Shown: positions 1 to 64,000 of the stretch, piece after piece | Layout: each line of letters opens with the position of its first letter | Numbering within the stretch: the stretch's first letter is position 1 | Origin: Psychrobacillus lasiicapitis | GTDB lineage: Bacteria > Bacillota > Bacilli > Bacillales_A > Planococcaceae | Assembly (NCBI RefSeq): GCF_006861795.1 | Contig: NZ_VDGH01000004.1 | Span: 248,001-312,000, forward strand | Direction of reading: 5' to 3' | Length of the DNA: 64,000 nucleotides | Notes under the pieces: model-generated | What the model saw: only the letters and a program-made list of their open reading frames with translations | What the model was told of the DNA's origin: nothing | The model's database searches: none | Translations under genes and position numbers: made by a program

Positions 1-238
1 TAGTCGATGTCGGGTTTGTCGCGTTGAGATAATATCTTCTAATTCATATGGAAGTAGGAATGGTCATATCTTTAGTCTTTATTCAATCACGAAAAAAATG
101 AAACTAAAGAACTGTACAACTGAGTGAGTTTTCATTATTTTGTGACTGAGTTAGGTATTATTATGTAAATTCAGCTGCCGTCCTATTTTTTTCGTACGTT
201 AATCATTATTAGACGTATAATAATGCAGGAGAGGAAGT

Positions 239-1810
239 GTGAACTTGAAGATTATCGAACAGAATGATGAAATCACATTAACTGAAAAGAATGGACGTGT
301 GTTCATAGCGATAACTAATGGTGGATATACCTTGAAGAAATTTGATGAATTGACACGCAAGCACACCCGTCTGAAAGTATCGAATTTTTTAGCGTTAAAA
401 AATGCATTTGAACATAAAACGCATGAACCTATTGAGATAGGTAGTTGGATTGAAAGCATGGAGTTAGAAATAAGTGCAGATAAAATGGAAGCGCTCTTGA
501 CGATTTATGAATCACAGACATACATCCAAGAAAATTTAGCTGAAATTTATACAAACATTCAAAAAGTATTGCAGGAACAACAGATCATCTATGGTCTTAA
601 ACCAATCGATTTACTAAATGTAAAGTCAGGAAAAACATACATAGTTGCAACAGGATTGCCTCCTCAAAAAGGGGGAAATGCGAAAGTGACATATTTGGGT
701 CAAGCAGAAAAAAAGCCTGTCATTAAAGAGAATGGTAACACCGACTTTTTTGACATGAATTTTATTGTCGAAATAAAAGAAGGCTCCTGGTTAGGAGAAA
801 AAATCCCAGCCCAAAAAGGGATAGATGGCATAAATATACTTGGGGAAAACGTACCAGCCGAACCAGGAGATGATATAAAACTAAATTATGATACAAAAAG
901 TGCATACGAAGTAGAGGAAGACGGCAAAACTGTGCTTCGATCTAAAACAAAGGGTATTATTGGAGAGGTAAATGGTGTATTATCTGTTAAAAAGCATCTC
1001 GTCATTGATGGAGATGTTGGATTAGAAACAGGGAATCTAACATTTGATGGATCGATACAAGTGAAAGGTACTGTGATGGCAGGATATTCAGTTATCGCAT
1101 CAGGAGACGTATCGATTGATGGAAAAGAAGGAGTAAATGCGGCGGAATTGATAAAATCCACTGAAGGTGATGTCTATATAAAAGGGGGCATTTTCGGACG
1201 AGGTGCAACAAAAGTCGAAGCATACAAAAATATTTTTGTTAAGCATGCGAACGAATGTACTTTAGAAGCAAAAGATACTATTAATATCGGATTTTATGCG
1301 CTCGGCTCTACTATTTCAGCCAACCAAATCCTCCTCAATGAACGTAAAGGGAAAATTATTGGTGGAAAGACGATAGCGGTCAATTCGATTATTGCTGCAT
1401 ATTCTGGTAATAGTTTGGAAAGAAAAACGGAACTGATTGTCCAAGGGATCGATCGGAAAATATTAAAAGAAAACGCAAAAGAGAAAGCGCAGGAAATGAT
1501 TAAGCTACAAGAGGAAATGTCGAAGTTGAAACTCCAAATTGACCAATTAAAAAATGCCCTTACTGTTCAACAAATAGCTGTTTTCGAACAAACAAAGCAA
1601 AAGTACAACCAATTGCAGGTAGAAATAAAAGAAATTGATACAGAGATTAAGCGTATTTTAAGAACGTTACGACAACCCAATAATTATTATATTCATATTA
1701 CAAAAGAAGCTAATGCTGGGACAATTATTCAAATCGGCTACAAAACTTCCGTCTTATCAAGTCCTACGAAAGGGAAATTTAAAATAGAAAATGGGGAGTT
1801 AAATGTCTAA
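239..1810 (+). CDS. DUF342 (FapA-family) protein
   Basis: A 523-residue protein of the DUF342/FapA family. Members combine a glycine-rich, polymer-like beta-helical core with a coiled coil; their biochemical role is poorly defined, with proposed roles in cell-surface, polar or spore processes. Seen here: a region rich in short Gly/Val/Ile repeats at about residues 240-390, a Lys/Glu/Gln coiled coil at about 400-477 and a short beta-rich tail. There is no signal peptide or membrane segment, so it is probably cytoplasmic. The start is GTG behind AGGAGAGG. The last 8 bases overlap the start of the next gene, which suggests co-transcription. The family assignment is firm; the function is not known from the sequence. 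Confidence 0.85.
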   Translation: MNLKIIEQNDEITLTEKNGRVFIAITNGGYTLKKFDELTRKHTRLKVSNFLALKNAFEHKTHEPIEIGSWIESMELEISADKMEALLTIYESQTYIQENLAEIYTNIQKVLQEQQIIYGLKPIDLLNVKSGKTYIVATGLPPQKGGNAKVTYLGQAEKKPVIKENGNTDFFDMNFIVEIKEGSWLGEKIPAQKGIDGINILGENVPAEPGDDIKLNYDTKSAYEVEEDGKTVLRSKTKGIIGEVNGVLSVKKHLVIDGDVGLETGNLTFDGSIQVKGTVMAGYSVIASGDVSIDGKEGVNAAELIKSTEGDVYIKGGIFGRGATKVEAYKNIFVKHANECTLEAKDTINIGFYALGSTISANQILLNERKGKIIGGKTIAVNSIIAAYSGNSLERKTELIVQGIDRKILKENAKEKAQEMIKLQEEMSKLKLQIDQLKNALTVQQIAVFEQTKQKYNQLQVEIKEIDTEIKRILRTLRQPNNYYIHITKEANAGTIIQIGYKTSVLSSPTKGKFKIENGELNV

Positions 1811-2528
1811 AATACCCGTATATGCGCACCGTGGAGCTCCAAATCGAGCGGTAGAGAATTCTTTAAAAGCTTTTAGGCGAGTGCTGATGTTAGGAGTAGA
1901 TGGAATCGAAATTGATTTACAGCTTTCTGCAGATGGTGTTGCATTCGTCACTCATGATATTGACTTTTTTAGATTAGCTGGAAATAGTCGACGTATTACA
2001 GATATGACAGCTGAAGAAATTTTACAACTTAAGCTAGGAAGTCCTTTATATCGTAAATTTTGGTACAGTCGAGTAATGACATGCGATCAGTTTATCCAAT
2101 TAGTAGCTAATACCGGCATAAAACTAAATATTGAACTCAAGGAATCGTTTCTTGGAAAAATAGAGAAGATTGTAGAAGTTGTAGAAAAAACAAGAGGGAT
2201 AGAAGATGTACATTTTTCTTCTTTCGAATTTAGTATATTACAAGCGATTCATGCGCTTGGTTTGAACGTCAAAACTGCTTTTATCGGAAAAAAAAACTCC
2301 GATTGGGATTATATTTTATCTATAAAAAAATGGGATGCAATCCATTTAAACAAGAGATATTATGATTCGGAGCTAATGCATAGAATATGGAACGCAGGTT
2401 TCCCACTTCGCTTTTATAATGTAAAAGGAAATGAAAAATATATCGTTCATCCTCATGAATCTGTCATAGGGTGGATTACAGATTATCCAGAAAAAGTTAT
2501 TCAACGACAAAAAAGGAATCTGACCTAA
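1803..2528 (+). CDS. yqiK: Glycerophosphodiester phosphodiesterase (YqiK-like)
   Basis: Cytoplasmic GDPD-family phosphodiesterase of 241 aa, predicted to hydrolyse glycerophosphodiesters to sn-glycerol 3-phosphate and an alcohol in phospholipid turnover. The N-terminal catalytic signature is clear: HRG at residues 9-11, then EIDLQLSADG with the metal-binding Glu/Asp pair, then THD; a later KLNIELKE strand adds the next metal-binding Glu. No signal peptide is present, so it is not the secreted GlpQ type. It overlaps the DUF342 gene by 8 bp. In B. subtilis yqiK also lies on the bkd side of the spo0A region, which supports the symbol. Substrate specificity cannot be read from the sequence. Confidence 0.85.
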   Translation: MSKIPVYAHRGAPNRAVENSLKAFRRVLMLGVDGIEIDLQLSADGVAFVTHDIDFFRLAGNSRRITDMTAEEILQLKLGSPLYRKFWYSRVMTCDQFIQLVANTGIKLNIELKESFLGKIEKIVEVVEKTRGIEDVHFSSFEFSILQAIHALGLNVKTAFIGKKNSDWDYILSIKKWDAIHLNKRYYDSELMHRIWNAGFPLRFYNVKGNEKYIVHPHESVIGWITDYPEKVIQRQKRNLT

Positions 2529-2532
2529 AAAG

Positions 2533-2778
2533 TCAAGATTCCTTTTTCTTTTGAAATCGTGGAGCTACTTTTCCATTTTTTCGATCCCTGTTCAATAAAA
2601 ATCCGGCAAAGAAGCCTAACCCTAAAACAGTGAAAATAATACCGCTTATAAATTGTACGGCCAAGCCTCCAATAGGGAGAATTTGTAATCCGAAAAACGT
2701 ATCTCTCATTAATTTAATCCCGAACGCTGCTAAAATACCAGGAATTAATAACACGATTAAAGCCGCTAAACGACCCAT
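2533..2778 (-). CDS. yqzF: DUF2627 small membrane protein (YqzF-like)
   Basis: Small membrane protein of 81 aa with two hydrophobic segments (about residues 4-22 and 33-58) and a basic C-terminal tail ending in KKKES. It matches the DUF2627/YqzF family in size and in the GIKLMRD motif. In B. subtilis yqzF sits next to bkdR, as here. The ATG at 2778 was chosen over the upstream GTG at 2787, because the GTG overlaps the AGGAG ribosome-binding site, which is correctly spaced for the ATG. It is convergent with yqiK and divergent from bkdR. The function is unknown. Confidence 0.8.
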   Translation of the reverse strand: MGRLAALIVLLIPGILAAFGIKLMRDTFFGLQILPIGGLAVQFISGIIFTVLGLGFFAGFLLNRDRKNGKVAPRFQKKKES

Positions 2779-2906
2779 TTTCTTCACTCCTGTTCCTAGA
2801 TTTTAATTTTACATGCAAGAATATGATTGTCAACGAAAGAATCTTACGTTATGATAAATGAGAAGTGCAATAAGTTGCGAAAAAGAAAACGGGGGTGTGC
2901 ATATTT

Positions 2907-4925
2907 TTGCAAAACATACTCATTGTAGGTGCAGGTAACGGTGGATATGCACTTCTGAAGTTGATGGAACAGGCGGATTACTTACAAGTAACAGCAATTG
3001 TTGATATCAACGAAGAAGCTCCTGGAATGATTTACGCTAAAGAGCATCACATTTCAACTTATTCAGATTGGAAGCCTCTTTTAAGCGGAAATATTCAAAT
3101 CATCATTGATGTAACAGGGAATAGAGAGGTTTTTCAAGAACTTCTTGTAAATAGACCTGCAACTGCGGTAGTTATACCAGGTGAAATTGCTAACTTAATC
3201 GTTACGTTACTAGAAGAAAAAGATGATTATATTCAGATTATCGATCGTAAAAAAATGATGCAAGAATTAATTTTTAACTCTATCGAAGAAGGCATGATTG
3301 GGATAGACGACCAGGGAATCGTCAATTTTTTCAACAAAAGTGCAGAAAAAATGACAAAAATGCCAAGAGAAAAGGCTATTGGGAAGCATGTGCATGAAGT
3401 AATAGGCTTAAGTGAATTACCGAGAATATTCGAGACTGGTAGTGTCGAATTAAACAAAGAACTCACTCTTGAAAGCGGTACCAAAATTGTCACGTCAAGG
3501 TATCCGATGATTAATGAAGAGGGAAAAAGGGTCGGTGCATTCGCAGTATTTAAGGATATTACAGAGGTGCTTCGTCTTGCAGAAGAGATTACCAATTTAA
3601 CAGAAATACAAAAAATGTTAGAAGCCATTATATATTCGAGTGATGATGCAATATCTGTAGTGGATGAAGAAGGAAAAGGGATTCTTATTAACCCTGCATA
3701 TACTCGAATTACTGGTTTTAGCGAAGAGGAAGTAATCGGTAGACCTGCGACAGCGGATATTTCTGAAGGGGAAAGTATTCATTTAAAAGTGTTGCAAACG
3801 AAAAAGCCGATTCGTGGGGTAAATCTTCGTGTTGGAAAACAGAAAAAAGAAGTGATTGTAAATGTTGCACCAATCATCGTGAATAGCGAGCTAAAGGGAA
3901 GTGTCGGTGTAATTCATGACATGACGGAGATGCGTGGTCTGATGAAAGAGCTGGATCGTGCAAAAACGCTTATTCGTACCTTGGAATTATCGTATTCTTT
4001 AAAGGATATTTCAGGAAAATCGAAACAGATAAATTTTGCGATAGATCAAGCAAGACTGGCAGCAAGTGTACCTGTTACCGTTCTCTTAAGGGGAGAGGTT
4101 GGTTCAGGGAAGGATTTATTTGCCCATGCTATTCATAGTGAAAGCTCCAGAGCACCTCATCCATTTATCCGAGTTAATTGTAGTGCTTTGGAAGAACATT
4201 TATTAGAAAAAGAATTATTTGGCTTTGAAGAAAACGGATTGAGTCAAGCGGGACTATTCGAAAATGCTGAACACGGTACTATTTTCTTGGACGAAGTTGG
4301 GGAACTTACGAAAAAGACGCAAGCAAAATTGCTACGTGTTCTAAGAGAAAATATCATCATACGGGTAGGAGGGTCTTCTTCTATTCCGGTAGATGTACGG
4401 GTCATTGCAGCGAGTAGTTTAAATCTAGAAAAAGCAATGCGTGAAGGTACATTTAGAGAAGATTTTTATTTCCAATTAAATCGAATGCCTATCCATATTC
4501 CAGCATTAAGTGAGCGAAAAGAAGATATTCCGATAATTGCGGAACACTTACTGGTAAAGCTAAATCAAGAATTTGGTCGGAACGTGGAAGGTTTCACAGA
4601 GGAAGCGATGGACAGCTTGCTTGCCTATGATTGGCCCGGAAATGTGCGAGAACTAGAAAACATTATTAGTCGTTCTATGATTTTCTTGCAGCCGAACGAT
4701 CGTTTTGTCGAAGAACAGCATCTACCAAAGTCGATGCTTGCGATAGAAAATAAAGACGATGATGAGCCGATCGGCACGCTAGCAGAACAAATGGATGAGA
4801 TGGAAAAGAAAGTGTTAGCACGGGCGCTCAAAGCATCCGGGGGAAATAAATCGCAAACAGCTAAAAAACTTCAAATTTCTCTTCGCACACTATATTATAA
4901 GCTAGAAAAATATCAGTTAGTTTAA
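2907..4925 (+). CDS. bkdR: BkdR-type regulator with degenerate sigma-54 AAA+ domain
   Basis: Regulator of branched-chain amino acid degradation, about 672 aa. Domain order: a Rossmann-like N-terminus (ILIVGAGNGGYALL), two PAS domains (about 115-230 and 240-350), an NtrC-type AAA+ domain (about 365-600) and a Fis-type helix-turn-helix at the end (SGGNKSQTAKKLQISLRTLY). Walker A (GEVGSGKD) and Walker B (GTIFLDEV) are intact. The GAFTGA loop that contacts sigma-54 is missing: after ELFG at about residue 436 the sequence runs FEENGLSQAGLFE, about six residues shorter than usual. The R-finger segment reads FREDFYFQLN, with Gln at about 522 where Arg is usual. TTG at 2907 is preferred because GGGGGTG lies just upstream; GTG at 2895 overlaps that site. 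Its position directly before bcd supports BkdR. Confidence 0.85.
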   Translation: MQNILIVGAGNGGYALLKLMEQADYLQVTAIVDINEEAPGMIYAKEHHISTYSDWKPLLSGNIQIIIDVTGNREVFQELLVNRPATAVVIPGEIANLIVTLLEEKDDYIQIIDRKKMMQELIFNSIEEGMIGIDDQGIVNFFNKSAEKMTKMPREKAIGKHVHEVIGLSELPRIFETGSVELNKELTLESGTKIVTSRYPMINEEGKRVGAFAVFKDITEVLRLAEEITNLTEIQKMLEAIIYSSDDAISVVDEEGKGILINPAYTRITGFSEEEVIGRPATADISEGESIHLKVLQTKKPIRGVNLRVGKQKKEVIVNVAPIIVNSELKGSVGVIHDMTEMRGLMKELDRAKTLIRTLELSYSLKDISGKSKQINFAIDQARLAASVPVTVLLRGEVGSGKDLFAHAIHSESSRAPHPFIRVNCSALEEHLLEKELFGFEENGLSQAGLFENAEHGTIFLDEVGELTKKTQAKLLRVLRENIIIRVGGSSSIPVDVRVIAASSLNLEKAMREGTFREDFYFQLNRMPIHIPALSERKEDIPIIAEHLLVKLNQEFGRNVEGFTEEAMDSLLAYDWPGNVRELENIISRSMIFLQPNDRFVEEQHLPKSMLAIENKDDDEPIGTLAEQMDEMEKKVLARALKASGGNKSQTAKKLQISLRTLYYKLEKYQLV

Positions 4926-4998
4926 AATGGGAGTTATTTTCACATAACAAGGGGTATTTATATATATAACAGAAATTACTATCTAGGAGGAATTACAC

Positions 4999-6093
4999 AT
5001 GGAAATTTTCAAATATATGGAGACTTACGATTATGAGCAATTAGTTTTTTGCCAAGACAAAACATCAGGATTGAAAGCAATTATTGCAATTCATGACACT
5101 ACGCTTGGACCAGCACTTGGTGGAACTCGTATGTGGAATTATGCGTCTGAAGAAGAGGCGATTGAAGATGCACTACGCTTAGCAAAAGGAATGACTTATA
5201 AAAATGCTGCTGCTGGTCTAAATCTTGGTGGCGGGAAAACAGTTATTATTGGTGATCCATTAAAAGATAAAAACGAAGAAATGTTCCGCGCATTTGGTCG
5301 TTTCATCCAAGGGCTAAACGGTCGTTATATTACAGCAGAAGATGTTGGTACTACAGTAGCAGATATGGATATTATTCATGAGGAAACAAATTATGTAACT
5401 GGTATTTCAGAAGCATTCGGTTCATCGGGTAATCCATCACCAGTAACTGCTTATGGTGTATATGTAGGGATGAAAGCTGCTGCAAAAGAGGCTTTTGGTT
5501 CTGATTCACTTGAAGGCAAAACAGTTGCCGTTCAAGGTGTGGGAAATGTTGCATACACATTATGCGATTATTTACACAAAGAAGGTGCAAAACTAATTGT
5601 TGCTGATATTAACCAGGCTTCAGTTGACCGAGCTGTAAATGCGTTTGATGCTGTTCAAGTTGGAGTAGATGAAATTTACTCTCAAGATGCAGATATTTTC
5701 GCACCATGTGCACTAGGTGCAATTATTAATGACAACACAATTCCGCAACTAAAAGCAAAAGTAATTGCAGGTTCTGCAAATAATCAATTAAAAGATACAA
5801 AACATGGTGATATCATCCACGAAATGGGTATTGTTTATGCACCGGACTATGTGATCAATTCAGGTGGCGTGATTAACGTAGCAGACGAATTATATGGCTA
5901 TAATCACGATCGTGCAATGAAACGTGTTTCTGGAATATATGATACAATTGAAAAGATTTTCGCTATTTCTAAAAGAGATGAGATTCCAACATACGTAGCA
6001 GCAGACCGACTAGCTGAAGAACGCATTGAGCGTGTTGGGAAATCTCGTAGCCAATTTTTACAAAATGGCAAACATATTATTACTAATCGATAA
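4999..6093 (+). CDS. bcd: Leucine dehydrogenase
   Basis: NAD-dependent leucine (branched-chain amino acid) dehydrogenase, 364 aa, which reversibly deaminates Leu, Ile and Val to their 2-keto acids. The N-terminal half carries the Glu/Leu/Phe/Val dehydrogenase substrate site with the catalytic-lysine motif [14 protein letters not shown]. The C-terminal half is a Rossmann domain with [11 protein letters not shown]. Length is normal for the family. It has a strong AGGAGG site and follows bkdR by 73 bp. Ptb, which precedes bcd in B. subtilis, is missing. The product feeds the BKDH complex encoded downstream. Confidence 0.95.
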
Positions 6094-6122
6094 TATTAAA
6101 TAGACGGATCATAGAAAATAAA

Positions 6123-6178
6123 TGATAACCAAATGATGGGCCGACTTTGAAAAAAGCGGCCTTCTTCGTTCTAAATTG
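6123..6178 (+). terminator. Possible attenuator hairpin between bcd and lpdV
   Basis: GGCCG ... CGGCC forms a short stem followed by a T-rich but interrupted run. It could trim read-through from bcd into the BKDH genes. Weak: the stem is only 5 bp and there is no clean T tract. Confidence 0.3.
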
Positions 6179-6207
6179 GTTTTGTTCAGTATTAAGGAGG
6201 CAAGGTC

Positions 6208-7638
6208 GTGGCAAAAGAATATGATGTAGTCATCATTGGTGGCGGTACAGGCGGTTATGTGGCTGCTATTCGGGCAGCTCAATTAGGATTAAAAACTGCA
6301 ATTGTAGAAAAAGGCAATCTTGGAGGTACATGTTTACATAAAGGGTGTATTCCAAGTAAAGCATTGCTTCGCAGCGCAGAAGTATATGCAACAACCAAAA
6401 ATCATGCAGCAGACTTCGGTGTAAACACAGGAGAAGTGACACTAGACTTCAGCCGTGTGCAGGCTCGTAAAGAATCGATTGTTAGCGGATTACATCAAGG
6501 CGTTCAGGGACTCATGAAAAAAGGTAAAATTGATGTGTTAGAAGGTACAGGAAGAATGCTTGGTCCTTCTATTTTTTCTCCATCACCAGGTGGAACAATT
6601 TCAGTCGAAATGAATAATGGTGATGAAAACGAAATGCTTATCCCGAAAAACGTAGTGATTGCGACAGGTTCCAGACCACGTACTTTACCGGGTCTAACAA
6701 TTGATGGAACCCTTGTCATGAGTTCAGATGAAGCGCTTGCGATGACTGAATTGCCACAATCAATTTTAATAGTAGGCGGCGGTGTAATAGGTATTGAGTG
6801 GGCTTCCATGTTAAATGACTTCGGTGTAAAAGTGACTGTTATTGAGTATGCAGATCGTATCATACCAACAGAAGATAAAGATATTTCCAAAGAAATGCAA
6901 AAATTACTTGCTAAAAAAGGAGTCGCTTTTGCAACAAGTGCAAAAGTACTTCCAGAAACTTTGGAAACGGCAAACGATCAAGTTACCATTTCAGCAGAAA
7001 TAAATGGTGAAAATAAAACATTCACAGCTGAGAAAATGCTTGTTTCAGTTGGTCGCCAAGCAAATGTAGAAGGTATTGGTATTGAAAATACCGATATCGT
7101 TGTAGAAAAAGGATTTATCCAAGTATCTGAAACATTCCAAACAAAAGAATCACATATTTATGCTATTGGCGATGTAATCGGAGGTCTCCAACTAGCACAT
7201 GTGGCGAGTCACGAAGGTATCACAGCTATAGAGCATATCGCGGGTAACGACATTTCACCGATTGACTACAAACTAGTTTCACGTTGTATTTATTCAAATC
7301 CAGAAGCCTCTAGTGTTGGAATTACAGAGCAACAAGCAAAAGAGCAAGGATTTGACGTGAAAGTTGGTAAATTCTCTTTTAAAGCGATTGGAAAAGCGCT
7401 TGTTTATGGCGAATCAGATGGTTTTGTCAAAATCGTTGCAGATAAGAAAACGGATGATATATTAGGTGTTCATATGATTGGACCTCATGTAACAGATATG
7501 ATTTCAGAGGCAGGTCTAGCTATGGTTCTGGATGCAACTCCTTGGGAAATCGCACATACGATTCACCCACACCCAACACTGAGTGAAGTTATGGGAGAAG
7601 CGGCACTTGCCGTAGATGGTAAAGCAATTCATATGTAA
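6208..7638 (+). CDS. lpdV: Dihydrolipoyl dehydrogenase, BKDH E3
   Basis: FAD-dependent dihydrolipoamide dehydrogenase (E3), 476 aa, which reoxidises the lipoyl arm of E2 with NAD. Seen: N-terminal GGGTGGYVAAIRAAQLG dinucleotide fold, redox-active disulfide motif GGTCLHKGCIPSKA, a second NAD-binding GGGVIGIEWA, and the C-terminal catalytic HPHPTLSE. GTG start at 6208 behind AAGGAGG. It opens a tight run lpdV-bkdAA-bkdAB-bkdB with gaps of 16, -1 and 12 bp, so these four are one transcript. The context marks it as the branched-chain-specific E3 rather than the pyruvate dehydrogenase E3. Confidence 0.95.
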   Translation: MAKEYDVVIIGGGTGGYVAAIRAAQLGLKTAIVEKGNLGGTCLHKGCIPSKALLRSAEVYATTKNHAADFGVNTGEVTLDFSRVQARKESIVSGLHQGVQGLMKKGKIDVLEGTGRMLGPSIFSPSPGGTISVEMNNGDENEMLIPKNVVIATGSRPRTLPGLTIDGTLVMSSDEALAMTELPQSILIVGGGVIGIEWASMLNDFGVKVTVIEYADRIIPTEDKDISKEMQKLLAKKGVAFATSAKVLPETLETANDQVTISAEINGENKTFTAEKMLVSVGRQANVEGIGIENTDIVVEKGFIQVSETFQTKESHIYAIGDVIGGLQLAHVASHEGITAIEHIAGNDISPIDYKLVSRCIYSNPEASSVGITEQQAKEQGFDVKVGKFSFKAIGKALVYGESDGFVKIVADKKTDDILGVHMIGPHVTDMISEAGLAMVLDATPWEIAHTIHPHPTLSEVMGEAALAVDGKAIHM

Positions 7639-7654
7639 AAAGGAGGAGTTCTAT

Positions 7655-8665
7655 ATGACAACAAATCGTCACGCAGAATTAGGGTTAACAAATGAAGATG
7701 TGCTAAAAATGTTTGAAACGATGCTTATGGCACGTCGTATCGATGAACGTATGTGGTTATTAAACCGAGCAGGTAAAATTCCTTTTGTTATTTCTTGTCA
7801 AGGGCAAGAAGCAGCACAAGTAGGAGCGGCATTTGCTTTAGATAATACAAAAGATTATATTGCGCCGTATTACCGCGATATGGGTGTTGTTTTACACTTT
7901 GGTATGACGGCAAAAGATCTAATGCTATCCGCTTTTGCAAAAGCGGAGGATCCAAACTCTGGCGGTCGACAAATGCCAGGTCATTTTGGTCAAAAGAAAA
8001 ATAGAATTCTGACTGGTTCTTCACCGGTTACTACTCAATTACCACATGCAGTGGGGGTTGCTTTAGCTGCAAAAATAGAAAAGAAGGATTTTATTACGTT
8101 TGTAACATTAGGAGAAGGTTCTTCCAACCAAGGAGATTTCCACGAAGGATTAAACTTTGCGGGAGTTCACCAATTGCCGTGTATCACAATGGTTGAAAAC
8201 AATAATTATGCTATTTCTGTGCCTTTTGAAAGACAAGTTGCGAGTAAAACGGTTGCAGACCGTGCATCTAGTTACGGAATGCCAGGTGTGAGGGTAGATG
8301 GAAAAGATCCGATTGAGGTTTATAAAGTAGTAAAAGAAGCAGCAGATCGTGCTCGTAACGGAGAAGGACCAAGCTTAATCGAAGCGGTAACCTATCGTTT
8401 AACTGCACACTCATCGGATGATGATGATCGTCAGTACCGCACTGCGGAGGACATTGCAGAAGGAAAAGCATTAGATCCGCTAATCACGTTTGCAAAATAT
8501 TTAAGAGATAATGATATTTTAACTGCAGAATTAGAAAAAGAAATTAACGACCGCATCATGAAGGAAGTAAATGAGGCAACAGATTATGCAGAAAACGCAC
8601 CATATGCTGCTCCAGAAGATGCATTGAAACATGTATATGCAGAAAAAGATGGGGGGAACGCATAA
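7655..8665 (+). CDS. bkdAA: Branched-chain 2-oxoacid dehydrogenase E1 alpha
   Basis: Thiamine-diphosphate-dependent E1 alpha subunit, 336 aa, which decarboxylates branched-chain 2-keto acids together with BkdAB. Seen: GSSPVTTQLPHAVG, and the ThDP motif region GEGSSNQGDFHEGLN ending in VENNNYAISVP, plus the conserved YRLTAHSSDDD loop. ATG at 7655 is chosen because AAAAGGAGGAG lies just before it; a longer frame beginning at 7616 overlaps lpdV and has no ribosome-binding site. It abuts bkdAB with a 1-base overlap, as expected for a heterotetramer pair. Confidence 0.95.
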   Translation: MTTNRHAELGLTNEDVLKMFETMLMARRIDERMWLLNRAGKIPFVISCQGQEAAQVGAAFALDNTKDYIAPYYRDMGVVLHFGMTAKDLMLSAFAKAEDPNSGGRQMPGHFGQKKNRILTGSSPVTTQLPHAVGVALAAKIEKKDFITFVTLGEGSSNQGDFHEGLNFAGVHQLPCITMVENNNYAISVPFERQVASKTVADRASSYGMPGVRVDGKDPIEVYKVVKEAADRARNGEGPSLIEAVTYRLTAHSSDDDDRQYRTAEDIAEGKALDPLITFAKYLRDNDILTAELEKEINDRIMKEVNEATDYAENAPYAAPEDALKHVYAEKDGGNA

Positions 8666-9648
8666 TGGCAATCATGTCTTATATCGATGCAATAACACTT
8701 GCAATGAAAGAAGAAATGACTCGCGATGAGCGCGTATTCGTTCTTGGGGAAGACGTAGGTAGAAAAGGCGGCGTTTTTAAAGCGACGAATGGCCTTTATG
8801 ATGAATTCGGTGAATACCGCGTTTTAGACACACCTCTTGCTGAATCTGCTATTGCAGGTGTAGGTATTGGTGCTGCAATGTACGGGCTTCGTCCAATTGC
8901 GGAGATGCAATTTGCAGATTTTATCATGCCTGCAGTCAATCAAATTATTTCAGAAGCTGCGCGTATTCGTTATCGTTCGAATAATGACTGGACTTGTCCA
9001 ATTGTTATTCGTGCCCCGTTCGGCGGAGGCATTCATGGTGCTCTTTACCACTCACAATCAGTGGAAGCTGTTTTTGCGAACCAACCAGGATTGAAAATTG
9101 TCATTCCTTCTACTCCTTACGATGCAAAAGGATTGTTAAAAGCGGCGATTCGCGATGAAGATCCGGTTATGTTCTTTGAGCATAAACGTGCGTATCGTCT
9201 TATTAAAGGGGAAGTTCCAGAAGAAGATTATACGATTGAAATCGGAAAAGCTGATGTAAAACGGGAAGGCGAAGACATTACGGTTATTACGTATGGTCTT
9301 GCTGTTCACTTTGCGTTGCAAGCTGCAGAACGTTTAGAAAAAGACGGAATTTCTGCTCATATCCTTGACCTACGGACAATTTATCCATTAGATAAAGAAG
9401 CTATTATAGAAGCAGCATCCAAAACGGGTAAAGTACTTCTTGTCACTGAGGATAATAAAGAGGGAAGTGTCATTAGTGAAGTGGCGGCAATCATTGCAGA
9501 AAATTGCTTGTTTGATTTAGATGCACCAATCATGCGTCTTGCTGGTCCGGATGTTCCTGCTATGCCATATGCGCCAACAATGGAAAAATTCTTTATGATC
9601 AATCCAGATAAAGTAGAAAAAGCGATGCGCGAGCTAGCGGAATATTAA
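8665..9648 (+). CDS. bkdAB: Branched-chain 2-oxoacid dehydrogenase E1 beta
   Basis: E1 beta subunit, 327 aa, partner of BkdAA. Seen: FVLGEDVGRKGGVFKAT at the N-terminus, EMQFADFIMPAVNQI in the pyrimidine-binding half, FGGGIHGALYHSQSVEA and the C-terminal transketolase-type domain with VLLVTEDNKEGSV. Length is standard. A second in-frame ATG lies 4 codons downstream; the first has the better-spaced GGGGGG ribosome-binding site. The enzyme makes isovaleryl-, isobutyryl- and 2-methylbutyryl-CoA, also the primers of iso/anteiso fatty acids that dominate membranes in this group. Confidence 0.95.
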   Translation: MAIMSYIDAITLAMKEEMTRDERVFVLGEDVGRKGGVFKATNGLYDEFGEYRVLDTPLAESAIAGVGIGAAMYGLRPIAEMQFADFIMPAVNQIISEAARIRYRSNNDWTCPIVIRAPFGGGIHGALYHSQSVEAVFANQPGLKIVIPSTPYDAKGLLKAAIRDEDPVMFFEHKRAYRLIKGEVPEEDYTIEIGKADVKREGEDITVITYGLAVHFALQAAERLEKDGISAHILDLRTIYPLDKEAIIEAASKTGKVLLVTEDNKEGSVISEVAAIIAENCLFDLDAPIMRLAGPDVPAMPYAPTMEKFFMINPDKVEKAMRELAEY

Positions 9649-9660
9649 GGAGGGACTAAC

Positions 9661-10959
9661 ATGGCTTTAGAACAAATCAAAATGCCTCAACTTGGTGAAA
9701 GTGTAACGGAAGGAACAATTGAAAAATGGTTGGTAAAACCAGGCGATCATGTCAATAAATACGACGCTTTAGCGGAAGTAAATACAGACAAAGTAACAGC
9801 TGAAGTACCCTCTTCTTTTACAGGAGTTATTAAAGAGCTTATTGCAAATGAAGGAGATACACTAGCGGTTGGAGAAATCGTTTGTACGATAGAAACTGAA
9901 GGTGGAGCTACCGAAGAAGTAGTGGAATCCGCTCCAGAACAGCCAACTGCTGAAACAGTTAAACCAGCAGAAGTACAAAAGCATACTGCACCGGTTAACC
10001 GTGAAAAAGGAGCAAAAGCTCGCTATTCACCAGCAGTACTAAAATTATCACAAGAACATGGAATTGACCTTTCGTTAGTTAGTGGAACAGGCAACGAAGG
10101 ACGAATTACACGCAAAGATTTACTGAAAATCATTGAGAGTGGAGAAATTCCAGTAGCAGCACAGGCTGAACCAGTAGTTGAGCAAACACAAGCAACACCA
10201 CAAGCTCAAGTGACAGCTCCACCAAAAGCTGCTCCTGTAAATGTTCCTGTATCAGCTGGAGATATTGAAATACCAGTAACAGGTGTTCGTAAAGCAATAG
10301 CAGCGAATATGCTACGCAGTAAACATGAAGCTCCACATGCTTGGACAATGATTGAAGTAGATGTAACGAATATGGTTCAATACCGAGACTCTATTAAAAA
10401 TGACTTCAAACAAAAAGAAGGCTTTAATGTTACGTACTTCGCTTTCTTTGTAAAGGCTGTATCACAAGCTCTGAAAGAATTCCCAATGATGAATTCCATG
10501 TGGGCTGGAGATAAAATTATACAGAAAAAAGATATCAATATTTCCATCGCTGTTGCGACTGAGGATGCACTTTTTGTTCCAGTCATCAAAAATGCGGATG
10601 AGAAAACAATCAAAGGCATCGCTCGTGAGGTCAATGAACTTGCTGCAAAAGTTCGCTCTGGGAAGTTAAAATCAGACGAAATGCAAGGTGGTACATTCAC
10701 TGTAAACAACACAGGATCATTTGGTTCTGTTCAATCTATGGGAATTATCAACTACCCTCAAGCAGCCATTCTTCAAGTAGAATCCATCGTAAAACGTCCA
10801 GTTATTATGGACGGTGGAATGATTGCAGCTCGTGACATGGTAAACCTATGTTTATCACTTGATCACCGAGTACTAGACGGTTTAGTTGCTGGTCGTTTCC
10901 TAGCACGAGTGAAAGAGATCTTGGAGAATATTACAAAAGAGAATACGTCTGTGTATTAA
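9661..10959 (+). CDS. bkdB: BKDH E2, dihydrolipoyl acyltransferase
   Basis: E2 core of the branched-chain 2-oxoacid dehydrogenase, 432 aa. Domain order: lipoyl domain (1-77) with lipoyl lysine in NTDKVTAEV, an Ala/Pro/Gln/Thr-rich linker, peripheral-subunit-binding domain (about 120-157: YSPAVLKLSQEHGID...GRITRKD), a second Ala/Pro linker, then the catalytic acyltransferase domain (about 200-428) ending in the active-site motif SLDHRVLDG. Excellent ribosome-binding site AAGGAGGG. It is the last gene of the operon, followed by a strong terminator. Confidence 0.95.
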   Translation: MALEQIKMPQLGESVTEGTIEKWLVKPGDHVNKYDALAEVNTDKVTAEVPSSFTGVIKELIANEGDTLAVGEIVCTIETEGGATEEVVESAPEQPTAETVKPAEVQKHTAPVNREKGAKARYSPAVLKLSQEHGIDLSLVSGTGNEGRITRKDLLKIIESGEIPVAAQAEPVVEQTQATPQAQVTAPPKAAPVNVPVSAGDIEIPVTGVRKAIAANMLRSKHEAPHAWTMIEVDVTNMVQYRDSIKNDFKQKEGFNVTYFAFFVKAVSQALKEFPMMNSMWAGDKIIQKKDINISIAVATEDALFVPVIKNADEKTIKGIAREVNELAAKVRSGKLKSDEMQGGTFTVNNTGSFGSVQSMGIINYPQAAILQVESIVKRPVIMDGGMIAARDMVNLCLSLDHRVLDGLVAGRFLARVKEILENITKENTSVY

Positions 10960-10968
10960 TAAAAGTGA

Positions 10969-11006
10969 CTCAAAATCGTTTTTGGAACGGTTTTGAGTTT
11001 TTTTTA
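10969..11006 (+). terminator. Terminator after bkdB
   Basis: CTCAAAA ... TTTTGAG hairpin with an inner CGTT/AACG pairing, followed by eight or more T. It closes the bkd operon. Confidence 0.9.
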
Positions 11007-11167
11007 ATTGTAAGATTAAATTAATACCAGGAAATAATTCTGTACATTTATAGGAGATTAGCTGACTCTAATTCCCATGAAAGATTAATAAGAGAAGTAC
11101 AAATTATTATGATAAAATTATATAATAATTGACTGAAAAATTTTAATAGAAAGGCAGATTAGTTAAA

Positions 11168-12481
11168 TTGACTAAAATTCGATTGGGTTTGTTCGGAGCG
11201 GAAGATTCTATTGAAATAATGGAATCAGTTGTTAGGCAATATCCTGAATTCAGCTATATTTCTATCTCATATTGGCATGATGAGGAGATAATAGAGAAAT
11301 TGACCATGTATAAGAAGGATGTAGATATGTGGCTTTTCTCTGGGCAAATTCCATATGGATTTGCAAAGAAGTGGGGGGGCATTGTACAACCAATGTTTTA
11401 TGTACCATCTTCCGGCTCCAGCTTGTTTAAAACGTTGTTGCAAATTGCTTATAATCAGAAAATACCATTCGAACAAATAAGCTTTGACATGTTTCATCCT
11501 GATGAATTAGAGCGAGTGTTTAAAGAATCTAATATAGCTGTAAAACCACCGTATTTAAAATATTACGAAGGGGAAGTTCCTACAGATGAAATAGTAAACT
11601 ATCATTATGAACTTTGGAAAAATGGAAAGACCTTAGCTGCAGTCACTTGTCTAAAAAATGCTCAACATGAACTTCGTAAACTTGGTGTTCCTGCATTTCG
11701 AGTACTTCCTACTCAATCTGCTATCGTTTCAACTTTAGCTCTTATTCTTCAAACACATGAGACGATGCATTTTAAAGATACACAAATTGCGGTGCAAATG
11801 ATTGAATTCGATTCTTTTTCAAGTTTAACGAAAGATACTTTTAGCACAGATGAAATTTATAAAATTGAAATTAAAATGACCGAAAAGCTATTGGAATATA
11901 CAAAAAAAATAAATGGATCCCTTAAAGCTGCGGGACCAGGCCGGTTTGTCATTTTTACCACGCATGGACTTCTGAGAGAAATGACAAGAGATTTCACTAT
12001 TATCCCAGATTTCGAGATTCTACAGTTGAGAGGACAGGATGCAGTGACAAGTGGTATTGGAATTGGAAAAACTGTCTATGAGGCAGAGATTAATGCTGGG
12101 ACAGCCTTATTGCACGCAAAAGAATTTCACAAAGGCGCATCGATGGTTATATTGGACGATAAAACAATTATTGGACCACTTGGTCGACCTGAGCAGATTA
12201 CATATGGATATGCCCCAAAACATCTACAAATATTAAGTGAGCAAACATCACTAAGTATTGCAACTTTAAGTAAATTAGAATCAATTTTAAGAAAGATTGG
12301 CAAGATAGAAATCAATGCCCATGATTTAGCACAACATATGAGTATTATGCCGAGAAGTGCTAGAAGAATTTTGACTGAGCTGGAGTCTAAAGGTTTTGCA
12401 CAAGTGATTGGAGAAGAAAACCCTCACCCTAGGGGTAGACCAAGAAAAATTTATCAAATTATATTAAAACAAGATCTTTAA
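11168..12481 (+). CDS. Winged-helix regulator with GGDEF/cyclohydrolase-like middle domain
   Basis: A 437-residue predicted transcription factor of no well-known family. The N-terminal 150 residues look like an alpha/beta sensor domain (RLGLFGAEDSIEIMES). The middle (about 205-345) ends in VTSGIGIGKTVYEAEINAG, resembling the GGDEF / GTP-cyclohydrolase-III fold, though no GG[DE]EF catalytic motif is present. The end (about 365-437) is a winged helix with a GRPRKIYQI wing typical of PadR/MarR-like DNA binders. TTG start behind GAAAGG. It sits 155 bp before the M20 amidohydrolase gene and has its own terminator, so it plausibly controls that locus. The domain reading is by eye and moderate. Confidence 0.6.
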   Translation: MTKIRLGLFGAEDSIEIMESVVRQYPEFSYISISYWHDEEIIEKLTMYKKDVDMWLFSGQIPYGFAKKWGGIVQPMFYVPSSGSSLFKTLLQIAYNQKIPFEQISFDMFHPDELERVFKESNIAVKPPYLKYYEGEVPTDEIVNYHYELWKNGKTLAAVTCLKNAQHELRKLGVPAFRVLPTQSAIVSTLALILQTHETMHFKDTQIAVQMIEFDSFSSLTKDTFSTDEIYKIEIKMTEKLLEYTKKINGSLKAAGPGRFVIFTTHGLLREMTRDFTIIPDFEILQLRGQDAVTSGIGIGKTVYEAEINAGTALLHAKEFHKGASMVILDDKTIIGPLGRPEQITYGYAPKHLQILSEQTSLSIATLSKLESILRKIGKIEINAHDLAQHMSIMPRSARRILTELESKGFAQVIGEENPHPRGRPRKIYQIILKQDL

Positions 12482-12498
12482 ATGGTCTTGTTTTTTTA
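12471..12498 (+). terminator. Terminator after regulator gene
   Basis: ACAAGATC ... GGTCTTGT hairpin, overlapping the end of the coding region, followed by a run of seven T. Confidence 0.8.
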
Positions 12499-12528
12499 TT
12501 TTATTTATAGATTTTAGAAAATTAACAC

Positions 12529-12623
12529 TTGATTCAAATGTCTCAATTAATATATAATTTTGGTCATAGCCGAAAATGAACCTAAAAAAATTCTATGTTT
12601 TACAGCAAGCTAATACATAGAAT
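12529..12623 (+). promoter_or_regulatory. Promoter and inverted repeat before amidohydrolase
   Basis: A sigma-A-like promoter TTGATT (12529-12534), 18-bp spacer, TATAAT (12553-12558). Downstream lies a perfect 9-bp inverted repeat ATTCTATGT (12590-12598) / ACATAGAAT (12615-12623) with a 16-nt spacer, just ahead of the GAGGAG site. It may be an operator, perhaps for the upstream winged-helix regulator, or a hairpin in the leader. Confidence 0.55.
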
Positions 12624-12636
12624 GTGAGGAGAAAAT

Positions 12637-13815
12637 ATGATGGAAAATACAGCGATTCCTCCTTTAATAGAGGAGATTAAGGATGAAGTGATTGCTTGGA
12701 GAAGGTATCTTCATACCCATCCAGAATTATCGTTTCAAGAAGAAAAGACAGCTCTATTTATTTATGAAACGCTTCAGTCTTTCGATAATTTAGAAGTTTT
12801 ACGTCCCACGAAAACAAGTGTTATGGCACGACTAATAGGGAAGCGACCGGGTAAAGTGATAGCAATTCGTGCGGATATTGATGCATTGCCTATTCAAGAA
12901 GAAACTTCTTTATCATTTTCCTCGCAAAATCCAGGTGTTATGCATGCTTGTGGTCATGATGGACATACGGCAATTTTACTTGGAACAGCGAAAATTCTTT
13001 CTACTTTGCAGGATCAATTGAAAGGCGAGGTCCGTTTTCTATTTCAGCATGCGGAAGAGTTGGCTCCCGGTGGAGCGGAAGAAATGGTGCAGGCAGGAGT
13101 TATGGACGGAGTAGATATGGTCATTGGAGCTCATCTGTGGTCACCACTAGAAACCGGAAAAATTGGAGTTGCAGCTGGTCCTGTAATGGCATCTCCTGAT
13201 ACCTTTACTATTTCCATTACGGGGCAAGGGGGACATGCAGGTCTTCCACATCAAACGGTCGATGCTATTGCTGTAGGAGCACAAGTCGTATCTAATTTAC
13301 AGCATATTGTCTCTCGAAATGTGGATCCGTTAGATACACTAGTCTTATCTATAACTAAATTTGCAGGTGGGACTGCCATGAATATTATTACAGGATCCGT
13401 TGAAATTGCGGGGACTGTTCGCCTCTTTAATATGGAACTTAGACCAGTTGTTGTTGATTTGATGGAACGAGTGGTAAAAGGAATAACGGAAGCTCATGGA
13501 GCTACTTATCTTTTTGAGTATATGGAAGGTCCATTTCCAGTTATTAACGATAATGAGATAACTCGTTTAATAAAAGAAACAGTATGTGAACTTTATGGAG
13601 AAGAAGCGTTAGTTAAGGTGAAACCCAATATGGGAGCGGAGGATTTCTCTGCTTTCCTACGGAAGGCCCCAGGCACCTATTTTTTCATTGGTTCAGGCAA
13701 TAAAGAAAAGGGAACTGACTACCCGCATCACCATCCACGTTTTGATCTGGATGAAGATGCTTTTTCAAAAGGGATGAATATGTTTGTGCATGCAACATTA
13801 AAGCTTTTAGGTTGA
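12637..13815 (+). CDS. M20 family amidohydrolase
   Basis: Zinc-type M20D amidohydrolase/carboxypeptidase, 392 aa, of the group that hydrolyses N-acyl amino acids, hippurate or related amides. Metal-binding and catalytic residues are visible in MHACGHDGHTA, HAEELAPGGAEEM and GAHLW, with a lid/dimerisation domain (about 185-295) and the final ligand region NMGAEDFSAF with HHPRFD near the end. No signal peptide, so it acts inside the cell. Two adjacent ATG codons at 12637 and 12640 could both start it. It lies 46 bp before a YfcC-type carrier, suggesting that the carrier imports its substrate. The exact substrate is unknown. Confidence 0.88.
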   Translation: MMENTAIPPLIEEIKDEVIAWRRYLHTHPELSFQEEKTALFIYETLQSFDNLEVLRPTKTSVMARLIGKRPGKVIAIRADIDALPIQEETSLSFSSQNPGVMHACGHDGHTAILLGTAKILSTLQDQLKGEVRFLFQHAEELAPGGAEEMVQAGVMDGVDMVIGAHLWSPLETGKIGVAAGPVMASPDTFTISITGQGGHAGLPHQTVDAIAVGAQVVSNLQHIVSRNVDPLDTLVLSITKFAGGTAMNIITGSVEIAGTVRLFNMELRPVVVDLMERVVKGITEAHGATYLFEYMEGPFPVINDNEITRLIKETVCELYGEEALVKVKPNMGAEDFSAFLRKAPGTYFFIGSGNKEKGTDYPHHHPRFDLDEDAFSKGMNMFVHATLKLLG

Positions 13816-13861
13816 TGATGGATAAGTGAAATAGTTTAATTTTTAACAGAAGGAGGAGCCT

Positions 13862-15271
13862 ATGAAAGCTGCAACAAAAAATAAGAAACGATTTTCTTTA
13901 AAAATGCCAGATACGTACGTTTTACTTTTTGGCATTTTATTAATTGCCGCAATAGCTACGTATCTAGTTCCAGCAGGACAGTTTGAAAGAGTTGAAAAAG
14001 ATGGACTAACAATGGTCGTCCCTGGCACTTACCACAGTGTGGAGAGCATGGGGGTTGGTGTAATGGATATTCTTTTATCCATGCAAAAAGGTATGGTGGA
14101 ATCCGGTAGTATTATATTCCTTGTGTTATTTATCGGTGGGCTGATGGAGGTCATTGAATCGACTGGGTCTATTAAAGCAGCAGTAATGAAAGCGATAGAT
14201 AAAACAAGAGGAAATGAATTTATTTTAATAGCTGTTATTACGATTCTTTTTGCTTTAGGAGGAGCTGTAGGTGCTGTCGCTAACTCAGTCATCGCTTTTG
14301 TTTCCATTGGGCTTATTATTTCCAAAGCGTTGAGACTCGATCCGATTATTGCAGTTGCGATTACTTTTGGAGCTACCTTTGCAGGGTTTAATGTGGGCTT
14401 CATCAATCCTTACTCAGTTGGTATAGCACATAAAATCGCTGAGTTGCCACTATTTTCTGGGCTACTGTTCCGTGTTATTGTTTTTGTCGTAATTGTATCG
14501 ATTACCATTTGGTATACATGGCGCTATGCTAAAAAAGTGTTAAAGGATCCTAAAAATAGTATACTTTCTCATTCATTCTTAGAGGAATCTGACCTTGATG
14601 AAAGTGAGCTTCATAGTGAATTTACGAACAAACATAAAGGGATTCTCCTTTTTGTAGGCCTTGCTTTTGCTTTTATGGTGTATGGTACGATACAGTTCAA
14701 ATGGACACTTGATCATATGTCTGCGTACTTCTTGGGTGTTGCAATTTTGGTTGGAGTGATTGGAAAGATCCATTACAATCAGTTTATCGTTCATTTTATG
14801 AAGGGTGCTGAAAAATTATTGTATGGAGCACTCATTGTAGGAGCAGCACGTGCCATATTAGTCGTATTGGAGCAGGGACAAGTATTAGATACAATTGTGT
14901 ATGCTTTATCGAATTTATTTACCGGTCTCTCGCCAATAATGGCTACAATGGCGATGTTCGTTGCAAACACAATTATTAGTATTGTCGTACCCTCTGGGAG
15001 CGGACAAGCTGTACTTATTATGCCAATTATGACTCCTTTAGCGGATATGCTAGGAGTAACAAGACAGGTTGCTGTTCAGACGTATTTGTTCGGAGATGGG
15101 TTCACAAATAGTATTATTCCAACGTCAGGAACATTAATGGCAAGTCTTGCGATAGCTGGAATTCCATATACGAAGTGGTTCAAATGGATGTTTCCTCTTT
15201 TCCTTATTTGGATGGTTATCGCTGTCATTACGCTAATTATTGCAGTTTCGATCAATTGGGGACCATTTTAG
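13862..15271 (+). CDS. YfcC-family integral membrane carrier
   Basis: Polytopic membrane protein of 469 aa, with roughly 12 hydrophobic segments, of the YfcC/C4-dicarboxylate-anaerobic-carrier-like superfamily that also holds arginine/ornithine antiporters and AbgT-like carriers. Typical features: the early LVPAGQFER motif after TM1, TTYR-like loop replaced by VVPGTYH, and the conserved SIVVPSGSGQAVLIMPIM segment, then SIIPTSGTLMASLA. AAGGAGGAG site 7 bp before the ATG. Co-transcribed with the M20 enzyme. Inferred role: uptake of a peptide- or acyl-amino-acid-like substrate. Confidence 0.8.
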   Translation: MKAATKNKKRFSLKMPDTYVLLFGILLIAAIATYLVPAGQFERVEKDGLTMVVPGTYHSVESMGVGVMDILLSMQKGMVESGSIIFLVLFIGGLMEVIESTGSIKAAVMKAIDKTRGNEFILIAVITILFALGGAVGAVANSVIAFVSIGLIISKALRLDPIIAVAITFGATFAGFNVGFINPYSVGIAHKIAELPLFSGLLFRVIVFVVIVSITIWYTWRYAKKVLKDPKNSILSHSFLEESDLDESELHSEFTNKHKGILLFVGLAFAFMVYGTIQFKWTLDHMSAYFLGVAILVGVIGKIHYNQFIVHFMKGAEKLLYGALIVGAARAILVVLEQGQVLDTIVYALSNLFTGLSPIMATMAMFVANTIISIVVPSGSGQAVLIMPIMTPLADMLGVTRQVAVQTYLFGDGFTNSIIPTSGTLMASLAIAGIPYTKWFKWMFPLFLIWMVIAVITLIIAVSINWGPF

Positions 15272-15335
15272 TAATTAGTAAATACTTAAAAAGTTGTTTG
15301 AATGAACTAGCATAGATGTTATGATTTGTTAAGGT

Positions 15336-15396
15336 AAAAAAATCCTCTTCTATGAATACTTGTTCAGCAAGTATTCTTCAAGAAGGATTTTTTTAT
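15336..15396 (+). terminator. Terminator after YfcC-type gene
   Basis: Long hairpin: AAATCCTCTTC..GAATACTTG / GCAAGTATTC..AAGAAGGATTT ending in seven T, with A on the opposite side, so it may work in both directions. An apparent 65-codon frame across it is not a gene. Confidence 0.88.
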
Positions 15397-15542
15397 TTTA
15401 ACGAATATCTGTCTCCATTTTCATCATTGAGATTTGAAGGATTTAGACAGCATGGGGAGGTAGATTGGCAGGAATTTAGGAACGATAAGAGATTTTCAAA
15501 TTACATAAAAAGAGGTAGAGTATTTTCAAGGAGGAGAAACTA

Positions 15543-16340
15543 TTGTTAAAAGATTGGAAGCTTCATATTATCGTTCTTTTTTTCGTTCTGATAGGTGAAG
15601 CTATAGGTGTGAAACAGTTCAATTTAGGAGTAGGTACAATTGCTTTGTTTCCAATGTTATATGTTTTATTGATGGGTGGAGTGGTTAGTTTTCCAAAACT
15701 GAAATTAATGAATGAAGTACAGATGAAGCGTGCAGCTGGAATACTAGGAATATCTTTTTTACTTTTTGTAGCAAAGCTTGGATCGATGTTAGGCCCATCA
15801 TTACCTAAAATTTTCGATGCAGGAGTATCATTAGCTGTTCAAGAAGTTGGACATGTTTTAGGAACGATTATTATTGGATTGCCAATAGCATTACTCATTG
15901 GTATGAAACGAGAGGCGATCGGGGCTACCTTCTCAATCGACCGAGAGCCGAATTTAGCCATAATTTCAGAAAAGTACGGGGCAGATTCACCAGAAGGAAG
16001 AGGAGCATTAGGTGTCTACATCTGTGGAACAGTATTTGGGGCAATCTATTTGGCTATTTTAGCAGGATTTTTAGGAAGCTTAGGAATTTTCCATCCCATA
16101 TCATTGGCGATGGGAGCAGGGGTTGGATCAGGTAGTATGATGGCGGCTGCTTCTGGGGCACTGGCTGTTACATTTCCAAATGATGCGGAAGATATCGCTT
16201 TGTTTGCGGCTGCGGCTAACTTGATCTCTACAATTCTAGGAACGTATTTATGTGTATTCTTCTCACTTCCAGTAACGGCGCGTCTTTATGAATGGCTCGA
16301 GCCTAAAATAGGACGTACACGTAAGGAGGGCGCAAAATAA
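15543..16340 (+). CDS. DUF3100 membrane protein
   Basis: Integral membrane protein of 265 aa with about seven to eight hydrophobic segments and Gly/Ala-rich helices (AMGAGVGSGSMMAAASGALA), matching the DUF3100 family. DUF3100 proteins often lie beside amidohydrolase/amino-acid-processing genes, and a transport role is suspected but unproven. TTG start behind AAGGAGGAG. The stop overlaps the next gene's ATG by one base (TAATG), so the two are translationally coupled and likely form a complex. It is the third gene after the M20 enzyme but separated by a strong terminator, so it has its own promoter. Confidence 0.75.
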   Translation: MLKDWKLHIIVLFFVLIGEAIGVKQFNLGVGTIALFPMLYVLLMGGVVSFPKLKLMNEVQMKRAAGILGISFLLFVAKLGSMLGPSLPKIFDAGVSLAVQEVGHVLGTIIIGLPIALLIGMKREAIGATFSIDREPNLAIISEKYGADSPEGRGALGVYICGTVFGAIYLAILAGFLGSLGIFHPISLAMGAGVGSGSMMAAASGALAVTFPNDAEDIALFAAAANLISTILGTYLCVFFSLPVTARLYEWLEPKIGRTRKEGAK

Positions 16341-16777
16341 TGCTAGAAAAAACAAAAGTATTAGTATTAATAGGAATCATCGCCATTCTCGGAAACTGGG
16401 TGGGATATGGTGTATCTCCTGTACAAGCACTGCCTGGTATGCTACTTATCGTATTGTTTACAGTAATCGGTTTAGGTTTAAACAAGCTCATACCTAAAAT
16501 GCCAGCGGTCGTATGGATTTCATTGATAGCATTAATTGCGACTACTCCAATTTTTCCCGGGAATGAATGGATTGTTGCAAAAACGGCAGAGATTAATTTT
16601 ATGGCCTTAGCTACCCCAATTCTAGCATATGCAGGTCTATCTCTTGGGAAAGACTTAGAAAGCTTTAAAAAGCTAGGTTGGCGAATTGTCGTCATTTCTC
16701 TCGTTGTCTACACAGGAACTTTCTTATTCGCCACATTATTTGCGGAGATTGTTTTTAAATTGCAGGGTAGATTTTAA
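16340..16777 (+). CDS. Small membrane protein coupled to DUF3100
   Basis: Hydrophobic 145-residue protein with four to five membrane segments (for example VLVLIGIIAILGNWVGYGV near the start and VVISLVVYTGTFLFATLF near the end). The segment AYAGLSLGKDLESFKKLGWR between the last two helices recalls half-transporter proteins. I do not recognise the family. Tight TAATG coupling to the DUF3100 gene suggests a two-subunit transporter. A strong terminator follows. Confidence 0.7.
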   Translation: MLEKTKVLVLIGIIAILGNWVGYGVSPVQALPGMLLIVLFTVIGLGLNKLIPKMPAVVWISLIALIATTPIFPGNEWIVAKTAEINFMALATPILAYAGLSLGKDLESFKKLGWRIVVISLVVYTGTFLFATLFAEIVFKLQGRF

Positions 16778-16840
16778 ACAGAACTGGATTATTTAGATTT
16801 CTGTATAATTATTAGTAAATATAAGTTATCTATAATCTTC

Positions 16841-16880
16841 AAAAGCTGGCAGAAGTAATTTATCTGCCAGCTTTTGTTTT
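16841..16880 (+). terminator. Terminator after DUF3100 pair
   Basis: AAAAGCTGGCAGA / TCTGCCAGCTTTTG perfect hairpin with loop AGTAATTTA, followed by T-rich sequence. Confidence 0.9.
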
Positions 16881-17001
16881 GTATTTGTAAGAAAAAGAAT
16901 TATTTCTTTTATAAAGTTTTTATAGATTTGTTATGTGGTCAGCCCTAATAACTTTTGAAATTTCGCATTTACTATAAAGTATATGGAAGGAGGTGAATGA
17001 A

Positions 17002-17322
17002 TTGGCACTTTCCCTGATGAATATTCATGTAAATGTTTCTGGTACCTCAACAAGATTCTTTAATGTATTGGCTGCACCATTAGTTGTAACTGATGGAACA
17101 ACCATCCCTGCAACTGAATTTTTAGATGACAGTGGAACGGCAGCAACTGCTTTTCCAGTAATTACGAATGGATACTATAATCTTTATGTAAACGGTGTAC
17201 TACAAGAAGGCGACGCATATACGATTTCTGCTACAGAATTGACCTTTAATGAGGTCGATGGAATTATTACTGCTGGAACACCTCTAGTTGTAGAAGCTGT
17301 AGATTTAGTTACAGTAATTTAA
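17002..17322 (+). CDS. DUF4183 protein (copy 1)
   Basis: Small beta-rich protein of 106 aa in the DUF4183 family, which is common in spore formers and often linked to the exosporium or spore surface; a structural role is inferred. The core YYNLYVNGVLQEGDAYTI is shared with the next gene (YANLYINGVIQEGGLYTV), so the two are paralogues. No signal peptide or Cys. The TTG at 17002 fits the AAGGAGG site at 16988-16993; the GTG at 16993 overlaps that site. Preceded by its own leader and followed by a terminator. Confidence 0.75.
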   Translation: MALSLMNIHVNVSGTSTRFFNVLAAPLVVTDGTTIPATEFLDDSGTAATAFPVITNGYYNLYVNGVLQEGDAYTISATELTFNEVDGIITAGTPLVVEAVDLVTVI

Positions 17323-17380
17323 TGAAAATAAAAGTTCATAAAAGTTACTGAATTATTTTAACTGAGTTTTCTGAAATAAG

Positions 17381-17445
17381 GAATGGGGTAATTCCAAATT
17401 ATCCACAGCATGTATAGGATAAATGAATAACCCCGTTCATTTTCT
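17381..17445 (+). terminator. Probable terminator between DUF4183 genes
   Basis: GAATGGGGT pairs with ACCCCGTTC (one G-U) across a long AT-rich loop, followed by ATTTTCT. The loop is long, so strength is uncertain. Confidence 0.5.
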
Positions 17446-17606
17446 ATTCAAAAATTTAGATTGTACTCTACTGGATTCACATCAATTATATACGATTCTG
17501 AAATACGTAAATTAATGGTTGAGATAGAGAATTCATTTTATGAACCTTTTTGCAAAACAAAAAACTAACTATGTACATATAGTAAAAGGAAGGAGGTGTC
17601 CATACG

Positions 17607-18020
17607 ATGGGAAAACATAAAAAGCCCCAAAAAATAATGCGAGTATATGATTGTCATACGAACAGAAGAAGGTTTGTCTGTAAATCTTTCAATGAAATTA
17701 CAATAATAGCTCCCCCTGTCGTAAACGTTATACCGACTGTTAAAAGGTATTTCTATATTCCAGAAGCTAATTTGAATTTGGCAAGTGGGACTACTATTTT
17801 TTCCAATTTATTTACTGACGACGATGGAAACCAAGTAACTAACTTTATGAGCTTTAACCCAAATGGCTACGCCAATCTATATATCAATGGTGTAATTCAA
17901 GAGGGAGGGCTGTATACGGTAAATACCCAGTCTTTAACTATTGCCCCAGTCAATTCTACAATTAGTGCACAAACCCCTATAATAGTTGAGTTGTTGACGT
18001 TCTCAACCACACTAAGCTAA
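17607..18020 (+). CDS. DUF4183 protein (copy 2)
   Basis: DUF4183-family protein of 137 aa. It has a basic N-terminal extension (MGKHKKPQKIMRVYDCHTNR) that copy 1 lacks, then the same beta domain from about residue 40 with FYIPEANLNLASGT and the GYANLYINGVIQEG core. Strong AAGGAGGTG site before ATG. The separate leader suggests independent expression, plausibly in sporulation, though I could not identify a clear sporulation-sigma promoter. The start is well supported. Confidence 0.75.
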   Translation: MGKHKKPQKIMRVYDCHTNRRRFVCKSFNEITIIAPPVVNVIPTVKRYFYIPEANLNLASGTTIFSNLFTDDDGNQVTNFMSFNPNGYANLYINGVIQEGGLYTVNTQSLTIAPVNSTISAQTPIIVELLTFSTTLS

Positions 18021-18104
18021 GACGTTAACCTTAAGACAGGTTTTTAGATAGAGTATTGTAAACCAATGAAAGAATAAGATGATTGGTTTCTTTTAGTGTA
18101 AACG

Positions 18105-18145
18105 AATAAGTACACTTCCCCATTAAGGAGAAAGTGTACTCTCGA
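18105..18145 (-). terminator. Possible terminator of acidic lipoprotein gene
   Basis: AGTACACTT / AAGTGTACT inverted repeat around an AGGAG-containing loop, just beyond the stop of the minus-strand gene. No clean T run, so weak. Confidence 0.4.
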
Positions 18146-18157
18146 GTAACGAAATTA

Positions 18158-18367
18158 TTAAGGTGTAGAACTTTCAGAAGAATCGGTACCCTCATCCACC
18201 TCTTCCTCATTTTCATCATCAGGAACGCCAATGTCATTTTCACCATCATCTTCTAACATTGGGTCGTTTACTTCCACATCATCTAAGTCATCATCATTAT
18301 CTCCACATGCGCCTAATAAAAGGGCTGTTGATAGCGCAAAAGGCAAAGCAATCATTCTTTTTTTCAT
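18158..18367 (-). CDS. Small acidic lipoprotein
   Basis: 69-residue predicted lipoprotein: MKKRM basic head, hydrophobic core and lipobox LLLGAC with Cys at about residue 21, then an almost wholly Asp/Glu-rich tail (DNDDDLDDVEVND...). The protein would be anchored to the outer face of the membrane as a short acidic tether. The ATG at 18367 follows GGAGGAAATAACT. No named family recognised; such DE-rich lipoproteins recur in Bacillaceae and have no assigned function. Confidence 0.7.
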   Translation of the reverse strand: MKKRMIALPFALSTALLLGACGDNDDDLDDVEVNDPMLEDDGENDIGVPDDENEEEVDEGTDSSESSTP

Positions 18368-18562
18368 AGTTATTTCCTCCGTTTCCATTTATAAAAGTTA
18401 TTCGCCTATTATTTATGTACCTCTTATTTCACAATATAAACACATTTCTATTAATAGAGTCAGAAAGTCACTTTTGTTTACCAACCAACAGTTAAAGAAT
18501 ACAATTTGATAAAGAGAACAATTTCTATCTAACTTTACATATATAGAAGGGAAGATCATCGA

Positions 18563-19555
18563 ATGAAGTTAAGTGTTCTAGATCAAGCACCTATCACCGT
18601 AGGTAATACTGCGGTAGATGCTTTAAAGAAAGCGGAAGAGCTTGCAATATTAGCTGATCAGTTGGGTTATCATCGAATGTGGATGGCAGAACATCATGGG
18701 ACTGGAACGATTGCGAGCTCAGCTCCGGAGGTTATTGCAGCACATTTAGCCGCGAAAACGAACAATATTCGCATCGGGACAGGTGGTGTGATGATGATGC
18801 ATTACTCACCACTCAAGCTTGCGGAAGTGTTTAAAACTTTAAGTGCATTTTCACCGGGGCGTATAGATTTTGGTGTGGGACGTGCTCCAGGTGGAGATAA
18901 TTATGCTATGTATGCTCTATCAGAAGGTCGTCAGCCAATGTTAAATAATATGTATGAAAAGCTGTCGACTACCTTGCAATTATTGAACGATGAAGTACCA
19001 GAAGATAGCTTATATAATCGTTCAATTGCTACTCCTTCGAATGTCGTTTTACCAGAAGCTTGGTTACTCGGCTCCACTGGAAATAGTGCCATTCAAGCAG
19101 GTCGATTAGGAGTCGGCTATTCATTTGCACAGTTTTTCCAAGGCGGTATGACAAAAGAAATTTTTGATGCTTATAGACGCAATTTTACACCTTCCGCATT
19201 AATGGAAAAACCAGTGATCAATGTAACATACATGGTAACTGTTGCTGAAACGAAAGAAGAAGCAGAATTTGAAGCGTTGCCGCAGGATATTTCCAGATTA
19301 TCACTAATGAGAGGGCAAATCCGCCAAACATTAACACCAGTAGAGGCTCAAAATTATCCATTAACGGAAATGGATCGTATGGCAATTCAACAAAATCGCA
19401 AAATACACTTAGTTGGAACGCCAAATGAGGTTGCCACTATACTACAAGAAGAACAAGTCAAGTATGGATTTGACGAAGCGATGATTTGTAGCATTCCACA
19501 CTCTCAAGAAAAACGGTTGGACGTCTACCGACTTCTTGCACGTGAATTGTTTTAA
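18563..19555 (+). CDS. LLM-class flavin-dependent oxidoreductase
   Basis: Bacterial-luciferase-like monooxygenase-family protein, 330 aa. Typical features: LSVLDQAPITVG start, MWMAEHHGTGTIASSAPEV, and the TGGVMMMHYSPLKLAEVFKT segment followed by RIDFGVGRAPGG. These enzymes use FMNH2 and oxygen; the particular substrate (alkane, sulfonate or other) cannot be called. Most like the YwcH/YddN-type paralogues of Bacillus. Monocistronic, with a terminator after it and a GAAGGGAAG site before ATG. Confidence 0.88.
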   Translation: MKLSVLDQAPITVGNTAVDALKKAEELAILADQLGYHRMWMAEHHGTGTIASSAPEVIAAHLAAKTNNIRIGTGGVMMMHYSPLKLAEVFKTLSAFSPGRIDFGVGRAPGGDNYAMYALSEGRQPMLNNMYEKLSTTLQLLNDEVPEDSLYNRSIATPSNVVLPEAWLLGSTGNSAIQAGRLGVGYSFAQFFQGGMTKEIFDAYRRNFTPSALMEKPVINVTYMVTVAETKEEAEFEALPQDISRLSLMRGQIRQTLTPVEAQNYPLTEMDRMAIQQNRKIHLVGTPNEVATILQEEQVKYGFDEAMICSIPHSQEKRLDVYRLLARELF

Positions 19556-19576
19556 TTTATAGGCAAAGACATTAGA

Positions 19577-19608
19577 AAAAGAACCATTCTCAATGAGATG
19601 GTTCTTTC
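19577..19608. terminator. Bidirectional terminator
   Basis: AAAGAACCAT / ATGGTTCTTT hairpin with loop TCTCAATGAG between convergent genes; A and T flanks let it serve both strands. Confidence 0.85.
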
Positions 19609-19928
19609 CTACTGTTTGATGCGTTAAGTAGTATAACTCCGGCTATAATAAGTGCCAATCCAGAAAGAGTGAGTAAGTTAAACGGGTCATCCCAAATGAG
19701 CACACCTATAATTGCGGTAATTGCAGTACCGACACCAGACCAAATGGCATATGCCAAACTTAGAGGAATTGTTTTTAAACACAAAGACAAACAATAAAAT
19801 GATAAGCCATATCCGGCAATAACCCCAAAAGTAGGGACAAGATTTGTGAAACCCTCCGATAATTTCAACATAGCTGTCCCAAAAACCTCCGTTAAAATTG
19901 AAATGCTTAGTAAGCTATAGCCCTTCAT
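19590..19928 (-). CDS. SMR multidrug efflux subunit (second gene)
   Basis: Small multidrug resistance protein of 112 aa with four membrane helices. The conserved membrane-embedded Glu is in ILTEVFGTAMLK near the start; the dimer/signature helix carries PLSLAYAIWSGVGTA. Paired with the upstream SMR gene by a 19-bp gap, as in YkkCD, EbrAB and YvdRS heterodimeric pumps, which exchange protons for cationic drugs or guanidinium. The ATG at 19928 follows GGAGAG; a longer frame reaches back over the neighbour's end. No guanidine riboswitch was recognised upstream. Confidence 0.88.
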   Translation of the reverse strand: MKGYSLLSISILTEVFGTAMLKLSEGFTNLVPTFGVIAGYGLSFYCLSLCLKTIPLSLAYAIWSGVGTAITAIIGVLIWDDPFNLLTLSGLALIIAGVILLNASNSRKEPSH

Positions 19929-19947
19929 ATATGAATTCTCTCCTTCT

Positions 19948-20280
19948 CTACGCAAACGCATCTCCAGTTGATAAATTTAATAAGATAACTCCGCAAATAA
20001 TCAATACAAGACCGAAAAGTTTTTTCCTATTATAGGCTTTCTTATAGAGAACTATGCCGATTAAAGCAGTTAATGCAGTTCCTACTCCGGCCCAAATTGC
20101 ATAAGCAGTACCAATTGGAAGTGCTTTTAGCGATAAAGACAATGCATAAAATGCAAGGGCATAACCTAACACCACCCCAATAGAAGGCAGCACTTTTTTA
20201 AAACCTTTTGTCACTTTCAACATAGAGCTACCAAAAACTTCACTAATAATTGCGATTGCAAGTAATATGTATGCATTCAT
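19948..20280 (-). CDS. SMR multidrug efflux subunit (first gene)
   Basis: SMR-family protein of 110 aa with four helices, active-site Glu in IISEVFGSSMLK and signature PIGTAYAIWAGVGTALTA. ATG at 20280 lies 7 bp after AGGAGGTG; a GTG three codons upstream overlaps that site and is rejected. It is the promoter-proximal partner of the SMR pair. Both subunits keep the Glu, so either homo- or heterodimers could be active. Substrate unknown. Confidence 0.88.
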   Translation of the reverse strand: MNAYILLAIAIISEVFGSSMLKVTKGFKKVLPSIGVVLGYALAFYALSLSLKALPIGTAYAIWAGVGTALTALIGIVLYKKAYNRKKLFGLVLIICGVILLNLSTGDAFA

Positions 20281-20289
20281 ATAAAACAC

Positions 20290-20708
20290 CTCCTATCATT
20301 ATTAAAACGTTAAAAGCAAGCAAACGTCAAACTTACATACTTTCAATTTTAAAGAAGGAGTTTTGTATAAGTATGTGGAAGGTACATTAAATAAGCAGAT
20401 ATGAAGTAATAGTTTAGTAAAAGAGACAAGTAAATGTTTCTGCGGGTAGAATGTAAAATTGAAATGTCTAAATTGTTGACTTATGATTAGATATATATTT
20501 ATTGTTCCCTGAGAGCTTTTAATATTGTTCTAAATCATATACGTGTTAATTAGACAAGCAATGGTAAAAAGGAATTAATAGTTCCGAGAGGTGCCACTAC
20601 CTTTATGAAACGAATTTGGGGAAGTCGTAAAGCTTTACTCTGAATAACTATAAAATATCTAAGCTTAAGAAGATAAAAAAGCAGGAAAAAATACAAAGGA
20701 GAAGCGAT
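20290..20708. other. Gene-free 420-bp stretch
   Basis: Holds the minus-strand leader of the SMR pair and the leader of the interrupted membrane-protein gene. A short hairpin series GGAA..TTCC and AGGT..ACCT lies near 20570-20605. I see no recognisable gene, riboswitch or RNA; a scrap of coding-like sequence near 20580-20645 is full of stops. Confidence 0.4.
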
Positions 20709-21029
20709 ATGATTGGTTTACTTAATCTTGGAAGCCTTGTGCTTGGACTAATTGCTTGAATACTGCCGGTTGTTAATCTCATGGGATATCAAAAACAGAC
20801 TCATGGAAACTGGATCGCCCTTTCCGTTGTGAGCATGATTGCCTGTGCTATCTCACTATGTTTTCAAATTTTCTACAATGCTTACTTGGTACAGACTGAG
20901 GATTGGTCTGCTCTTATGGACACATCATATGCTACTGCTTCAGCCGCAGCAGTACTTCTCATTGTTACGATTTTATTAAATGTAATCAGCTGCTTGTGTA
21001 TCGTTATAAAATGGCTAAAGAGTAGTTGA
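20709..21029 (+). pseudogene. Small membrane protein interrupted by TGA
   Basis: A 106-codon frame with a good start (ATG at 20709 after AGGAGAAG) broken by TGA at codon 17 (20757-20759). Read through, it gives MIGLLNLGSLVLGLIA[stop]ILPVVNL, then a three-helix small membrane protein ending in KWLKSS. The stop sits where a Trp (IAWILPVV) would be natural in this first helix, so a single TGG-to-TGA change explains it. Downstream frame is uninterrupted. It could be a recent nonsense allele, a sequencing error or opal readthrough. An internal ATG at 20781 has no ribosome-binding site. Confidence 0.7.
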
Positions 21030-21164
21030 ACAGCAATATTAAAACGAATGGATTTTAATACAAAAATCATGGATTTGCAGACAAATGGTAGTGGTGTTTT
21101 GGATGATTGTATTCGCGGTGGAAGACATGTGAGAAAAACAATAAAAAGAAGGAAGTGTTAAACG

Positions 21165-21872
21165 ATGGATTTGGAAGTGGTTATGCAGGAGCTTGAAGCT
21201 CTAGGTAAAGAACGATCGAAAAAAATGTACATATCAAATGGTGCACGTGAACCCTTATTTGGGGTAGCTACCGGAGCGATGAAACCAATCGCTAAGAAAA
21301 TAAAAATAAGTCAGCCTTTAGCTGAAGAACTTTATGCTACAGGGAATTACGATGCGATGTATTTTGCGGGTGTTATTGCAGATCCAAAAGGTATGACAGA
21401 GTCGGATTACGATCGGTGGGTGGATGCAGCGTATTTTTACATGCTGTCTGATTATGTGGTGGCCGTGACATTATCGGAGTCAGATATTGCACAGGAAGTA
21501 TCGGATAAATGGATTGCGAGTGGTGAAGAGCTAAGGATGTCAGCGGGCTGGAGCTGCTACTGTTGGCTTTTAGGAAATCGAAAAGATGTAGAGTTTTCAG
21601 AAACCAAGATTTCAAATATGTTGGATATAGTAAAAGCTACGATTCACGATTCTCCAGAACGTACCAAATCTGCTATGAACAATTTTGTATATACAGTAGG
21701 AATTTCCTATTTGCCTCTTCATGAAAAAGCAGTGGAGACAGCAAAGGAATTAGGAATAGTAGAAATGAAACGAGACAATAAAAAAAGCAGTTTTTTAAAT
21801 GCTTACGAAAGTATTCAAAAAGAACTCGATAGAGGAAGGCTAGGCTTTAAACGTAAGTATGTAAGATGTTAA
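21165..21872 (+). CDS. AlkD-like DNA alkylation repair protein
   Basis: 235-residue alpha-helical HEAT-like repeat protein of the DNA alkylation-repair (AlkC/AlkD) family, predicted to bind and excise alkylated bases. Seen: MYISNGAREPLFGVATGAMK near the N-terminus, in place of the usual helical cap, and repeated helix pairs with DRWVDAAYFYMLSDYVV and SAGWSCYCWLLGNR. The Asp/Trp residues that mark active AlkD enzymes cannot be placed with certainty by eye; many Bacillus members are uncharacterised. GAAGG site before ATG. Confidence 0.78.
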   Translation: MDLEVVMQELEALGKERSKKMYISNGAREPLFGVATGAMKPIAKKIKISQPLAEELYATGNYDAMYFAGVIADPKGMTESDYDRWVDAAYFYMLSDYVVAVTLSESDIAQEVSDKWIASGEELRMSAGWSCYCWLLGNRKDVEFSETKISNMLDIVKATIHDSPERTKSAMNNFVYTVGISYLPLHEKAVETAKELGIVEMKRDNKKSSFLNAYESIQKELDRGRLGFKRKYVRC

Positions 21873-21944
21873 TATAGCCTCGCAATATAAAACAATTTTC
21901 TACTATTGGAAGAAGTTGTCTCAAAAAGAACAATCAATATAAAA

Positions 21945-21982
21945 CCGCTAGAGAAGAAATATATTCTCTAGCATTTTCTCTT
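21945..21982. terminator. Bidirectional terminator
   Basis: GCTAGAGAA / TTCTCTAGC hairpin between convergent genes, with a T-rich tail on the plus side. Confidence 0.75.
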
Positions 21983-21989
21983 TTAACAT

Positions 21990-22175
21990 CTATTTACTTA
22001 CTAGTGCCATTACACCTTTAAAAATCAGGACAAGCGAGAAGATTACAATAGCCAAAATACCGATTAGATCAGTTACTGGCTGTAAACCAGATAAGAAAGT
22101 ACCTGTTAATGGAGCCTTTAATAATGCGAAACCAGCCAATATACTAGCTAACATTAAAAGAATAAAACGATCCAT
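21990..22175 (-). CDS. Small two-helix membrane protein
   Basis: 61-residue hydrophobic protein with two predicted helices (residues 3-22 and 36-58) joined by a short polar loop. AGGAGG site 7 bp before the ATG on the minus strand and terminator downstream make it a real gene. No family recognised; it could be a stress or sporulation micropeptide. Confidence 0.65.
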   Translation of the reverse strand: MDRFILLMLASILAGFALLKAPLTGTFLSGLQPVTDLIGILAIVIFSLVLIFKGVMALVSK

Positions 22176-22253
22176 TTCGTTATGCCTCCTCTTTTGTACA
22201 GTATATGAACAAATGGAAGGAAAGTTGAACTGATAGCATCTTTAAGTTTTTAA

Positions 22254-22988
22254 TTGGTGATTAAAGATAAAGTAGTCATTATTATGGGAGCTTCTAGTGG
22301 AATAGGAGAAGCGACAGCGAAATTATTAGCACAACATGACACAAAATTAGTTTTAGCTGCTAGACGAATAGATAGCCTGAAAGCTATTAAAGAAGCGTAT
22401 CCAGAAGCAAATATTCACATACAGCAAGCAGACGTAACAAACTTTGAAGATGTAAAAAAGGTTGCTCAGCTTGCATTAGACACATTTGGAAAGATAGATG
22501 TATTGTACAACAACGCAGGTATTATGCCGACTGCTCCTATCATAGAAGGAAGACGTGATGAGTGGAAACAAATGCTTGATATTAATATCATGGGTGTGTT
22601 AAACGGCATTGCAGCTGTTATCCCGTTTATGGCTGAGCAAAAGTCAGGACATATTATTGCTACGGATTCTTTAGCAGGACATGTAGTGTATCCAGATTCA
22701 GCGGTGTATTGTGGAACAAAATTTGCCGTACGTGCAATCATGGAAGGGTTAAGACAGGAACAGAGGGAGAATAATATCAAATCAACTATCATTTCCCCTG
22801 GTGCTGTAGCTACTGAATTGTACAATACCATAAATGATAAAGACGTTGCGGAGAAAGTCCATCAGATGCAAATAGAATCCGGTTTAATCCCTGAAGATAT
22901 TGCATCTGCAGTTATGTTTGCGATAAGTACTCCTGATCGTATGTCTATAAGTGATATGATTATACGTCCAACCAGTCAACAAGTTTAA
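22254..22988 (+). CDS. SDR family oxidoreductase
   Basis: Classical short-chain dehydrogenase/reductase, 244 aa. NADP-binding GASSGIGE motif, RR after the second strand (favouring NADPH), NNAG, and catalytic Ser (ATDSLAG) with YCGTK (Tyr-x-x-x-Lys). Start is TTG at 22254 or GTG at 22257; neither has a good ribosome-binding site, so expression may be weak. It ends in a strong terminator and is convergent with the LysR gene; it may be part of the same regulated group as the MFS exporter. Confidence 0.88.
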   Translation: MVIKDKVVIIMGASSGIGEATAKLLAQHDTKLVLAARRIDSLKAIKEAYPEANIHIQQADVTNFEDVKKVAQLALDTFGKIDVLYNNAGIMPTAPIIEGRRDEWKQMLDINIMGVLNGIAAVIPFMAEQKSGHIIATDSLAGHVVYPDSAVYCGTKFAVRAIMEGLRQEQRENNIKSTIISPGAVATELYNTINDKDVAEKVHQMQIESGLIPEDIASAVMFAISTPDRMSISDMIIRPTSQQV

Positions 22989-23001
22989 TGCAAGCTCTCA
23001 T

Positions 23002-23050
23002 TGACCCTCCCTGGATTGGATAAGTACAGGGAGGGTTAAGTTTGTTTTTT
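23002..23050. terminator. Terminator between SDR and LysR genes
   Basis: TTGACCCTCCCTG / CAGGGAGGGTTAA near-perfect 13-bp stem followed by TTTGTTTTTT. Confidence 0.9.
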
Positions 23051-23958
23051 TACTCAATAGGCTCATGATTGGAAAACTTATCCTTAATTTCTTCAAAAAA
23101 CAGATTTGCTGCATGGGAGAAAACCTGATGCTTTTTCCAAACAATATTTAGACCCGATTCAAGTCTCGGTTCTAATGGCCTAAAACAAAGGTTACTATCA
23201 CGGGATGTATTTGCTATTTTATCAAGGGTGACTGCATAACCGATACCTTCCTCAACCAAGATGGCAGCATTATAAACAAGATTATACGTCGTGACAACGT
23301 TCAATTTATCATAATCGTCTCCAAACCATTCTGAAAACTCATTTTTAGATAATCCAGGTTTTATAGCTTGTCTTGATAAGAGGAGAGGTACATCTATTAG
23401 ATCAGTCTTCTGTATGCTTTCTTTTACAGCGAGCGGACTATCTTTTCTCATCACAACTCCCCACACGTCTTTAGCTGGAAGATTGATATAATTGTATTTA
23501 GACAAATCGGCCGGTTGAATAAGAATACCAAAATCGAGTAATCCCTTATCAAGTTGTTCCGTCACATCATCGGAGTTTCCGCTATGAAAGTGATATTTGA
23601 TAGTTGGATATTTTAACTGCAAATCTTTTACTATCTGCGCAATTAGCTTCATAGCTTTTGTTTCTCCGCCCCCTATGTAAATATCTCCTCCTACAGATTC
23701 TTCCATAGAAGAAAATTCGGCTTCCACCTTAACTACCATGTCAATGATTTCTTCTGCTCTCTTTCTTAGGATCATTCCTTCCTCTGTCAAAACAATATGA
23801 TGACTTTTCCGGATAAATAATTTCTTTCCCAACTCCTCTTCCAGCTCTTTTAATTGCCTAGACAAAGTTGGCTGTGTAATATGCAAAAAATTAGCCGCTC
23901 CTGTTATACTTCCTTCTCTTGCGACAGTAAGAAAATAACGTAGAACTCTAAATTCCAT
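23050..23958 (-). CDS. LysR-family transcriptional regulator
   Basis: 302-residue LysR-type regulator. N-terminal winged HTH (1-60: GSITGAANFLHITQPTLSRQLKELEEELG) and periplasmic-binding-like effector domain (about 90-295). Divergent from the MFS gene at 24088, the usual arrangement for a LysR regulator and its target. GGAGG site before ATG. Effector unknown. Closest in feel to regulators of YtbD-type exporters, but not assigned. Confidence 0.92.
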   Translation of the reverse strand: MEFRVLRYFLTVAREGSITGAANFLHITQPTLSRQLKELEEELGKKLFIRKSHHIVLTEEGMILRKRAEEIIDMVVKVEAEFSSMEESVGGDIYIGGGETKAMKLIAQIVKDLQLKYPTIKYHFHSGNSDDVTEQLDKGLLDFGILIQPADLSKYNYINLPAKDVWGVVMRKDSPLAVKESIQKTDLIDVPLLLSRQAIKPGLSKNEFSEWFGDDYDKLNVVTTYNLVYNAAILVEEGIGYAVTLDKIANTSRDSNLCFRPLEPRLESGLNIVWKKHQVFSHAANLFFEEIKDKFSNHEPIE

Positions 23959-23998
23959 AAATTAATTTACCTCCACACGCTTAATATACCTTATAAGC

Positions 23999-24023
23999 AT
24001 ACCACATAATAAGATATAGGTAT
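23999..24023. promoter_or_regulatory. Possible LysR operator
   Basis: ATACC (23999-24003) and GGTAT (24019-24023) form an inverted repeat with 15 nt between, next to a CTTATAAG palindrome, in the divergent LysR/MFS gap. Location fits an autoregulatory LysR site; sequence support is weak. Confidence 0.35.
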
Positions 24024-24087
24024 TGGTAATTGCTCGTACGTAAAAGTAAAATAAATAAGCAGATGTGCAAGAGAGGAGCTATTTAAA

Positions 24088-25239
24088 ATGCAACGAAAAA
24101 ATTTATTAATATTTATTTTGACAATAGGAGTTTTCGGCATCTTAAATACCGAAATGGGGTTTATCGGGATATTACCTAATATCGCCAATCACTTTAGCGT
24201 TAGTGTTTCAACAGCAGGATGGGTGGTAAGTATTTTTGCCATTGGTGTTGCAATATCCGCGCCAACCATGCCGTTATTATTTTCAGGGATAAATCGAAAA
24301 AAAGTGATGATCGTTGTCCTAAGTGTTTTTGTTGTAGGAAATATTATATCCATATTTACATCCAATTTTACTGTTTTATTAATTGCTCGAATTATTCCAG
24401 CGCTTTTTCATCCGGTCTATGTTTCTTTGGCATTTTCAGCGGCTGCCGATTCTGTTAGTAAAGAGGAAGCTCCCAAAGCTATATCCAAAATCTTTATAGG
24501 TGTGTCTGCGGGGATGGTAGTGGGAGTTCCAATCGTTAGTTTTATCGCTAGCGTGTCTAATTTACAACTTGCGATGACATTTTTCGCTATTGTTAATATC
24601 CTTGTACTTATTGCAACATTATTATTTGTTCCATCTATGCCGGTTAAAGAAAAAATCTCCTATGGAACTCAATTGAATGTATTGAAAAAGTCTGTAACAT
24701 GGCTTTCTATTATAATTGTCATTTTGCTAAATTCAGCTGTTTTTGGGGTTTACAGCTATCTCGCAGAATATTTACAAACCGTCACGAACATAGCGGCGAA
24801 TATAACTAGCTTGATGTTATTCACTTACGGAGCAGCAAATATTATTGGGAACATTTTGGCTGGAAGGCTACTAACTATTAATCCTATCAAAACAATCTTA
24901 TCTCTTCCTTTTCTATTGGGAATTGTTTATATCATTCAATTTTTCATGGGATATCTCACTTTGGCTATGGTAATTATTATCTTACTATGGGGAATTTTAG
25001 CTGGAATATCAGCAAACATTACTCAATATGTAGTTACATCGGCGGCACCTGAAGCCCCTGACTTTGCTAACGGATTGTTTTTATCATCTGCAAATATAGG
25101 AACAACAATTGGTACAGCTGTAGGAGGCTTTTTTATCTCCATAATGGGAACGCAATACGTTATCTTAGTAGGATTATTATCCGTAATATTGAGTGCGGTA
25201 TTTATTTTTTTAAGAAACAACATGTATAGTGCTAAATAA
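24088..25239 (+). CDS. MFS transporter (DHA1/AraJ-like)
   Basis: 383-residue, 12-helix major facilitator of the drug:H+ antiporter type. N-terminal GVFGILNTEMGFIGILPNIA and the loop-2/3 region NRKKVMIVVL are present; the second half begins near residue 200 after KEKISYG. Probably exports a small organic compound, perhaps one detected by the divergent LysR regulator. AGAGGAGC site before ATG. Length is typical of the AraJ/YtbD subgroup (about 390). Confidence 0.88.
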   Translation: MQRKNLLIFILTIGVFGILNTEMGFIGILPNIANHFSVSVSTAGWVVSIFAIGVAISAPTMPLLFSGINRKKVMIVVLSVFVVGNIISIFTSNFTVLLIARIIPALFHPVYVSLAFSAAADSVSKEEAPKAISKIFIGVSAGMVVGVPIVSFIASVSNLQLAMTFFAIVNILVLIATLLFVPSMPVKEKISYGTQLNVLKKSVTWLSIIIVILLNSAVFGVYSYLAEYLQTVTNIAANITSLMLFTYGAANIIGNILAGRLLTINPIKTILSLPFLLGIVYIIQFFMGYLTLAMVIIILLWGILAGISANITQYVVTSAAPEAPDFANGLFLSSANIGTTIGTAVGGFFISIMGTQYVILVGLLSVILSAVFIFLRNNMYSAK

Positions 25240-25586
25240 AATACTGTCGAGGTGAGAAAAATCAACTAGTTGTATTCGATGCACTAGCAGTTGCCTCCAT
25301 CGCTTGAGGAGCAAACTTCATTATAAATTACTACACCTGGAAGAATATCAGAATGGGTAACCTCAGCGATAGATTATAAGTACCGCCAATCCCAAGTTAG
25401 CCTTATATATTCATTCAAAACAAATTTAAGGTTTGTTGCAGTGCTCTCATTAAGTTATTTTCTTCATCTCTCTAAAATTATCCTTTCAAGAAACTGTAAA
25501 AAAAGATCATATTAATAGTATAAATTTATGTTAGTATTTATATAGCATGAATAATACGAATGATCGAAAAGTTGGGAGAGTGCGTT
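25240..25586. other. Gene-free 345-bp stretch
   Basis: No intact gene seen. The minus strand has two short overlapping coding-like scraps near 25250-25370, one ending CSSSDGGNC and one MKFAPQAMEATASASN, both without a supported start, so a decayed gene end is possible. The plus end holds the leader of the next gene, with TATAAT-like sequence near 25515-25550. Confidence 0.3.
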
Positions 25587-26108
25587 ATGACAGAAGAAGA
25601 ATATATGAATGAGGGGTATAGAAAATACGAAGGAACAGATCTAGATATATTTTACTCAGCAAAAAAATGTCAACACGCCGGAATTTGCGTTCAAGGTAAT
25701 GGAGATGTTTTTCAAGTAAAACGTAAACCTTGGATTCTACCGGATAACGGGAAAACAAGTGAAGTAACAATAATAATCGATGCATGCCCATCAGAGGCAT
25801 TGCGTTATATAAGAAAGGAAGTAGAACCTATGGTAGATTTATTACAAGGTAAGAACCGATTTTATTTAGAAGATGATAATAAACAATTAATTGCCGAAAT
25901 TACTTTTACAGAGCCTAATAATGAGTTCTTTATTATTGATCATACTTTTGTAGATGATAGATTGAGAGGGAAGGGCATAGCGCAAGCGTTAGTAAAAGCT
26001 GTTGCAAATAAAGCACGAGTAGAAAATAAAACAATCATACCATTATGTCCTTTCGCTAAATTGGAATTTGAAAAAAAAGCAGAATATACTGATGTGTGGA
26101 AACGCTAA
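25587..26108 (+). CDS. YjdI/YjdJ fusion: Fe-S protein plus GNAT-like domain
   Basis: 173-residue protein joining two E. coli-type proteins that are separate neighbours there. Residues 5-75 match the DUF1271/YjdI Fe-S cluster family, with Cys in KKCQHAGICVQG and DACPSEAL. Residues 85-173 are a YjdJ-like short GNAT acyltransferase, with the acetyl-CoA loop DDRLRGKGIAQALV. The ATG at 25587 follows GGGAGAG; an earlier ATG at 25560 lacks such a site. Roles of both halves are unknown; a redox-linked acylation is possible. Fused forms also exist in other Firmicutes, as far as I recall. Confidence 0.75.
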   Translation: MTEEEYMNEGYRKYEGTDLDIFYSAKKCQHAGICVQGNGDVFQVKRKPWILPDNGKTSEVTIIIDACPSEALRYIRKEVEPMVDLLQGKNRFYLEDDNKQLIAEITFTEPNNEFFIIDHTFVDDRLRGKGIAQALVKAVANKARVENKTIIPLCPFAKLEFEKKAEYTDVWKR

Positions 26109-26183
26109 TCTAGTACAAAATATATAAGAAATCCCCACTATAATATTATATCTTTAAGAGGACTTTTAATAAGAGGTGAGGAT

Positions 26184-26918
26184 ATGCACATAAAAAAAGC
26201 CCGATTGATTAATGTGGAAGGAAACGATACAGCAGTTCTATTACTACATTCTTATACAAGCCATACGCGTGACATGAAAGCGTTAGCCGAATCAATTCAT
26301 CAAACATTAGGTTTTACTTGTTTTGCTCCATTATATAGGGGACATGGTGAGGAAGCAGAGGCATTAATTCCTTTTACAATTGATAATTGGTGGGAGGATG
26401 CACTAGAAAGCTATAAGCAATTAGCAAAGAAATATAATCAGGTCTTTGTCATTGGATTATCGGTAGGGGGAATTTTCGCTTTAAAATTAGCCCAATAATT
26501 TCCGATTGAGCGTATGGTAGTCATGTCTGTGCCTACAGATAAATCGCCTATACAAGCGAAACAACGTATTATTGATTATGCTGTACGCTATAAGAAATTA
26601 GAAAATAAATCCGAAGTACAGATACAAGACGAATTAAAGAAATTTGATCGATTACCAATGAACTCATTTGAGCGGTTTCAAGAATTTATACATGAGACCA
26701 TGATTGACTTATCTGTAATTACATCTCCAATAGCTATTTACTATGGAGGGCGTGATGAGGCAACCTATGAAGAAAGCGCGGTTGAAATTGCTGAAAGTGT
26801 TTCCTCAGCTTTAATCGAACTAAAAAAATTTGAAAACACCTCACATCTTATGACATTAAGTAAAGAAAAGGATGGTATATATAGACAAATCATTCAATTT
26901 CTCGGCCCTGATGTTTGA
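26184..26918 (+). pseudogene. Carboxylesterase (Est30-like) with in-frame TAA
   Basis: An alpha/beta hydrolase of 244 codons broken by a single TAA at 26496-26498; the frame continues on both sides with no shift. The first half ends FVIGLSVGGIFALKLAQ, holding the nucleophile GLSVG; the second half has the acid residue in YGGRDEATYEE and His in FENTSHLMT. Full length fits the thermostable carboxylesterase Est30/YvaK family (about 245). The first half has a proper AGAGGTGAG site. A one-base change from CAA, GAA or AAA to TAA explains it; likely inactive unless read through. Confidence 0.8.
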
Positions 26919-26981
26919 TAAAAATGGAATTAAATGAAACTTCCATCCTTGTGGTAGCGTACATAAGGAAAGGGGGAATGC

Positions 26982-27935
26982 ATGATGTGGCAACACTTAC
27001 AAGAAAAACAAGCTCAGTTAATCGTCAAGAAAAATGAACGCGATCGGCTGCAAAGAAAGCAGGCATCGCTCCAAACACAGCGGATGGAATTAGAAACCGT
27101 ATGTAAGAAGTTGGAAGAAAAGCGTTTGAAAGAGCAAAAAGATGTTCTAAAATTAGAGAAGTTCTCCCTTTCCAATTTAGTTAGCAAGTGGAATGGAACG
27201 ATGAACGAAAAACAAAAAAAAGAAATTTCAGAAGCAACAGAAGTTGAAATGAAATATCAAGAAGCGGAAAAAACCTTAAGTGATCTCAAGAAAGATATAG
27301 AAATTGTCAAACTAGAACTGCAAAATGCTGATTATTGTTTAATAGATCAGCATTGGGAATCATTAATGCATGAAAAGAAGGAGTGGCTTTACGCTAACAC
27401 TGTCGATGAACGACAAGAGTTGGAAAATCTATATGAAAATCGGGCAGATTTGGAGTCGATGGAAAAAGAAATAGAAGAAGCTCTGGTAGCGGGTAGAGCT
27501 GCCAAAAGCGCACTTGAACAAGCGAGCTCGGAACTCGATTCAGCATCTGCGTTGTCGACTTGGGACACCTTCCTCGGCGGCGGTGTTTTTGTGACAGCTA
27601 TGAAGCATAACAGTCTCAATAGTTCACAAGACTATATCCATTTAGCGCAAATGGCCCTTCGTCGTTTTGAAACGGAATTGACGGATGTAAAAAACATTGT
27701 GACAGAAGTCATTCAAGTGGATCGTAGCAATTTCATGACATTTACCGATTATTTCTTCGATAATATATTTACGGATTGGATGATTCATTCACAGATTAAT
27801 ACATCTAAAGATCGACTGGAAGAAGTCTTGGACCAAGTGGAAAGAGTGGTAGAAAAGTTGAGCACTAAGATGGATGAAGTGAAGTCTGAATTAGAAAATG
27901 TCAAAGATAATCTAAAAAGTATTATAGAAATGTGA
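26982..27935 (+). CDS. Coiled-coil protein of unknown function
   Basis: 317-residue, mostly helical protein. Long Lys/Glu/Gln-rich coiled coil in residues 2-120 and a second in about 280-317; the middle carries the conserved-looking stretch WDTFLGGGVFVTAMKHNS followed by SSQDYIHLAQMALRRFETEL. No signal or membrane helix, so cytoplasmic. AAAGGGGGAATG ribosome-binding site. Similar proteins occur in other Bacillaceae without a described role; the strict Gly-rich loop between helices looks family-specific. It has its own terminator. Confidence 0.65.
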   Translation: MMWQHLQEKQAQLIVKKNERDRLQRKQASLQTQRMELETVCKKLEEKRLKEQKDVLKLEKFSLSNLVSKWNGTMNEKQKKEISEATEVEMKYQEAEKTLSDLKKDIEIVKLELQNADYCLIDQHWESLMHEKKEWLYANTVDERQELENLYENRADLESMEKEIEEALVAGRAAKSALEQASSELDSASALSTWDTFLGGGVFVTAMKHNSLNSSQDYIHLAQMALRRFETELTDVKNIVTEVIQVDRSNFMTFTDYFFDNIFTDWMIHSQINTSKDRLEEVLDQVERVVEKLSTKMDEVKSELENVKDNLKSIIEM

Positions 27936-28032
27936 AATTCTCGTGGTTCAAATTTGTTAAAGTTAAAAGCCAAATGCAGTAAAACAATTTTGTTTGTTGT
28001 GAAAATCGAACTCATCATGCAAATTTTCATTG

Positions 28033-28060
28033 AAAACGTCCTATATCGGGACGTTTTTTT
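28033..28060 (+). terminator. Terminator after coiled-coil gene
   Basis: AAAACGTCC / GGGACGTTTT hairpin with loop TATATC followed by a T run. Confidence 0.9.
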
Positions 28061-28102
28061 AATTTCCAATAACACCATATAAAGTACTATTGATAATAAT
28101 AC

Positions 28103-28147
28103 TTTACAAAACTTTTAGTTATAGTGTACTATGTAACTAATACACTA
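28103..28147 (+). promoter_or_regulatory. yhc operon promoter with GntR-type operator
   Basis: -35 TTTACA (28103-28108), 18-bp spacer, -10 TACTAT (28127-28132). Overlapping the -10 is a perfect 7-bp inverted repeat TAGTGTA (28122-28128) / TACACTA (28141-28147) with 12 nt between. This resembles YtrA-subfamily GntR operators and suits autorepression by the YhcF-like regulator. Confidence 0.65.
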
Positions 28148-28167
28148 ATACTTAAGGAGAAGAGCAT

Positions 28168-28962
28168 ATGAAACAATTGAAAGGACTAATCAAAAAAGAA
28201 TGGATGCTGATGAGGTTTTGGCTCGTCATTCTGTTCATTTTGAATACGTTAGGGATTGTAGGTATCCCGTTATTGTTGAAGACATGGATAGGCGATATCC
28301 CTATTTTTAAGACCGCAGTTATATTAGCTGGGATTTGGCTTGTTTTTAGTCATCTGATCGCCATCCTTCTATTTATAGTAAGTTTGCAACTTGATATGAA
28401 GAGACCAGATATTTGGTTACATACGGAAAGCTCTATTTATAAACTAATTGGCACAAAGCTAGCATTTGCTACTGTCCTCACATCATTCTCATTACTGTGG
28501 ATCGAATTATTATTGGTCATGTTGCAAGCGGTAAACAGTGATCCCGAGTTTATGACTTTTGATCAACTATTGGAGATGAAAGTGTATGTATTTGTTGGTA
28601 TCTTTTTCTCCATCCTATTGAACTTAATTATCGTGCTTTTCTTTTGGGTCATTTACCATTTAATCCGTCCATACGTAAAAGGTTTTTCTATTATTATTAC
28701 CGTTTTCTTGTTTATCGTAAGTTCTATTCTTTGGAGTATGAACAGCACGGTCGAATTATTTGAAAAGTTTCCTCGTTTTGGAAGCATCCGCATTCCTATT
28801 CCGGATTTTATTCAGAAGTTTAGAAAGTATGAGAACTATGAAGATTTGACGTTTTTGGTAGAACCGACAATTTACGTTAGTGAAATTGTTTTCATCACTG
28901 CGTTTGCAATCATTCTTTTTTGGGTGTCGGCTCTGTGGTTCGACAAGAAAGTGAGGATTTAA
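28168..28962 (+). CDS. yhcE: YhcE-like membrane protein
   Basis: 264-residue integral membrane protein with six hydrophobic segments (about residues 17-40, 48-75, 90-120, 130-165, 170-195 and 235-258), resembling an ABC-2 type permease half. Gene order yhcE-F-G-H-I and product types match B. subtilis. In the operon the GntR gene follows after one base. Function probably part of an ABC exporter; substrate unknown. Confidence 0.75.
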   Translation: MKQLKGLIKKEWMLMRFWLVILFILNTLGIVGIPLLLKTWIGDIPIFKTAVILAGIWLVFSHLIAILLFIVSLQLDMKRPDIWLHTESSIYKLIGTKLAFATVLTSFSLLWIELLLVMLQAVNSDPEFMTFDQLLEMKVYVFVGIFFSILLNLIIVLFFWVIYHLIRPYVKGFSIIITVFLFIVSSILWSMNSTVELFEKFPRFGSIRIPIPDFIQKFRKYENYEDLTFLVEPTIYVSEIVFITAFAIILFWVSALWFDKKVRI

Positions 28963-28963
28963 T

Positions 28964-29335
28964 ATGAGTATCGACTTTTTGCCGGACAAACCAATTTATC
29001 AACAACTAATTGACCGAATTACTGGGGAAATTATTCGAGGAAATGTGAAACCAGGCGAGAAATTGCCTTCGGTTCGTGAATATGCAGTGGAAGTCGGTGT
29101 GAATGCTAATACAATGCAACGTGTATATAAGGAGCTGGAGATGATGAGGATTTCAGAAACGAAACGTGGTCAAGGAACTTTTGTAACGGATAACGAAACA
29201 CGTTTACAGCAATTACGCGATGAAGTAAAGGAAGGGCTTGTGGAGTCATTTCTAAACAGTATCGAAGCATTAGGTTTTTCAAAAAAAGAGATGATTGAAT
29301 TTATTCAAACAAGGGAACGAGGGGAGAAACAGTGA
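28964..29335 (+). CDS. yhcF: GntR-family regulator, YhcF-like
   Basis: Short GntR regulator of the YtrA type, 123 aa: winged HTH at 10-75 (IYQQLIDRITGEIIRGNVKPG, then SVREYAVEVGVNANTMQRVYKELE) and a short C-terminal dimer helix instead of a large effector domain. These regulators usually repress ABC-transporter operons until a cell-envelope or antibiotic signal appears. Stop overlaps the next start (GTGA). Probably binds the TAGTGTA repeat upstream of yhcE. Confidence 0.9.
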   Translation: MSIDFLPDKPIYQQLIDRITGEIIRGNVKPGEKLPSVREYAVEVGVNANTMQRVYKELEMMRISETKRGQGTFVTDNETRLQQLRDEVKEGLVESFLNSIEALGFSKKEMIEFIQTRERGEKQ

Positions 29336-30054
29336 TTGCCTTAGAACAGGTTGAGAAAAATTATGGAAAGAAGCAAGCGTTAAAAGGAGTAAATCTCATC
29401 ATTCCACCCGGAAAGATTATTGGATTAGTAGGCGAAAACGGAAGCGGAAAATCCACGCTTTTAAAGATCATTGCTGGTCTCACAACTCCCTCAAGTGGAA
29501 CCATTCAGGTGAATGGAATTAAGGCAACGAGAAGCATCGCAAGTAAGGTAGCGTATATGCCAGATGCGGATGTCTTCTATCCAATCTTTTCTGTCGAGAA
29601 ATTATTCCGTTTTTATGAAACACAGTTTGAAGACTTCAATTATTCGAAAGCCTGTATAGTGGCGCAATATTTAAATATACCTTTGGAAGCGAAGCTAAAA
29701 ACTTTATCAAAAGGGAACAGGGGTCGTGCCAAAATGGCGGCGACATTAGGAAGGGAAGCTTCTTACTATTTGTTGGATGAACCGTTTTCGGGATTCGATC
29801 CACTTGTTCGGGAGGATATCATCAAAGGGATGATACAATTTACTGATCCTGAAACACAAACGGTTCTTATGTCCACACATGAAATTAAGGAAGCGGAGCC
29901 GTTACTTGACGCTATTATACTATTGAATCATGGAAAAATTTTAGCTTATGAGGAAGTGGAAACTATCCGTGATCAGTTCCGTATGGATTCAATAACATGG
30001 ATGACGAAACTAATAAAGGAAGGTGATTTGAGTGGAAATGAAACCTATCGTTGA
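29332..30054 (+). CDS. yhcG: ABC transporter ATPase, YhcG-like
   Basis: 240-residue ABC ATPase. Walker A GENGSGKST, ABC signature replaced by LSKGNRGRAKM, Walker B YYLLDEPFSGFD and H-loop STHEIKE. GTG start overlaps the GntR stop; it overlaps the next gene by 23 bp. It is the first of two ATPases in the operon, which may pair as a heterodimer with YhcE/YhcI permeases. Confidence 0.92.
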   Translation: MIALEQVEKNYGKKQALKGVNLIIPPGKIIGLVGENGSGKSTLLKIIAGLTTPSSGTIQVNGIKATRSIASKVAYMPDADVFYPIFSVEKLFRFYETQFEDFNYSKACIVAQYLNIPLEAKLKTLSKGNRGRAKMAATLGREASYYLLDEPFSGFDPLVREDIIKGMIQFTDPETQTVLMSTHEIKEAEPLLDAIILLNHGKILAYEEVETIRDQFRMDSITWMTKLIKEGDLSGNETYR

Positions 30055-30955
30055 ATTGAAAAATTTATCGAAAACAATCGGAAAGAAAAAAATTATTGAT
30101 CAATTGAATCTAACCTTATATCCTGGACAAATTACAGGGTTTTTAGGACCAAATGGAGCTGGTAAAACTACGACGATCCGTATGATGGTGGGTCTCATGA
30201 AGCCAACTACTGGCGATGTGATAATCGATGGTCTTTCTCTGCAGTCGAATTTCGAAGCAGGTATTAGTAAAATGGGGGCGATCGTGGAAAATCCTGAAAT
30301 GTATAAGTTTATGTCTGGATATAAAAACTTGGTCCATTTCGCTCGCATGCATAAAAATGTGACGAAGGAAAGGATTGACGAGGTCATTCGACAAGTAGGA
30401 ATGGAAAAACGCATTCATGAAAAGGTATCCACCTATTCGCTTGGTATGCGTCAACGCTTAGGTTTAGCTCAGGCGTTGTTAAATAAACCAAAGTTTCTTA
30501 TTTTAGATGAACCGACGAACGGTCTAGATCCTGCGGGCATTCGAGAATTTCGTACCTATTTACGGAAAATTGCAGAAGAAGATGGTGTTTCCGTATTAGT
30601 GTCGAGTCATCTATTGTCCGAAATTGAGTTAATGTGTGATCGGATTGCAGTCATTCAAAACGGTAAACTTGTAGCGATTCGAGAAGTAAATGAAACAGAA
30701 GAGTCGCAATATTATATCGAGGCACAGCCGGTAGATAAGGCTCGTCACATACTAATTGAAAAAGGAATAAGTGTAGAAGACTACCAAAACGGTTTATTAA
30801 TTAGTGTAGAACAGGCTGACATTCCAACAGTTGTTGAACAATTAGTACAACAAAATATATTAATTTATACGGTTTCACATCATCGTAAAACATTGGAAGA
30901 GCAGTTCTTAGAAATGACAGGAGGTGGGCAAATTGTTGAATCTAATTCGAAATGA
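30032..30955 (+). CDS. yhcH: ABC transporter ATPase, YhcH-like
   Basis: 307-residue ABC ATPase of the BcrA type: Walker A GPNGAGKTT, Q-loop, signature YSLGMRQRLGLAQALL, Walker B FLILDEPTNGLDP and H-loop SSHLLSE, followed by a C-terminal extension (about 220-307) typical of antibiotic/bacitracin exporters. GTG start behind AAGGAAGG. Overlaps yhcI. Role: ATP hydrolysis for export, substrate unknown. Confidence 0.93.
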   Translation: MEMKPIVELKNLSKTIGKKKIIDQLNLTLYPGQITGFLGPNGAGKTTTIRMMVGLMKPTTGDVIIDGLSLQSNFEAGISKMGAIVENPEMYKFMSGYKNLVHFARMHKNVTKERIDEVIRQVGMEKRIHEKVSTYSLGMRQRLGLAQALLNKPKFLILDEPTNGLDPAGIREFRTYLRKIAEEDGVSVLVSSHLLSEIELMCDRIAVIQNGKLVAIREVNETEESQYYIEAQPVDKARHILIEKGISVEDYQNGLLISVEQADIPTVVEQLVQQNILIYTVSHHRKTLEEQFLEMTGGGQIVESNSK

Positions 30956-31865
30956 ATGGATGAAGCTGTGGCATAAAAAGGCAACATGGGTAATGGTAGC
31001 ATTATTAATTGCAATGATTATTGGACTCGTTGCGATTACGAAATGGATAGATCGTAATACGGAAACTCCTGCTTGGGAGCAAACAGTTTCAGAAGAACTT
31101 ACGATAGTTAAGCAACAGTTGGCAACACCTGGTATAGATGAAGAAACGAAAAAGAGCTTGGAAGAACAGCAAATGTTACTTCAATACCGTCTAGATGAAG
31201 GCATCGCTCCTCTAGCAAGTAATAGTTTGGAAGGGTTTATAATGGATTCATATGGCATGTCATCTATTATTACATTGTTGACTGTAATTGTGGCTGCAGG
31301 GATCGTTGCTTCCGAGTTTTCGCAAGGAACTATTAAAATGTTACTGGCACGTCCTGTACAGAGATGGAAAATCCTAACTTCGAAATTTTTGACAGTCGTT
31401 GCTTTTGCTTTATTCTTAACAGTGGTCGCATACGTTGTTTCACTCGTGATGGGCTTAATTTTTTATGAGGCTTCAGGGGGCGGACTTTTAGAAGTTGTGA
31501 ATGGGCAAGTAACAGAAGTTTCGTATTGGTTAAAATCGATTTGGTTAAATGTACTGGCACTAGGTGACGTTATCATTATTGCAAGTTTTGCCTTTGCAAT
31601 TGGTACCGTTTTCCGTTCTAGTTCATTGGCAATTGGAATCGCGATTTTCCTTATGTTCACTGGTTCCCAGTTTGCCTTTTTCTTGAAAAATTATGAAATC
31701 GTGAAATATATATTATTCTCCCATACGTTCACTCAAATGGAGACAGGGGGTTCCTTTATAGAAGGAATGTCTACACCATTTTCGGTGGCTGTATTAGTTG
31801 CTTACTTTATTTTCTTCCTAGCAATCAGCTATTGGACATTTACAAAACGTGACGTCACAGCATAA
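30933..31865 (+). CDS. yhcI: ABC-2 permease, YhcI-like
   Basis: 310-residue permease: amphipathic NEWMKLWHKKATW start, a first helix, an extracytoplasmic loop of about 70 residues rich in Gln/Glu, then five helices beginning near residue 105 with GMSSIITLLTVIVAAGIVASEFSQGTIK (family motif EFSQGTIK). The TTG at 30933 fits AGGAGG at 30919-30924; the GTG at 30924 overlaps that site. Partner of the YhcH ATPase. A strong terminator follows. Confidence 0.9.
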   Translation: MLNLIRNEWMKLWHKKATWVMVALLIAMIIGLVAITKWIDRNTETPAWEQTVSEELTIVKQQLATPGIDEETKKSLEEQQMLLQYRLDEGIAPLASNSLEGFIMDSYGMSSIITLLTVIVAAGIVASEFSQGTIKMLLARPVQRWKILTSKFLTVVAFALFLTVVAYVVSLVMGLIFYEASGGGLLEVVNGQVTEVSYWLKSIWLNVLALGDVIIIASFAFAIGTVFRSSSLAIGIAIFLMFTGSQFAFFLKNYEIVKYILFSHTFTQMETGGSFIEGMSTPFSVAVLVAYFIFFLAISYWTFTKRDVTA

Positions 31866-31882
31866 TAATAAAATATTAACTG

Positions 31883-31912
31883 GAAAAACACTGCGGCTTG
31901 CAGTGTTTTTCT
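31883..31912 (+). terminator. Terminator of yhc operon
   Basis: GAAAAACACTGC / GCAGTGTTTTTC perfect hairpin, loop GGCTT, then T-rich sequence. Confidence 0.92.
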
Positions 31913-32022
31913 TATTCATTTACAAATACAAATGTATCTTTCATTACCTTATTAATCCCGCAGAAATTATGTCTTGCAAAGAATTTGGGTCTTTCGTTGT
32001 TTGTATTAAGTCAAAATCAAAC

Positions 32023-32067
32023 AGGGCACCCCCCGATCCATAAATTAATGGACTGAGGGGTGCCCTT
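32023..32067 (-). terminator. Terminator of small beta-protein gene
   Basis: AGGGCACCCC / GGGGTGCCCT stem with an inner TCCAT/ATGGA pairing. On the minus strand a TTTGATTTT run follows, consistent with ending the gene at 32105. Confidence 0.85.
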
Positions 32068-32104
32068 TAGAGCATATATTAACCTGTTAATTGTTTTTTA
32101 TAAA

Positions 32105-32446
32105 CTAGAGAATTTGTACTAATTCTGAGTGTAAAACTCGTTGAGCAGTAATAATTACACCTGAAGCTGTTCTTCCGTAGACTGAATACAATCCGCCGGT
32201 TTGATTTGGAACGATTTCAACTTCATATTGAGATGCTCCTCCAACTCCAAGGGTTACAAATGTTGAAGCATTAGCAGCTGCGCTAAAGTTAGCTGATGAA
32301 ACTTGTTCTCTTGTCCCATTAAGTCTGAAGACTCTAACCACCCCAGTAAGTCGTCCTCCAGTACGATTAAGGATTTTGACTCGAGCATTAGTTGCATTAG
32401 CCGGTTGATTTCCTTGATTTTCAATTGGTCCAGTTGTTAAAGGCAT
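32105..32446 (-). CDS. Small beta-rich protein of unknown function
   Basis: 113-residue protein beginning MPLTTGPIENQGNQPANAT, with alternating strands (RVKILNRTGG, GVVRVFRLNG, STFVTLGVGG, YEVEIVPN) that suggest a beta sandwich. No signal peptide, Cys or membrane segment. AGGAGG site 8 bp before ATG. It looks like a small structural or spore/exosporium-surface protein, in line with DUF4183 genes elsewhere in the window, but I do not recognise a family. The 5' leader has a perfect 18-bp palindrome. Confidence 0.65.
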   Translation of the reverse strand: MPLTTGPIENQGNQPANATNARVKILNRTGGRLTGVVRVFRLNGTREQVSSANFSAAANASTFVTLGVGGASQYEVEIVPNQTGGLYSVYGRTASGVIITAQRVLHSELVQIL

Positions 32447-32829
32447 TTAAAATACACCTCCTCACATTGAGGGAATTATAATCTGCAGATTATACATTCA
32501 TTCTATTCAGTACTCTATTAATTCTCTAAACTTATTCACTAATTTTCTTAAAGTAATCTTATTGCTGTCCCATGTAGGACATGATATACATAACTTAAAA
32601 TAGGAAAAAAAGTTAGCAATAATGTAGAAAATCAAATTTCACTCACATTTCTTTATTTTTTTCTCTCTATTAAAGAAATGGTGCTAGTGAAGTAAAAAAG
32701 ATGATAATAAGAAGAAAAACAGATGTGGAAATGGTTTTTTTGTTTTTTATTAGTTTATGTTTAAAGAAGGATTAATTAATGGTAATAAAGAATTGTTAAA
32801 GTTATTAATAATTCTAGGGGGAAAATATT
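32447..32829. other. Divergent intergenic region with palindrome
   Basis: 380 bp of very AT-rich DNA between divergent genes. Contains the perfect palindrome TATAATCTGCAGATTATA (32477-32494) about 30 bp before the minus-strand start, and leader sequence for the RsbR-like gene on the right. No gene is seen. Confidence 0.5.
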
Positions 32830-33657
32830 TTGGAAAAAATATTTATAGATGAGGATTTTAAAAAATATTTTAAGAGCCATAAACAAGACTTTGAAAATCA
32901 TTTATTAAACCAAGCTGTGAATGTAAGAGACAAAATAGATGATATCCTGAAGTTTGGAGAAATTGACCTCATTAATAATGCACACAAACTCATTAATTTC
33001 ATAATCGATGGAGAAAAACAGGCAGAACTTCGTTTATTTGCTAAACAAGAAGGTATAGCTTGGGCAACACATTCTTTAACTTTATCCTTTAAACTGGAAT
33101 GGGTACAAGCGATTCGCAGGACCTTATGGAGCTTCTTGCAGAAATTTAACAATCAAACGCAAAAGTTTAATTTAGATGCGATATTCTTATTGGAAAAACA
33201 ACTCAATAATAATGTTGATGACTTTTTAAATTCATTCTTTATAAGCTATTCTACATTCAAGGATTCTTTAATTCTCGCTCAAAGAGAAGTAGTTGAAAAG
33301 TTGTCAGTTCCAATTATCCCTATAACTCCAACTATTTGTATACTGCCCTTAATTGGAACAATAGACTCCTTTAGAACAACTGTTTTAGAGGAAAAGGTTT
33401 TAACAGAGATTAATAGACTTCAAATTGAAACTTTAATAATTGATTTATCGGGTATAGCTGAAATGGAAAACAAAGTAATTGAACACCTAATGAAAACTAT
33501 TTATGGTACTTCAATGATGGGATGTCGCACAATTATTACAGGCTTGCGCCCTGATGTTGTCAGACAAATGATTAATTTAGGTATTAAATTTGATAAAGAA
33601 ACAAAAACCTTTGGTACTTTACAACAAGCTTTAAATGAATTCTTTATTGGAAAATAA
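32830..33657 (+). CDS. RsbR paralogue with C-terminal STAS domain
   Basis: 275-residue RsbR-type stressosome/sigma-B co-antagonist paralogue. N-terminal non-haem-globin-like domain (about 5-150, with IAWATHSLTLSFKLEWVQAI) and STAS domain (about 165-272). In the STAS phosphorylation loop the usual Asp-Thr is replaced by Glu-Asn (AEMENKVIEHL), so the main phospho-threonine position seems lost. TTG start behind AGGGGGAAA. No RsbS/RsbT neighbours, so it is an orphan that may join a stressosome encoded elsewhere or act in another pathway. Confidence 0.8.
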   Translation: MEKIFIDEDFKKYFKSHKQDFENHLLNQAVNVRDKIDDILKFGEIDLINNAHKLINFIIDGEKQAELRLFAKQEGIAWATHSLTLSFKLEWVQAIRRTLWSFLQKFNNQTQKFNLDAIFLLEKQLNNNVDDFLNSFFISYSTFKDSLILAQREVVEKLSVPIIPITPTICILPLIGTIDSFRTTVLEEKVLTEINRLQIETLIIDLSGIAEMENKVIEHLMKTIYGTSMMGCRTIITGLRPDVVRQMINLGIKFDKETKTFGTLQQALNEFFIGK

Positions 33658-33728
33658 GATTGACTATTGAAGAGCTCATTTCTCTATCAATGCTCCCCCT
33701 CTAACATAGTTTTTATTTTTTTTTTATA

Positions 33729-33830
33729 ATCATAGTCCAAAATGTGGCTAAAGAGCAAGTAGTGCCAGCAGGCGTAACATTTGGCGTTGACTTTGAGGTT
33801 TTAACGCGTGGACAATGGTATTGGAGATAA
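33729..33830 (+). pseudogene. C-terminal gene remnant
   Basis: 33 open codons ending in TAA with protein-like composition (VVPAGVTFGVDFEVLTRG...) but no start codon or ribosome-binding site and a T-rich, non-coding sequence before it. Probably the 3' scrap of a deleted gene; family not recognised. Confidence 0.4.
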
Positions 33831-33855
33831 CAAAAAAAGCGTTATTCCGCATTAG

Positions 33856-33890
33856 GTCATTACAGTGTCAATTGCTGTGGTGACTTTTTT
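33856..33890 (+). terminator. Terminator
   Basis: GTCATTACAG / CTGTGGTGAC stem with two G-U pairs followed by TTTTTTAATT. It may belong to the remnant just upstream. Confidence 0.7.
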
Positions 33891-33894
33891 AATT

Positions 33895-33972
33895 GAACCT
33901 CCCACAGCAGTCTTTGGGGATAGCCCTCAAGTGCTCTGCTCATTAAGTTGAGTGAGGCTTTTTTTTGAAAGA
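33895..33972 (+). ncRNA. Candidate structured RNA or complex terminator
   Basis: CCTC pairs with GAGG over a long arm, inside which CAGCAG pairs with CTGCT and GGGGATAGCCC forms a small hairpin; a second small hairpin CTCATTAAGTTGAG follows, then eight T. This is more elaborate than a simple terminator and directly follows another terminator. It could be a small RNA. No known family recognised. Confidence 0.4.
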
Positions 33973-34067
33973 AACCTTGAAGAAGGATTTACCAAGATAA
34001 ATTACCTTATGCATTTTAAATTCTTTGCATAATCTATATATAGCAAGAGGAAAGGAGGGGGAATAAG

Positions 34068-34187
34068 ATGTCTGGATATTGTGGAAGTGAAGGTGGCGGA
34101 TACGGTAATCGCGGATCGAACTTCGCGTTGATTGTAGTGCTGTTTATCCTACTAATTATTGTGGGGGCAAGTTTTATGAGCTACTAA
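34068..34187 (+). CDS. YjcZ-family sporulation micropeptide
   Basis: 39-residue peptide: Gly/Tyr-rich hydrophilic head (MSGYCGSEGGGYGNRGSNF) followed by one membrane helix (ALIVVLFILLIIVGASF) and short tail. This matches the YjcZ/TIGR01732 family of tiny sporulation-linked membrane peptides. AAAGGAGGGGG ribosome-binding site. Monocistronic. Small size means it is easily missed by gene finders. Confidence 0.85.
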   Translation: MSGYCGSEGGGYGNRGSNFALIVVLFILLIIVGASFMSY

Positions 34188-34527
34188 ACAAATATGATGT
34201 AGATTAAGAGAGAATGTCAAGCTTTAACAAAATCACTTTAGTCATACGGTATATTTTGTCCGCTGTACCTGATGACTTCAAGAATGGTTAGTAAGAAAGT
34301 TTAAAACGAAAGATGATTTCCCATTTTGTAACTCCTCTTCTAAAAAATCGATCTTCTTCTAATCGAGTTGATCGATTTTTTATTTAACAAAAACAATTAA
34401 AGGGTGGAGTCATGAAATTTGAGTGTACTATCAATAATATAATACGTAAAAATTCATAAGGCAGAAGGATTTCTACATATAAATGTGGAAAGTATAGTTA
34501 GAAGCGGACATTAGAGGGGGATTTTAA
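34188..34527. other. Gene-free 340-bp stretch
   Basis: Contains the terminator at 34342-34384. A 14-codon frame with a GGTGGAG site (ATG at about 34411) ends at once and is not called. The right end holds the leader of the DinB gene. Confidence 0.4.
34342..34384. terminator. Terminator after YjcZ region
   Basis: AAAAAATCGAT / ATCGATTTTTT hairpin with an inner CTTCTTCTAATCGAGTTG loop. Confidence 0.85.
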
Positions 34528-34998
34528 ATGGAACAAACTATTTTACATCATATGGAAACCGTACGAAGTATAACGATGAAATCTATAGAGACGATACGAG
34601 AAGAAATAGCGGATATTGTTCCTGAAGGCTTCAATAATAATATTCGTTGGAATTTCGGACATATTGCATTTGTACAAGAAAGACTGGTATATAGTGTTTT
34701 AGGTGAAAAAATGAGTCTCCCAGTAGAGTATGAGAATTTTTTTGGCCCGGGAACAAAACCTGCTGATTGGCAAGGAACTCCTCCGACACTTAAGGAGATT
34801 TGTTCTGTGTTAGTTGTACAAACTGAAAGAATAAAAGGATTCGTTCCAGAACGCTTTTCCGATAAACTGCCAACTCCATTTACAAATAGGATGGGTATTT
34901 CTTTCCATACGCTTGGAGAAACCCTTTTATTTAGTTTTTATCATGAGGCAATGCATATGGAAACGATTAAAAGAATATACAAAAATATTTCCAATTAA
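34528..34998 (+). CDS. DinB-family metalloprotein
   Basis: 156-residue four-helix DinB/YfiT-like protein. Metal-binding His positions are visible: WNFGHIAFVQE in helix 2 and FYHEAMHMETI in helix 4. The family covers thiol-dependent S-transferases (bacillithiol-dependent in Bacillaceae) and uncharacterised members. GAGGGGG site before ATG. A long hairpin terminator follows. Function is inferred from the fold only. Confidence 0.85.
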   Translation: MEQTILHHMETVRSITMKSIETIREEIADIVPEGFNNNIRWNFGHIAFVQERLVYSVLGEKMSLPVEYENFFGPGTKPADWQGTPPTLKEICSVLVVQTERIKGFVPERFSDKLPTPFTNRMGISFHTLGETLLFSFYHEAMHMETIKRIYKNISN

Positions 34999-35025
34999 AT
35001 ATTGCTAGTGGAGCTTGCAAAATAT

Positions 35026-35082
35026 AATCCTCTTTAAGTAGTCAGTGTATGGAATAACACACGACTACATGAAGGGGATTTT
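35026..35082 (+). terminator. Terminator after DinB gene
   Basis: AATCCTCTT .. GTAGTC .. GTGT / ACAC .. GACTAC .. AAGGGGATT long hairpin followed by TTTATT. Confidence 0.85.
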
Positions 35083-35092
35083 ATTATGGTGA

Positions 35093-35376
35093 TGCTTAAA
35101 TAGGAAATTTAAAGAAAACAAACAAACCTTCCATATAGGCACGTCGTCTAATGAAAAGAGAGGAGAGGCAGTCGCCCTTTATAGCGTTCAGTTAGTCACT
35201 AATATTACAATGACGCTAGGGTTTCTCCCAATGATTTCTATGTCACTTCCATTTATCAGTTATGAATTGATGCCAACCTTATTTAATGCCTTTCTAATCG
35301 GTGTCGTGCTAAGTGTATATCGCCGAAAGGATTTAGTTGCTAGTGGTTTTACAGAAAAAACTGTTTGTGTTAAATG
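35093..35376 (+). pseudogene. C-terminal fragment of FtsW/RodA/SpoVE-family gene
   Basis: An open frame without a start codon that encodes LVTNITMTLGFLPMISMSLP, then FISYELMPTLFNAF and LSVYRRKDLV before TGA at 35374-35376. This is the last third of a SEDS-family (FtsW/RodA/SpoVE) glycan polymerase: the PFISYG motif is recognisable, with Gly changed to Glu. Everything upstream of residue about 30 is unrelated or scrambled. It is a remnant, probably of a deleted YwcF-type paralogue. Confidence 0.65.
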
Positions 35377-35428
35377 ATTCTTTGAAACCTAACCGTTCTT
35401 CACACGACTAACTTGGTGGAGGTGTGTG

Positions 35429-35815
35429 ATGAAAAAAGTGATTATGAGTTTAATGATTGTTGCATGCTCTATCTACTTAATTGGATGCACAAGCTCGGAA
35501 ACTGAAGAAGTGATAGTTTCTAAAAATCCAAATGCAGAAGAAGTTTTAGGTTTAGATCCCCATGCAGATATCTTTCAATGGGATGGAATTATTTACCAAA
35601 CTAATATCGAGTGGGTGAATGAGATGGATCTTACTAAAGATGAATTGGTAGGAGAAATAGAAGTAGTTTACGATAATAACCTTAATTTTAAGGACCGAAT
35701 GGCAAACAAATTGCCAATAGGAGCGAGGATCTTCTCAACAAAAGAGCGAAAAGATATTTTATTGGTGGAATACGCAGGAAAAAATAAAAAATACTTAGCA
35801 CTCGGCGAAGGATAA
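35429..35815 (+). CDS. Lipoprotein of unknown function
   Basis: 128-residue lipoprotein: MKKVIMSLMIVACSIYLIGC with lipobox Cys at residue 20, then a mature domain of about 108 residues with ADIFQWDGIIYQTNIEWV and a beta-rich end (LLVEYAGKNKKYLALGEG). ATG at 35429 fits GGTGGAGG at 35415-35422; a GTG at 35426 is too close. Similar small extracellular lipoproteins are common in Bacillaceae; function unknown. Short hairpin after the stop. Confidence 0.8.
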   Translation: MKKVIMSLMIVACSIYLIGCTSSETEEVIVSKNPNAEEVLGLDPHADIFQWDGIIYQTNIEWVNEMDLTKDELVGEIEVVYDNNLNFKDRMANKLPIGARIFSTKERKDILLVEYAGKNKKYLALGEG

Positions 35816-35838
35816 AGGGAGCAGATGTCTCCCTTTGT
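35814..35838 (+). terminator. Possible terminator
   Basis: AAAGGGAG / CTCCCTTT hairpin directly after the lipoprotein stop. No long T tract, so possibly weak. Confidence 0.55.
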
Positions 35839-35881
35839 GTCGTATTATGTAAGAGTCGAAATGAACTAATTCGATGTTCAA

Positions 35882-36295
35882 CTATAGAGCATGGGGAGTA
35901 ATCACTTGTATGGTAAAAGCCTGTTGGTCTATATGATTTTTTATCATTATGTCGTTGAAAATCTGTAATATTTCTGATTGTTGATGCTCTGAAATTTCTT
36001 TTATATTATTAAGAATGATATCAACCCTAATATCATTGGAAGAATATAACATAGCCGCAATGGAATACTCGTATCCTGCTTTTTCCATTTCAATCCTCAC
36101 TTGTTCAAAGAATCCTCCATCTGTATAAAGGTACTCTTGAACATCGTATAAAGCTTGCTCTTCCTCTCCGGTAATTTGAAAAAGTGATTCTCTTGCTTCT
36201 TTTTCCGATCCAGATGGCTGAGGGTACATAAATAAAGCAACGAGCACTAATAGAAAGAAACCAAAGCTGCCTATAAGGCGATTCCATCTCCTCAC
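35882..36295 (-). CDS. Membrane-anchored protein of unknown function
   Basis: 137-residue protein with an N-terminal membrane anchor (IGSFGFFLLVLVALFMY, about residues 8-24) and an extracytoplasmic domain of about 110 residues rich in Ile/Glu. No family recognised. GTG at 36295 fits AGGAGGGG; an upstream TTG at 36322 lies on the other side of that site. Monocistronic on the minus strand. Confidence 0.65.
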   Translation of the reverse strand: MRRWNRLIGSFGFFLLVLVALFMYPQPSGSEKEARESLFQITGEEEQALYDVQEYLYTDGGFFEQVRIEMEKAGYEYSIAAMLYSSNDIRVDIILNNIKEISEHQQSEILQIFNDIMIKNHIDQQAFTIQVITPHAL

Positions 36296-36457
36296 ATTGC
36301 CCCTCCTATAGCGTTTATTCAATTATATGTTTATATAGTTGAAATAATGACCATTTGCAGATTAGTGGGCAGTTTCAAAGTTAACACCAATAGAGTAATT
36401 CTTCGTTTAGTACAAAATTGGCCAACAGCTGAAAGATCTCATATTCTTTTACATAAA

Positions 36458-36498
36458 AAAACAAGCTAAGTCCATGTAGATGTAGACTCAGCTTGTTT
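36458..36498. terminator. Terminator of GH18 gene
   Basis: AAACAAGCTAAGTC / GACTCAGCTTGTTT long stem; A-rich on one side and T on the other, so it may act on both strands. It lies just after the stop of the minus-strand gene. Confidence 0.88.
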
Positions 36499-36525
36499 GC
36501 AATGTTATTCGAAGTTTTCTTAAAA

Positions 36526-38037
36526 TTATTGATTAAAATGATATACATCCCAAATATCAGGCGTTTCAGAACCAACGTACCAAGCAGCTACACCACCCAG
36601 ATTATATTGTTTCGCTAGGTCAATTCGTAGCCGCATAGATTGTTGATCTTCTACCCAAATTTGATGCATCTCACCATTTGTATTGAATTCTACATAGTTT
36701 TGCTGGGTAGTTGGATCCCAAATTTTATCAATACCTTTTGAAGAAATAATTTGCTCCACTTCACCCATTGTGCGGTCTATACTTTTCACTTTTTTTGTAG
36801 ATAAATTGGTGATCCATTCTCTTGTGAAGAAGGGAACCGCCAATACGATTTTTTGTGATGGTACTTCCTCCATTAAAAGCTCCACCCCTTGTTTTGTCCA
36901 AGGCATAGAAGCTACAGAACCAGCTTTCGGACTGCCTCCCCAATGCTCCTCATAGCCCATCATTATTATATAGTCAGCTATCTTTCCTAGCTCTTTACGG
37001 TCCAAGCTACCGGACCAAAAAGGGTCGCTGTTTTCGCGTGTGACATCTACAGAGACTTTAATTCCATGAGGCTGAAGTGCTTTTTTCAGTTCCGTTATGA
37101 AAAGAACAAAATCTTTTGTGTTTTTCGGATCAATATTTTCAAAGTCCACATTGATTCCGTCACTTTTTGTTTGAACTAAAGAATTCTTTAGCGCTGACAC
37201 TAGTTTTTGACGATTTCCAGCATTACTTAATACTTTGTCTGTCAAAATTGGATCGAATTTATTTCCAATTAATGGCCATACTTTCTTACCCTTGCTATGT
37301 GCAGCTTGTAGATATTTTGAATCGGTTGCAATAGTAACAAAATTGCCCGTATTGTTTAACGTATACCAACGAGGTGACACTACATTTAAATTGGGATGAT
37401 TTAATTGTTCTGTATAATTTTTAGAACTTCCATTATACTTCCATCCCATGATGATACGCACCTGTGTCTTTATTTGTAAGTATGATTTTTTAACCCATCC
37501 TGTTTTACCACCAAGTAACTGAACTTGTACGTAGTAGTCAGGGATTTTTAATATCTGTCCGATTTCCAAGTTGGAAGATCGTAAATTGTTCAATTTAGCT
37601 ATATCATTTACTGAGACCCCGTATTTATTAGCAATCTTCCATAAAGTATCATCTTTCATAACAGTATATAAGTTGTACTTTTGTGGAATTATTAATTGTT
37701 GTCCGATACGAATTTCTGTAGTGTAGAGCTTATTTGCTGTTACTAGGTCATTCAGTGAAATGCCGTATTGGTTTGAAATTTTCCATAATGTATTCCCTGA
37801 AACTACTGTATGAATAATAGTATTAGAAGAGTCTCCCGAAAAGGTTGATAGAAGGGGGAATTCTTCTCCTTTATTTAACATAGTGATAGCCGAAGAACCT
37901 TGTTTAGGTAAACTCAATACATTTACGTTATCTGTTAGAACAGTTCCGATTGAAAGTGAATTCGCTGCAGCTAAACCTTGTACAGGTCCTGCATTTAAAA
38001 GTAAAATAAGTAGAATGAAAGGTAGTATTTTTTTCAC
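36526..38037 (-). CDS. LysM-GH18 spore-type cortex glucosaminidase
   Basis: 503-residue secreted enzyme of the YaaH/SleL/YdhD type. Order: signal peptide (1-24), SH3-like segment (about 27-68), two LysM domains (about 74-120 HTVVSGNTLWKISNQYGISL and 123-167 YTVMKDDTLWKIANKYGVSV), a short linker, then glycoside hydrolase family 18 (about 190-500). The catalytic strand reads DGINVDFENI, keeping the acid/base Glu. Such proteins bind peptidoglycan or cortex via LysM and cleave N-acetylglucosaminyl bonds during germination. GTG start; the AGAGGAG site is 11 nt upstream. Exact orthologue not assigned. Confidence 0.88.
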   Translation of the reverse strand: MKKILPFILLILLLNAGPVQGLAAANSLSIGTVLTDNVNVLSLPKQGSSAITMLNKGEEFPLLSTFSGDSSNTIIHTVVSGNTLWKISNQYGISLNDLVTANKLYTTEIRIGQQLIIPQKYNLYTVMKDDTLWKIANKYGVSVNDIAKLNNLRSSNLEIGQILKIPDYYVQVQLLGGKTGWVKKSYLQIKTQVRIIMGWKYNGSSKNYTEQLNHPNLNVVSPRWYTLNNTGNFVTIATDSKYLQAAHSKGKKVWPLIGNKFDPILTDKVLSNAGNRQKLVSALKNSLVQTKSDGINVDFENIDPKNTKDFVLFITELKKALQPHGIKVSVDVTRENSDPFWSGSLDRKELGKIADYIIMMGYEEHWGGSPKAGSVASMPWTKQGVELLMEEVPSQKIVLAVPFFTREWITNLSTKKVKSIDRTMGEVEQIISSKGIDKIWDPTTQQNYVEFNTNGEMHQIWVEDQQSMRLRIDLAKQYNLGGVAAWYVGSETPDIWDVYHFNQ

Positions 38038-38228
38038 TTAAACCCATGCTCCTCTGGTTTGAAAGTATTATTATAACTCTCCTAGATTACTATGGATCAA
38101 GACTAATAGATACAGGTACTTTGTGGTAAGGAGACCAATTACCATACACTAATTACTCGCTCTGAAAACGATAAGTTCCAGGATGTAAAGGTAAAAATCT
38201 AAATATCCTATTGAGGAGGAAGAGGAAA

Positions 38229-38711
38229 TTGTACGAAGTAAGATACCTAAAAGAAAATGAAAAGAATTTTTTTCTAGAAATGCTTTATGAATCTATATAT
38301 ATGGAAGAAGAGAGAAAACCAAGGATAGAAGTACTCCTATATACAAATGAATTAATAAAATACCACCAGGATTGGGGAAGAAAAGGTGATACGGTATTAG
38401 TTGCTACTGATCATCTAGGAACACCTATTGGAGCAGTGTGGTACAGATTATTTAGCAGTGAAAAACGTGGGTATGGTTATGTGGACGATTACACTCCAGA
38501 GTTAGGAATTGCACTAAAAAAAGAAGTAAGGGGAAAAGGTCTTGGAAATAAATTAATGCATGCCATTATGGATGAAGCAAAAAACAATAATTATAGAAGA
38601 TTATCATTAAGTGTAGATATTGATAATACCAATGCTTTAAATCTTTATCGTAGATTAGGTTTTGTTGAAGTAGGTGGTGAGGGAAATTCAATCACTATGC
38701 TATCGGGATGA
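38229..38711 (+). CDS. GNAT family N-acetyltransferase
   Basis: 160-residue GNAT. Acetyl-CoA loop KEVRGKGLGNKLM followed by a beta-bulge and final LNLYRRLGFVEVG signature. The TTG at 38229 fits the AGGAGG at 38214-38219; the longer TTG frame at 38211 starts inside that site. Substrate not predictable. Confidence 0.85.
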   Translation: MYEVRYLKENEKNFFLEMLYESIYMEEERKPRIEVLLYTNELIKYHQDWGRKGDTVLVATDHLGTPIGAVWYRLFSSEKRGYGYVDDYTPELGIALKKEVRGKGLGNKLMHAIMDEAKNNNYRRLSLSVDIDNTNALNLYRRLGFVEVGGEGNSITMLSG

Positions 38712-38811
38712 ACAGCATTGATTAATTAGACTATATCTTTAAACTGGAATAGCAATGTGCATTATTAAGCGAGACAACACAATCGTATTTTACATAAAGG
38801 ATGAGGAAAAG

Positions 38812-39357
38812 ATGGCAATGAATCAAAGAGAATTTCAAATTAAGGAGTTAGGTTACATAATACGACCAGCAATGAAGAAAGATGCAAAGGAACTATCTGA
38901 AATTAGGGTACAAATTGATGGTGAGACCGAGAATCTTGATAGAGAAAAAGGAGAAGCCTATATAGACACACTTAGTTTTGAGGGACTAATTAATGCGGAT
39001 ACGGAAGAAAGGAATAATCTTTTTTTAGTTGCCGTTATGAATGACAAGATTGTCGGATTTTCAAGATGTGAAGGAAATCTCTTAAAACGATTTGCTCATA
39101 AAGTGGAGTTTGGAGTTTGTGTATTAAAAGATTACTGGGGCTACGGTATTGGAACAAACCTGTTAAAAGAATCTATTGGTTGGGCGGATTCAAACAAAAT
39201 TACTAAAATTACACTACAGGTTATTGAAACAAATGTAAAGGCAGTAAATCTTTATAAGAAATTCGGTTTTAAAATTGAAGGTATACTAGAACAAGATAAA
39301 ATTCTTTCAGATGGGAAATACTATAATACTATTGTTATGGGAAGGTTTAATGGGTAG
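38812..39357 (+). CDS. GNAT family N-acetyltransferase
   Basis: 181-residue GNAT of the RimI/SpeG-like group: acetyl-CoA loop DYWGYGIGTNLLKESI and VNLYKKFGFKIEG. A longer frame from 38755 lacks a ribosome-binding site; the ATG at 38812 follows GGATGAGG. Downstream hairpin terminator. It lies just after another GNAT gene but the two are not close paralogues. Substrate unknown. Confidence 0.85.
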   Translation: MAMNQREFQIKELGYIIRPAMKKDAKELSEIRVQIDGETENLDREKGEAYIDTLSFEGLINADTEERNNLFLVAVMNDKIVGFSRCEGNLLKRFAHKVEFGVCVLKDYWGYGIGTNLLKESIGWADSNKITKITLQVIETNVKAVNLYKKFGFKIEGILEQDKILSDGKYYNTIVMGRFNG

Positions 39358-39380
39358 AGATAGTTCTCGGTTTTAAAAGA

Positions 39381-39413
39381 AAACGATGTGCATCTAGCTA
39401 GTGCACATCGTTT
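39381..39413. terminator. Bidirectional terminator
   Basis: AAACGATGTGCA / TGCACATCGTTT perfect 12-bp stem with loop TCTAGCTAG. Confidence 0.9.
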
Positions 39414-39465
39414 ATGTTATTTATGGAAATAGGGAACAAGTCATTATTAAAAGACACTTCATAAT

Positions 39466-40044
39466 TTAGAGATTTAAACTATGAAAGCGTTCTGCTACAA
39501 GCGTCAAGTCCTCCAAAAATAAAGCACGTAAATTAGGACGACGCCTAATTGCAAGTGGATGATAGGCGGCTGTTGTCTCAAAACCTTGTACCTTGTGCCA
39601 ACTGCCACGCAATGACTTCACTTCGGCTTCTGGGTTTTGAAAAAAGGATTGGACCGCCACGTTACCTAAGCAAAGGATAAGTTTAGGCTGTTTTTCTTTT
39701 AGCTGCTGTTCTAAATGTTCCATACAAATTTGACGTACTAACTCTTTGTCATATGCATGGACGGGTTTTCTTTTAAGGATGAAAGTCACATACAAATCAT
39801 CTATATTTAAGCCGGCTTCATTGGCCACTTCTTGCAGTGTTTGTCGCGTCCCGCAAATAACTGATTCACCTTCACGATTCTCACGAGCTCCTGGATTATC
39901 TAAAATGATCATAATACGCGCTTCCGGATTCCCTTCTCCCCAAACCATCCGGGTCCCTTGTTTATAAAGACCGCATTCCTGACAATTTATAAGATGATCG
40001 GGGGTCGATTCCTCTTTCAGTATTTTTGGGCAGAATCTTGTCAT
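39466..40044 (-). CDS. Uracil-DNA glycosylase family protein
   Basis: 192-residue UDG-superfamily enzyme of the family-4/5-like type. Seen: Cys pair NCQECGLYKQGTRMVWGEG, motif IILDNPGARENREGE (in place of GEAPGxxED), RRQ-like CGTRQTL segment, and LCLGNVAVQSF and AAYHPLAIRRR near the end, holding the catalytic His motif. The pair of Cys plus two more hint at an Fe-S cluster, though not all four ligands can be placed. ATG at 40044 is the first with a ribosome-binding site (AGAGAG). Repairs uracil or hypoxanthine in DNA. Confidence 0.82.
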   Translation of the reverse strand: MTRFCPKILKEESTPDHLINCQECGLYKQGTRMVWGEGNPEARIMIILDNPGARENREGESVICGTRQTLQEVANEAGLNIDDLYVTFILKRKPVHAYDKELVRQICMEHLEQQLKEKQPKLILCLGNVAVQSFFQNPEAEVKSLRGSWHKVQGFETTAAYHPLAIRRRPNLRALFLEDLTLVAERFHSLNL

Positions 40045-40169
40045 TATATTCAGCTCTCTTTGACTTTTATTTTCAATAATGAAAGCTTTCCATAATTCAG
40101 TGAAGATTAAACATGTATTATAAAACACTAAGATAGAAGTTATTCGCGTTCACTTATTTCCTGTAAATC

Positions 40170-41108
40170 CTAATTCTTAAACTGGATTTTTTGAATTACT
40201 TTACCAAAGATTGCGGCTAGCACTTGTTGAAATAGCATGCCAAAAACTACGGGCATCGCCACTTTTGGTGGGAAATACGTCGTAGCAACAATAACACCAA
40301 CGGCAATATTTCGCATACCACCAATGAAAACAAATGTTGTTAGGATGCTTGTATCTTTCCATATAAATCGGCCAAGCAGCAAAGCAAAGGTATAACCGGA
40401 GATAGCGAGAAGAAGTACTACGGATATCACACCGATTAATTCCCAACTAATCTCCTTTAGGTAAGGTGCCACTGCACTACTATTAATCATCACTACACCA
40501 AAAAGACTCAGTTTTGAAAAAGGTGCTAAGTATTTCCCGAAGTTTTTTCGAATGGAGCCTTTAGAAACCTCATTAAGTATAATTCCAACAATTGAAGGAA
40601 GTACGATCATCCAAAGTAAGTCGATGATAATGGGCTTTGTATCAATTGCTATACTTTTACCTGCAATTACATCCAATAAAAAAGGCATAACAATAGGAGA
40701 TAATAACGTATCAATCAATATGATAGATAAACTAAGTGGTAAATGGCCTTTGCACATATTGACCCAAATGACACTTGTAACACCAGTTGGCACAGCAACA
40801 GAAATAACGTATCCAACCGTTAATAAATGATCATCAAAAATAAGGGTGGATAAGAAATAGGCCCAAATAGGCATCAAAATATGTAAAAATGCGATGCTAA
40901 ACAAAATAGTTTTCGGATATGTAGTAAATACCTTGATATCATTAAACTTCATACTCAGACTGCTGGAAAAAGTCATAAAAGCAAATAACCAGGGAACTAA
41001 AAATAGTAGATGCCCACCCACATCTTCCAGTAATACACCTAGTACTAAACTTAAAGGAGTTAACACAGCCATCCATTTTTGAATAAAGAAATTGAATTTT
41101 TGTAGCAA
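40170..41108 (-). CDS. BASS-family (bile acid:Na+ symporter-like) transporter
   Basis: 312-residue protein with about ten membrane helices in the bile acid:sodium symporter/arsenite-like superfamily. Hallmarks: FMTFSSSLSMKFNDIK (Na-site region), PTGVTSVIWVNMCKGHLPLS and GGMRNIAVGVIVATTYFPP. Closest in outline to YocS. Probably a sodium-coupled uptake carrier for an organic anion. TTG start behind GGAAGG. Confidence 0.85.
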   Translation of the reverse strand: MLQKFNFFIQKWMAVLTPLSLVLGVLLEDVGGHLLFLVPWLFAFMTFSSSLSMKFNDIKVFTTYPKTILFSIAFLHILMPIWAYFLSTLIFDDHLLTVGYVISVAVPTGVTSVIWVNMCKGHLPLSLSIILIDTLLSPIVMPFLLDVIAGKSIAIDTKPIIIDLLWMIVLPSIVGIILNEVSKGSIRKNFGKYLAPFSKLSLFGVVMINSSAVAPYLKEISWELIGVISVVLLLAISGYTFALLLGRFIWKDTSILTTFVFIGGMRNIAVGVIVATTYFPPKVAMPVVFGMLFQQVLAAIFGKVIQKIQFKN

Positions 41109-41247
41109 AAGACTTCCTTCCTTCTAATTATAGTGTGTGTACATTATACACCTGAAAAATAGAAAAGAGAGATTAATATATTAAAAAGGAATTTGAAGTG
41201 GATATGGAGAATATTACATATTAGTTCAAAAAATGGGGTGGAAATTA

Positions 41248-42057
41248 ATGAGTAACATAATCAACTACTACAATCAATTCGACGAGTGGGGAAGGCTAGA
41301 CAGAGAACCGATTGAATTTCAAGTAAACTGGCATTATATAAAGAAATATTTACCTACAACAGGACGAGTGCTAGATAATGGAGCAGGACCTGGAAAATAT
41401 TCGATGAAGCTTGCGGCAGAAGGTTTTAAAGTGACCTTAACGGATCTAACACCTAAATTAGTAAAGTTTGCAAAAAACAAAGCTATAGAATTAAGGTTGA
41501 AAAAGCAATTTGAAGGTTTTTATTCCGCAGATGCCAGAGAGCTTAACATGCTGGGGGATGAACAGTTTGACGCATCCTTAATGCTTGGACCAATGTATCA
41601 TTTACAGGAAGAAAAAGATCGTATTAAGGCAGTTGAAGAATTATATAGAGTGACTAAAAAGAATGGGCTGATTTTTGTGGCCTTTATGCCAAGGGTTAGG
41701 CATATCCTTACCTCCCTTTTATCTCCTGAAAACTGGAAACCAAATAATAATATAGATACAATTGTTCAATTCTCCCAAACAGGTTGCTTTAACCATTCAG
41801 ATGAAGGACGTTTTACAGGTGCCTACTATTTCAATATAGAAGACATTATCCCTTTCATGGAATCGCAAGGATTTGAAAGCATACAATTGATTGGTTCTAA
41901 TGTCGGAACCATATTGAACAATGAGAGTTGGAATTATTGGAGAGACAAAGAAGAACAAGAGCTACAAAAAGTAATAGATTTAATCATTGAAAAAGGAGCA
42001 GATCCATATATTCTTGGGATTTCTTCTCACTTACTTTACATTGGAAGAAAAAGATAA
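41248..42057 (+). CDS. Class I SAM-dependent methyltransferase
   Basis: 269-residue methyltransferase: motif I VLDNGAGPGKYSMKLA, acidic residue DLTPK for SAM ribose, motif IV DASLMLGPMYHL. ATG at 41248 is preferred over 41233 because GGGGTGG fits it. Substrate unknown; such proteins usually modify small molecules or RNA. Confidence 0.9.
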   Translation: MSNIINYYNQFDEWGRLDREPIEFQVNWHYIKKYLPTTGRVLDNGAGPGKYSMKLAAEGFKVTLTDLTPKLVKFAKNKAIELRLKKQFEGFYSADARELNMLGDEQFDASLMLGPMYHLQEEKDRIKAVEELYRVTKKNGLIFVAFMPRVRHILTSLLSPENWKPNNNIDTIVQFSQTGCFNHSDEGRFTGAYYFNIEDIIPFMESQGFESIQLIGSNVGTILNNESWNYWRDKEEQELQKVIDLIIEKGADPYILGISSHLLYIGRKR

Positions 42058-42161
42058 AGAGTGATTTTAACAATATTTAAGCTATAATGTTTCTTTTTGC
42101 GTTTTCCCTTTGGAATATTTGAGTAGTAGGAGAAACAAGAAATTGAACTGGAGGATGTTAG

Positions 42162-42323
42162 ATGCTTTTTTATACAGTCACTTGTTTGTTTTGCAAAAAA
42201 GAGTTCAAGCTTTACGACAATGACCCGCAGTATCAAAAGTTTAAACGCAATATGAAAGGGAAATTTTCGTGTCCTACCTGTAAGGAAAGAATTGAAAGCG
42301 ATGCTAGAAAAATGAGATTTTAA
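42162..42323 (+). CDS. DUF2197-type zinc-ribbon small protein
   Basis: 53-residue protein with two CxxC knuckles (TCLFCKKEF near residue 8 and FSCPTCKERI near 37), spaced for one zinc. Resembles the DUF2197/YlaI family of small zinc-ribbon proteins, which bind nucleic acid or are of unknown role. GGAGG site before ATG. It is below common gene-finder length limits but well supported. Confidence 0.7.
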   Translation: MLFYTVTCLFCKKEFKLYDNDPQYQKFKRNMKGKFSCPTCKERIESDARKMRF

Positions 42324-42372
42324 TCGAGGTTTTGAAAAGCAGTAAGGATTAAGAAGATAGGGGTGAAATCAA

Positions 42373-43251
42373 ATACAACAACTAAATCAAATTATAAAAA
42401 AGTTAAAACTGAATGTGCTTTCAATTGAAGATGTTCCAGATTCTTTTAGCTCAACAGTTTATAAAATAAAGCAAATTAATCAACAAATAGTATATCTGAA
42501 AATACCTTATTCTAAAGTAAAATTAGCACGTGAATACGAAGCGTTAGAGATACTAAGTGATACGCTGGAAGTTCCTAGATTATTAGAATATTGGGAAGGG
42601 AACGATGAAATAGCAGGAGCGCTTCTGTTGTCAACCATTAAAGGAGAACCACTCTCCGAAAAAGTGGATGAAAAACTAGCTTTTGATATTGGCGTTAACC
42701 ATGCAAAATTACATCAAGTAGCTCCACAAAAAAAATATTCATATAAGGGAATTTCAAATGTATACGATCAATGGTCCACATTTCTTGAGAACCAATTTTA
42801 CAGTTTTGCCGAAGATGTAAAAGATGTGATTCCTGAGGCTTTATATGAACAATCACTAGAACTATTTGAAAAACAGCGTAAATCGCTTCCTCATCCAGAT
42901 GGACCGAGCTTTATACATATGGATTTTCGTCCAGCAAATATAATAATCCATGAAAATCTAGTTTCAGGAATTATAGATTTTGAGAGTGCTCGCTTTGGTT
43001 CGACGGAAATGGATTTTACAAAAATTAACCGCGATATTTTTATGAAAAACCCAGGCACTTTAGAAGCTTATCAAAAAGGATATCAAACAATTCGCCAGCT
43101 GATAGATTTAGAAATTGTACTACCGTTTTATCGCTTTACGGATGCATTCAATTCGATTGGTTGGTGTAAAAGGCGTGGAATCCAAAAGCATCAACAATTT
43201 TTTGACGAAAATTATGTTACTTTAAAATCTATTCTAACGAATGAACGATAA
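42373..43251 (+). CDS. Aminoglycoside-phosphotransferase-family protein, apparent ATA start
   Basis: Kinase-like phosphotransferase (APH fold), about 292 aa. Catalytic loop FIHMDFRPANIIIHENLV (HxDxxxxN) and IIDFESARFG (Asp of the DFG-like motif) are intact. In-frame coding-like sequence extends upstream of the first GTG (42415) to ATA at 42373, giving IQQLNQIIKKLKLN; AGGGGTGA sits at proper spacing before the ATA and a stop lies two codons further up. No ATG/GTG/TTG exists there. Likely a start-codon variant (ATG to ATA) or non-canonical initiation; the GTG at 42415 would cut off 14 residues and has no ribosome-binding site. Probable substrates: aminoglycoside, amino alcohol or nucleoside. 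Confidence 0.75.
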   Translation: MQQLNQIIKKLKLNVLSIEDVPDSFSSTVYKIKQINQQIVYLKIPYSKVKLAREYEALEILSDTLEVPRLLEYWEGNDEIAGALLLSTIKGEPLSEKVDEKLAFDIGVNHAKLHQVAPQKKYSYKGISNVYDQWSTFLENQFYSFAEDVKDVIPEALYEQSLELFEKQRKSLPHPDGPSFIHMDFRPANIIIHENLVSGIIDFESARFGSTEMDFTKINRDIFMKNPGTLEAYQKGYQTIRQLIDLEIVLPFYRFTDAFNSIGWCKRRGIQKHQQFFDENYVTLKSILTNER

Positions 43252-43314
43252 TATCAGTTGCTCAAAGCTGTTCATACATTCTTTTATGTTAAACGCCAGG
43301 TTAGCGAATCTATA

Positions 43315-43348
43315 AAGGATATGCAATCTTGCACATCCTTCTTTTTTA
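43315..43348. terminator. Bidirectional terminator
   Basis: AAGGATATGCA / TGCACATCCTT hairpin with a TTCTTTTTT tail between convergent genes. Confidence 0.88.
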
Positions 43349-44995
43349 TTCTAATTCTGGACGTACCCATAGTTTTGAAAAGTCTACATAGCCAAAATGC
43401 TTAATGTTAATATTCATCAAATCTGCGGAAAAAGGTATTTGCCGTTTTGCATAATAGAGAGGAACAATAATGGATTGGTCGATTAATTCTTTTTCTACCT
43501 TTAGATTTAAATTAGTCCATTCTTCAAAAGGGGTATGTATATATTCCTCTAAATAACTAGCTAATTTCTTTTCTTTTTTGAGAATGCTAGCTAATTTTGA
43601 ATACCCATTCAGTAGGAAAAAGAAAAATGAAAAGTTTTGGTTCATCTCAAATACTTCACCATGTATAAAAAGATCAGCTTCTTCGTTTGCACTATTATTT
43701 ATCACTGTGTCCTTAAAAGACACCCACTTCGTTACAACTGGAACGCCTTCCTCTTCTAATAAATTTTTCAACCATAACGTTGTATTTTCTGTGTAATTTA
43801 CTAATTTTAAAACGAGAGGTTCTGTAAAAACCGGCTTTCTTGTCTTGTGGATAGGGTAGCTTTGACTTTTCCCAATGAGACAGCCTTTATGATTTGGCAG
43901 TTTACGAGGATCTGTTCGGACAATTTCCTGTCGTTTTTTCGCAATAATATAATGTATATAATCACGAATTTCCTTCCGTTGTATCGCAGAATTTCTAAAT
44001 GTATTCATCATTACTATCCCAAAACCAGAATCGCTTTCAACTTGAAATGTAGAGTGATTCTCTTCTAGTGCTGAGGATCGATACACTACGTCAAACTCCT
44101 CTGGAACTTGCACAAATTCTATCATATCTAGTAAAGGTCTTTCTCCAAAAAAATCCTTAAACGCTACTAATGTTGTTTTCTTTTCGTCGTTATCTTCCAT
44201 GTAAAAACAGCCTGTGCCAACCAATCCACTTTTAGTTTCTTTATAAATGCTTGCATTCATCGTGCCCAGCATCTGCAGACAATAGCTACATCCAGTAGGG
44301 AAATGAATATCAATTACGAGTGGTGCTGCTATTTGTATTTGTTGAACTGGTCTCCATAGTAGTTGGTATTGTGGATAGGTACGTAATTTTTCTAAGCAAG
44401 TTACTACATCTTCAGCGGTTAATATAGAACCGTCGTGGAATTTAATATCTTTTTTCATATAGAGTCGAACTTTAGATGGACTGACATCCCAACTATGAGC
44501 TAATTCAGGTGAAACGAAGCCTTTTTCATCGACGGCTACCAATCGATTATATATATTTGCAACCAGGCTGGCGCTATTAACATCGGCGGCTTTTAATGGA
44601 TGTATAGTCAAAAAAGGGTATCGTCTAGGAATGACAAGTTTGTCATTAGTTGATTGATCGTATCCAAATTTTGATTTGAACTTATTCATCAACCGAAGCT
44701 TACTGTCTGGTGACCAATCTAATACTAAATATTTGCTGCTAAGCTCTACAGGATCTTCGTCAATCATTGTCATTACCTGCTCTTCGAAAATCGCTTCCAC
44801 GTTTTTTAGCCACTTAAGTGTAGAAACATTCCCTCTCCCGTGCCCAGAAATGTATTTTAGCCATCCCTCTTTGGTCCACTTTTGTAAACAACGAGCAGTT
44901 TGCTTCGGGCTTAATTGTAGTAAATCGGCTATTTCTATTTGTTTAATACTACCTGAAGAGATGGACTGCCATAAAGTCAGTAAATGTTTATCCAT
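43346..44995 (-). CDS. SgrR-like regulator (HTH plus solute-binding domain)
   Basis: 549-residue SgrR-type protein: N-terminal winged-helix (1-110, IKQIEIADLLQLSPKQTARC then TKEGWLKYISGHGRG) fused to a solute-binding-protein family 5 domain (about 155-545, with DGSILTAEDVV and AHSWDVS). SgrR in E. coli senses sugar-phosphate stress and activates the sugar exporter SetA; here the divergent gene is an MFS exporter, the same architecture. ATG at 44995 fits AGGAGG; the longer frame overlaps the intergenic region. Effector unknown. Confidence 0.85.
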   Translation of the reverse strand: MDKHLLTLWQSISSGSIKQIEIADLLQLSPKQTARCLQKWTKEGWLKYISGHGRGNVSTLKWLKNVEAIFEEQVMTMIDEDPVELSSKYLVLDWSPDSKLRLMNKFKSKFGYDQSTNDKLVIPRRYPFLTIHPLKAADVNSASLVANIYNRLVAVDEKGFVSPELAHSWDVSPSKVRLYMKKDIKFHDGSILTAEDVVTCLEKLRTYPQYQLLWRPVQQIQIAAPLVIDIHFPTGCSYCLQMLGTMNASIYKETKSGLVGTGCFYMEDNDEKKTTLVAFKDFFGERPLLDMIEFVQVPEEFDVVYRSSALEENHSTFQVESDSGFGIVMMNTFRNSAIQRKEIRDYIHYIIAKKRQEIVRTDPRKLPNHKGCLIGKSQSYPIHKTRKPVFTEPLVLKLVNYTENTTLWLKNLLEEEGVPVVTKWVSFKDTVINNSANEEADLFIHGEVFEMNQNFSFFFFLLNGYSKLASILKKEKKLASYLEEYIHTPFEEWTNLNLKVEKELIDQSIIVPLYYAKRQIPFSADLMNINIKHFGYVDFSKLWVRPELE

Positions 44996-45015
44996 TAAAG
45001 GCCTCCTGTTAAAAG

Positions 45016-45040
45016 TGGACATAAGTATTTGAAGTGTCCA
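45016..45040. promoter_or_regulatory. Putative SgrR-like operator
   Basis: Inverted repeat TGGACA (45016-45021) / TGTCCA (45035-45040) with a 13-nt spacer between divergent regulator and MFS genes, with flanking A/T partly symmetrical. It is a natural autoregulatory/activation site. Confidence 0.55.
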
Positions 45041-45094
45041 TTTATAGATAGATGAGTCTAGTTTAATATACATAAGACAGAGGAGGTTGACAAC

Positions 45095-46348
45095 ATGTCT
45101 TGGAATAAGTATCCACAAAATATTAAAGTACGATTAATCACATCATTTTTTAATCGTGCGGTCTCATCAGCAGTAATGCCTTTTATGGCCTTATTTTTTG
45201 CCCAAGAGTTAGATAAAGTGTGGGCTGGTATCTTTTTAATTTTTACAGTTATCATCAGTTTTTTTGTGAGTTTGATAGGCGGCTATATTTCAGATCGTTT
45301 TCCACGAAAACGCGTGCTAGTGTTTACGTCATTTTTAAGTGGTTTAATGTTTTTCTTCATGACTATAAGCTTAATTCCAAATGACAATATTATTTGGCTA
45401 TTTGCTATTGCGTATGTTGCCTACATAATCACGAGCAGTCTTGGTCGACCGGCGATGCATGCTATTATTATTGATTCCACTACTCCAGAAAATAGAAAAG
45501 AAGTGTATGCACTCGATTATTGGCTAGTAAATTTATCGATGGCTATAGGAGCGGCACTTGGTGGCTTGCTTTACATAAATCACCAAATGGAGCTATTTAC
45601 ATTGCTAACTCTTACTTCTATCATCCTTCCAATCGCTTATAAGATTTGGTTGATTGATGAACATACACACACTTTAGAAAAGCGTTATGAAAATGTATTC
45701 ATTGATTTATTTCAAAATTATAAAGTGGCTTTTCAAGATATTCCTTTTGTCAAAGTGGTAGTGGGTTCTATGTTTATCTTTTCCGCTGAATTTACATTAA
45801 ATAGCTATATAGGTGTCCGATTAGCAGAAACATTCAAGTCCGTTCAAGTTGGAGCATTTGAGCTAGTCGGTGTACGTATGTTAAGTATACTTAATATAGA
45901 AAATATGCTGCTCGTGGTTTGCTTCACGTTTTTGATCAATAGGTTTACTGACCGGTTCAACAAGCAAAGGGTGTTATTGATTGGACTGATTATTTACAGT
46001 ATCGGATACATTACGGTGACTTCAGCAAATACCTGGTATATGCTGATTTTGTTCAATCTAATCGCAACAATTGGCGAATTAGTTTACTCCCCAGTTAGAA
46101 ATGCAGAGCAAGCAAATATGATTCCGGGAGATAAAAGAGGTTCCTATTCTGCTTTTTCAAATATTTCGTTTAGCGGAGCTGATTTAATCGCTCGATCAAG
46201 CATCATCATCGGTGCTTTTTTAGTCCCTACCATGATGTCTGTTTATATTGGCATTATTTTAATGATAGGAATTTTCTTTGTGTACACTGGCCTATTTGTA
46301 AATCAAGCCATTTTTATAAATAAAAAAAGAATGAACGTAACTGATTAA
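45095..46348 (+). CDS. MFS transporter (SetA-like context)
   Basis: 417-residue, 12-helix major facilitator. The loop between helices 2 and 3 carries GGYISDRFPRKRVLV (MFS motif A). A basic break near 205-215 (HTLEKRYENVF) separates the halves. AGGAGG site before ATG. Divergent from the SgrR-like regulator, so probably its regulated efflux pump, perhaps for a sugar or sugar phosphate analogue; substrate not proven. Confidence 0.88.
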   Translation: MSWNKYPQNIKVRLITSFFNRAVSSAVMPFMALFFAQELDKVWAGIFLIFTVIISFFVSLIGGYISDRFPRKRVLVFTSFLSGLMFFFMTISLIPNDNIIWLFAIAYVAYIITSSLGRPAMHAIIIDSTTPENRKEVYALDYWLVNLSMAIGAALGGLLYINHQMELFTLLTLTSIILPIAYKIWLIDEHTHTLEKRYENVFIDLFQNYKVAFQDIPFVKVVVGSMFIFSAEFTLNSYIGVRLAETFKSVQVGAFELVGVRMLSILNIENMLLVVCFTFLINRFTDRFNKQRVLLIGLIIYSIGYITVTSANTWYMLILFNLIATIGELVYSPVRNAEQANMIPGDKRGSYSAFSNISFSGADLIARSSIIIGAFLVPTMMSVYIGIILMIGIFFVYTGLFVNQAIFINKKRMNVTD

Positions 46349-46467
46349 TTAAGTTCTCCACTCTGTTCACGTATAGCTGTGAAGTAAAAAAAGGGTTTAT
46401 TGTTTTATATATCGAATATAATAGTGTTCCGAATTAGGGAAAAGCGATTATAGGGGGAAGTGGGAAG

Positions 46468-46926
46468 ATGAATTTAAATATAGATTCTAAAGTATCCATT
46501 GTTAATACATTAGATGATTTGGATTGGGATGAGTTAGAACAGCTTTTTGTAGAGGTTGAATGGGACGGTTTTCCTAAGCATAAGCTTCAACAAGCTTTTA
46601 AAGCTAGCTATTTAGTTTCACTTGTTTATCTAGATGGTAAGTTAATTGGATGTGGAAGGGTAGTTACGGACGGAGTCTTTTATGGAAGTGTTTATGATGT
46701 TATTGTTCATCCAGATTTTCAAGGTATAGGCATAGGTAAAATGGTAATGACGGATTTATTGACAAAGTGTAGTGATATTTTCTTTCTTCATTTAACAGCA
46801 ACGCATGGTAGAGAAGGATTTTATGAAAAACTTGGGCTTCGAAAGCATAAAACAGCGATGGGTAGATACACACATCCTGCTCCTGCTAAAGCTTATTTGG
46901 AAGAAATAGCAGACACAAAACAGTAA
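46468..46926 (+). CDS. GNAT family N-acetyltransferase
   Basis: 152-residue GNAT with acetyl-CoA loop DFQGIGIGKMVMTDLL and a LHLTATHGREGFYEKLGLR end. GGGGGAAG site before ATG. Followed 23 bp later by another GNAT, so probably co-transcribed. Substrate unknown. Confidence 0.85.
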   Translation: MNLNIDSKVSIVNTLDDLDWDELEQLFVEVEWDGFPKHKLQQAFKASYLVSLVYLDGKLIGCGRVVTDGVFYGSVYDVIVHPDFQGIGIGKMVMTDLLTKCSDIFFLHLTATHGREGFYEKLGLRKHKTAMGRYTHPAPAKAYLEEIADTKQ

Positions 46927-46949
46927 ACTTGGAAAGGAAAAGGAACGAT

Positions 46950-47387
46950 ATGACCGAAACGATACAAGAGTTAACAAGCCGGGCACAATATTTAGAGGCA
47001 TTTACAGTTATGAATCAGTTGCGAACCGAGTTAACAGAAGAGACATATCTGGCGTTACTTGAAGAAATGAAAAAAGATGGATATACCTTATACGCTCTAT
47101 ATAAGAATCGTGAAATTGTTTCTTTAGTCGGTTTTAGCTGGAGAACTAATTTTTACAATAAACGACATATTTTCATCTATGACTTGGTAACTGATCATTC
47201 ACATCGTTCATTTGGATACGGAGAGAAACTATTAAGTTTTATACATAGTTTTGCAAAAAGAAATGGTGCTGAATATGTGGCACTAGAATCAGGCATACAG
47301 CGGAGTAATGCTCATCGTTTTTATGAAGAAAAAATAGGTTATGATAAATGGTGCTTTTCCTTTAGAAAATCTTTGAAACTACAATAA
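46950..47387 (+). CDS. GNAT family N-acetyltransferase
   Basis: 145-residue GNAT: HRSFGYGEKLLSFIH as the acetyl-CoA loop and NAHRFYEEKIGYD near the end. An upstream TTG (46929) lacks a proper ribosome-binding site and the ATG at 46950 fits AAAGGAAAAGG. Tandem with the preceding GNAT gene but from a different subfamily. Confidence 0.83.
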   Translation: MTETIQELTSRAQYLEAFTVMNQLRTELTEETYLALLEEMKKDGYTLYALYKNREIVSLVGFSWRTNFYNKRHIFIYDLVTDHSHRSFGYGEKLLSFIHSFAKRNGAEYVALESGIQRSNAHRFYEEKIGYDKWCFSFRKSLKLQ

Positions 47388-47561
47388 CATTTAGAGGATG
47401 CAAATGGGAGTACGAAAGGGTTACCGATCAAAGAAATGGTCTGTAACTCTTTTCATTGGATTAGCTATGTGTTTAATTTATCGACTATCATTGATTATTT
47501 CACGGTAAAAAGAAATTCATTTAAACGCAAAAATATCAGTTTAGAAAGGAATGGGACTAAC

Positions 47562-47996
47562 ATGAAAAGAGTAGATGTGTCCTATGTACTTTTGTTTGAC
47601 GAACTTGGACAGAACGTATTAATGGTAAAAAACAAAGGGACAGGAGATTCTTACTATACACTTCCGGGAGGGGCAGTGGAAAAAGGAGAAACGCTAAAGG
47701 AAGCTGCAGTACGAGAAGTGAAGGAAGAAACGGGATTAGATGTGCAAGTGGATGGTGTTTTTTCTGTAAGTGAAGCATTTTTTGAAGAAAGAGGACACCA
47801 TGCTATTTTCTTTACTTTTACTGGAAAAATAATTAGTGGGGAAATAAATATTTCGTTTCCAGAAGAAATTGAAGAAGTTACATGGATGGATGTTAAACAA
47901 GCCGAAAAATACATACATATTTCCAGTGATATTAAAGGGTTGATAAAGGACAGAAATACAGTGCCATATATTCTTAGAGAAAGGGATAACTTTTGA
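47562..47996 (+). CDS. Nudix hydrolase
   Basis: 144-residue Nudix enzyme with an intact box GGAVEKGETLKEAAVREVKE then ETGL, which binds Mg and hydrolyses a nucleoside diphosphate-X bond. The ATG at 47562 follows GAAAGGAATGGG; the longer frame upstream includes non-coding-like sequence. Probably a house-cleaning enzyme for a modified nucleotide; substrate not predictable. Confidence 0.9.
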   Translation: MKRVDVSYVLLFDELGQNVLMVKNKGTGDSYYTLPGGAVEKGETLKEAAVREVKEETGLDVQVDGVFSVSEAFFEERGHHAIFFTFTGKIISGEINISFPEEIEEVTWMDVKQAEKYIHISSDIKGLIKDRNTVPYILRERDNF

Positions 47997-48063
47997 TGTC
48001 TGGTATTAAAGGGAGATCAAATAGGTATATAATAAAGTTATATCAAAAAAAGGTGGCAGGATT

Positions 48064-48840
48064 GTGAACAATAAATTATTACCAATAAATATTACTGGTA
48101 CAGATGCTCTAAATAGTATTGGCGAAAATATTATTATTGCAGATATAAACTACAAAATAATTTGGTTAAATACTTATGCTAGAAAATCACTAAATTCAAT
48201 AGCTCCTTGGTATAATCTTTCCAATTCAGATGATTTTATTGGCTTGAACATGGATTTCTTTCACAAAGAACCTAGTTACCAGCGTGAAGTGATGTCAGGA
48301 TTAGAAAAGGGCCATAGAGCTAGGATCAATATAAAGAATAAATTTATTGCGGATATTGTAATAACACCAATAAAGAGCATGCAAGAACAAAATCAGGAGA
48401 TTGTGGGTTACATGGTAATGCTCATGGATGTTACGAGCGAAGCGGATGAAGCAAAGAAATTAGAGGATAAAGTCAGTGAATTATCTACTCCAATGCTGCA
48501 TATATGGAATAACACCATAGCTCTTACGCTTGTAGGGGAATTTGATGCGTTTCGAGGAGAGACATTAATACCAGTTGTATTAGAGGAATGTATTTCAAAA
48601 GGTATAGAATTTGTTATGGTGAGTCTCAGTGGTATTGGCAATTTTGATGACAGCGTGAGACAAACCCTTCAAAAATTGCACGAGTGTTTAAAATTATTGG
48701 GAGTACAATGCATTATAGTTGGTATTAAGCCTGAGTTGGCAGTCAGAATAGGAACGTTAGGTAGTATAGTTACTTTTGTTGATGCACATCAAGGTTTAAA
48801 GTATATTATGAAGCTACAAGAAAATCGTTCCTTTAATTAA
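48064..48840 (+). CDS. PAS-STAS protein (RsbR-type paralogue)
   Basis: 258-residue protein: N-terminal PAS domain (about 15-135, with GENIIIADINYKIIWLN) then STAS domain (about 148-252). The STAS loop reads GNFDDSVRQTL, keeping a phosphorylatable Ser after Asp, unlike the RsbR-type protein at 32830. GTG start after AGGTGGCAGG. Orphan in its neighbourhood; plausibly a stressosome sensor or a link to sigma-B-like control by light, redox or ligand sensing. Confidence 0.8.
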   Translation: MNNKLLPINITGTDALNSIGENIIIADINYKIIWLNTYARKSLNSIAPWYNLSNSDDFIGLNMDFFHKEPSYQREVMSGLEKGHRARINIKNKFIADIVITPIKSMQEQNQEIVGYMVMLMDVTSEADEAKKLEDKVSELSTPMLHIWNNTIALTLVGEFDAFRGETLIPVVLEECISKGIEFVMVSLSGIGNFDDSVRQTLQKLHECLKLLGVQCIIVGIKPELAVRIGTLGSIVTFVDAHQGLKYIMKLQENRSFN

Positions 48841-49013
48841 ATTCCTATCCAAAATCCAGTGAGCATGGTAATACATTTCCCAGCTCGTTTTTTTCTGCAT
48901 ATTAATTTAACCTTTATCCTTAGTATAGCCAAAAATTCTGCTGTATTTTATAAATCCTCTTGGGAATCTTAAGTACAAAAGGGTTGCTTAGACGACTGGA
49001 AGGCGTGAAGTAA

Positions 49014-49556
49014 ATGAACAAAGCGGTATTTTTGGATAGAGACGGCGTCATAAATGAAGTACTATCGGATCGGGTTAAATTTGTGAACAAACCAAAGGAG
49101 CTTTATTTTCTACCGGGAGTGCCAGAAGCAATTAAGAAATTGAATGCTTTCTTTGATTACATATTTGTTGTAACGAATCAAGGCGGTGTGGGCCTTGGAT
49201 TTATGAAGGAATCACAACTCCAAGAAATTCATAACCATATGATTGCAGAACTTAAGAAAGAAGGGGCAAATATTCAAGAAGCCGTTTATTGTCCGCATAA
49301 ACCGAAAGCGGGTTGTGCTTGTCGTAAGCCAAATAGCAAACTAATAGAAGATCTTGGTCAAAAATACGATATTGATTTATCCCAATCTTATATGGTTGGA
49401 GATACCGATACAGATATCATAGCAGGAAAAAAGGCAGGAACAAAAGGAGTATACTTGGGTAAAAGTGACCCGCTTGCTGATGCCGTTTTCCCAAACCTAA
49501 TAACTGCTGCTGACTGGATTATTAAAGATGCAACTTCGAGAGAAAGCCGGATTTAA
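49014..49556 (+). CDS. GmhB/HisB-type HAD-IIIA phosphatase
   Basis: 180-residue HAD-superfamily phosphatase: catalytic FLDRDGVIN, zinc-binding CPHKPKAGCACRKP, and MVGDTDTDI motif. This is the D,D-heptose 1,7-bisphosphate phosphatase group (GmhB), also similar to histidinol-phosphate phosphatase. In a Gram-positive host it may act on sugar bisphosphates for cell-surface heptose or other glycans. GGAAGG site before ATG. No heptose gene neighbours, so the substrate is open. Confidence 0.87.
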   Translation: MNKAVFLDRDGVINEVLSDRVKFVNKPKELYFLPGVPEAIKKLNAFFDYIFVVTNQGGVGLGFMKESQLQEIHNHMIAELKKEGANIQEAVYCPHKPKAGCACRKPNSKLIEDLGQKYDIDLSQSYMVGDTDTDIIAGKKAGTKGVYLGKSDPLADAVFPNLITAADWIIKDATSRESRI

Positions 49557-49614
49557 GTTCTGCTCGAGAGGGTAAAGAAGACTAATAAAAAGACGAATGA
49601 GAAAAGGAGATACG

Positions 49615-51087
49615 ATGACACAGAAAAAAGAAACAAACGAAAATGGATGGAATTTCGATAATAGTTATACTCGTCTACCAGAAGTGTTTTTTACAAAACA
49701 AAACTTAAATGCCGTGCGTGCACCAAAGATAGCGATTTTAAATGAACAACTTGCGAAAACATTAGGTCTAGACGTCCAGTCATTAAAAAGTGATGATGGG
49801 GTAGCTGAACTTGCAGGTAACAAAGTACCAGAAGGAGCCTTTCCGATAGCCGAAGCTTATGCGGGACATCAGTTTGGACATTTTAATATGTTAGGAGATG
49901 GACGGGCTACGCTCCTTGGGGAGCAAATTACACCTGCTAATGAGCGTTTTGATATTCAGCTTAAAGGTGCAGGAAGAACACTGTATTCTCGTGGAGGAGA
50001 CGGTAGAGCCGCCCTTGGACCAATGTTAAGGGAGTATATCATTAGTGAAGCGATGTACGGTCTTGGGATTCCTACTACCCGAAGTCTAGCCGTAGTGACA
50101 ACTGGAGAAGCAATTAACCGTGAAACAATATTGCCCGGAGCTATATTAACTCGAGTAGCTTCAAGTCATTTGCGTGTTGGTACTTTTCAATACGCTGCAA
50201 GATGGGGTAGTATCGAAGAGCTTCGTACGTTGGCTGACTATACAATACAACGGCATTTTCCAGAAGTTGAAATGGATGAAAATAGGTATCTTTCTCTTCT
50301 TCAGGAAGTAATCAAGCGACAAGCGGAGCTGATTGCCAAATGGCAACTCGTTGGTTTTATTCATGGAGTGATGAATACGGATAATATGAGCATTAGTGGA
50401 GAAACAATCGATTATGGTCCTTGTGCTTTTATGGATGTGTATGACCCGAAGACGGTGTTTAGTTCCATTGATACTCAAGGGCGCTATGCATATGGCAATC
50501 AGCCGAATATTGGCGGGTGGAACTTAGCACGCTTTGCAGAAAGCTTATTGCCGTTGCTTCATGAAAACAAAGAGGAATCGTATAAACTGGCCGAAAAAGC
50601 GCTTCAGGCTTTTCCTGAACTGTATTATGCTCATTGGATGTCCGGGATGCGAGCTAAATTAGGATTATTTGATGAAAAGGCTGAAGATGAAGCGCTTATT
50701 AAAGAACTCCTCGGCATGATGCAAAAGTATGGAGTAGATTATACAAATACATTCCGAGCATTAACTTTGGATAAAATGGAAGACATCATTTTATTTGGAA
50801 AGAAGGAATTTAACAGCTGGTATGAACAATGGCAGGAAAGAATAAATGCTCAGGATGAGTCAAGAGAATCTGCATATCAGTTTATGCGTAAAAGCAATCC
50901 AGCGGTAATACCACGCAACCACCGTGTTGAAGAAGCTTTAAGTGCAGCAGAGGAAGGGGATTTAACTGTGATGGAGCAACTTTTGAAAATTCTATCTGAT
51001 CCTTTTGCGTATTCTCAAGAACAAGTTGATTACATTACGTTGCCTGTGCAATCTGATTGTAAGTATCAAACTTTCTGCGGAACGTAA
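49615..51087 (+). CDS. selO: SelO protein AMPylator
   Basis: 490-residue SelO/YdiU pseudokinase that transfers AMP from ATP to Ser/Thr/Tyr of target proteins. Seen: [10 protein letters not shown] (ATP grip), the [15 protein letters not shown] loop, [20 protein letters not shown] with the catalytic-loop Asp, and a Cys near the C-terminus (YQTFCGT) where many SelO proteins carry selenocysteine or cysteine. Length is standard. ATG at 49615 fits AAAAGGAG. Known role in redox-stress response. Confidence 0.93.
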
Positions 51088-51435
51088 GATTACGTTCATC
51101 TGCTTGAAAATATTGTTTATATCATATTAAATGCAATAGAAAAAGATGGTGTCTTTCTAACCAAATAAAAAGACGCCATGACAAAAGGGTTAATTGAACT
51201 AAAATCTCGCTTAAAAGACTGATTGATAAAGATATCAACTCAGTCTTTTTTGTTTATAACTTCAATATCAGGACTTATAAAATCCAAAGATGCTTCTTTA
51301 CAGTAGTAGTTACATTAATGAATAGAGTTTTAATAGTACTTAATCTATTTTTATGTTGGCTTCTTGACTAAAGATAATATAATGAAGGACTCATCTAAAA
51401 GTCGTTATTTTGATTGACTTGGGGGAGCTTTTAAC
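51088..51435. other. Intergenic stretch after selO
   Basis: Contains the two hairpins described and a possible promoter TTGGCT-16 bp-TATAAT around 51357-51384 leading into the decayed gene. No intact gene seen. Confidence 0.4.
51145..51252 (+). terminator. Two hairpins downstream of selO
   Basis: First: ATGGTGTCTTT / AAAGACGCCAT without a T tract. Second (51213-51251): AAAGACTGATTGATA / TATCAACTCAGTCTTTTTT, a strong terminator. Confidence 0.8.
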
Positions 51436-52004
51436 TTGGATAGCGATCCTACATTCAAACCTATGGCTAAATAAATAATCTTTGCAGCAAATAAGAAATG
51501 ATACAGCCACCTCCTTAGAAAAGTATATGGAATAAATGAAAACAAGTTAAAACTAGTGTTCAGTAAAACGTAAAACGACTCAAATCTTGAAGAAACAACC
51601 GAACGGACAAAAGAGGAAATAAATAAATTACCAAGTTTATCGATAGTATTAAAAGCTTCTATCTAGAAAAGGAGCGAAAATTAGGAAGGGATAATCCCGG
51701 AAACTTCGACTCGGTAAATACTGTTATGGAAGCATTGGTAATGTATTGAAAAAAACGAAGAAGATCCTCGGACTAAAAAATATTATGGCTGTGGAAATAG
51801 ACTTATGAAAAGTGAATTCACTTCCTTAATATAAACAGTGGAAATTATGATGCAAGAATAAAAGTGCATTTATCAGAATTTAATGTATATTTAGAAGGTG
51901 AAATGATAACATCAGAAACAATTCTAAAAGTGTCTTGCAGAGGGACGAGTAGCTTTGATATATTTGATTACAACGAACTTTATCTTTATCGAAGTAACAA
52001 ATAA
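51436..52004 (+). pseudogene. Heavily decayed gene of unknown family
   Basis: A coding-like tract with a TTG start behind GGGGGAG, but broken repeatedly: stops at codons near 51471, 51495 and 51570, a frame change near 51660, another stop/shift in an A-run near 51748, and a further shift near 51835. The final open part reads YDARIKVHLSEFNVYLEG and ends in YLYRSNK. Fragments such as TERTKEEINKLPSL and DPRTKKYYGCGNRLM keep protein-like composition. Hydrophilic; no family recognised. Clear relic of a formerly functional gene. Confidence 0.65.
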
Positions 52005-52058
52005 AATAAATCTTCCAGACCGGGCATTTCTTAATATGGGGGGATAGGAGAATAAAAA

Positions 52059-53294
52059 ATGCTAGAAAGCTTTTTGGTCAATATATTATTTATTATTTTA
52101 CCAATTTTACTTATTAATCTCTTTTTTGATAGTACTGAAAAAAAATATGAGCAGCTGATTTTCTTGCTTTTTTTCGCTATCTCGATGATTTTATGTATGA
52201 ATTATCCGTTTAAACTGGAAGCTGGTATACTTTATGATTTACGATATATCCCATTTACAATTGTAGCGTTATACGGTGGATATAAGGGTTTATTTCCAAT
52301 GTATGTATTATTAAATATACAGCGATTTATGATTGGTGGGGAAGGGACGTTTCAGTCATTTCTATTAGCGACAGCTACTTTTATTTTGTTGCCACTCCTA
52401 ACTAAGCGTTTTCAAGAATATGACTCAAATAAACGGGTTATAGTTGGCGTTTACAGCGCGGTTATAGGAGTTTTAGTTTACTTGTTAACGTTGTCCCTAT
52501 TTTTGGAAAAAATAACTTCTGAATTTTGGACATTAGCTTTTTATGCATTGATAATTAAAGCAAGTTTCATGATGATAAATCTAATTCTAATAGAAAAAAT
52601 AATTTCCAATAAGAAACATCGAGAGTATTTTCTTTTAGCGGAGCAGCTTCATGTCATGGGAGAGCTCTCTGCAAGCTTTTCACATGAATTAAGGAATCCA
52701 TTAACGGCGACGAAAGGGTTTCTACAATTGTTAGCCATATCTAAAACAAAAACAGATAAAGATCAATTGTATATCGATTACTCTTTAAAAGAAGTGATGC
52801 AAGCGGAAAAAATTTTAAATGACTATTTGGCATTTTCAAAGCCTCAGTCAGAGCATATGATTTATTCGGATTTGAAGGAAGAAATTCAATATGTAAAGGA
52901 TATGTTACAGCCGGTTGCGAGTCTCCATAATGTAGAAATCCGCTTCCATTTTTCTAATTCATTAAAAAAGAACTATGACCAAAATCAGATAAGGCAATGT
53001 TTGCTGAACTTGCTTAATAATGGAATCATGTCTATGAAAGAAAAAGGAGGTATTCTTTCTATTTCCGTAATAGAGGAACGGAAGAATATCGTTATTCGAA
53101 TAGTGGATGAAGGGGTCGGTATGACAAAGGAGGATCTCTATCACCTAGGTAAACCGTACTATTCCTTTACAAAAGAGGGAACTGGTCTTGGTATGGTACT
53201 CGTGTACGGAACGATCGTTAAGCTAAATGGGAATATTGATGTCCAAAGCAAAGTAGGTGAGGGTACAACATTTACTATCGCTATTCCTACATAA
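52059..53294 (+). CDS. KinB-like sensor histidine kinase
   Basis: 411-residue membrane sensor kinase: about six N-terminal helices (1-185) of the 5TM-LYT type, then HisKA (FSHELRNPLTATKG, phospho-His at about residue 210) and HATPase_c (LLNLLNNGIMSM, DEGVGM, EGTGLGM). Architecture is that of sporulation kinases such as KinB, which feed phosphate into the Spo0F-Spo0B-Spo0A relay. No response regulator is adjacent, typical of orphan sporulation kinases. Which relay it joins is not shown. Confidence 0.83.
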   Translation: MLESFLVNILFIILPILLINLFFDSTEKKYEQLIFLLFFAISMILCMNYPFKLEAGILYDLRYIPFTIVALYGGYKGLFPMYVLLNIQRFMIGGEGTFQSFLLATATFILLPLLTKRFQEYDSNKRVIVGVYSAVIGVLVYLLTLSLFLEKITSEFWTLAFYALIIKASFMMINLILIEKIISNKKHREYFLLAEQLHVMGELSASFSHELRNPLTATKGFLQLLAISKTKTDKDQLYIDYSLKEVMQAEKILNDYLAFSKPQSEHMIYSDLKEEIQYVKDMLQPVASLHNVEIRFHFSNSLKKNYDQNQIRQCLLNLLNNGIMSMKEKGGILSISVIEERKNIVIRIVDEGVGMTKEDLYHLGKPYYSFTKEGTGLGMVLVYGTIVKLNGNIDVQSKVGEGTTFTIAIPT

Positions 53295-53304
53295 AGGTGA
53301 TTAA

Positions 53305-53337
53305 ATAGGATGTGTCTATGCACATCCTATTTTATTT
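53305..53337. terminator. Bidirectional terminator
   Basis: AATAGGATGTG / CACATCCTATT hairpin between convergent genes with a TTTTATTT tail. Confidence 0.9.
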
Positions 53338-53922
53338 AACAGTTAAGGTAGGATGTTCCCAGTAACTATCGGATACCTTACTAAAATTTCCAACTTTGAA
53401 ATGTTCAAAGTTTACCTTATCTAATGTTTCCCTACTCATGAGCACAATCATCACATCTTCAGTCTTTACGTTGCCAAATGGATCCGTGAGTGGTGCTTGA
53501 ACGATGAAATTAGCCTGGTTTACATCTGGACGAGATTTCATGGATTGCATATAATCAAAAGCTGTAGTCAACGAAGCCTGTTTGAGTGTTTTCGCAGTTA
53601 AAACTTTGTTTGCCACTATAATTACTTCCACGACCCCATCTTCATATTCAGCAGATATCATCGTATTTTCTTTTTCTTCCTTTGTGAATCCGAATCTTTT
53701 TTTGATCAAATGTTCTGCAATTACATCTGGTTTCGGCTTGTTCTCCACTATTTTTTCCTTCACTGCTTCCTCTTGAAAAGCAGCTGTAATCGCGTCTGCC
53801 CTTTCCATCTTAGCTTGGTCGCTGTCATCAAATGCATTTTCAATAATGCCTACCGCTAAAATAATTATTAATATGATAAACCACCATTGTTGATAAAAAG
53901 GATCCTTCCTATTTTCTGACAA
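53332..53922 (-). CDS. Membrane-anchored protein of unknown function
   Basis: 196-residue protein with one N-terminal membrane helix (WWFIILIIILAVGIIENAF, about 13-31) and an extracytoplasmic domain of about 160 residues (GVVEVIIVANKVLTAKTL; TEDVMIVLMSRE). No family recognised. TTG start behind AAAGGAG. Neighbours give no hint; a cell-surface role is possible. Confidence 0.68.
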   Translation of the reverse strand: MSENRKDPFYQQWWFIILIIILAVGIIENAFDDSDQAKMERADAITAAFQEEAVKEKIVENKPKPDVIAEHLIKKRFGFTKEEKENTMISAEYEDGVVEVIIVANKVLTAKTLKQASLTTAFDYMQSMKSRPDVNQANFIVQAPLTDPFGNVKTEDVMIVLMSRETLDKVNFEHFKVGNFSKVSDSYWEHPTLTVK

Positions 53923-53984
53923 AGTAAATCTCCTTTCTTACTGGGACAAGTCTTTTATTGTATGCAAAGAGACGAGAAAATATT

Positions 53985-54275
53985 TTATCCCGCATTAACG
54001 GGCAGTAAGACTCCCACTTCAAGATTTAAGAAAAGCGAAAAGATAAGTGGGAGATCAACTGCTGGCATGCGCCCGATGAAATGATCCCAGACTAAGTAAG
54101 CAATATCGTGTTGCTTCTGGGCAAAGCTCGTCGCAAAATAAAAGAGCGTTTGCAACGTCTGTGTGACCCACATCGTGTGGGACACAACTAACAATCAGTG
54201 GGGGATGACAGGGACTAAAAGCGCAACGTCCATGTCGCAACGTCCCCACTAGCACGTCCTGTGCGTCGCCCTCCT
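53985..54275. repeat. Multi-hairpin GC-richer element, candidate structured RNA or mobile-element remnant
   Basis: About 290 bp, visibly richer in G and C than its surroundings, with at least seven consecutive hairpins: CCCG/CGGG (53989-54002); GCAGT..CTCCCACTT / AAGTGGGAG..ACTGC (54002-54062); CCCAG..AAGCAA / TTGCTT..CTGGG (54085-54121); GCAAA..CTC / GAG..TTTGC (54121-54152); CCCAC/GTGGG (54166-54180); AGTGGGG/CCCCACT (54197-54249); GCAC/GTGC (54252-54263). It also has a direct repeat GCAACGTCC. No transposase or supported ORF. Resembles IS200/IS605-linked RNA ends or an intergenic repeat family; identity not proven. Confidence 0.5.
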
Positions 54276-54301
54276 CTGATTGAAGTTTCATTTTATTGGA
54301 T

Positions 54302-54363
54302 TTGCATGTTTATGTCACGTTGTGATATAGTCATAATACGACATAGTCGTGGTATGACATATA
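54302..54363 (+). promoter_or_regulatory. PadR promoter and palindromic operator
   Basis: TTGCAT (54302-54307), 18-bp spacer, TATAGT (54326-54331). From 54326 to 54363 runs a near-perfect palindrome: TATAGTCATAATACGAC, ATA centre, GTCGTGGTATGACATATA, differing at few positions. It overlaps the -10 and leads directly to the PadR gene, so it is probably the autoregulatory operator. Confidence 0.72.
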
Positions 54364-54376
54364 AGAGGGTGAATTA

Positions 54377-54700
54377 GTGGAAAAAGTGATTAAGAAATAT
54401 GTGCCGATGACAGAAACGGCATTTTATATATTGCTTTCCTTAACTGAACCAAGGCACGGGTACGGCATTATTAAACGAGTTGAAGAAATGACGGAAGGTC
54501 GGCTTACATTAGGCTCTGGTACCATTTATGGTACATTAACTAAAATGCAACGAGATGAAATTATTACAATCTATGCAGATGAAAAACGTAAAACTATTTA
54601 TGAAATAACTGATATTGGTAAGAAGCTGATGCGTGTAGAAATGAAGCGATTGAAAGAATTACATAACAATGTATTACGTTTCGAGGGGGACTTTCAATGA
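54377..54700 (+). CDS. PadR-family transcriptional regulator
   Basis: 107-residue PadR regulator: winged HTH with AFYILLSLTEPRHGYGIIKR and LGSGTIYGTLTKMQRDEII, plus short C-terminal dimer helix. GTG start behind AGAGGGTG. Its stop overlaps the DUF2812 start. PadR-DUF2812 pairs are widespread in Firmicutes and are thought to control a membrane response to an unknown signal, in analogy with PadR/phenolic stress. Likely represses its own operon through the palindrome just upstream. Confidence 0.92.
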   Translation: MEKVIKKYVPMTETAFYILLSLTEPRHGYGIIKRVEEMTEGRLTLGSGTIYGTLTKMQRDEIITIYADEKRKTIYEITDIGKKLMRVEMKRLKELHNNVLRFEGDFQ

Positions 54701-55821
54701 TTGAAAAGAAAGTGAAGTGGCTTTGGAGCTACAATATCGAGAAAACGGAGCAATGGCTATCCAAAATGGCAGGGGAAGGTTGGCATTTAACAAGCGTCAA
54801 CCGGTGGACACGAACTTTTATCTTTGAAAAAGGGGAGTCGAAAGAGGTAATTTATCGTATTCAATATGCTTCAAAGACTAATACTCTTCCCCAAACTCTG
54901 CAAAAAGCAGGCTGGTCAGTTGCTTTATCTAACGGAAAATGGTTATTTCTAGTGAATGAAGAGCAGACAGTACGGCTGTATCCAACAAGAGATGCTCTTG
55001 TGAAAAGAAATCGCACACATGCATACGTAATGAGCGCTATCGCTACCTTTTATGTTTCCACATCGATGCTACCAATTATGTTAATATCAATTATTTCGTC
55101 AGTACAGACAGGGGAGGAAGTTCCACTTGAAAATTTATGGCTGTTCATACTTCCTTTAACTGGAATTGTAGCGATCGCTAGCTTTGCTATTTACGTATTT
55201 AGAGCGTATCGTCGTTTTGAGATTAACGAGATGGATGTAGCTATCGATTCAATTCCTCTCGGCAAAAAAATGCGTAAATTCAGAGGAGCTTGGATGTATC
55301 AATTAGATGATACAAGAGAATGGTTAGAAGGTCTTGCAAAACAAGGATATGAACTAGAAAGAGTCAGAGCTTCCATTTTTACATTTAGAAAAACAGATCC
55401 TAATCATATAAAATATGAATGTATGTTCGAATATAAGGTACAGCCTTCCTATTTTGCAACGCATAAAGAAATGGGGTGGAAGCTTAAGTATTCCTCCAAC
55501 ATGACGCTATTAAATTATTCAATTTGGGCAAAACATTATGAAGAGGAAGAAGAGATCCCTCGTTTCTCCTATGATAAACAAGAACAAAGACAATCGATTA
55601 AACGAGCTTTTAAAATGAATCTTGGCATGAGTATCTATCTTATCCTCATCTTATCCTTTTCTTTTTATATGAATATCCTAATAAAAGACGAATATTTTGT
55701 TGCTTGGAGTTATGGCGGAGTGATGAGACCTTTATTATTTCTCGCATTATTATATTGGATTTATAAATTCGGTCAAATTTTAATCAGTTACCGAAAAACG
55801 ATAAAGGCGTTAGAGCAATAA
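54697..55821 (+). CDS. DUF2812 membrane protein
   Basis: 374-residue DUF2812 protein. Two repeats of the domain: residues 10-90 (TEQWLSKMAGEGWHLTSVNR) and 205-285 (REWLEGLAKQGYELERVR), each followed by membrane helices (about 105-165 and 305-365). ATG overlaps the PadR stop (translational coupling). Probable role in sensing or responding to the signal controlled by PadR. The function of the domain is unknown. Confidence 0.85.
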   Translation: MIEKKVKWLWSYNIEKTEQWLSKMAGEGWHLTSVNRWTRTFIFEKGESKEVIYRIQYASKTNTLPQTLQKAGWSVALSNGKWLFLVNEEQTVRLYPTRDALVKRNRTHAYVMSAIATFYVSTSMLPIMLISIISSVQTGEEVPLENLWLFILPLTGIVAIASFAIYVFRAYRRFEINEMDVAIDSIPLGKKMRKFRGAWMYQLDDTREWLEGLAKQGYELERVRASIFTFRKTDPNHIKYECMFEYKVQPSYFATHKEMGWKLKYSSNMTLLNYSIWAKHYEEEEEIPRFSYDKQEQRQSIKRAFKMNLGMSIYLILILSFSFYMNILIKDEYFVAWSYGGVMRPLLFLALLYWIYKFGQILISYRKTIKALEQ

Positions 55822-55886
55822 GCCAAAAACTATTGAATATAAATTTATAAGCGGTATATGGGATTAGTATCTGCTGAAAATAAAAC

Positions 55887-55927
55887 GAAAATACCTATCG
55901 AACCAAATGAGTGCGATAGGTATTTTT
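55887..55927 (+). terminator. Terminator after DUF2812 gene
   Basis: AAAATACCTATCG / CGATAGGTATTTTTG hairpin. Confidence 0.92.
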
Positions 55928-56014
55928 GTAGATTCAGTGATAATATATTAAAAAGAACTCGATTAATAAACTGAATTAGTGGGTACATAGAGGAAAGTGA
56001 ATGGGGTGTGATTT

Positions 56015-58006
56015 ATGGTTTATGTAAAAATAATCATTCAAGTACTCATCATAGCTATGTTTATTTTTTATGTGAGTGGTCGATTGATGGGCTCGCAAAT
56101 TAATCTAATGAAACGAATCATGTCCGTTTTTATTAGTGTAGCGTTTACTTCTCTTGTCTATTGGTATTCGTATTTGCGAGGTACAGATTTTTTAGAAGAT
56201 GTTTATGTATTTATGGATGTACGAACGATTATTTGGATCGGCAGTATGTTACTTATTTCGATGCTCCTTTATCTCTTTTTCGAATTGTTTGATCCAATGG
56301 CAATCGGTGAAAAAGGGGAGCGTTTACCGAGGCAAAAATCGCTGTTATTACGTTTGCGAAACCAGTGGAGAAGTCAAAAAAGATTGCGCCAGGTTGTACA
56401 AATTGCTGTGAAAAATGGAATTTCTCGAACGTTAAAATATGCAAGACATAGAGAAAACGACCATGAGTTAGCGATAGCTTTTCGAGATACGCTCGAGGAG
56501 TCTGGAGGAATCTTCATCAAATTTGGTCAGGTGCTTTCTACTCGCAATGATATTTTTCCAAAGGCTTTTGTTCAAGAATTAGGAACGCTTCAACAAAACG
56601 TACGGCCGCTTTCTAGCGAACAAGTAAAAACAATATTGGAAAAGTCATTACCATTTAAGATGGAGGAAGTGTTTTCACAATTTGATATGAACCCAATTGC
56701 GGCTGCTTCCATTGGACAAGTACATAGAGCAGTATTACGAAAGAACGAGGAACAAGTAGTCGTCAAATTGCTGCGTCCGGATGTAAAAGATATGATGCGA
56801 GATGATTTGAATATATTAGTAGAATTTGCGCAATGGGTGTCGGATAAATCTACATGGGCAGAAAACTTAGGATTCAGAGAATTGGCGATTGGATTTGCAG
56901 CGAGTTTGCGCGAAGAAGTAAATTTTGATATTGAGATGCGGAATACGATGCAGGTGAAGACAGCCCTAAGAAATAGTCCGTACAAATTGAAGATTCCTCA
57001 TGTCTATTCAGAGTTTAGCAACAATCAGTTAATTATCTCTGAATTTGTTCATGGACAAAGCGTCGCTACCGGAAATGCATTATTCACTACTTTGCAGGTA
57101 GATAGGGAAGAGTTTGCTCAAACCGTATTATTTTCTTTTTTTGAGCAAATGTTGTTTTCAGGAATATTCCATGCGGATCCACATCCAGGAAATATTTTTA
57201 TCGACGAAGTAGATGGAACTCCTATTTTGTTGGATTTCGGAGCAGTTGGACGATTAGCAGGTCCTCAGCAAGAAGGTATTAAGTTATTTCTGATGGGAAT
57301 TCAGCAAAATGACGCAAATATTTTATACGATGCTATTACACAACTCGTAGAAGATCATGAACATATAGACCAAGCGAAAATGGAGCAGGCGATGGCTCAA
57401 ATTTTGTTACGTATCTCGTATGTTCCACGGATACAAACGGACGAATTAATACATTCTTTTTTTGAAGTTATTCGAGATTTTGGTTTATCCTTCTATCCTT
57501 CGGTAGGCTTAGCATTACGCTCGTTTATCACTTTAGATGGGACGTTGCGTTTGATACAGCCTGATTTTAATTTATTTAATGAAGCAAAAGAATTCTCTAA
57601 ACACTATATTACTTCCATGATTAAAAGACCGTTTAAAGAACCGCTTGCTACAAAAGAGAGATTGGAAGAAGAGTTAGCATTGTTATTACCTGCTCTTCGT
57701 AAGCTTCCTCGACGTGTGGATAAGCTTATGCAACGGGTAGAAAGTGGAAAAATTACGTTACATCACGATATATTCTCAGATAAAAAGAATGCGATGTTCG
57801 TGACACAATTGTTTTCCCGATTTGTATTATTGTTTGTTGGTATTACATTTGGCATCTTATCGGTATCGCTTTTAGCAATCGCACAATTCATCGAAGCACC
57901 ATATGCAGTATATTTAAACAGTGCTGCGTATGTTGGGTTATTCTTATGTGCAGTGCTACTCGTCCGGTTATCGATTCAGGCGATAAGATTGATGAAGCGA
58001 GGCTAG
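56015..58006 (+). CDS. AarF/ABC1/UbiB-family kinase-like protein
   Basis: 663-residue UbiB/ABC1 atypical kinase. Two N-terminal membrane helices (5-95), KxGQ motif SGGIFIKFGQVLSTR (about residue 170), Ala-rich loop AAASIGQVHRA, catalytic HADPHPGNIFI, DFGAVGR, and two C-terminal helices (about 595-660). The family supports quinone biosynthesis and other membrane-lipid processes through ATP binding; targets in Firmicutes are unknown. ATG after GGGGTGTG. A strong terminator follows. Confidence 0.9.
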   Translation: MVYVKIIIQVLIIAMFIFYVSGRLMGSQINLMKRIMSVFISVAFTSLVYWYSYLRGTDFLEDVYVFMDVRTIIWIGSMLLISMLLYLFFELFDPMAIGEKGERLPRQKSLLLRLRNQWRSQKRLRQVVQIAVKNGISRTLKYARHRENDHELAIAFRDTLEESGGIFIKFGQVLSTRNDIFPKAFVQELGTLQQNVRPLSSEQVKTILEKSLPFKMEEVFSQFDMNPIAAASIGQVHRAVLRKNEEQVVVKLLRPDVKDMMRDDLNILVEFAQWVSDKSTWAENLGFRELAIGFAASLREEVNFDIEMRNTMQVKTALRNSPYKLKIPHVYSEFSNNQLIISEFVHGQSVATGNALFTTLQVDREEFAQTVLFSFFEQMLFSGIFHADPHPGNIFIDEVDGTPILLDFGAVGRLAGPQQEGIKLFLMGIQQNDANILYDAITQLVEDHEHIDQAKMEQAMAQILLRISYVPRIQTDELIHSFFEVIRDFGLSFYPSVGLALRSFITLDGTLRLIQPDFNLFNEAKEFSKHYITSMIKRPFKEPLATKERLEEELALLLPALRKLPRRVDKLMQRVESGKITLHHDIFSDKKNAMFVTQLFSRFVLLFVGITFGILSVSLLAIAQFIEAPYAVYLNSAAYVGLFLCAVLLVRLSIQAIRLMKRG

Positions 58007-58007
58007 A

Positions 58008-58050
58008 TAAAAACGCAAGAAGGATTAGAACTCCTTCTTGCGTTTTTTGA
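58008..58050. terminator. Bidirectional terminator
   Basis: AAACGCAAGAAGGA / TCCTTCTTGCGTTTTTTG long stem between convergent genes. Confidence 0.93.
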
Positions 58051-58057
58051 GATTTAA

Positions 58058-58750
58058 TTAGAATACTACATGAAATACTACACTTAGAAGATACCCTAAT
58101 AGGATAAAGGTTGCGGCTGATCTAGTAGACATGACCTTTATATTACGTAGAATAAATTCATTAACACTAGTAATAGCAATAAGTCCAATAGATATGCCTA
58201 AAAGGATACTTTGCGCCTTCATGTCGAGATGTATATGGTTGCCAATCCAAATAAACATACTAAAACAGAAAGATAAACTAATAAAACATAGGAATAAGTT
58301 TATTATTTTCTGACCCTGTGAAACAAATACAGAAGTAAGCGCAAAGCCTTCCGGGATATGATGCAAAATGGTAGAAGTTGTGATGGAGCGAGCGAAAGAA
58401 GAATCCTCTAGTAAATTTCCAATAGTTAAACTCAAGGGAATGGTATGTATAAAAAGAGCGATCGTTAGCAAATAGACAGACGGTTTATGTTGGTTAGAAG
58501 AGTGGAATGATGTGTTTACTAGTAATAGAAATATAAATCCGATGAGTATCCCAAGCGCTATTCCAGGTAATTTGTATGCATTTATTGCAGATGGGATAAG
58601 ATCGAGTGCCAGTATTCCTACTAAGAATCCCCCGCATAAAAGAGCCAAACCTTCCTTGGAATGTTGAAATATAGTGGCGATTAACCAAGCCATTCCAGCT
58701 CCGATAACCATACTTATAAAAAGAATTCCCCCGAGAACTATTGCACTCAA
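58058..58750 (-). CDS. ZIP-family metal transporter
   Basis: 230-residue membrane protein with seven to eight helices and the ZIP metal-binding helix motif STILHHIPEGFALTS (HHxPEG) and a second partial motif FIHTIPLSLTIG. Predicted to move Zn, Fe or another divalent cation, probably inwards. TTG start (58750) follows AAAGGGAATG; a longer frame would put four polar N-terminal turns before the first helix. No metal-responsive regulator is adjacent. Confidence 0.8.
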   Translation of the reverse strand: MSAIVLGGILFISMVIGAGMAWLIATIFQHSKEGLALLCGGFLVGILALDLIPSAINAYKLPGIALGILIGFIFLLLVNTSFHSSNQHKPSVYLLTIALFIHTIPLSLTIGNLLEDSSFARSITTSTILHHIPEGFALTSVFVSQGQKIINLFLCFISLSFCFSMFIWIGNHIHLDMKAQSILLGISIGLIAITSVNEFILRNIKVMSTRSAATFILLGYLLSVVFHVVF

Positions 58751-58940
58751 TATATCATTCCCTTTGATGAAATAAATTTGAACTCTATTTACAAAATATA
58801 TGCTCCTTGTGTAAGTGTATGTATTCCTGATCATAAATTTTCTTCAATGAAAGCATGTATATTTCCTGCTAATAGGATTGAAAAGTGCTCTTTCGGTTAA
58901 CCTATGCTTATCGAAGATTCTCTTTCCTGGAGGTTTGTAC

Positions 58941-60305
58941 ATGACAAATTTAAAAGAGAAACCGAATCCTCCTAAGTTGATGAGTGAACTTAAGGAGCAA
59001 CTGAGTCCTTCTTTTGATGTTTTGCTAATCCCTTTACAGCTAGAAGAAGAGGCAGCATTCTTACTTTATTTAAAAACAGCAGTAGACGGCGATAAATTAC
59101 AAAATATGATTATTAAGCCTTTTTTCGAAATGAAGTCGATGCAACATTATGCGTCTTATGTTCAATCGTCGCCTGATATTCTAGAAATTAAATCAGAAGA
59201 AAAAATCCCTCTTGAGCTTACAAAGGGAAGTGTCTTAATAGCGGTTCAGCATCAATTTTTTCTAATAGATGTGAAGAAGGTAAACACGAGTACAGTTCAG
59301 CAGACGCTTATGGAACCAACTGTATATGGACCTCAGCAAGCATTAAGCGAGGATATTCTTACCAACTTGAATATAATACGACACCGGTATAAGGAGCCCA
59401 CTCTGAAGATTGAAATCTTAGAGTTAAAAGATAAAACGCATAATGACATTGCTATAATTTACGATGATCAAACTGTAAAGCCAGCCATTTTAAAAACGAT
59501 TCGGAAAAGGCTGGAAGGATTAGATTCACCGCTTATTCAATCTGCGGGGGAACTTCAACTGTACTTAAATGGAAAGAAGTTTACTTTGTTTCCAACATTA
59601 ATGCTGACAGAGAGGCCTGATCGTATTTGTTATAATTTGGATGCTGGAAAAGTCATAATTATGATTGACGGAAGTCCACACGCTTTAATAGCTCCAGTCG
59701 TCTTTTTTGATTTTATGGTGTCCATGGAAGATAACTATCATTTATTTTGGATTACTTCGTTTACGCTCGTACTTCGATATTTTGGGCTCATAACCTGTTT
59801 AATATTGCCTGCTCTATATGTTGCCATTACTTCGTATAATCCTGACATTTTCCGAACAGAGCTCGCTTTAACTGTTGCGGGGAGTAGGATTGGAGTACCT
59901 TATCCATCTTTTATCGAAGTGTTATTTATGCTTATTTTTATGGAACTATTAACTGAAGCGAGTATTAGGCTGCCAAAAGCTATTAGTGCCACAGCTACCA
60001 CGGTTGGTGGTTTAATATTGGGATCTGCAGCTACTGAAGCAGCGCTAACCTCCAATATCATGATTATCATCGTATCAGCGGTCGCTATCTCGAGTTTCGT
60101 TATTCCTATTAACGAAATGAGTTTTTCAATTAGATTTTGCAGATATATTCTACTCGCTTTTACAACTTTTTTTGGTACAGTCGGTTTCATATTGGGCTTT
60201 TTAGGGATTCTTATGTTTTTAATAAATAAGGAAAGCTTTGGCGAACCTTATTTAAAAATGTATTGGAAGAGTAGAAGGAGTGAAAAAGGGGTGAAAAGCG
60301 AATGA
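58941..60305 (+). CDS. Germination receptor A subunit (GerA family)
   Basis: 454-residue GerA/GerAA-type protein. N-terminal hydrophilic domain (about 1-245), then about five membrane helices (about 260-445) with FRTELALTVAGSRIGVPYPS and the GLILGSAATEAALTSNIMII segment. The subunit sits in the inner spore membrane and forms the nutrient-sensing complex with B and C partners, which triggers dipicolinate and ion release. ATG at 58941 follows GGAGGTTTGT; a longer frame at 58878 lacks it. First of three tightly overlapping ger genes. Confidence 0.9.
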   Translation: MTNLKEKPNPPKLMSELKEQLSPSFDVLLIPLQLEEEAAFLLYLKTAVDGDKLQNMIIKPFFEMKSMQHYASYVQSSPDILEIKSEEKIPLELTKGSVLIAVQHQFFLIDVKKVNTSTVQQTLMEPTVYGPQQALSEDILTNLNIIRHRYKEPTLKIEILELKDKTHNDIAIIYDDQTVKPAILKTIRKRLEGLDSPLIQSAGELQLYLNGKKFTLFPTLMLTERPDRICYNLDAGKVIIMIDGSPHALIAPVVFFDFMVSMEDNYHLFWITSFTLVLRYFGLITCLILPALYVAITSYNPDIFRTELALTVAGSRIGVPYPSFIEVLFMLIFMELLTEASIRLPKAISATATTVGGLILGSAATEAALTSNIMIIIVSAVAISSFVIPINEMSFSIRFCRYILLAFTTFFGTVGFILGFLGILMFLINKESFGEPYLKMYWKSRRSEKGVKSE

Positions 60306-61396
60306 GTCGTTTTCTTTATTATTTAATTTTTTTAACGATGATTTCTAATATCGTTGCCTCTGTGCCTAAAATACTTTTATTTGAAAGCAAAACTGGTGCA
60401 ATTCCTTCTATGTTTGCCGCTGTTATTATTGGAACAATATTCGTGTTTATTCTAGTTAAATTATTCAACGCGTTCCCGGGTAAAAGCTTTCCGGATATGT
60501 TGAAACAATATACACCTAAATGGTTTGCTTACCCGGTGCTTTTTTATCTATTTTTATGTTGGTTTGGTGCTGGACTTATTACCCTCATTACGTATGTATT
60601 TCTATTTATCACTTTTTTTGCACCAGAAACATCCATTGTTATAACAACCTTAGCCTTTGTTCTGGTTATATCCTTTGGAATATTGATGAAATCTAGAAGT
60701 ATGTTGTATATGGCAGAAATTGTGCTCGTTTTATTTGTTCCTTTAATTTTCTTTTTATTGATAAAATTTTATGTGAACCCCAAACTAGACTGGGATTTTA
60801 TCAAGATTGCCATGATGCATATAAACCATGTTCCCTCTTATTGGGCATTTGGTGCTGCTCTTTACATATTTATGGGAATTGCAGATTTAGTCATTTTTAA
60901 CGAACTTTTCACAAAAAAGCATAAAATGGGATGGAAACAAGTCCTGGTTATTGGGTTATCAGGAGCTGCCATATTGTTTACTACTTTTTTTGTCCCTATT
61001 GGGTATAACGGGGTGGAACAGATAGCAGAACTTACTTTTCCATGGATATCCACGAGTGATTCGATTCGCATGAAATATGGTTTAATAGAACGAGTTATTT
61101 TTATTTTCATCCTCGCTTTTTTGGGAATCGCTTTTGTTAGTTTATTGTTGCATTGGCATGTGGCTTTAAAACTTTTAGAAAGTATTTTTCAATTTAAACG
61201 TTTGAAATGGAAAGATAAAATGTTGGCACCTTATATTTTCGTTGTTATATTTGGCATCATTTCTTTAGTTTTAACAAGAAAATTGACACAGTACCAACTA
61301 TTTTCCTTATCCAATTATTTCTTTGGGTCTATACCAATTTTTTTCGTCGTATTAATCAGTTCCTTAGTTCTTGTGAAAAGGAGAGCGAAACTATGA
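60302..61396 (+). CDS. Germination receptor B subunit (GerB-family permease)
   Basis: 364-residue APC-like membrane protein with ten helices, of the GerAB/GerBB family of spore nutrient-receptor B subunits, which bind the germinant in a helix bundle. Start overlaps the A-subunit stop (ATGA), and its end overlaps the C-subunit ATG (ATGA). A loop KKHKMGWKQVL separates two helix groups. Identity follows from the ger A-B-C gene order and size. Confidence 0.9.
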   Translation: MSRFLYYLIFLTMISNIVASVPKILLFESKTGAIPSMFAAVIIGTIFVFILVKLFNAFPGKSFPDMLKQYTPKWFAYPVLFYLFLCWFGAGLITLITYVFLFITFFAPETSIVITTLAFVLVISFGILMKSRSMLYMAEIVLVLFVPLIFFLLIKFYVNPKLDWDFIKIAMMHINHVPSYWAFGAALYIFMGIADLVIFNELFTKKHKMGWKQVLVIGLSGAAILFTTFFVPIGYNGVEQIAELTFPWISTSDSIRMKYGLIERVIFIFILAFLGIAFVSLLLHWHVALKLLESIFQFKRLKWKDKMLAPYIFVVIFGIISLVLTRKLTQYQLFSLSNYFFGSIPIFFVVLISSLVLVKRRAKL

Positions 61397-62517
61397 AGCG
61401 TCGATTCAAGAGTTTTAAAGTAATCGTTGTTGTAGCTATATACTTTTCATGTGTTTCTATATTGGCAGGGTGTGGATTTAAAGATATTGATAAGCGAGTT
61501 TTCGTAACGGGTATTGGTGTAGACCCTTCGGAAAAGGAAAAAGGGGGTTATAAAATAACATTAAAACTATCCTTACCAGTCGCTTCCATTAAATCATCTA
61601 CTGGTCCTAACTATGAATATTTAGTGTATGAAGGAGAAACACTTGCAGAAGCAATCCGAATTTTGGAGACGCACACCGATAAAGTACTAGAATTTGGGCA
61701 TACCAAAATGATCGTTATTAATGAAGGTTTATTACAAGAGAATATAAAGGATTTTATGGATTATTTTGTGAGACGGAGTGATATTCAGTTAATAGCATGG
61801 GTAGCTGCTGCTAAACCTTCTGCCGAATCTATTTTACGAGTTGAACCTGCTGCCGAATCGGCAGTATCCTCTACTCTTATAAACTTTTTTGGTACTAGTG
61901 GTACGGATAGTCCTTTCATCACCTCTACTTTCCTTTATGAATTTAGAAGAAATATGTTGTCGGATGGGATAGATGCAGTAGTACCGCTTGTAGAGGCATC
62001 AGAAGATAGAAAAGAGTTAATAGTCAATAAATCTCTAGTTGTGAAAGAGGAAACAAAACCGCTCGAATTAGACGCTGAGGAATCAAAGTATTACAATACT
62101 ATCGTAAATGGAATGAGTGGATTTAGTTATAAAGCAGAATCAGATGATTTAAAATTAATCCTTAATATGGAAAGAACAAAGATACATTATAAGATTATAA
62201 TGGTCGATGAAAAACCAACATCCATTAATATGAACGTAAAAATGGTTGGTGTAATTGGTCAGTCAAATAAAAACCTATCCTTAAAAGACCTAAAGGAGTA
62301 TGACCAGATAGCTTCAAAAGCAGTGAAAAAAAAGATCATAGATTTTCTCACTACCGTTCAAAAAGAAAATTTTGACCCGATAGGCTTTGGTTTAAGGTAT
62401 AGGTCGATGGTGCTCTATAATAAGAACACGATTTCTGAATGGCGAAAAGCATATCCAGATTTACCGATTGACGTAAGCGTTGATGTAGAGCTTAAAGGTA
62501 CGGGAGCAATTGAGTAA
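61393..62517 (+). CDS. Germination receptor C subunit (Ger(x)C lipoprotein)
   Basis: 374-residue lipoprotein: signal ending in SILAGCGFKDID, with lipobox Cys at about residue 27, then the Ger(x)C fold (EFGHTKMIVINEGLL; DIQLIAWVAAAKPSAESIL). It anchors on the outer face of the spore inner membrane in the receptor. The last gene of the A-B-C operon; a strong terminator follows. Which nutrient it senses cannot be told. Confidence 0.92.
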   Translation: MKRRFKSFKVIVVVAIYFSCVSILAGCGFKDIDKRVFVTGIGVDPSEKEKGGYKITLKLSLPVASIKSSTGPNYEYLVYEGETLAEAIRILETHTDKVLEFGHTKMIVINEGLLQENIKDFMDYFVRRSDIQLIAWVAAAKPSAESILRVEPAAESAVSSTLINFFGTSGTDSPFITSTFLYEFRRNMLSDGIDAVVPLVEASEDRKELIVNKSLVVKEETKPLELDAEESKYYNTIVNGMSGFSYKAESDDLKLILNMERTKIHYKIIMVDEKPTSINMNVKMVGVIGQSNKNLSLKDLKEYDQIASKAVKKKIIDFLTTVQKENFDPIGFGLRYRSMVLYNKNTISEWRKAYPDLPIDVSVDVELKGTGAIE

Positions 62518-62521
62518 AAAA

Positions 62522-62560
62522 CGAAAAATCCTCTTTCGATTATGAGAGAGGATTTTTCGT
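62522..62560 (+). terminator. Terminator after germination operon
   Basis: GAAAAATCCTCT / AGAGGATTTTTC hairpin with loop TTCGATTATGAG. Confidence 0.93.
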
Positions 62561-62745
62561 TTAGTAGAAAATTATAAAAATTATCATTTACGGAAAACTT
62601 TCTTCAAGAACTTTTCCGTCCAGGCTCCAGTACTTTTGCTCTTTCTTCAGACTTCTGAGGAAGTTTCCCTTTCTAATGTAATCGTTGTCCGTTAATATAT
62701 AATTAAGTTAATTTTATTTACATAGGGGGAAGCGAGAGCGTTCAT

Positions 62746-64000
62746 ATGACAATAGATAAAATGAAACAAACAATATTTAATAGAGCAACACTCGGTGATT
62801 GGGAACAAACAGCACTTAAATCACTAAAAGGGAAAACATTAGACTCCCTTTCTACAAAAACTTTAGAGGATATCATTTTGAAACCGCTTTATTCATTAGC
62901 TGATGCGGCATTTATACCTGTTTCACAAACGGATATTGTAAGACAAGCGAAAAATTCTTCCGAATGGTCCATCGCGCAACTTGCAGAGGGTGCTACAAGT
63001 GAGGAAGTTTTAATGGATATAAAAGAATCGCTTGGAAAAGGCAATGATGTCATTCATTATAAAGTGGAAAAAGAACATGTATGGAATGCTGAGCAAATAG
63101 AGGAATGGAAAGGTCTATTATCCGAACATAAGGCTATTTTAGATGTAACAAACAATCCGTCCTTTTTGGACCACTTCACGGAGTTAAATGGTTTAGTGAA
63201 GGGAGCAAAAAATGCTACTACTTTACATGCTAGAACGACTTTCTTAAATGGCTCAAGCATTCATCAAGCGGGAGGAGACGCTGTCAGTGAACTGGCGAGT
63301 GTTCTTGTACAGGCAGATTCACTTGCTCGTGAAACAAGCATAGGGGAGCTTGTTCAAAAGGCATTCGTTCAGTTTTCGGTAGATACAAATTTCTTTATGG
63401 AAATAGCAAAAATTCGTGCTTTTCGTGTGCTTTGGCAAGCTTTTGGCGAAGGATTTGGACAGCCTAATCTAGAAGCAATTCCTGTGCATGTGGAAACTTC
63501 ATTGCGTTCATTTTCAGTACTAGATCCATATGTTAATATTCTTCGTGCAGGAAATAGTGCGCTTGCCGCGGTGCTTGGAGGAGCAGACAGCGTAACAACG
63601 TACCCACATGATTATTTAACAAAAGTTACACCGACATCTAATCGAATCGCGCGTAATATGCAACTCGTATTAAAAGAAGAAACGCATATACAGCGTGTGA
63701 TTGATGCGGCCGGTGGGTCTTACTATGTGGAGAGTTTAACGAAAGAACTAGTGGAAAAAGCATGGGATTATTTTTTAAAGTTAATGAAGGAAGTAACGCT
63801 AGAAGATAGAGAATCCAAGCTTTTAGCTCGAGCACATGAAAAATGGCAGCAGCAGCTTGCTCTACTAGCTACTCGAAAAAAATCGCTTATCGGAACGAAT
63901 ATTTACGCAAATCCAGCTGATATATTACCGGAAGCTATTAAACAGATAGATTATAAACGTCTTGCCAAACCATTAGAACAGCTAAGACAAGCATTTCAAC
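62746..64000 (+). CDS. mutA: Methylmalonyl-CoA mutase small subunit (mutA), cut by window end
   Basis: The first 418 codons are present and the frame runs off the window. It begins MTIDKMKQTIFNRATLGDW and keeps the TIM-barrel-like core with LHARTTFLNGSSIHQAGGDA, SVLDPYVNILRAGNSALAAVLGGADSVTTYP and DAAGGSYYVESLTKEL. This is the non-catalytic small subunit of the B12-dependent mutase, which isomerises (R)-methylmalonyl-CoA and succinyl-CoA. mutB would be expected just beyond. Together with the bkd operon it completes the breakdown of Ile and Val through propionyl-CoA. GGGGGAAG site before ATG. Confidence 0.95.
   Translation, partial: MTIDKMKQTIFNRATLGDWEQTALKSLKGKTLDSLSTKTLEDIILKPLYSLADAAFIPVSQTDIVRQAKNSSEWSIAQLAEGATSEEVLMDIKESLGKGNDVIHYKVEKEHVWNAEQIEEWKGLLSEHKAILDVTNNPSFLDHFTELNGLVKGAKNATTLHARTTFLNGSSIHQAGGDAVSELASVLVQADSLARETSIGELVQKAFVQFSVDTNFFMEIAKIRAFRVLWQAFGEGFGQPNLEAIPVHVETSLRSFSVLDPYVNILRAGNSALAAVLGGADSVTTYPHDYLTKVTPTSNRIARNMQLVLKEETHIQRVIDAAGGSYYVESLTKELVEKAWDYFLKLMKEVTLEDRESKLLARAHEKWQQQLALLATRKKSLIGTNIYANPADILPEAIKQIDYKRLAKPLEQLRQAFQ

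Follow-up and report, generated by a model that had tools for sequence, protein, structure and literature searches.

The GAFTGA-less BkdR of Psychrobacillus lasiicapitis: a former sigma-54 activator that probably represses its own operon

In Bacillus subtilis and B. thuringiensis the bkd genes are under the control of BkdR, a sigma-54 activator. BkdR of B. thuringiensis activates the promoter in front of HD73_4468, TTGGCACGGTATTTGCT (PMC4428206), and BkdR of B. subtilis carries a GAFSGA motif that is counted as functional (PMC3162934). Some homologues of enhancer-binding proteins (EBPs) are known to have lost GAFTGA and moved to sigma-70 (PMC3162934, PMC10274813); NtrC of Caulobacter has an eight-residue deletion in L1 and represses its own operon (PMC10274813), and further GAFTGA-less EBP homologues include YplP of B. 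subtilis (PMC3162934). The kind of change that we describe here for BkdR of Psychrobacillus lasiicapitis is therefore not new. No report of a loop-less BkdR was found in the open-access literature searched, and within that scope what seems new is that one orthologue was rewired repeatedly and traceably in most of a family, with its cis sites still legible.

The bkdR gene lies at 2907..4925 (+) of the window, the whole stretch of 64 kb that was analysed. The encoded protein comprises a Rossmann-like N-domain, two PAS domains, an AAA+ domain, a lid and a Fis-type helix-turn-helix (HTH). Both this Rossmann-PAS-PAS-AAA+-HTH order and the position before the bkd genes agree with the traits of the orthologue group. 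Domain order, HTH and gene neighbourhood are the same as for BkdR of B. subtilis and B. thuringiensis, from which the protein differs in that the GAFTGA loop, the finger arginine and the -24/-12 target are missing. In the profile search the AAA+ domain matched the sigma-54 activator family PF00158 with E 7.7e-52; the WPGNVRELEN motif and the HTH (HTH_8, 4791..4913, +) are intact. The N-domain (2907-3257) matched the NAD-binding Rossmann family GFO_IDH_MocA with 26.7 bits at a Pfam cut-off of 24, and since this cut-off is passed BkdR may read the NAD state. The open reading frame spans 2895-4925 (+) and offers two candidate starts, GTG at 2895 and TTG at 2907. Because the ribosome-binding stretch GGGGGTG overlaps the GTG, and because two relatives (G017 and G010) have an in-frame TGA directly after the upstream GTG and keep the TTG, we regard TTG 2907, the start given in the initial annotation, as the likelier one.

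From the sequence alone it had been reported that this BkdR lacks GAFTGA, that its loop is about six residues short, that the second R-finger arginine is Gln and that the Walker motifs are retained. All of this was confirmed, and alignment with the BkdR proteins of the family showed that loop loss and Gln are conserved in the 19 genomes of the genus. Between ELFG and GLFE nine residues (FEENGLSQA, 4224..4250, +) replace the GAFTGA loop L1, compared with 15 in example motif-bearing copies, a difference of exactly six, and the motif was found in 0/19 genomes of the genus. In the finger segment FREDFYFQLN the second, gamma-phosphate-sensing arginine is a Gln (4473..4475, +) in 19/19 genomes; GAFTGA-bearing copies carry Arg at this place and read FREDLYYRLN or a close variant. 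In NtrC1, R299, the counterpart of R168 in PspF, reaches the neighbour's gamma-phosphate (PMC7175178). By alignment and spacing, the Gln of BkdR takes the position of R299 of NtrC1. We take R168 to be the number of this finger-motif position in PspF. Sensor I, which the initial annotation did not mention, is also altered: by alignment, Ser-Ser (4413..4418, +) stands in place of Thr-Asn, with SS in 15 and SY in four of the 19 genomes, and TN in 12/12 GAFTGA-bearing copies of the family. Walker A (GEVGSGKD, 4092..4115, +) and Walker B (FLDEVGEL, 4284..4307, +) are intact by motif reading. A sequencing error as the source of the loop loss was ruled out, because loop loss and Gln recur in all 19 genomes. 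An AlphaFold2 model built from 12 sequences (mean pLDDT 82, AAA+ core near 90) kept the AAA+ fold and replaced L1 by a short hairpin; with a pTM of 0.43 the placement of the domains in it is unreliable.

Pooled Nei-Gojobori dN/dS values for the 17 intact copies of the genus were 0.06 in the PAS domains, 0.08 in AAA+, 0.06 in the HTH and 0.16 in the N-domain. Over 27 codons around the loop the value was 0.22 in the genus, 0.013 in g5 and 0.055 in g11 (g numbers denote genera of the family, g1 being that of the window). Pairs with pS >= 0.6 were excluded, and g17 yielded a value for the HTH only. Because dN/dS is low overall and higher around the loop, the values point to purifying selection on a protein that is in use, with the loop freer to vary. 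The reading frame is broken in two of the 19 genomes, in G016 (L034) near residue 120 and in G002 (L044) near residue 211.

We searched 250 family genomes, evenly sampled from a larger group, for orthologues at E 1e-120 or better. A bkdR orthologue was found in 137 of them, distributed over 9 of 19 genera, and 113/250 had none at this threshold. The 137 copies were aligned with 10 outgroup copies from other families of the class, giving 147; the outgroup consisted of those 10 of 24 same-class genomes that had a single match of E 1e-180 or better, the split or partial copies of G048 and G051 being excluded. Defined as G-A/S-F-T/S-G-A, the motif was intact in g5 (3/3), g17 (4/4), five of the nine copies of g11 and the outgroup (10/10). 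It was absent from g1 (19/19), g2, the sister genus (4/4), g3 (42/42), g4 (8/8), g7 (46/46) and g12 (2/2), counts that include shortened copies (two of the 42 in g3 and one of the 46 in g7). The finger arginine was lost in g1 (19/19), g2 (4/4) and all 40 readable copies of g3, and kept in every readable copy of the remaining genera and the outgroup. Outside the family, GAFTGA or GAFSGA and a -24/-12 site occur together in Neobacillus soli, Anoxybacillus sediminis and a Gottfriedia genome; in Bacillus sp. CGMCC 1.16541 the site is present and the loop was not captured by the regular expression.

Motif and promoter went together. Among the 147 orthologues a -24/-12 site after bkdR (at most two mismatches) was present for 20/22 motif-bearing copies versus 1/125 of the others. 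The two motif-bearing exceptions, G099 (GSFTGA) and G140 (GAFTGA), are both without SigL, and the one scored site without GAFTGA, in G270, is not shared by its relatives. In G126 and in G058 of the outgroup both motif and promoter are present and no SigL was found; SigL was found in 9/10 outgroup genomes. Within 330 bp after bkdR none of the 19 genomes of the genus has a -24/-12 site with up to three mismatches, and the window as a whole holds about as many such matches as chance would give (7 found, 4.9 expected). We therefore consider BkdR very probably uncoupled from sigma-54.

The initial annotation had held that an absence of SigL would support an adaptation, and the opposite was found. 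The P. lasiicapitis genome encodes SigL (PF04552, E 1.5e-59, with PF04963 also matched in the profile search), as do 13/19 genomes of the genus including this one, and SigL loss was for this reason rejected as the cause of the loop loss. Six genomes of the genus have bkdR (one with a broken frame) and no SigL. A search for the second SigL domain gave no strong match in these six; four of them gave nothing better than matches of E 2e-4 to 5e-4. One of these matches passes the family cut-off along with its neighbours, and so does a second, weak SigL-domain match in the P. lasiicapitis genome itself. SigL is present in 66/137 family genomes with bkdR. Among the 125 with a loop-less BkdR, 57 have SigL and 68 do not; BkdR therefore left sigma-54 in cells that encode it, and was also kept in many that do not. 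In the P. lasiicapitis genome the EBP AAA+ domain has 18 matches, 12 of them strong, and 8 of the 12 keep a GAFTGA-like motif. Three further EBP-type proteins of this genome were without GAFTGA (C1:159548-160045, L010; C24:281058-281546, L011; C27:187129-187623, L012).

In front of bkdR we found a sigma-A-type promoter by consensus match, with a -35-like box TTGTCA (2827..2832, +) and, 17 bp after it, a -10-like box TATGAT (2850..2855, +); boxes and spacing are the same in 19/19 genomes of the genus. A predicted BkdR operator O1, TGCAATAAGTTGCG (2866..2879, +), with one mismatch to TGCAA-N4-TTGCA, follows 10 bp after the -10 box and would cover roughly +4 to +17 of the predicted transcript. 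It is in place in 19/19 genomes, where shuffling gives an expectation of 0.19/19. A possible second operator O2, TGCATATTTTTGCA (2898..2911, +), spans the start codon at a distance of 32 bp from O1 and overlaps the coding sequence; it is present in 15/19 genomes of the genus, with two more in a separate scan, and in 4/4 of g2. The combined promoter-operator pattern, which was read off the site itself, had one match in the window and none in 100 shuffles, and with one mismatch allowed the palindrome occurs in the window about as often as by chance (4 found, 3.5 expected). Because of this chance-level count and the derivation of the pattern from the window, the evidence for O1 is its place and its conservation. 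In the alignments the palindrome arms are the most constant part, and N4 and the flanks vary. The operator at a sigma-A promoter, a trait of the GAFTGA-less EBP class, is here a prediction from sequence, a palindrome on consensus-matched boxes. The initial annotation had left two outcomes, regulation of sigma-A promoters or binding without activation. Their common ground, the uncoupling, was supported by the missing -24/-12 site within 330 bp and by the predicted operator on a sigma-A-like promoter. Of the two, binding without activation, as a repressor, is favoured because the predicted operator sits downstream of the -10 box.

TTGTCA-N17-TANNNT followed after 10 or 11 bp by the palindrome precedes bkdR in g1 (19/19), g2 (4/4), g3 (42/42) and g4 (8/8); the -10 box is TATGAT throughout g1 and g4 (8/8) and TATGAT or TATTAT in all 42 copies of g3. 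The arrangement also occurs, 10-17 bp behind the box, in the GAFTGA-bearing g5 (3/3) and in g11 (8/9), and was not found before bkdR in g17 (0/4) or the outgroup (0/10). The presence in g5 and g11 suggests that, at least in part of the family, the autoregulatory site predates the loop loss; the data place autoregulation first for only part of the GAFTGA-bearing copies. In g7 the upstream palindrome is present in 46/46 behind weaker, different -10 boxes, and the downstream pair is kept as well, so that the upstream site alone is no marker of the switch. The genome of P. lasiicapitis contains 15 exact palindromes, compared with 2 for the pattern read backwards. A wider BkdR regulon was dropped as a candidate and is not claimed, because 13 of the 15 lie inside genes.

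Downstream, a gap of 73 bp (4926..4998, +) separates bkdR from bcd (leucine/valine dehydrogenase type, 4999..6093, +), and lpdV, bkdAA, AB and B follow; these names were inferred from gene order and families. In the stretch 4999-10959 bcd adjoins bkdR directly, and ptb comes first in many relatives, e.g. in 36/41 placed copies of g3. The gap of the window contains no palindrome, no -24/-12 site and no terminator-like hairpin. In GAFTGA-bearing genomes of the family it usually holds two TGCAA-N4-TTGCA palindromes spaced by about 19-20 bp, together with a -24/-12 site of the TTGGCAC type; where GAFTGA is kept the palindrome precedes the sigma-54 site, and in g1 it is gone from there. By eye, a cre-like site was also seen in many of the GAFTGA-bearing gaps. 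Downstream palindromes were found in 0/31 copies of g1, g2 and g4 and in 3/42 of g3. In g7 the downstream palindrome is kept in 45/46, and the -24/-12 site is replaced by a TTATAT-N17-TGTTTTAAT-like sequence, read as a promoter by eye. Measured to the next bkd gene found (ptb or bcd), the gap after bkdR is 15-17 bp in g2, 34-46 in g4, 73-164 in g1 and a median of 20 (range 15-992, 41/42 placed) in g3; in the motif-bearing lineages it is 173-199 bp (g5), 171-403 (g17), 130-137 (g11) and 125-313 (outgroup). Terminator-like hairpins were found in the gap in g5 (2/3), g17 (3/4) and the outgroup (4/10, two over palindromes). In g7 there were eight in 46, four over palindromes and four far inside the next gene, and there were none in g1 (0/19), g2 (0/4), g3 (0/41), g4 (0/8), g11 (0/9) and g12 (0/2). 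With these counts it is g5 and g17 that carry the hairpin argument; hairpins are missing also from the GAFTGA-bearing g11.

A stretch AGGGGTATT was noticed by eye in the gap in 14/19 genomes of the genus, a possible internal promoter or other site. Perhaps it is a separate promoter of bcd, and for this reason g1 is a less clear case of operon fusion than g2-g4. A sigma-B-like interpretation of the stretch, also by eye, was dropped because its spacing differs between species.

As an operator control, 24 genomes without a BkdR orthologue were picked. Of these, 22 had a bcd match of E 1e-80 or better, and 1500 bp upstream were scanned; G111 and G275 represent the same locus, leaving 21 different loci, and second, 50% identical bcd copies (L286, L287) stayed outside the scan. 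The palindrome was found in 1/22 loci (at -275) and absent from 21/22, and a -24/-12 site in 0/22. From this co-occurrence we infer that BkdR binds TGCAA-N4-TTGCA. The BkdR-less family genomes keep bcd (L264-L285); by eye, several of them share, in front of this gene, a AAGTATTGTAAA stretch together with a cre-like site, which would be a third fate of the operon.

The best explanation as a whole, to which we give a probability of about 0.6, is that a sigma-54 activator has turned into a sigma-A roadblock repressor of the bkdR-bkd operon. The data suggest that a regulator of branched-chain amino acid breakdown now brakes an ordinary promoter before its own gene. Since L1 with GAFTGA is gone and the finger arginine is Gln, BkdR would neither contact sigma-54 nor couple ATP hydrolysis to it, and through its unchanged HTH it would still bind the ancestral palindrome. 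GAFTGA-bearing relatives in the family have paired palindromes upstream of the sigma-54 site of bkd; in g5 and g11 the palindrome also lies behind the sigma-A-type promoter of bkdR, where it would be autoregulatory. In the genus, and in g2, g3 and g4 as the three BkdR lineages closest to it, the sigma-54 site and the pair would have been lost and bkdR brought nearer to bkd, leaving the autoregulatory site alone, 10-11 bp behind the -10 box. With a transcript start assumed near 2862, BkdR on O1, and on O2 near +36, would block sigma-A transcription of the bkdR-bcd-lpdV-bkd operon until a signal through the Rossmann/PAS part (putatively branched-chain substrate, keto acid or NAD state) releases it.

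The chance frequency of the palindrome in the window and the consensus-matched nature of the promoter boxes would count against a repressor, and g7 has the same upstream site, the frame is broken in 2/19 genomes and Walker A and B are intact. BkdR might instead activate at sigma-A promoters in the manner of TyrR or Rhodobacter NtrC, aiding the ordinary polymerase without ATP hydrolysis. GAFTGA-less relatives do include sigma-70 activators (PMC10274813, PMC3162934), and in g7 the UAS pair upstream of the TTATAT-N17-extended -10-like site has, by eye, a geometry that suits activation; the conserved site of g1, however, lies downstream of the -10 box, and no palindrome remains between bkdR and bcd, which makes an activator unlikely here.

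Somewhat less probable still is a decaying, nearly functionless remnant with slight autoregulation. The altered finger, loop and sensor I, the two broken frames and the 113/250 family genomes without an orthologue at threshold would fit such decay, but dN/dS values of 0.06-0.08 in PAS, AAA+ and HTH of the 17 intact copies do not, nor does an operator that is in place in 19/19 genomes, with promoter and operator intact even before both broken copies. That BkdR still activates sigma-54 at a distant promoter via another surface appears very improbable: SigL and the Walker motifs are there, but GAFTGA and the finger arginine are missing in 19/19, the six SigL-less genomes of the genus keep bkdR, and the exact palindromes of the genome are mostly (13/15) intragenic.

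The history of the loss was followed in a tree of 87 of the 147 copies, after removal of eight that were broken, truncated or short-matched and after thinning of g3 and g7 to 16 and 14. The tree was built by a quick search with SH-aLRT support from an alignment that excluded the columns of loop, finger and sensor I. Each genus formed one clade, g1 and g2 were sisters (99), g3 grouped with g4 (93), and all four came together with 86. Parsimony allowing regain gave three changes of the GAFTGA state. Assuming no regain, and partly on the 86% branch, the motif would have been lost at least four times, in g1-g4, in g7 with g12 and twice within g11; the finger arginine was lost twice. The stages visible in this one orthologue are the intact state, GAFVGA or DAFAGA beside a decayed promoter, a rebuilt promoter, the loop cut out, the finger lost and the gene lost. 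We see evenly balanced odds that, within one family, the bkd regulator parted from sigma-54 on at least four occasions and along two routes. In g1-g4 the autoregulatory operator of its own gene would have become the sole control of the pathway, the sign changing from activator to repressor, in many species with SigL still present; in g7 and g12 the -24/-12 promoter would have been rebuilt in place as a sigma-A promoter, still under the old UAS pair. The order of protein and promoter change as a regulon leaves sigma-54 thereby becomes testable, and labelling BkdR as sigma-54-dependent would be wrong for 125/137 of the family orthologues examined.

Among solved AAA+ domains (VIA-align) the closest to the model was FleQ with Z 30.7, with NtrX, NtrC1 and LuxO tied within 1 and VpsR lower; this common fold would by itself prove no function. 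At sigma-70 promoters FleQ is a repressor; at sigma-54 promoters it activates and keeps a role there. It has a c-di-GMP part, and BkdR was compared with it through the AAA+ fold alone. BkdR of P. lasiicapitis fits the trait of the GAFTGA-less EBP homologues, with the L1 motif lost and the HTH kept, and shows the same GAFTGA lesion as the sigma-70-tied TyrR, DhaR, HupR, VpsR and NtrC of Rhodobacter and Caulobacter. GAFTGA-less EBPs have so far been reported as single cases, whereas BkdR presents many stages with a readable binding site. The GAFTGA-less homologues of the TyrR and NtrC type regulate other pathways, and BkdR differs from them in that it can be traced from the intact to the lost state together with its promoter and operators.
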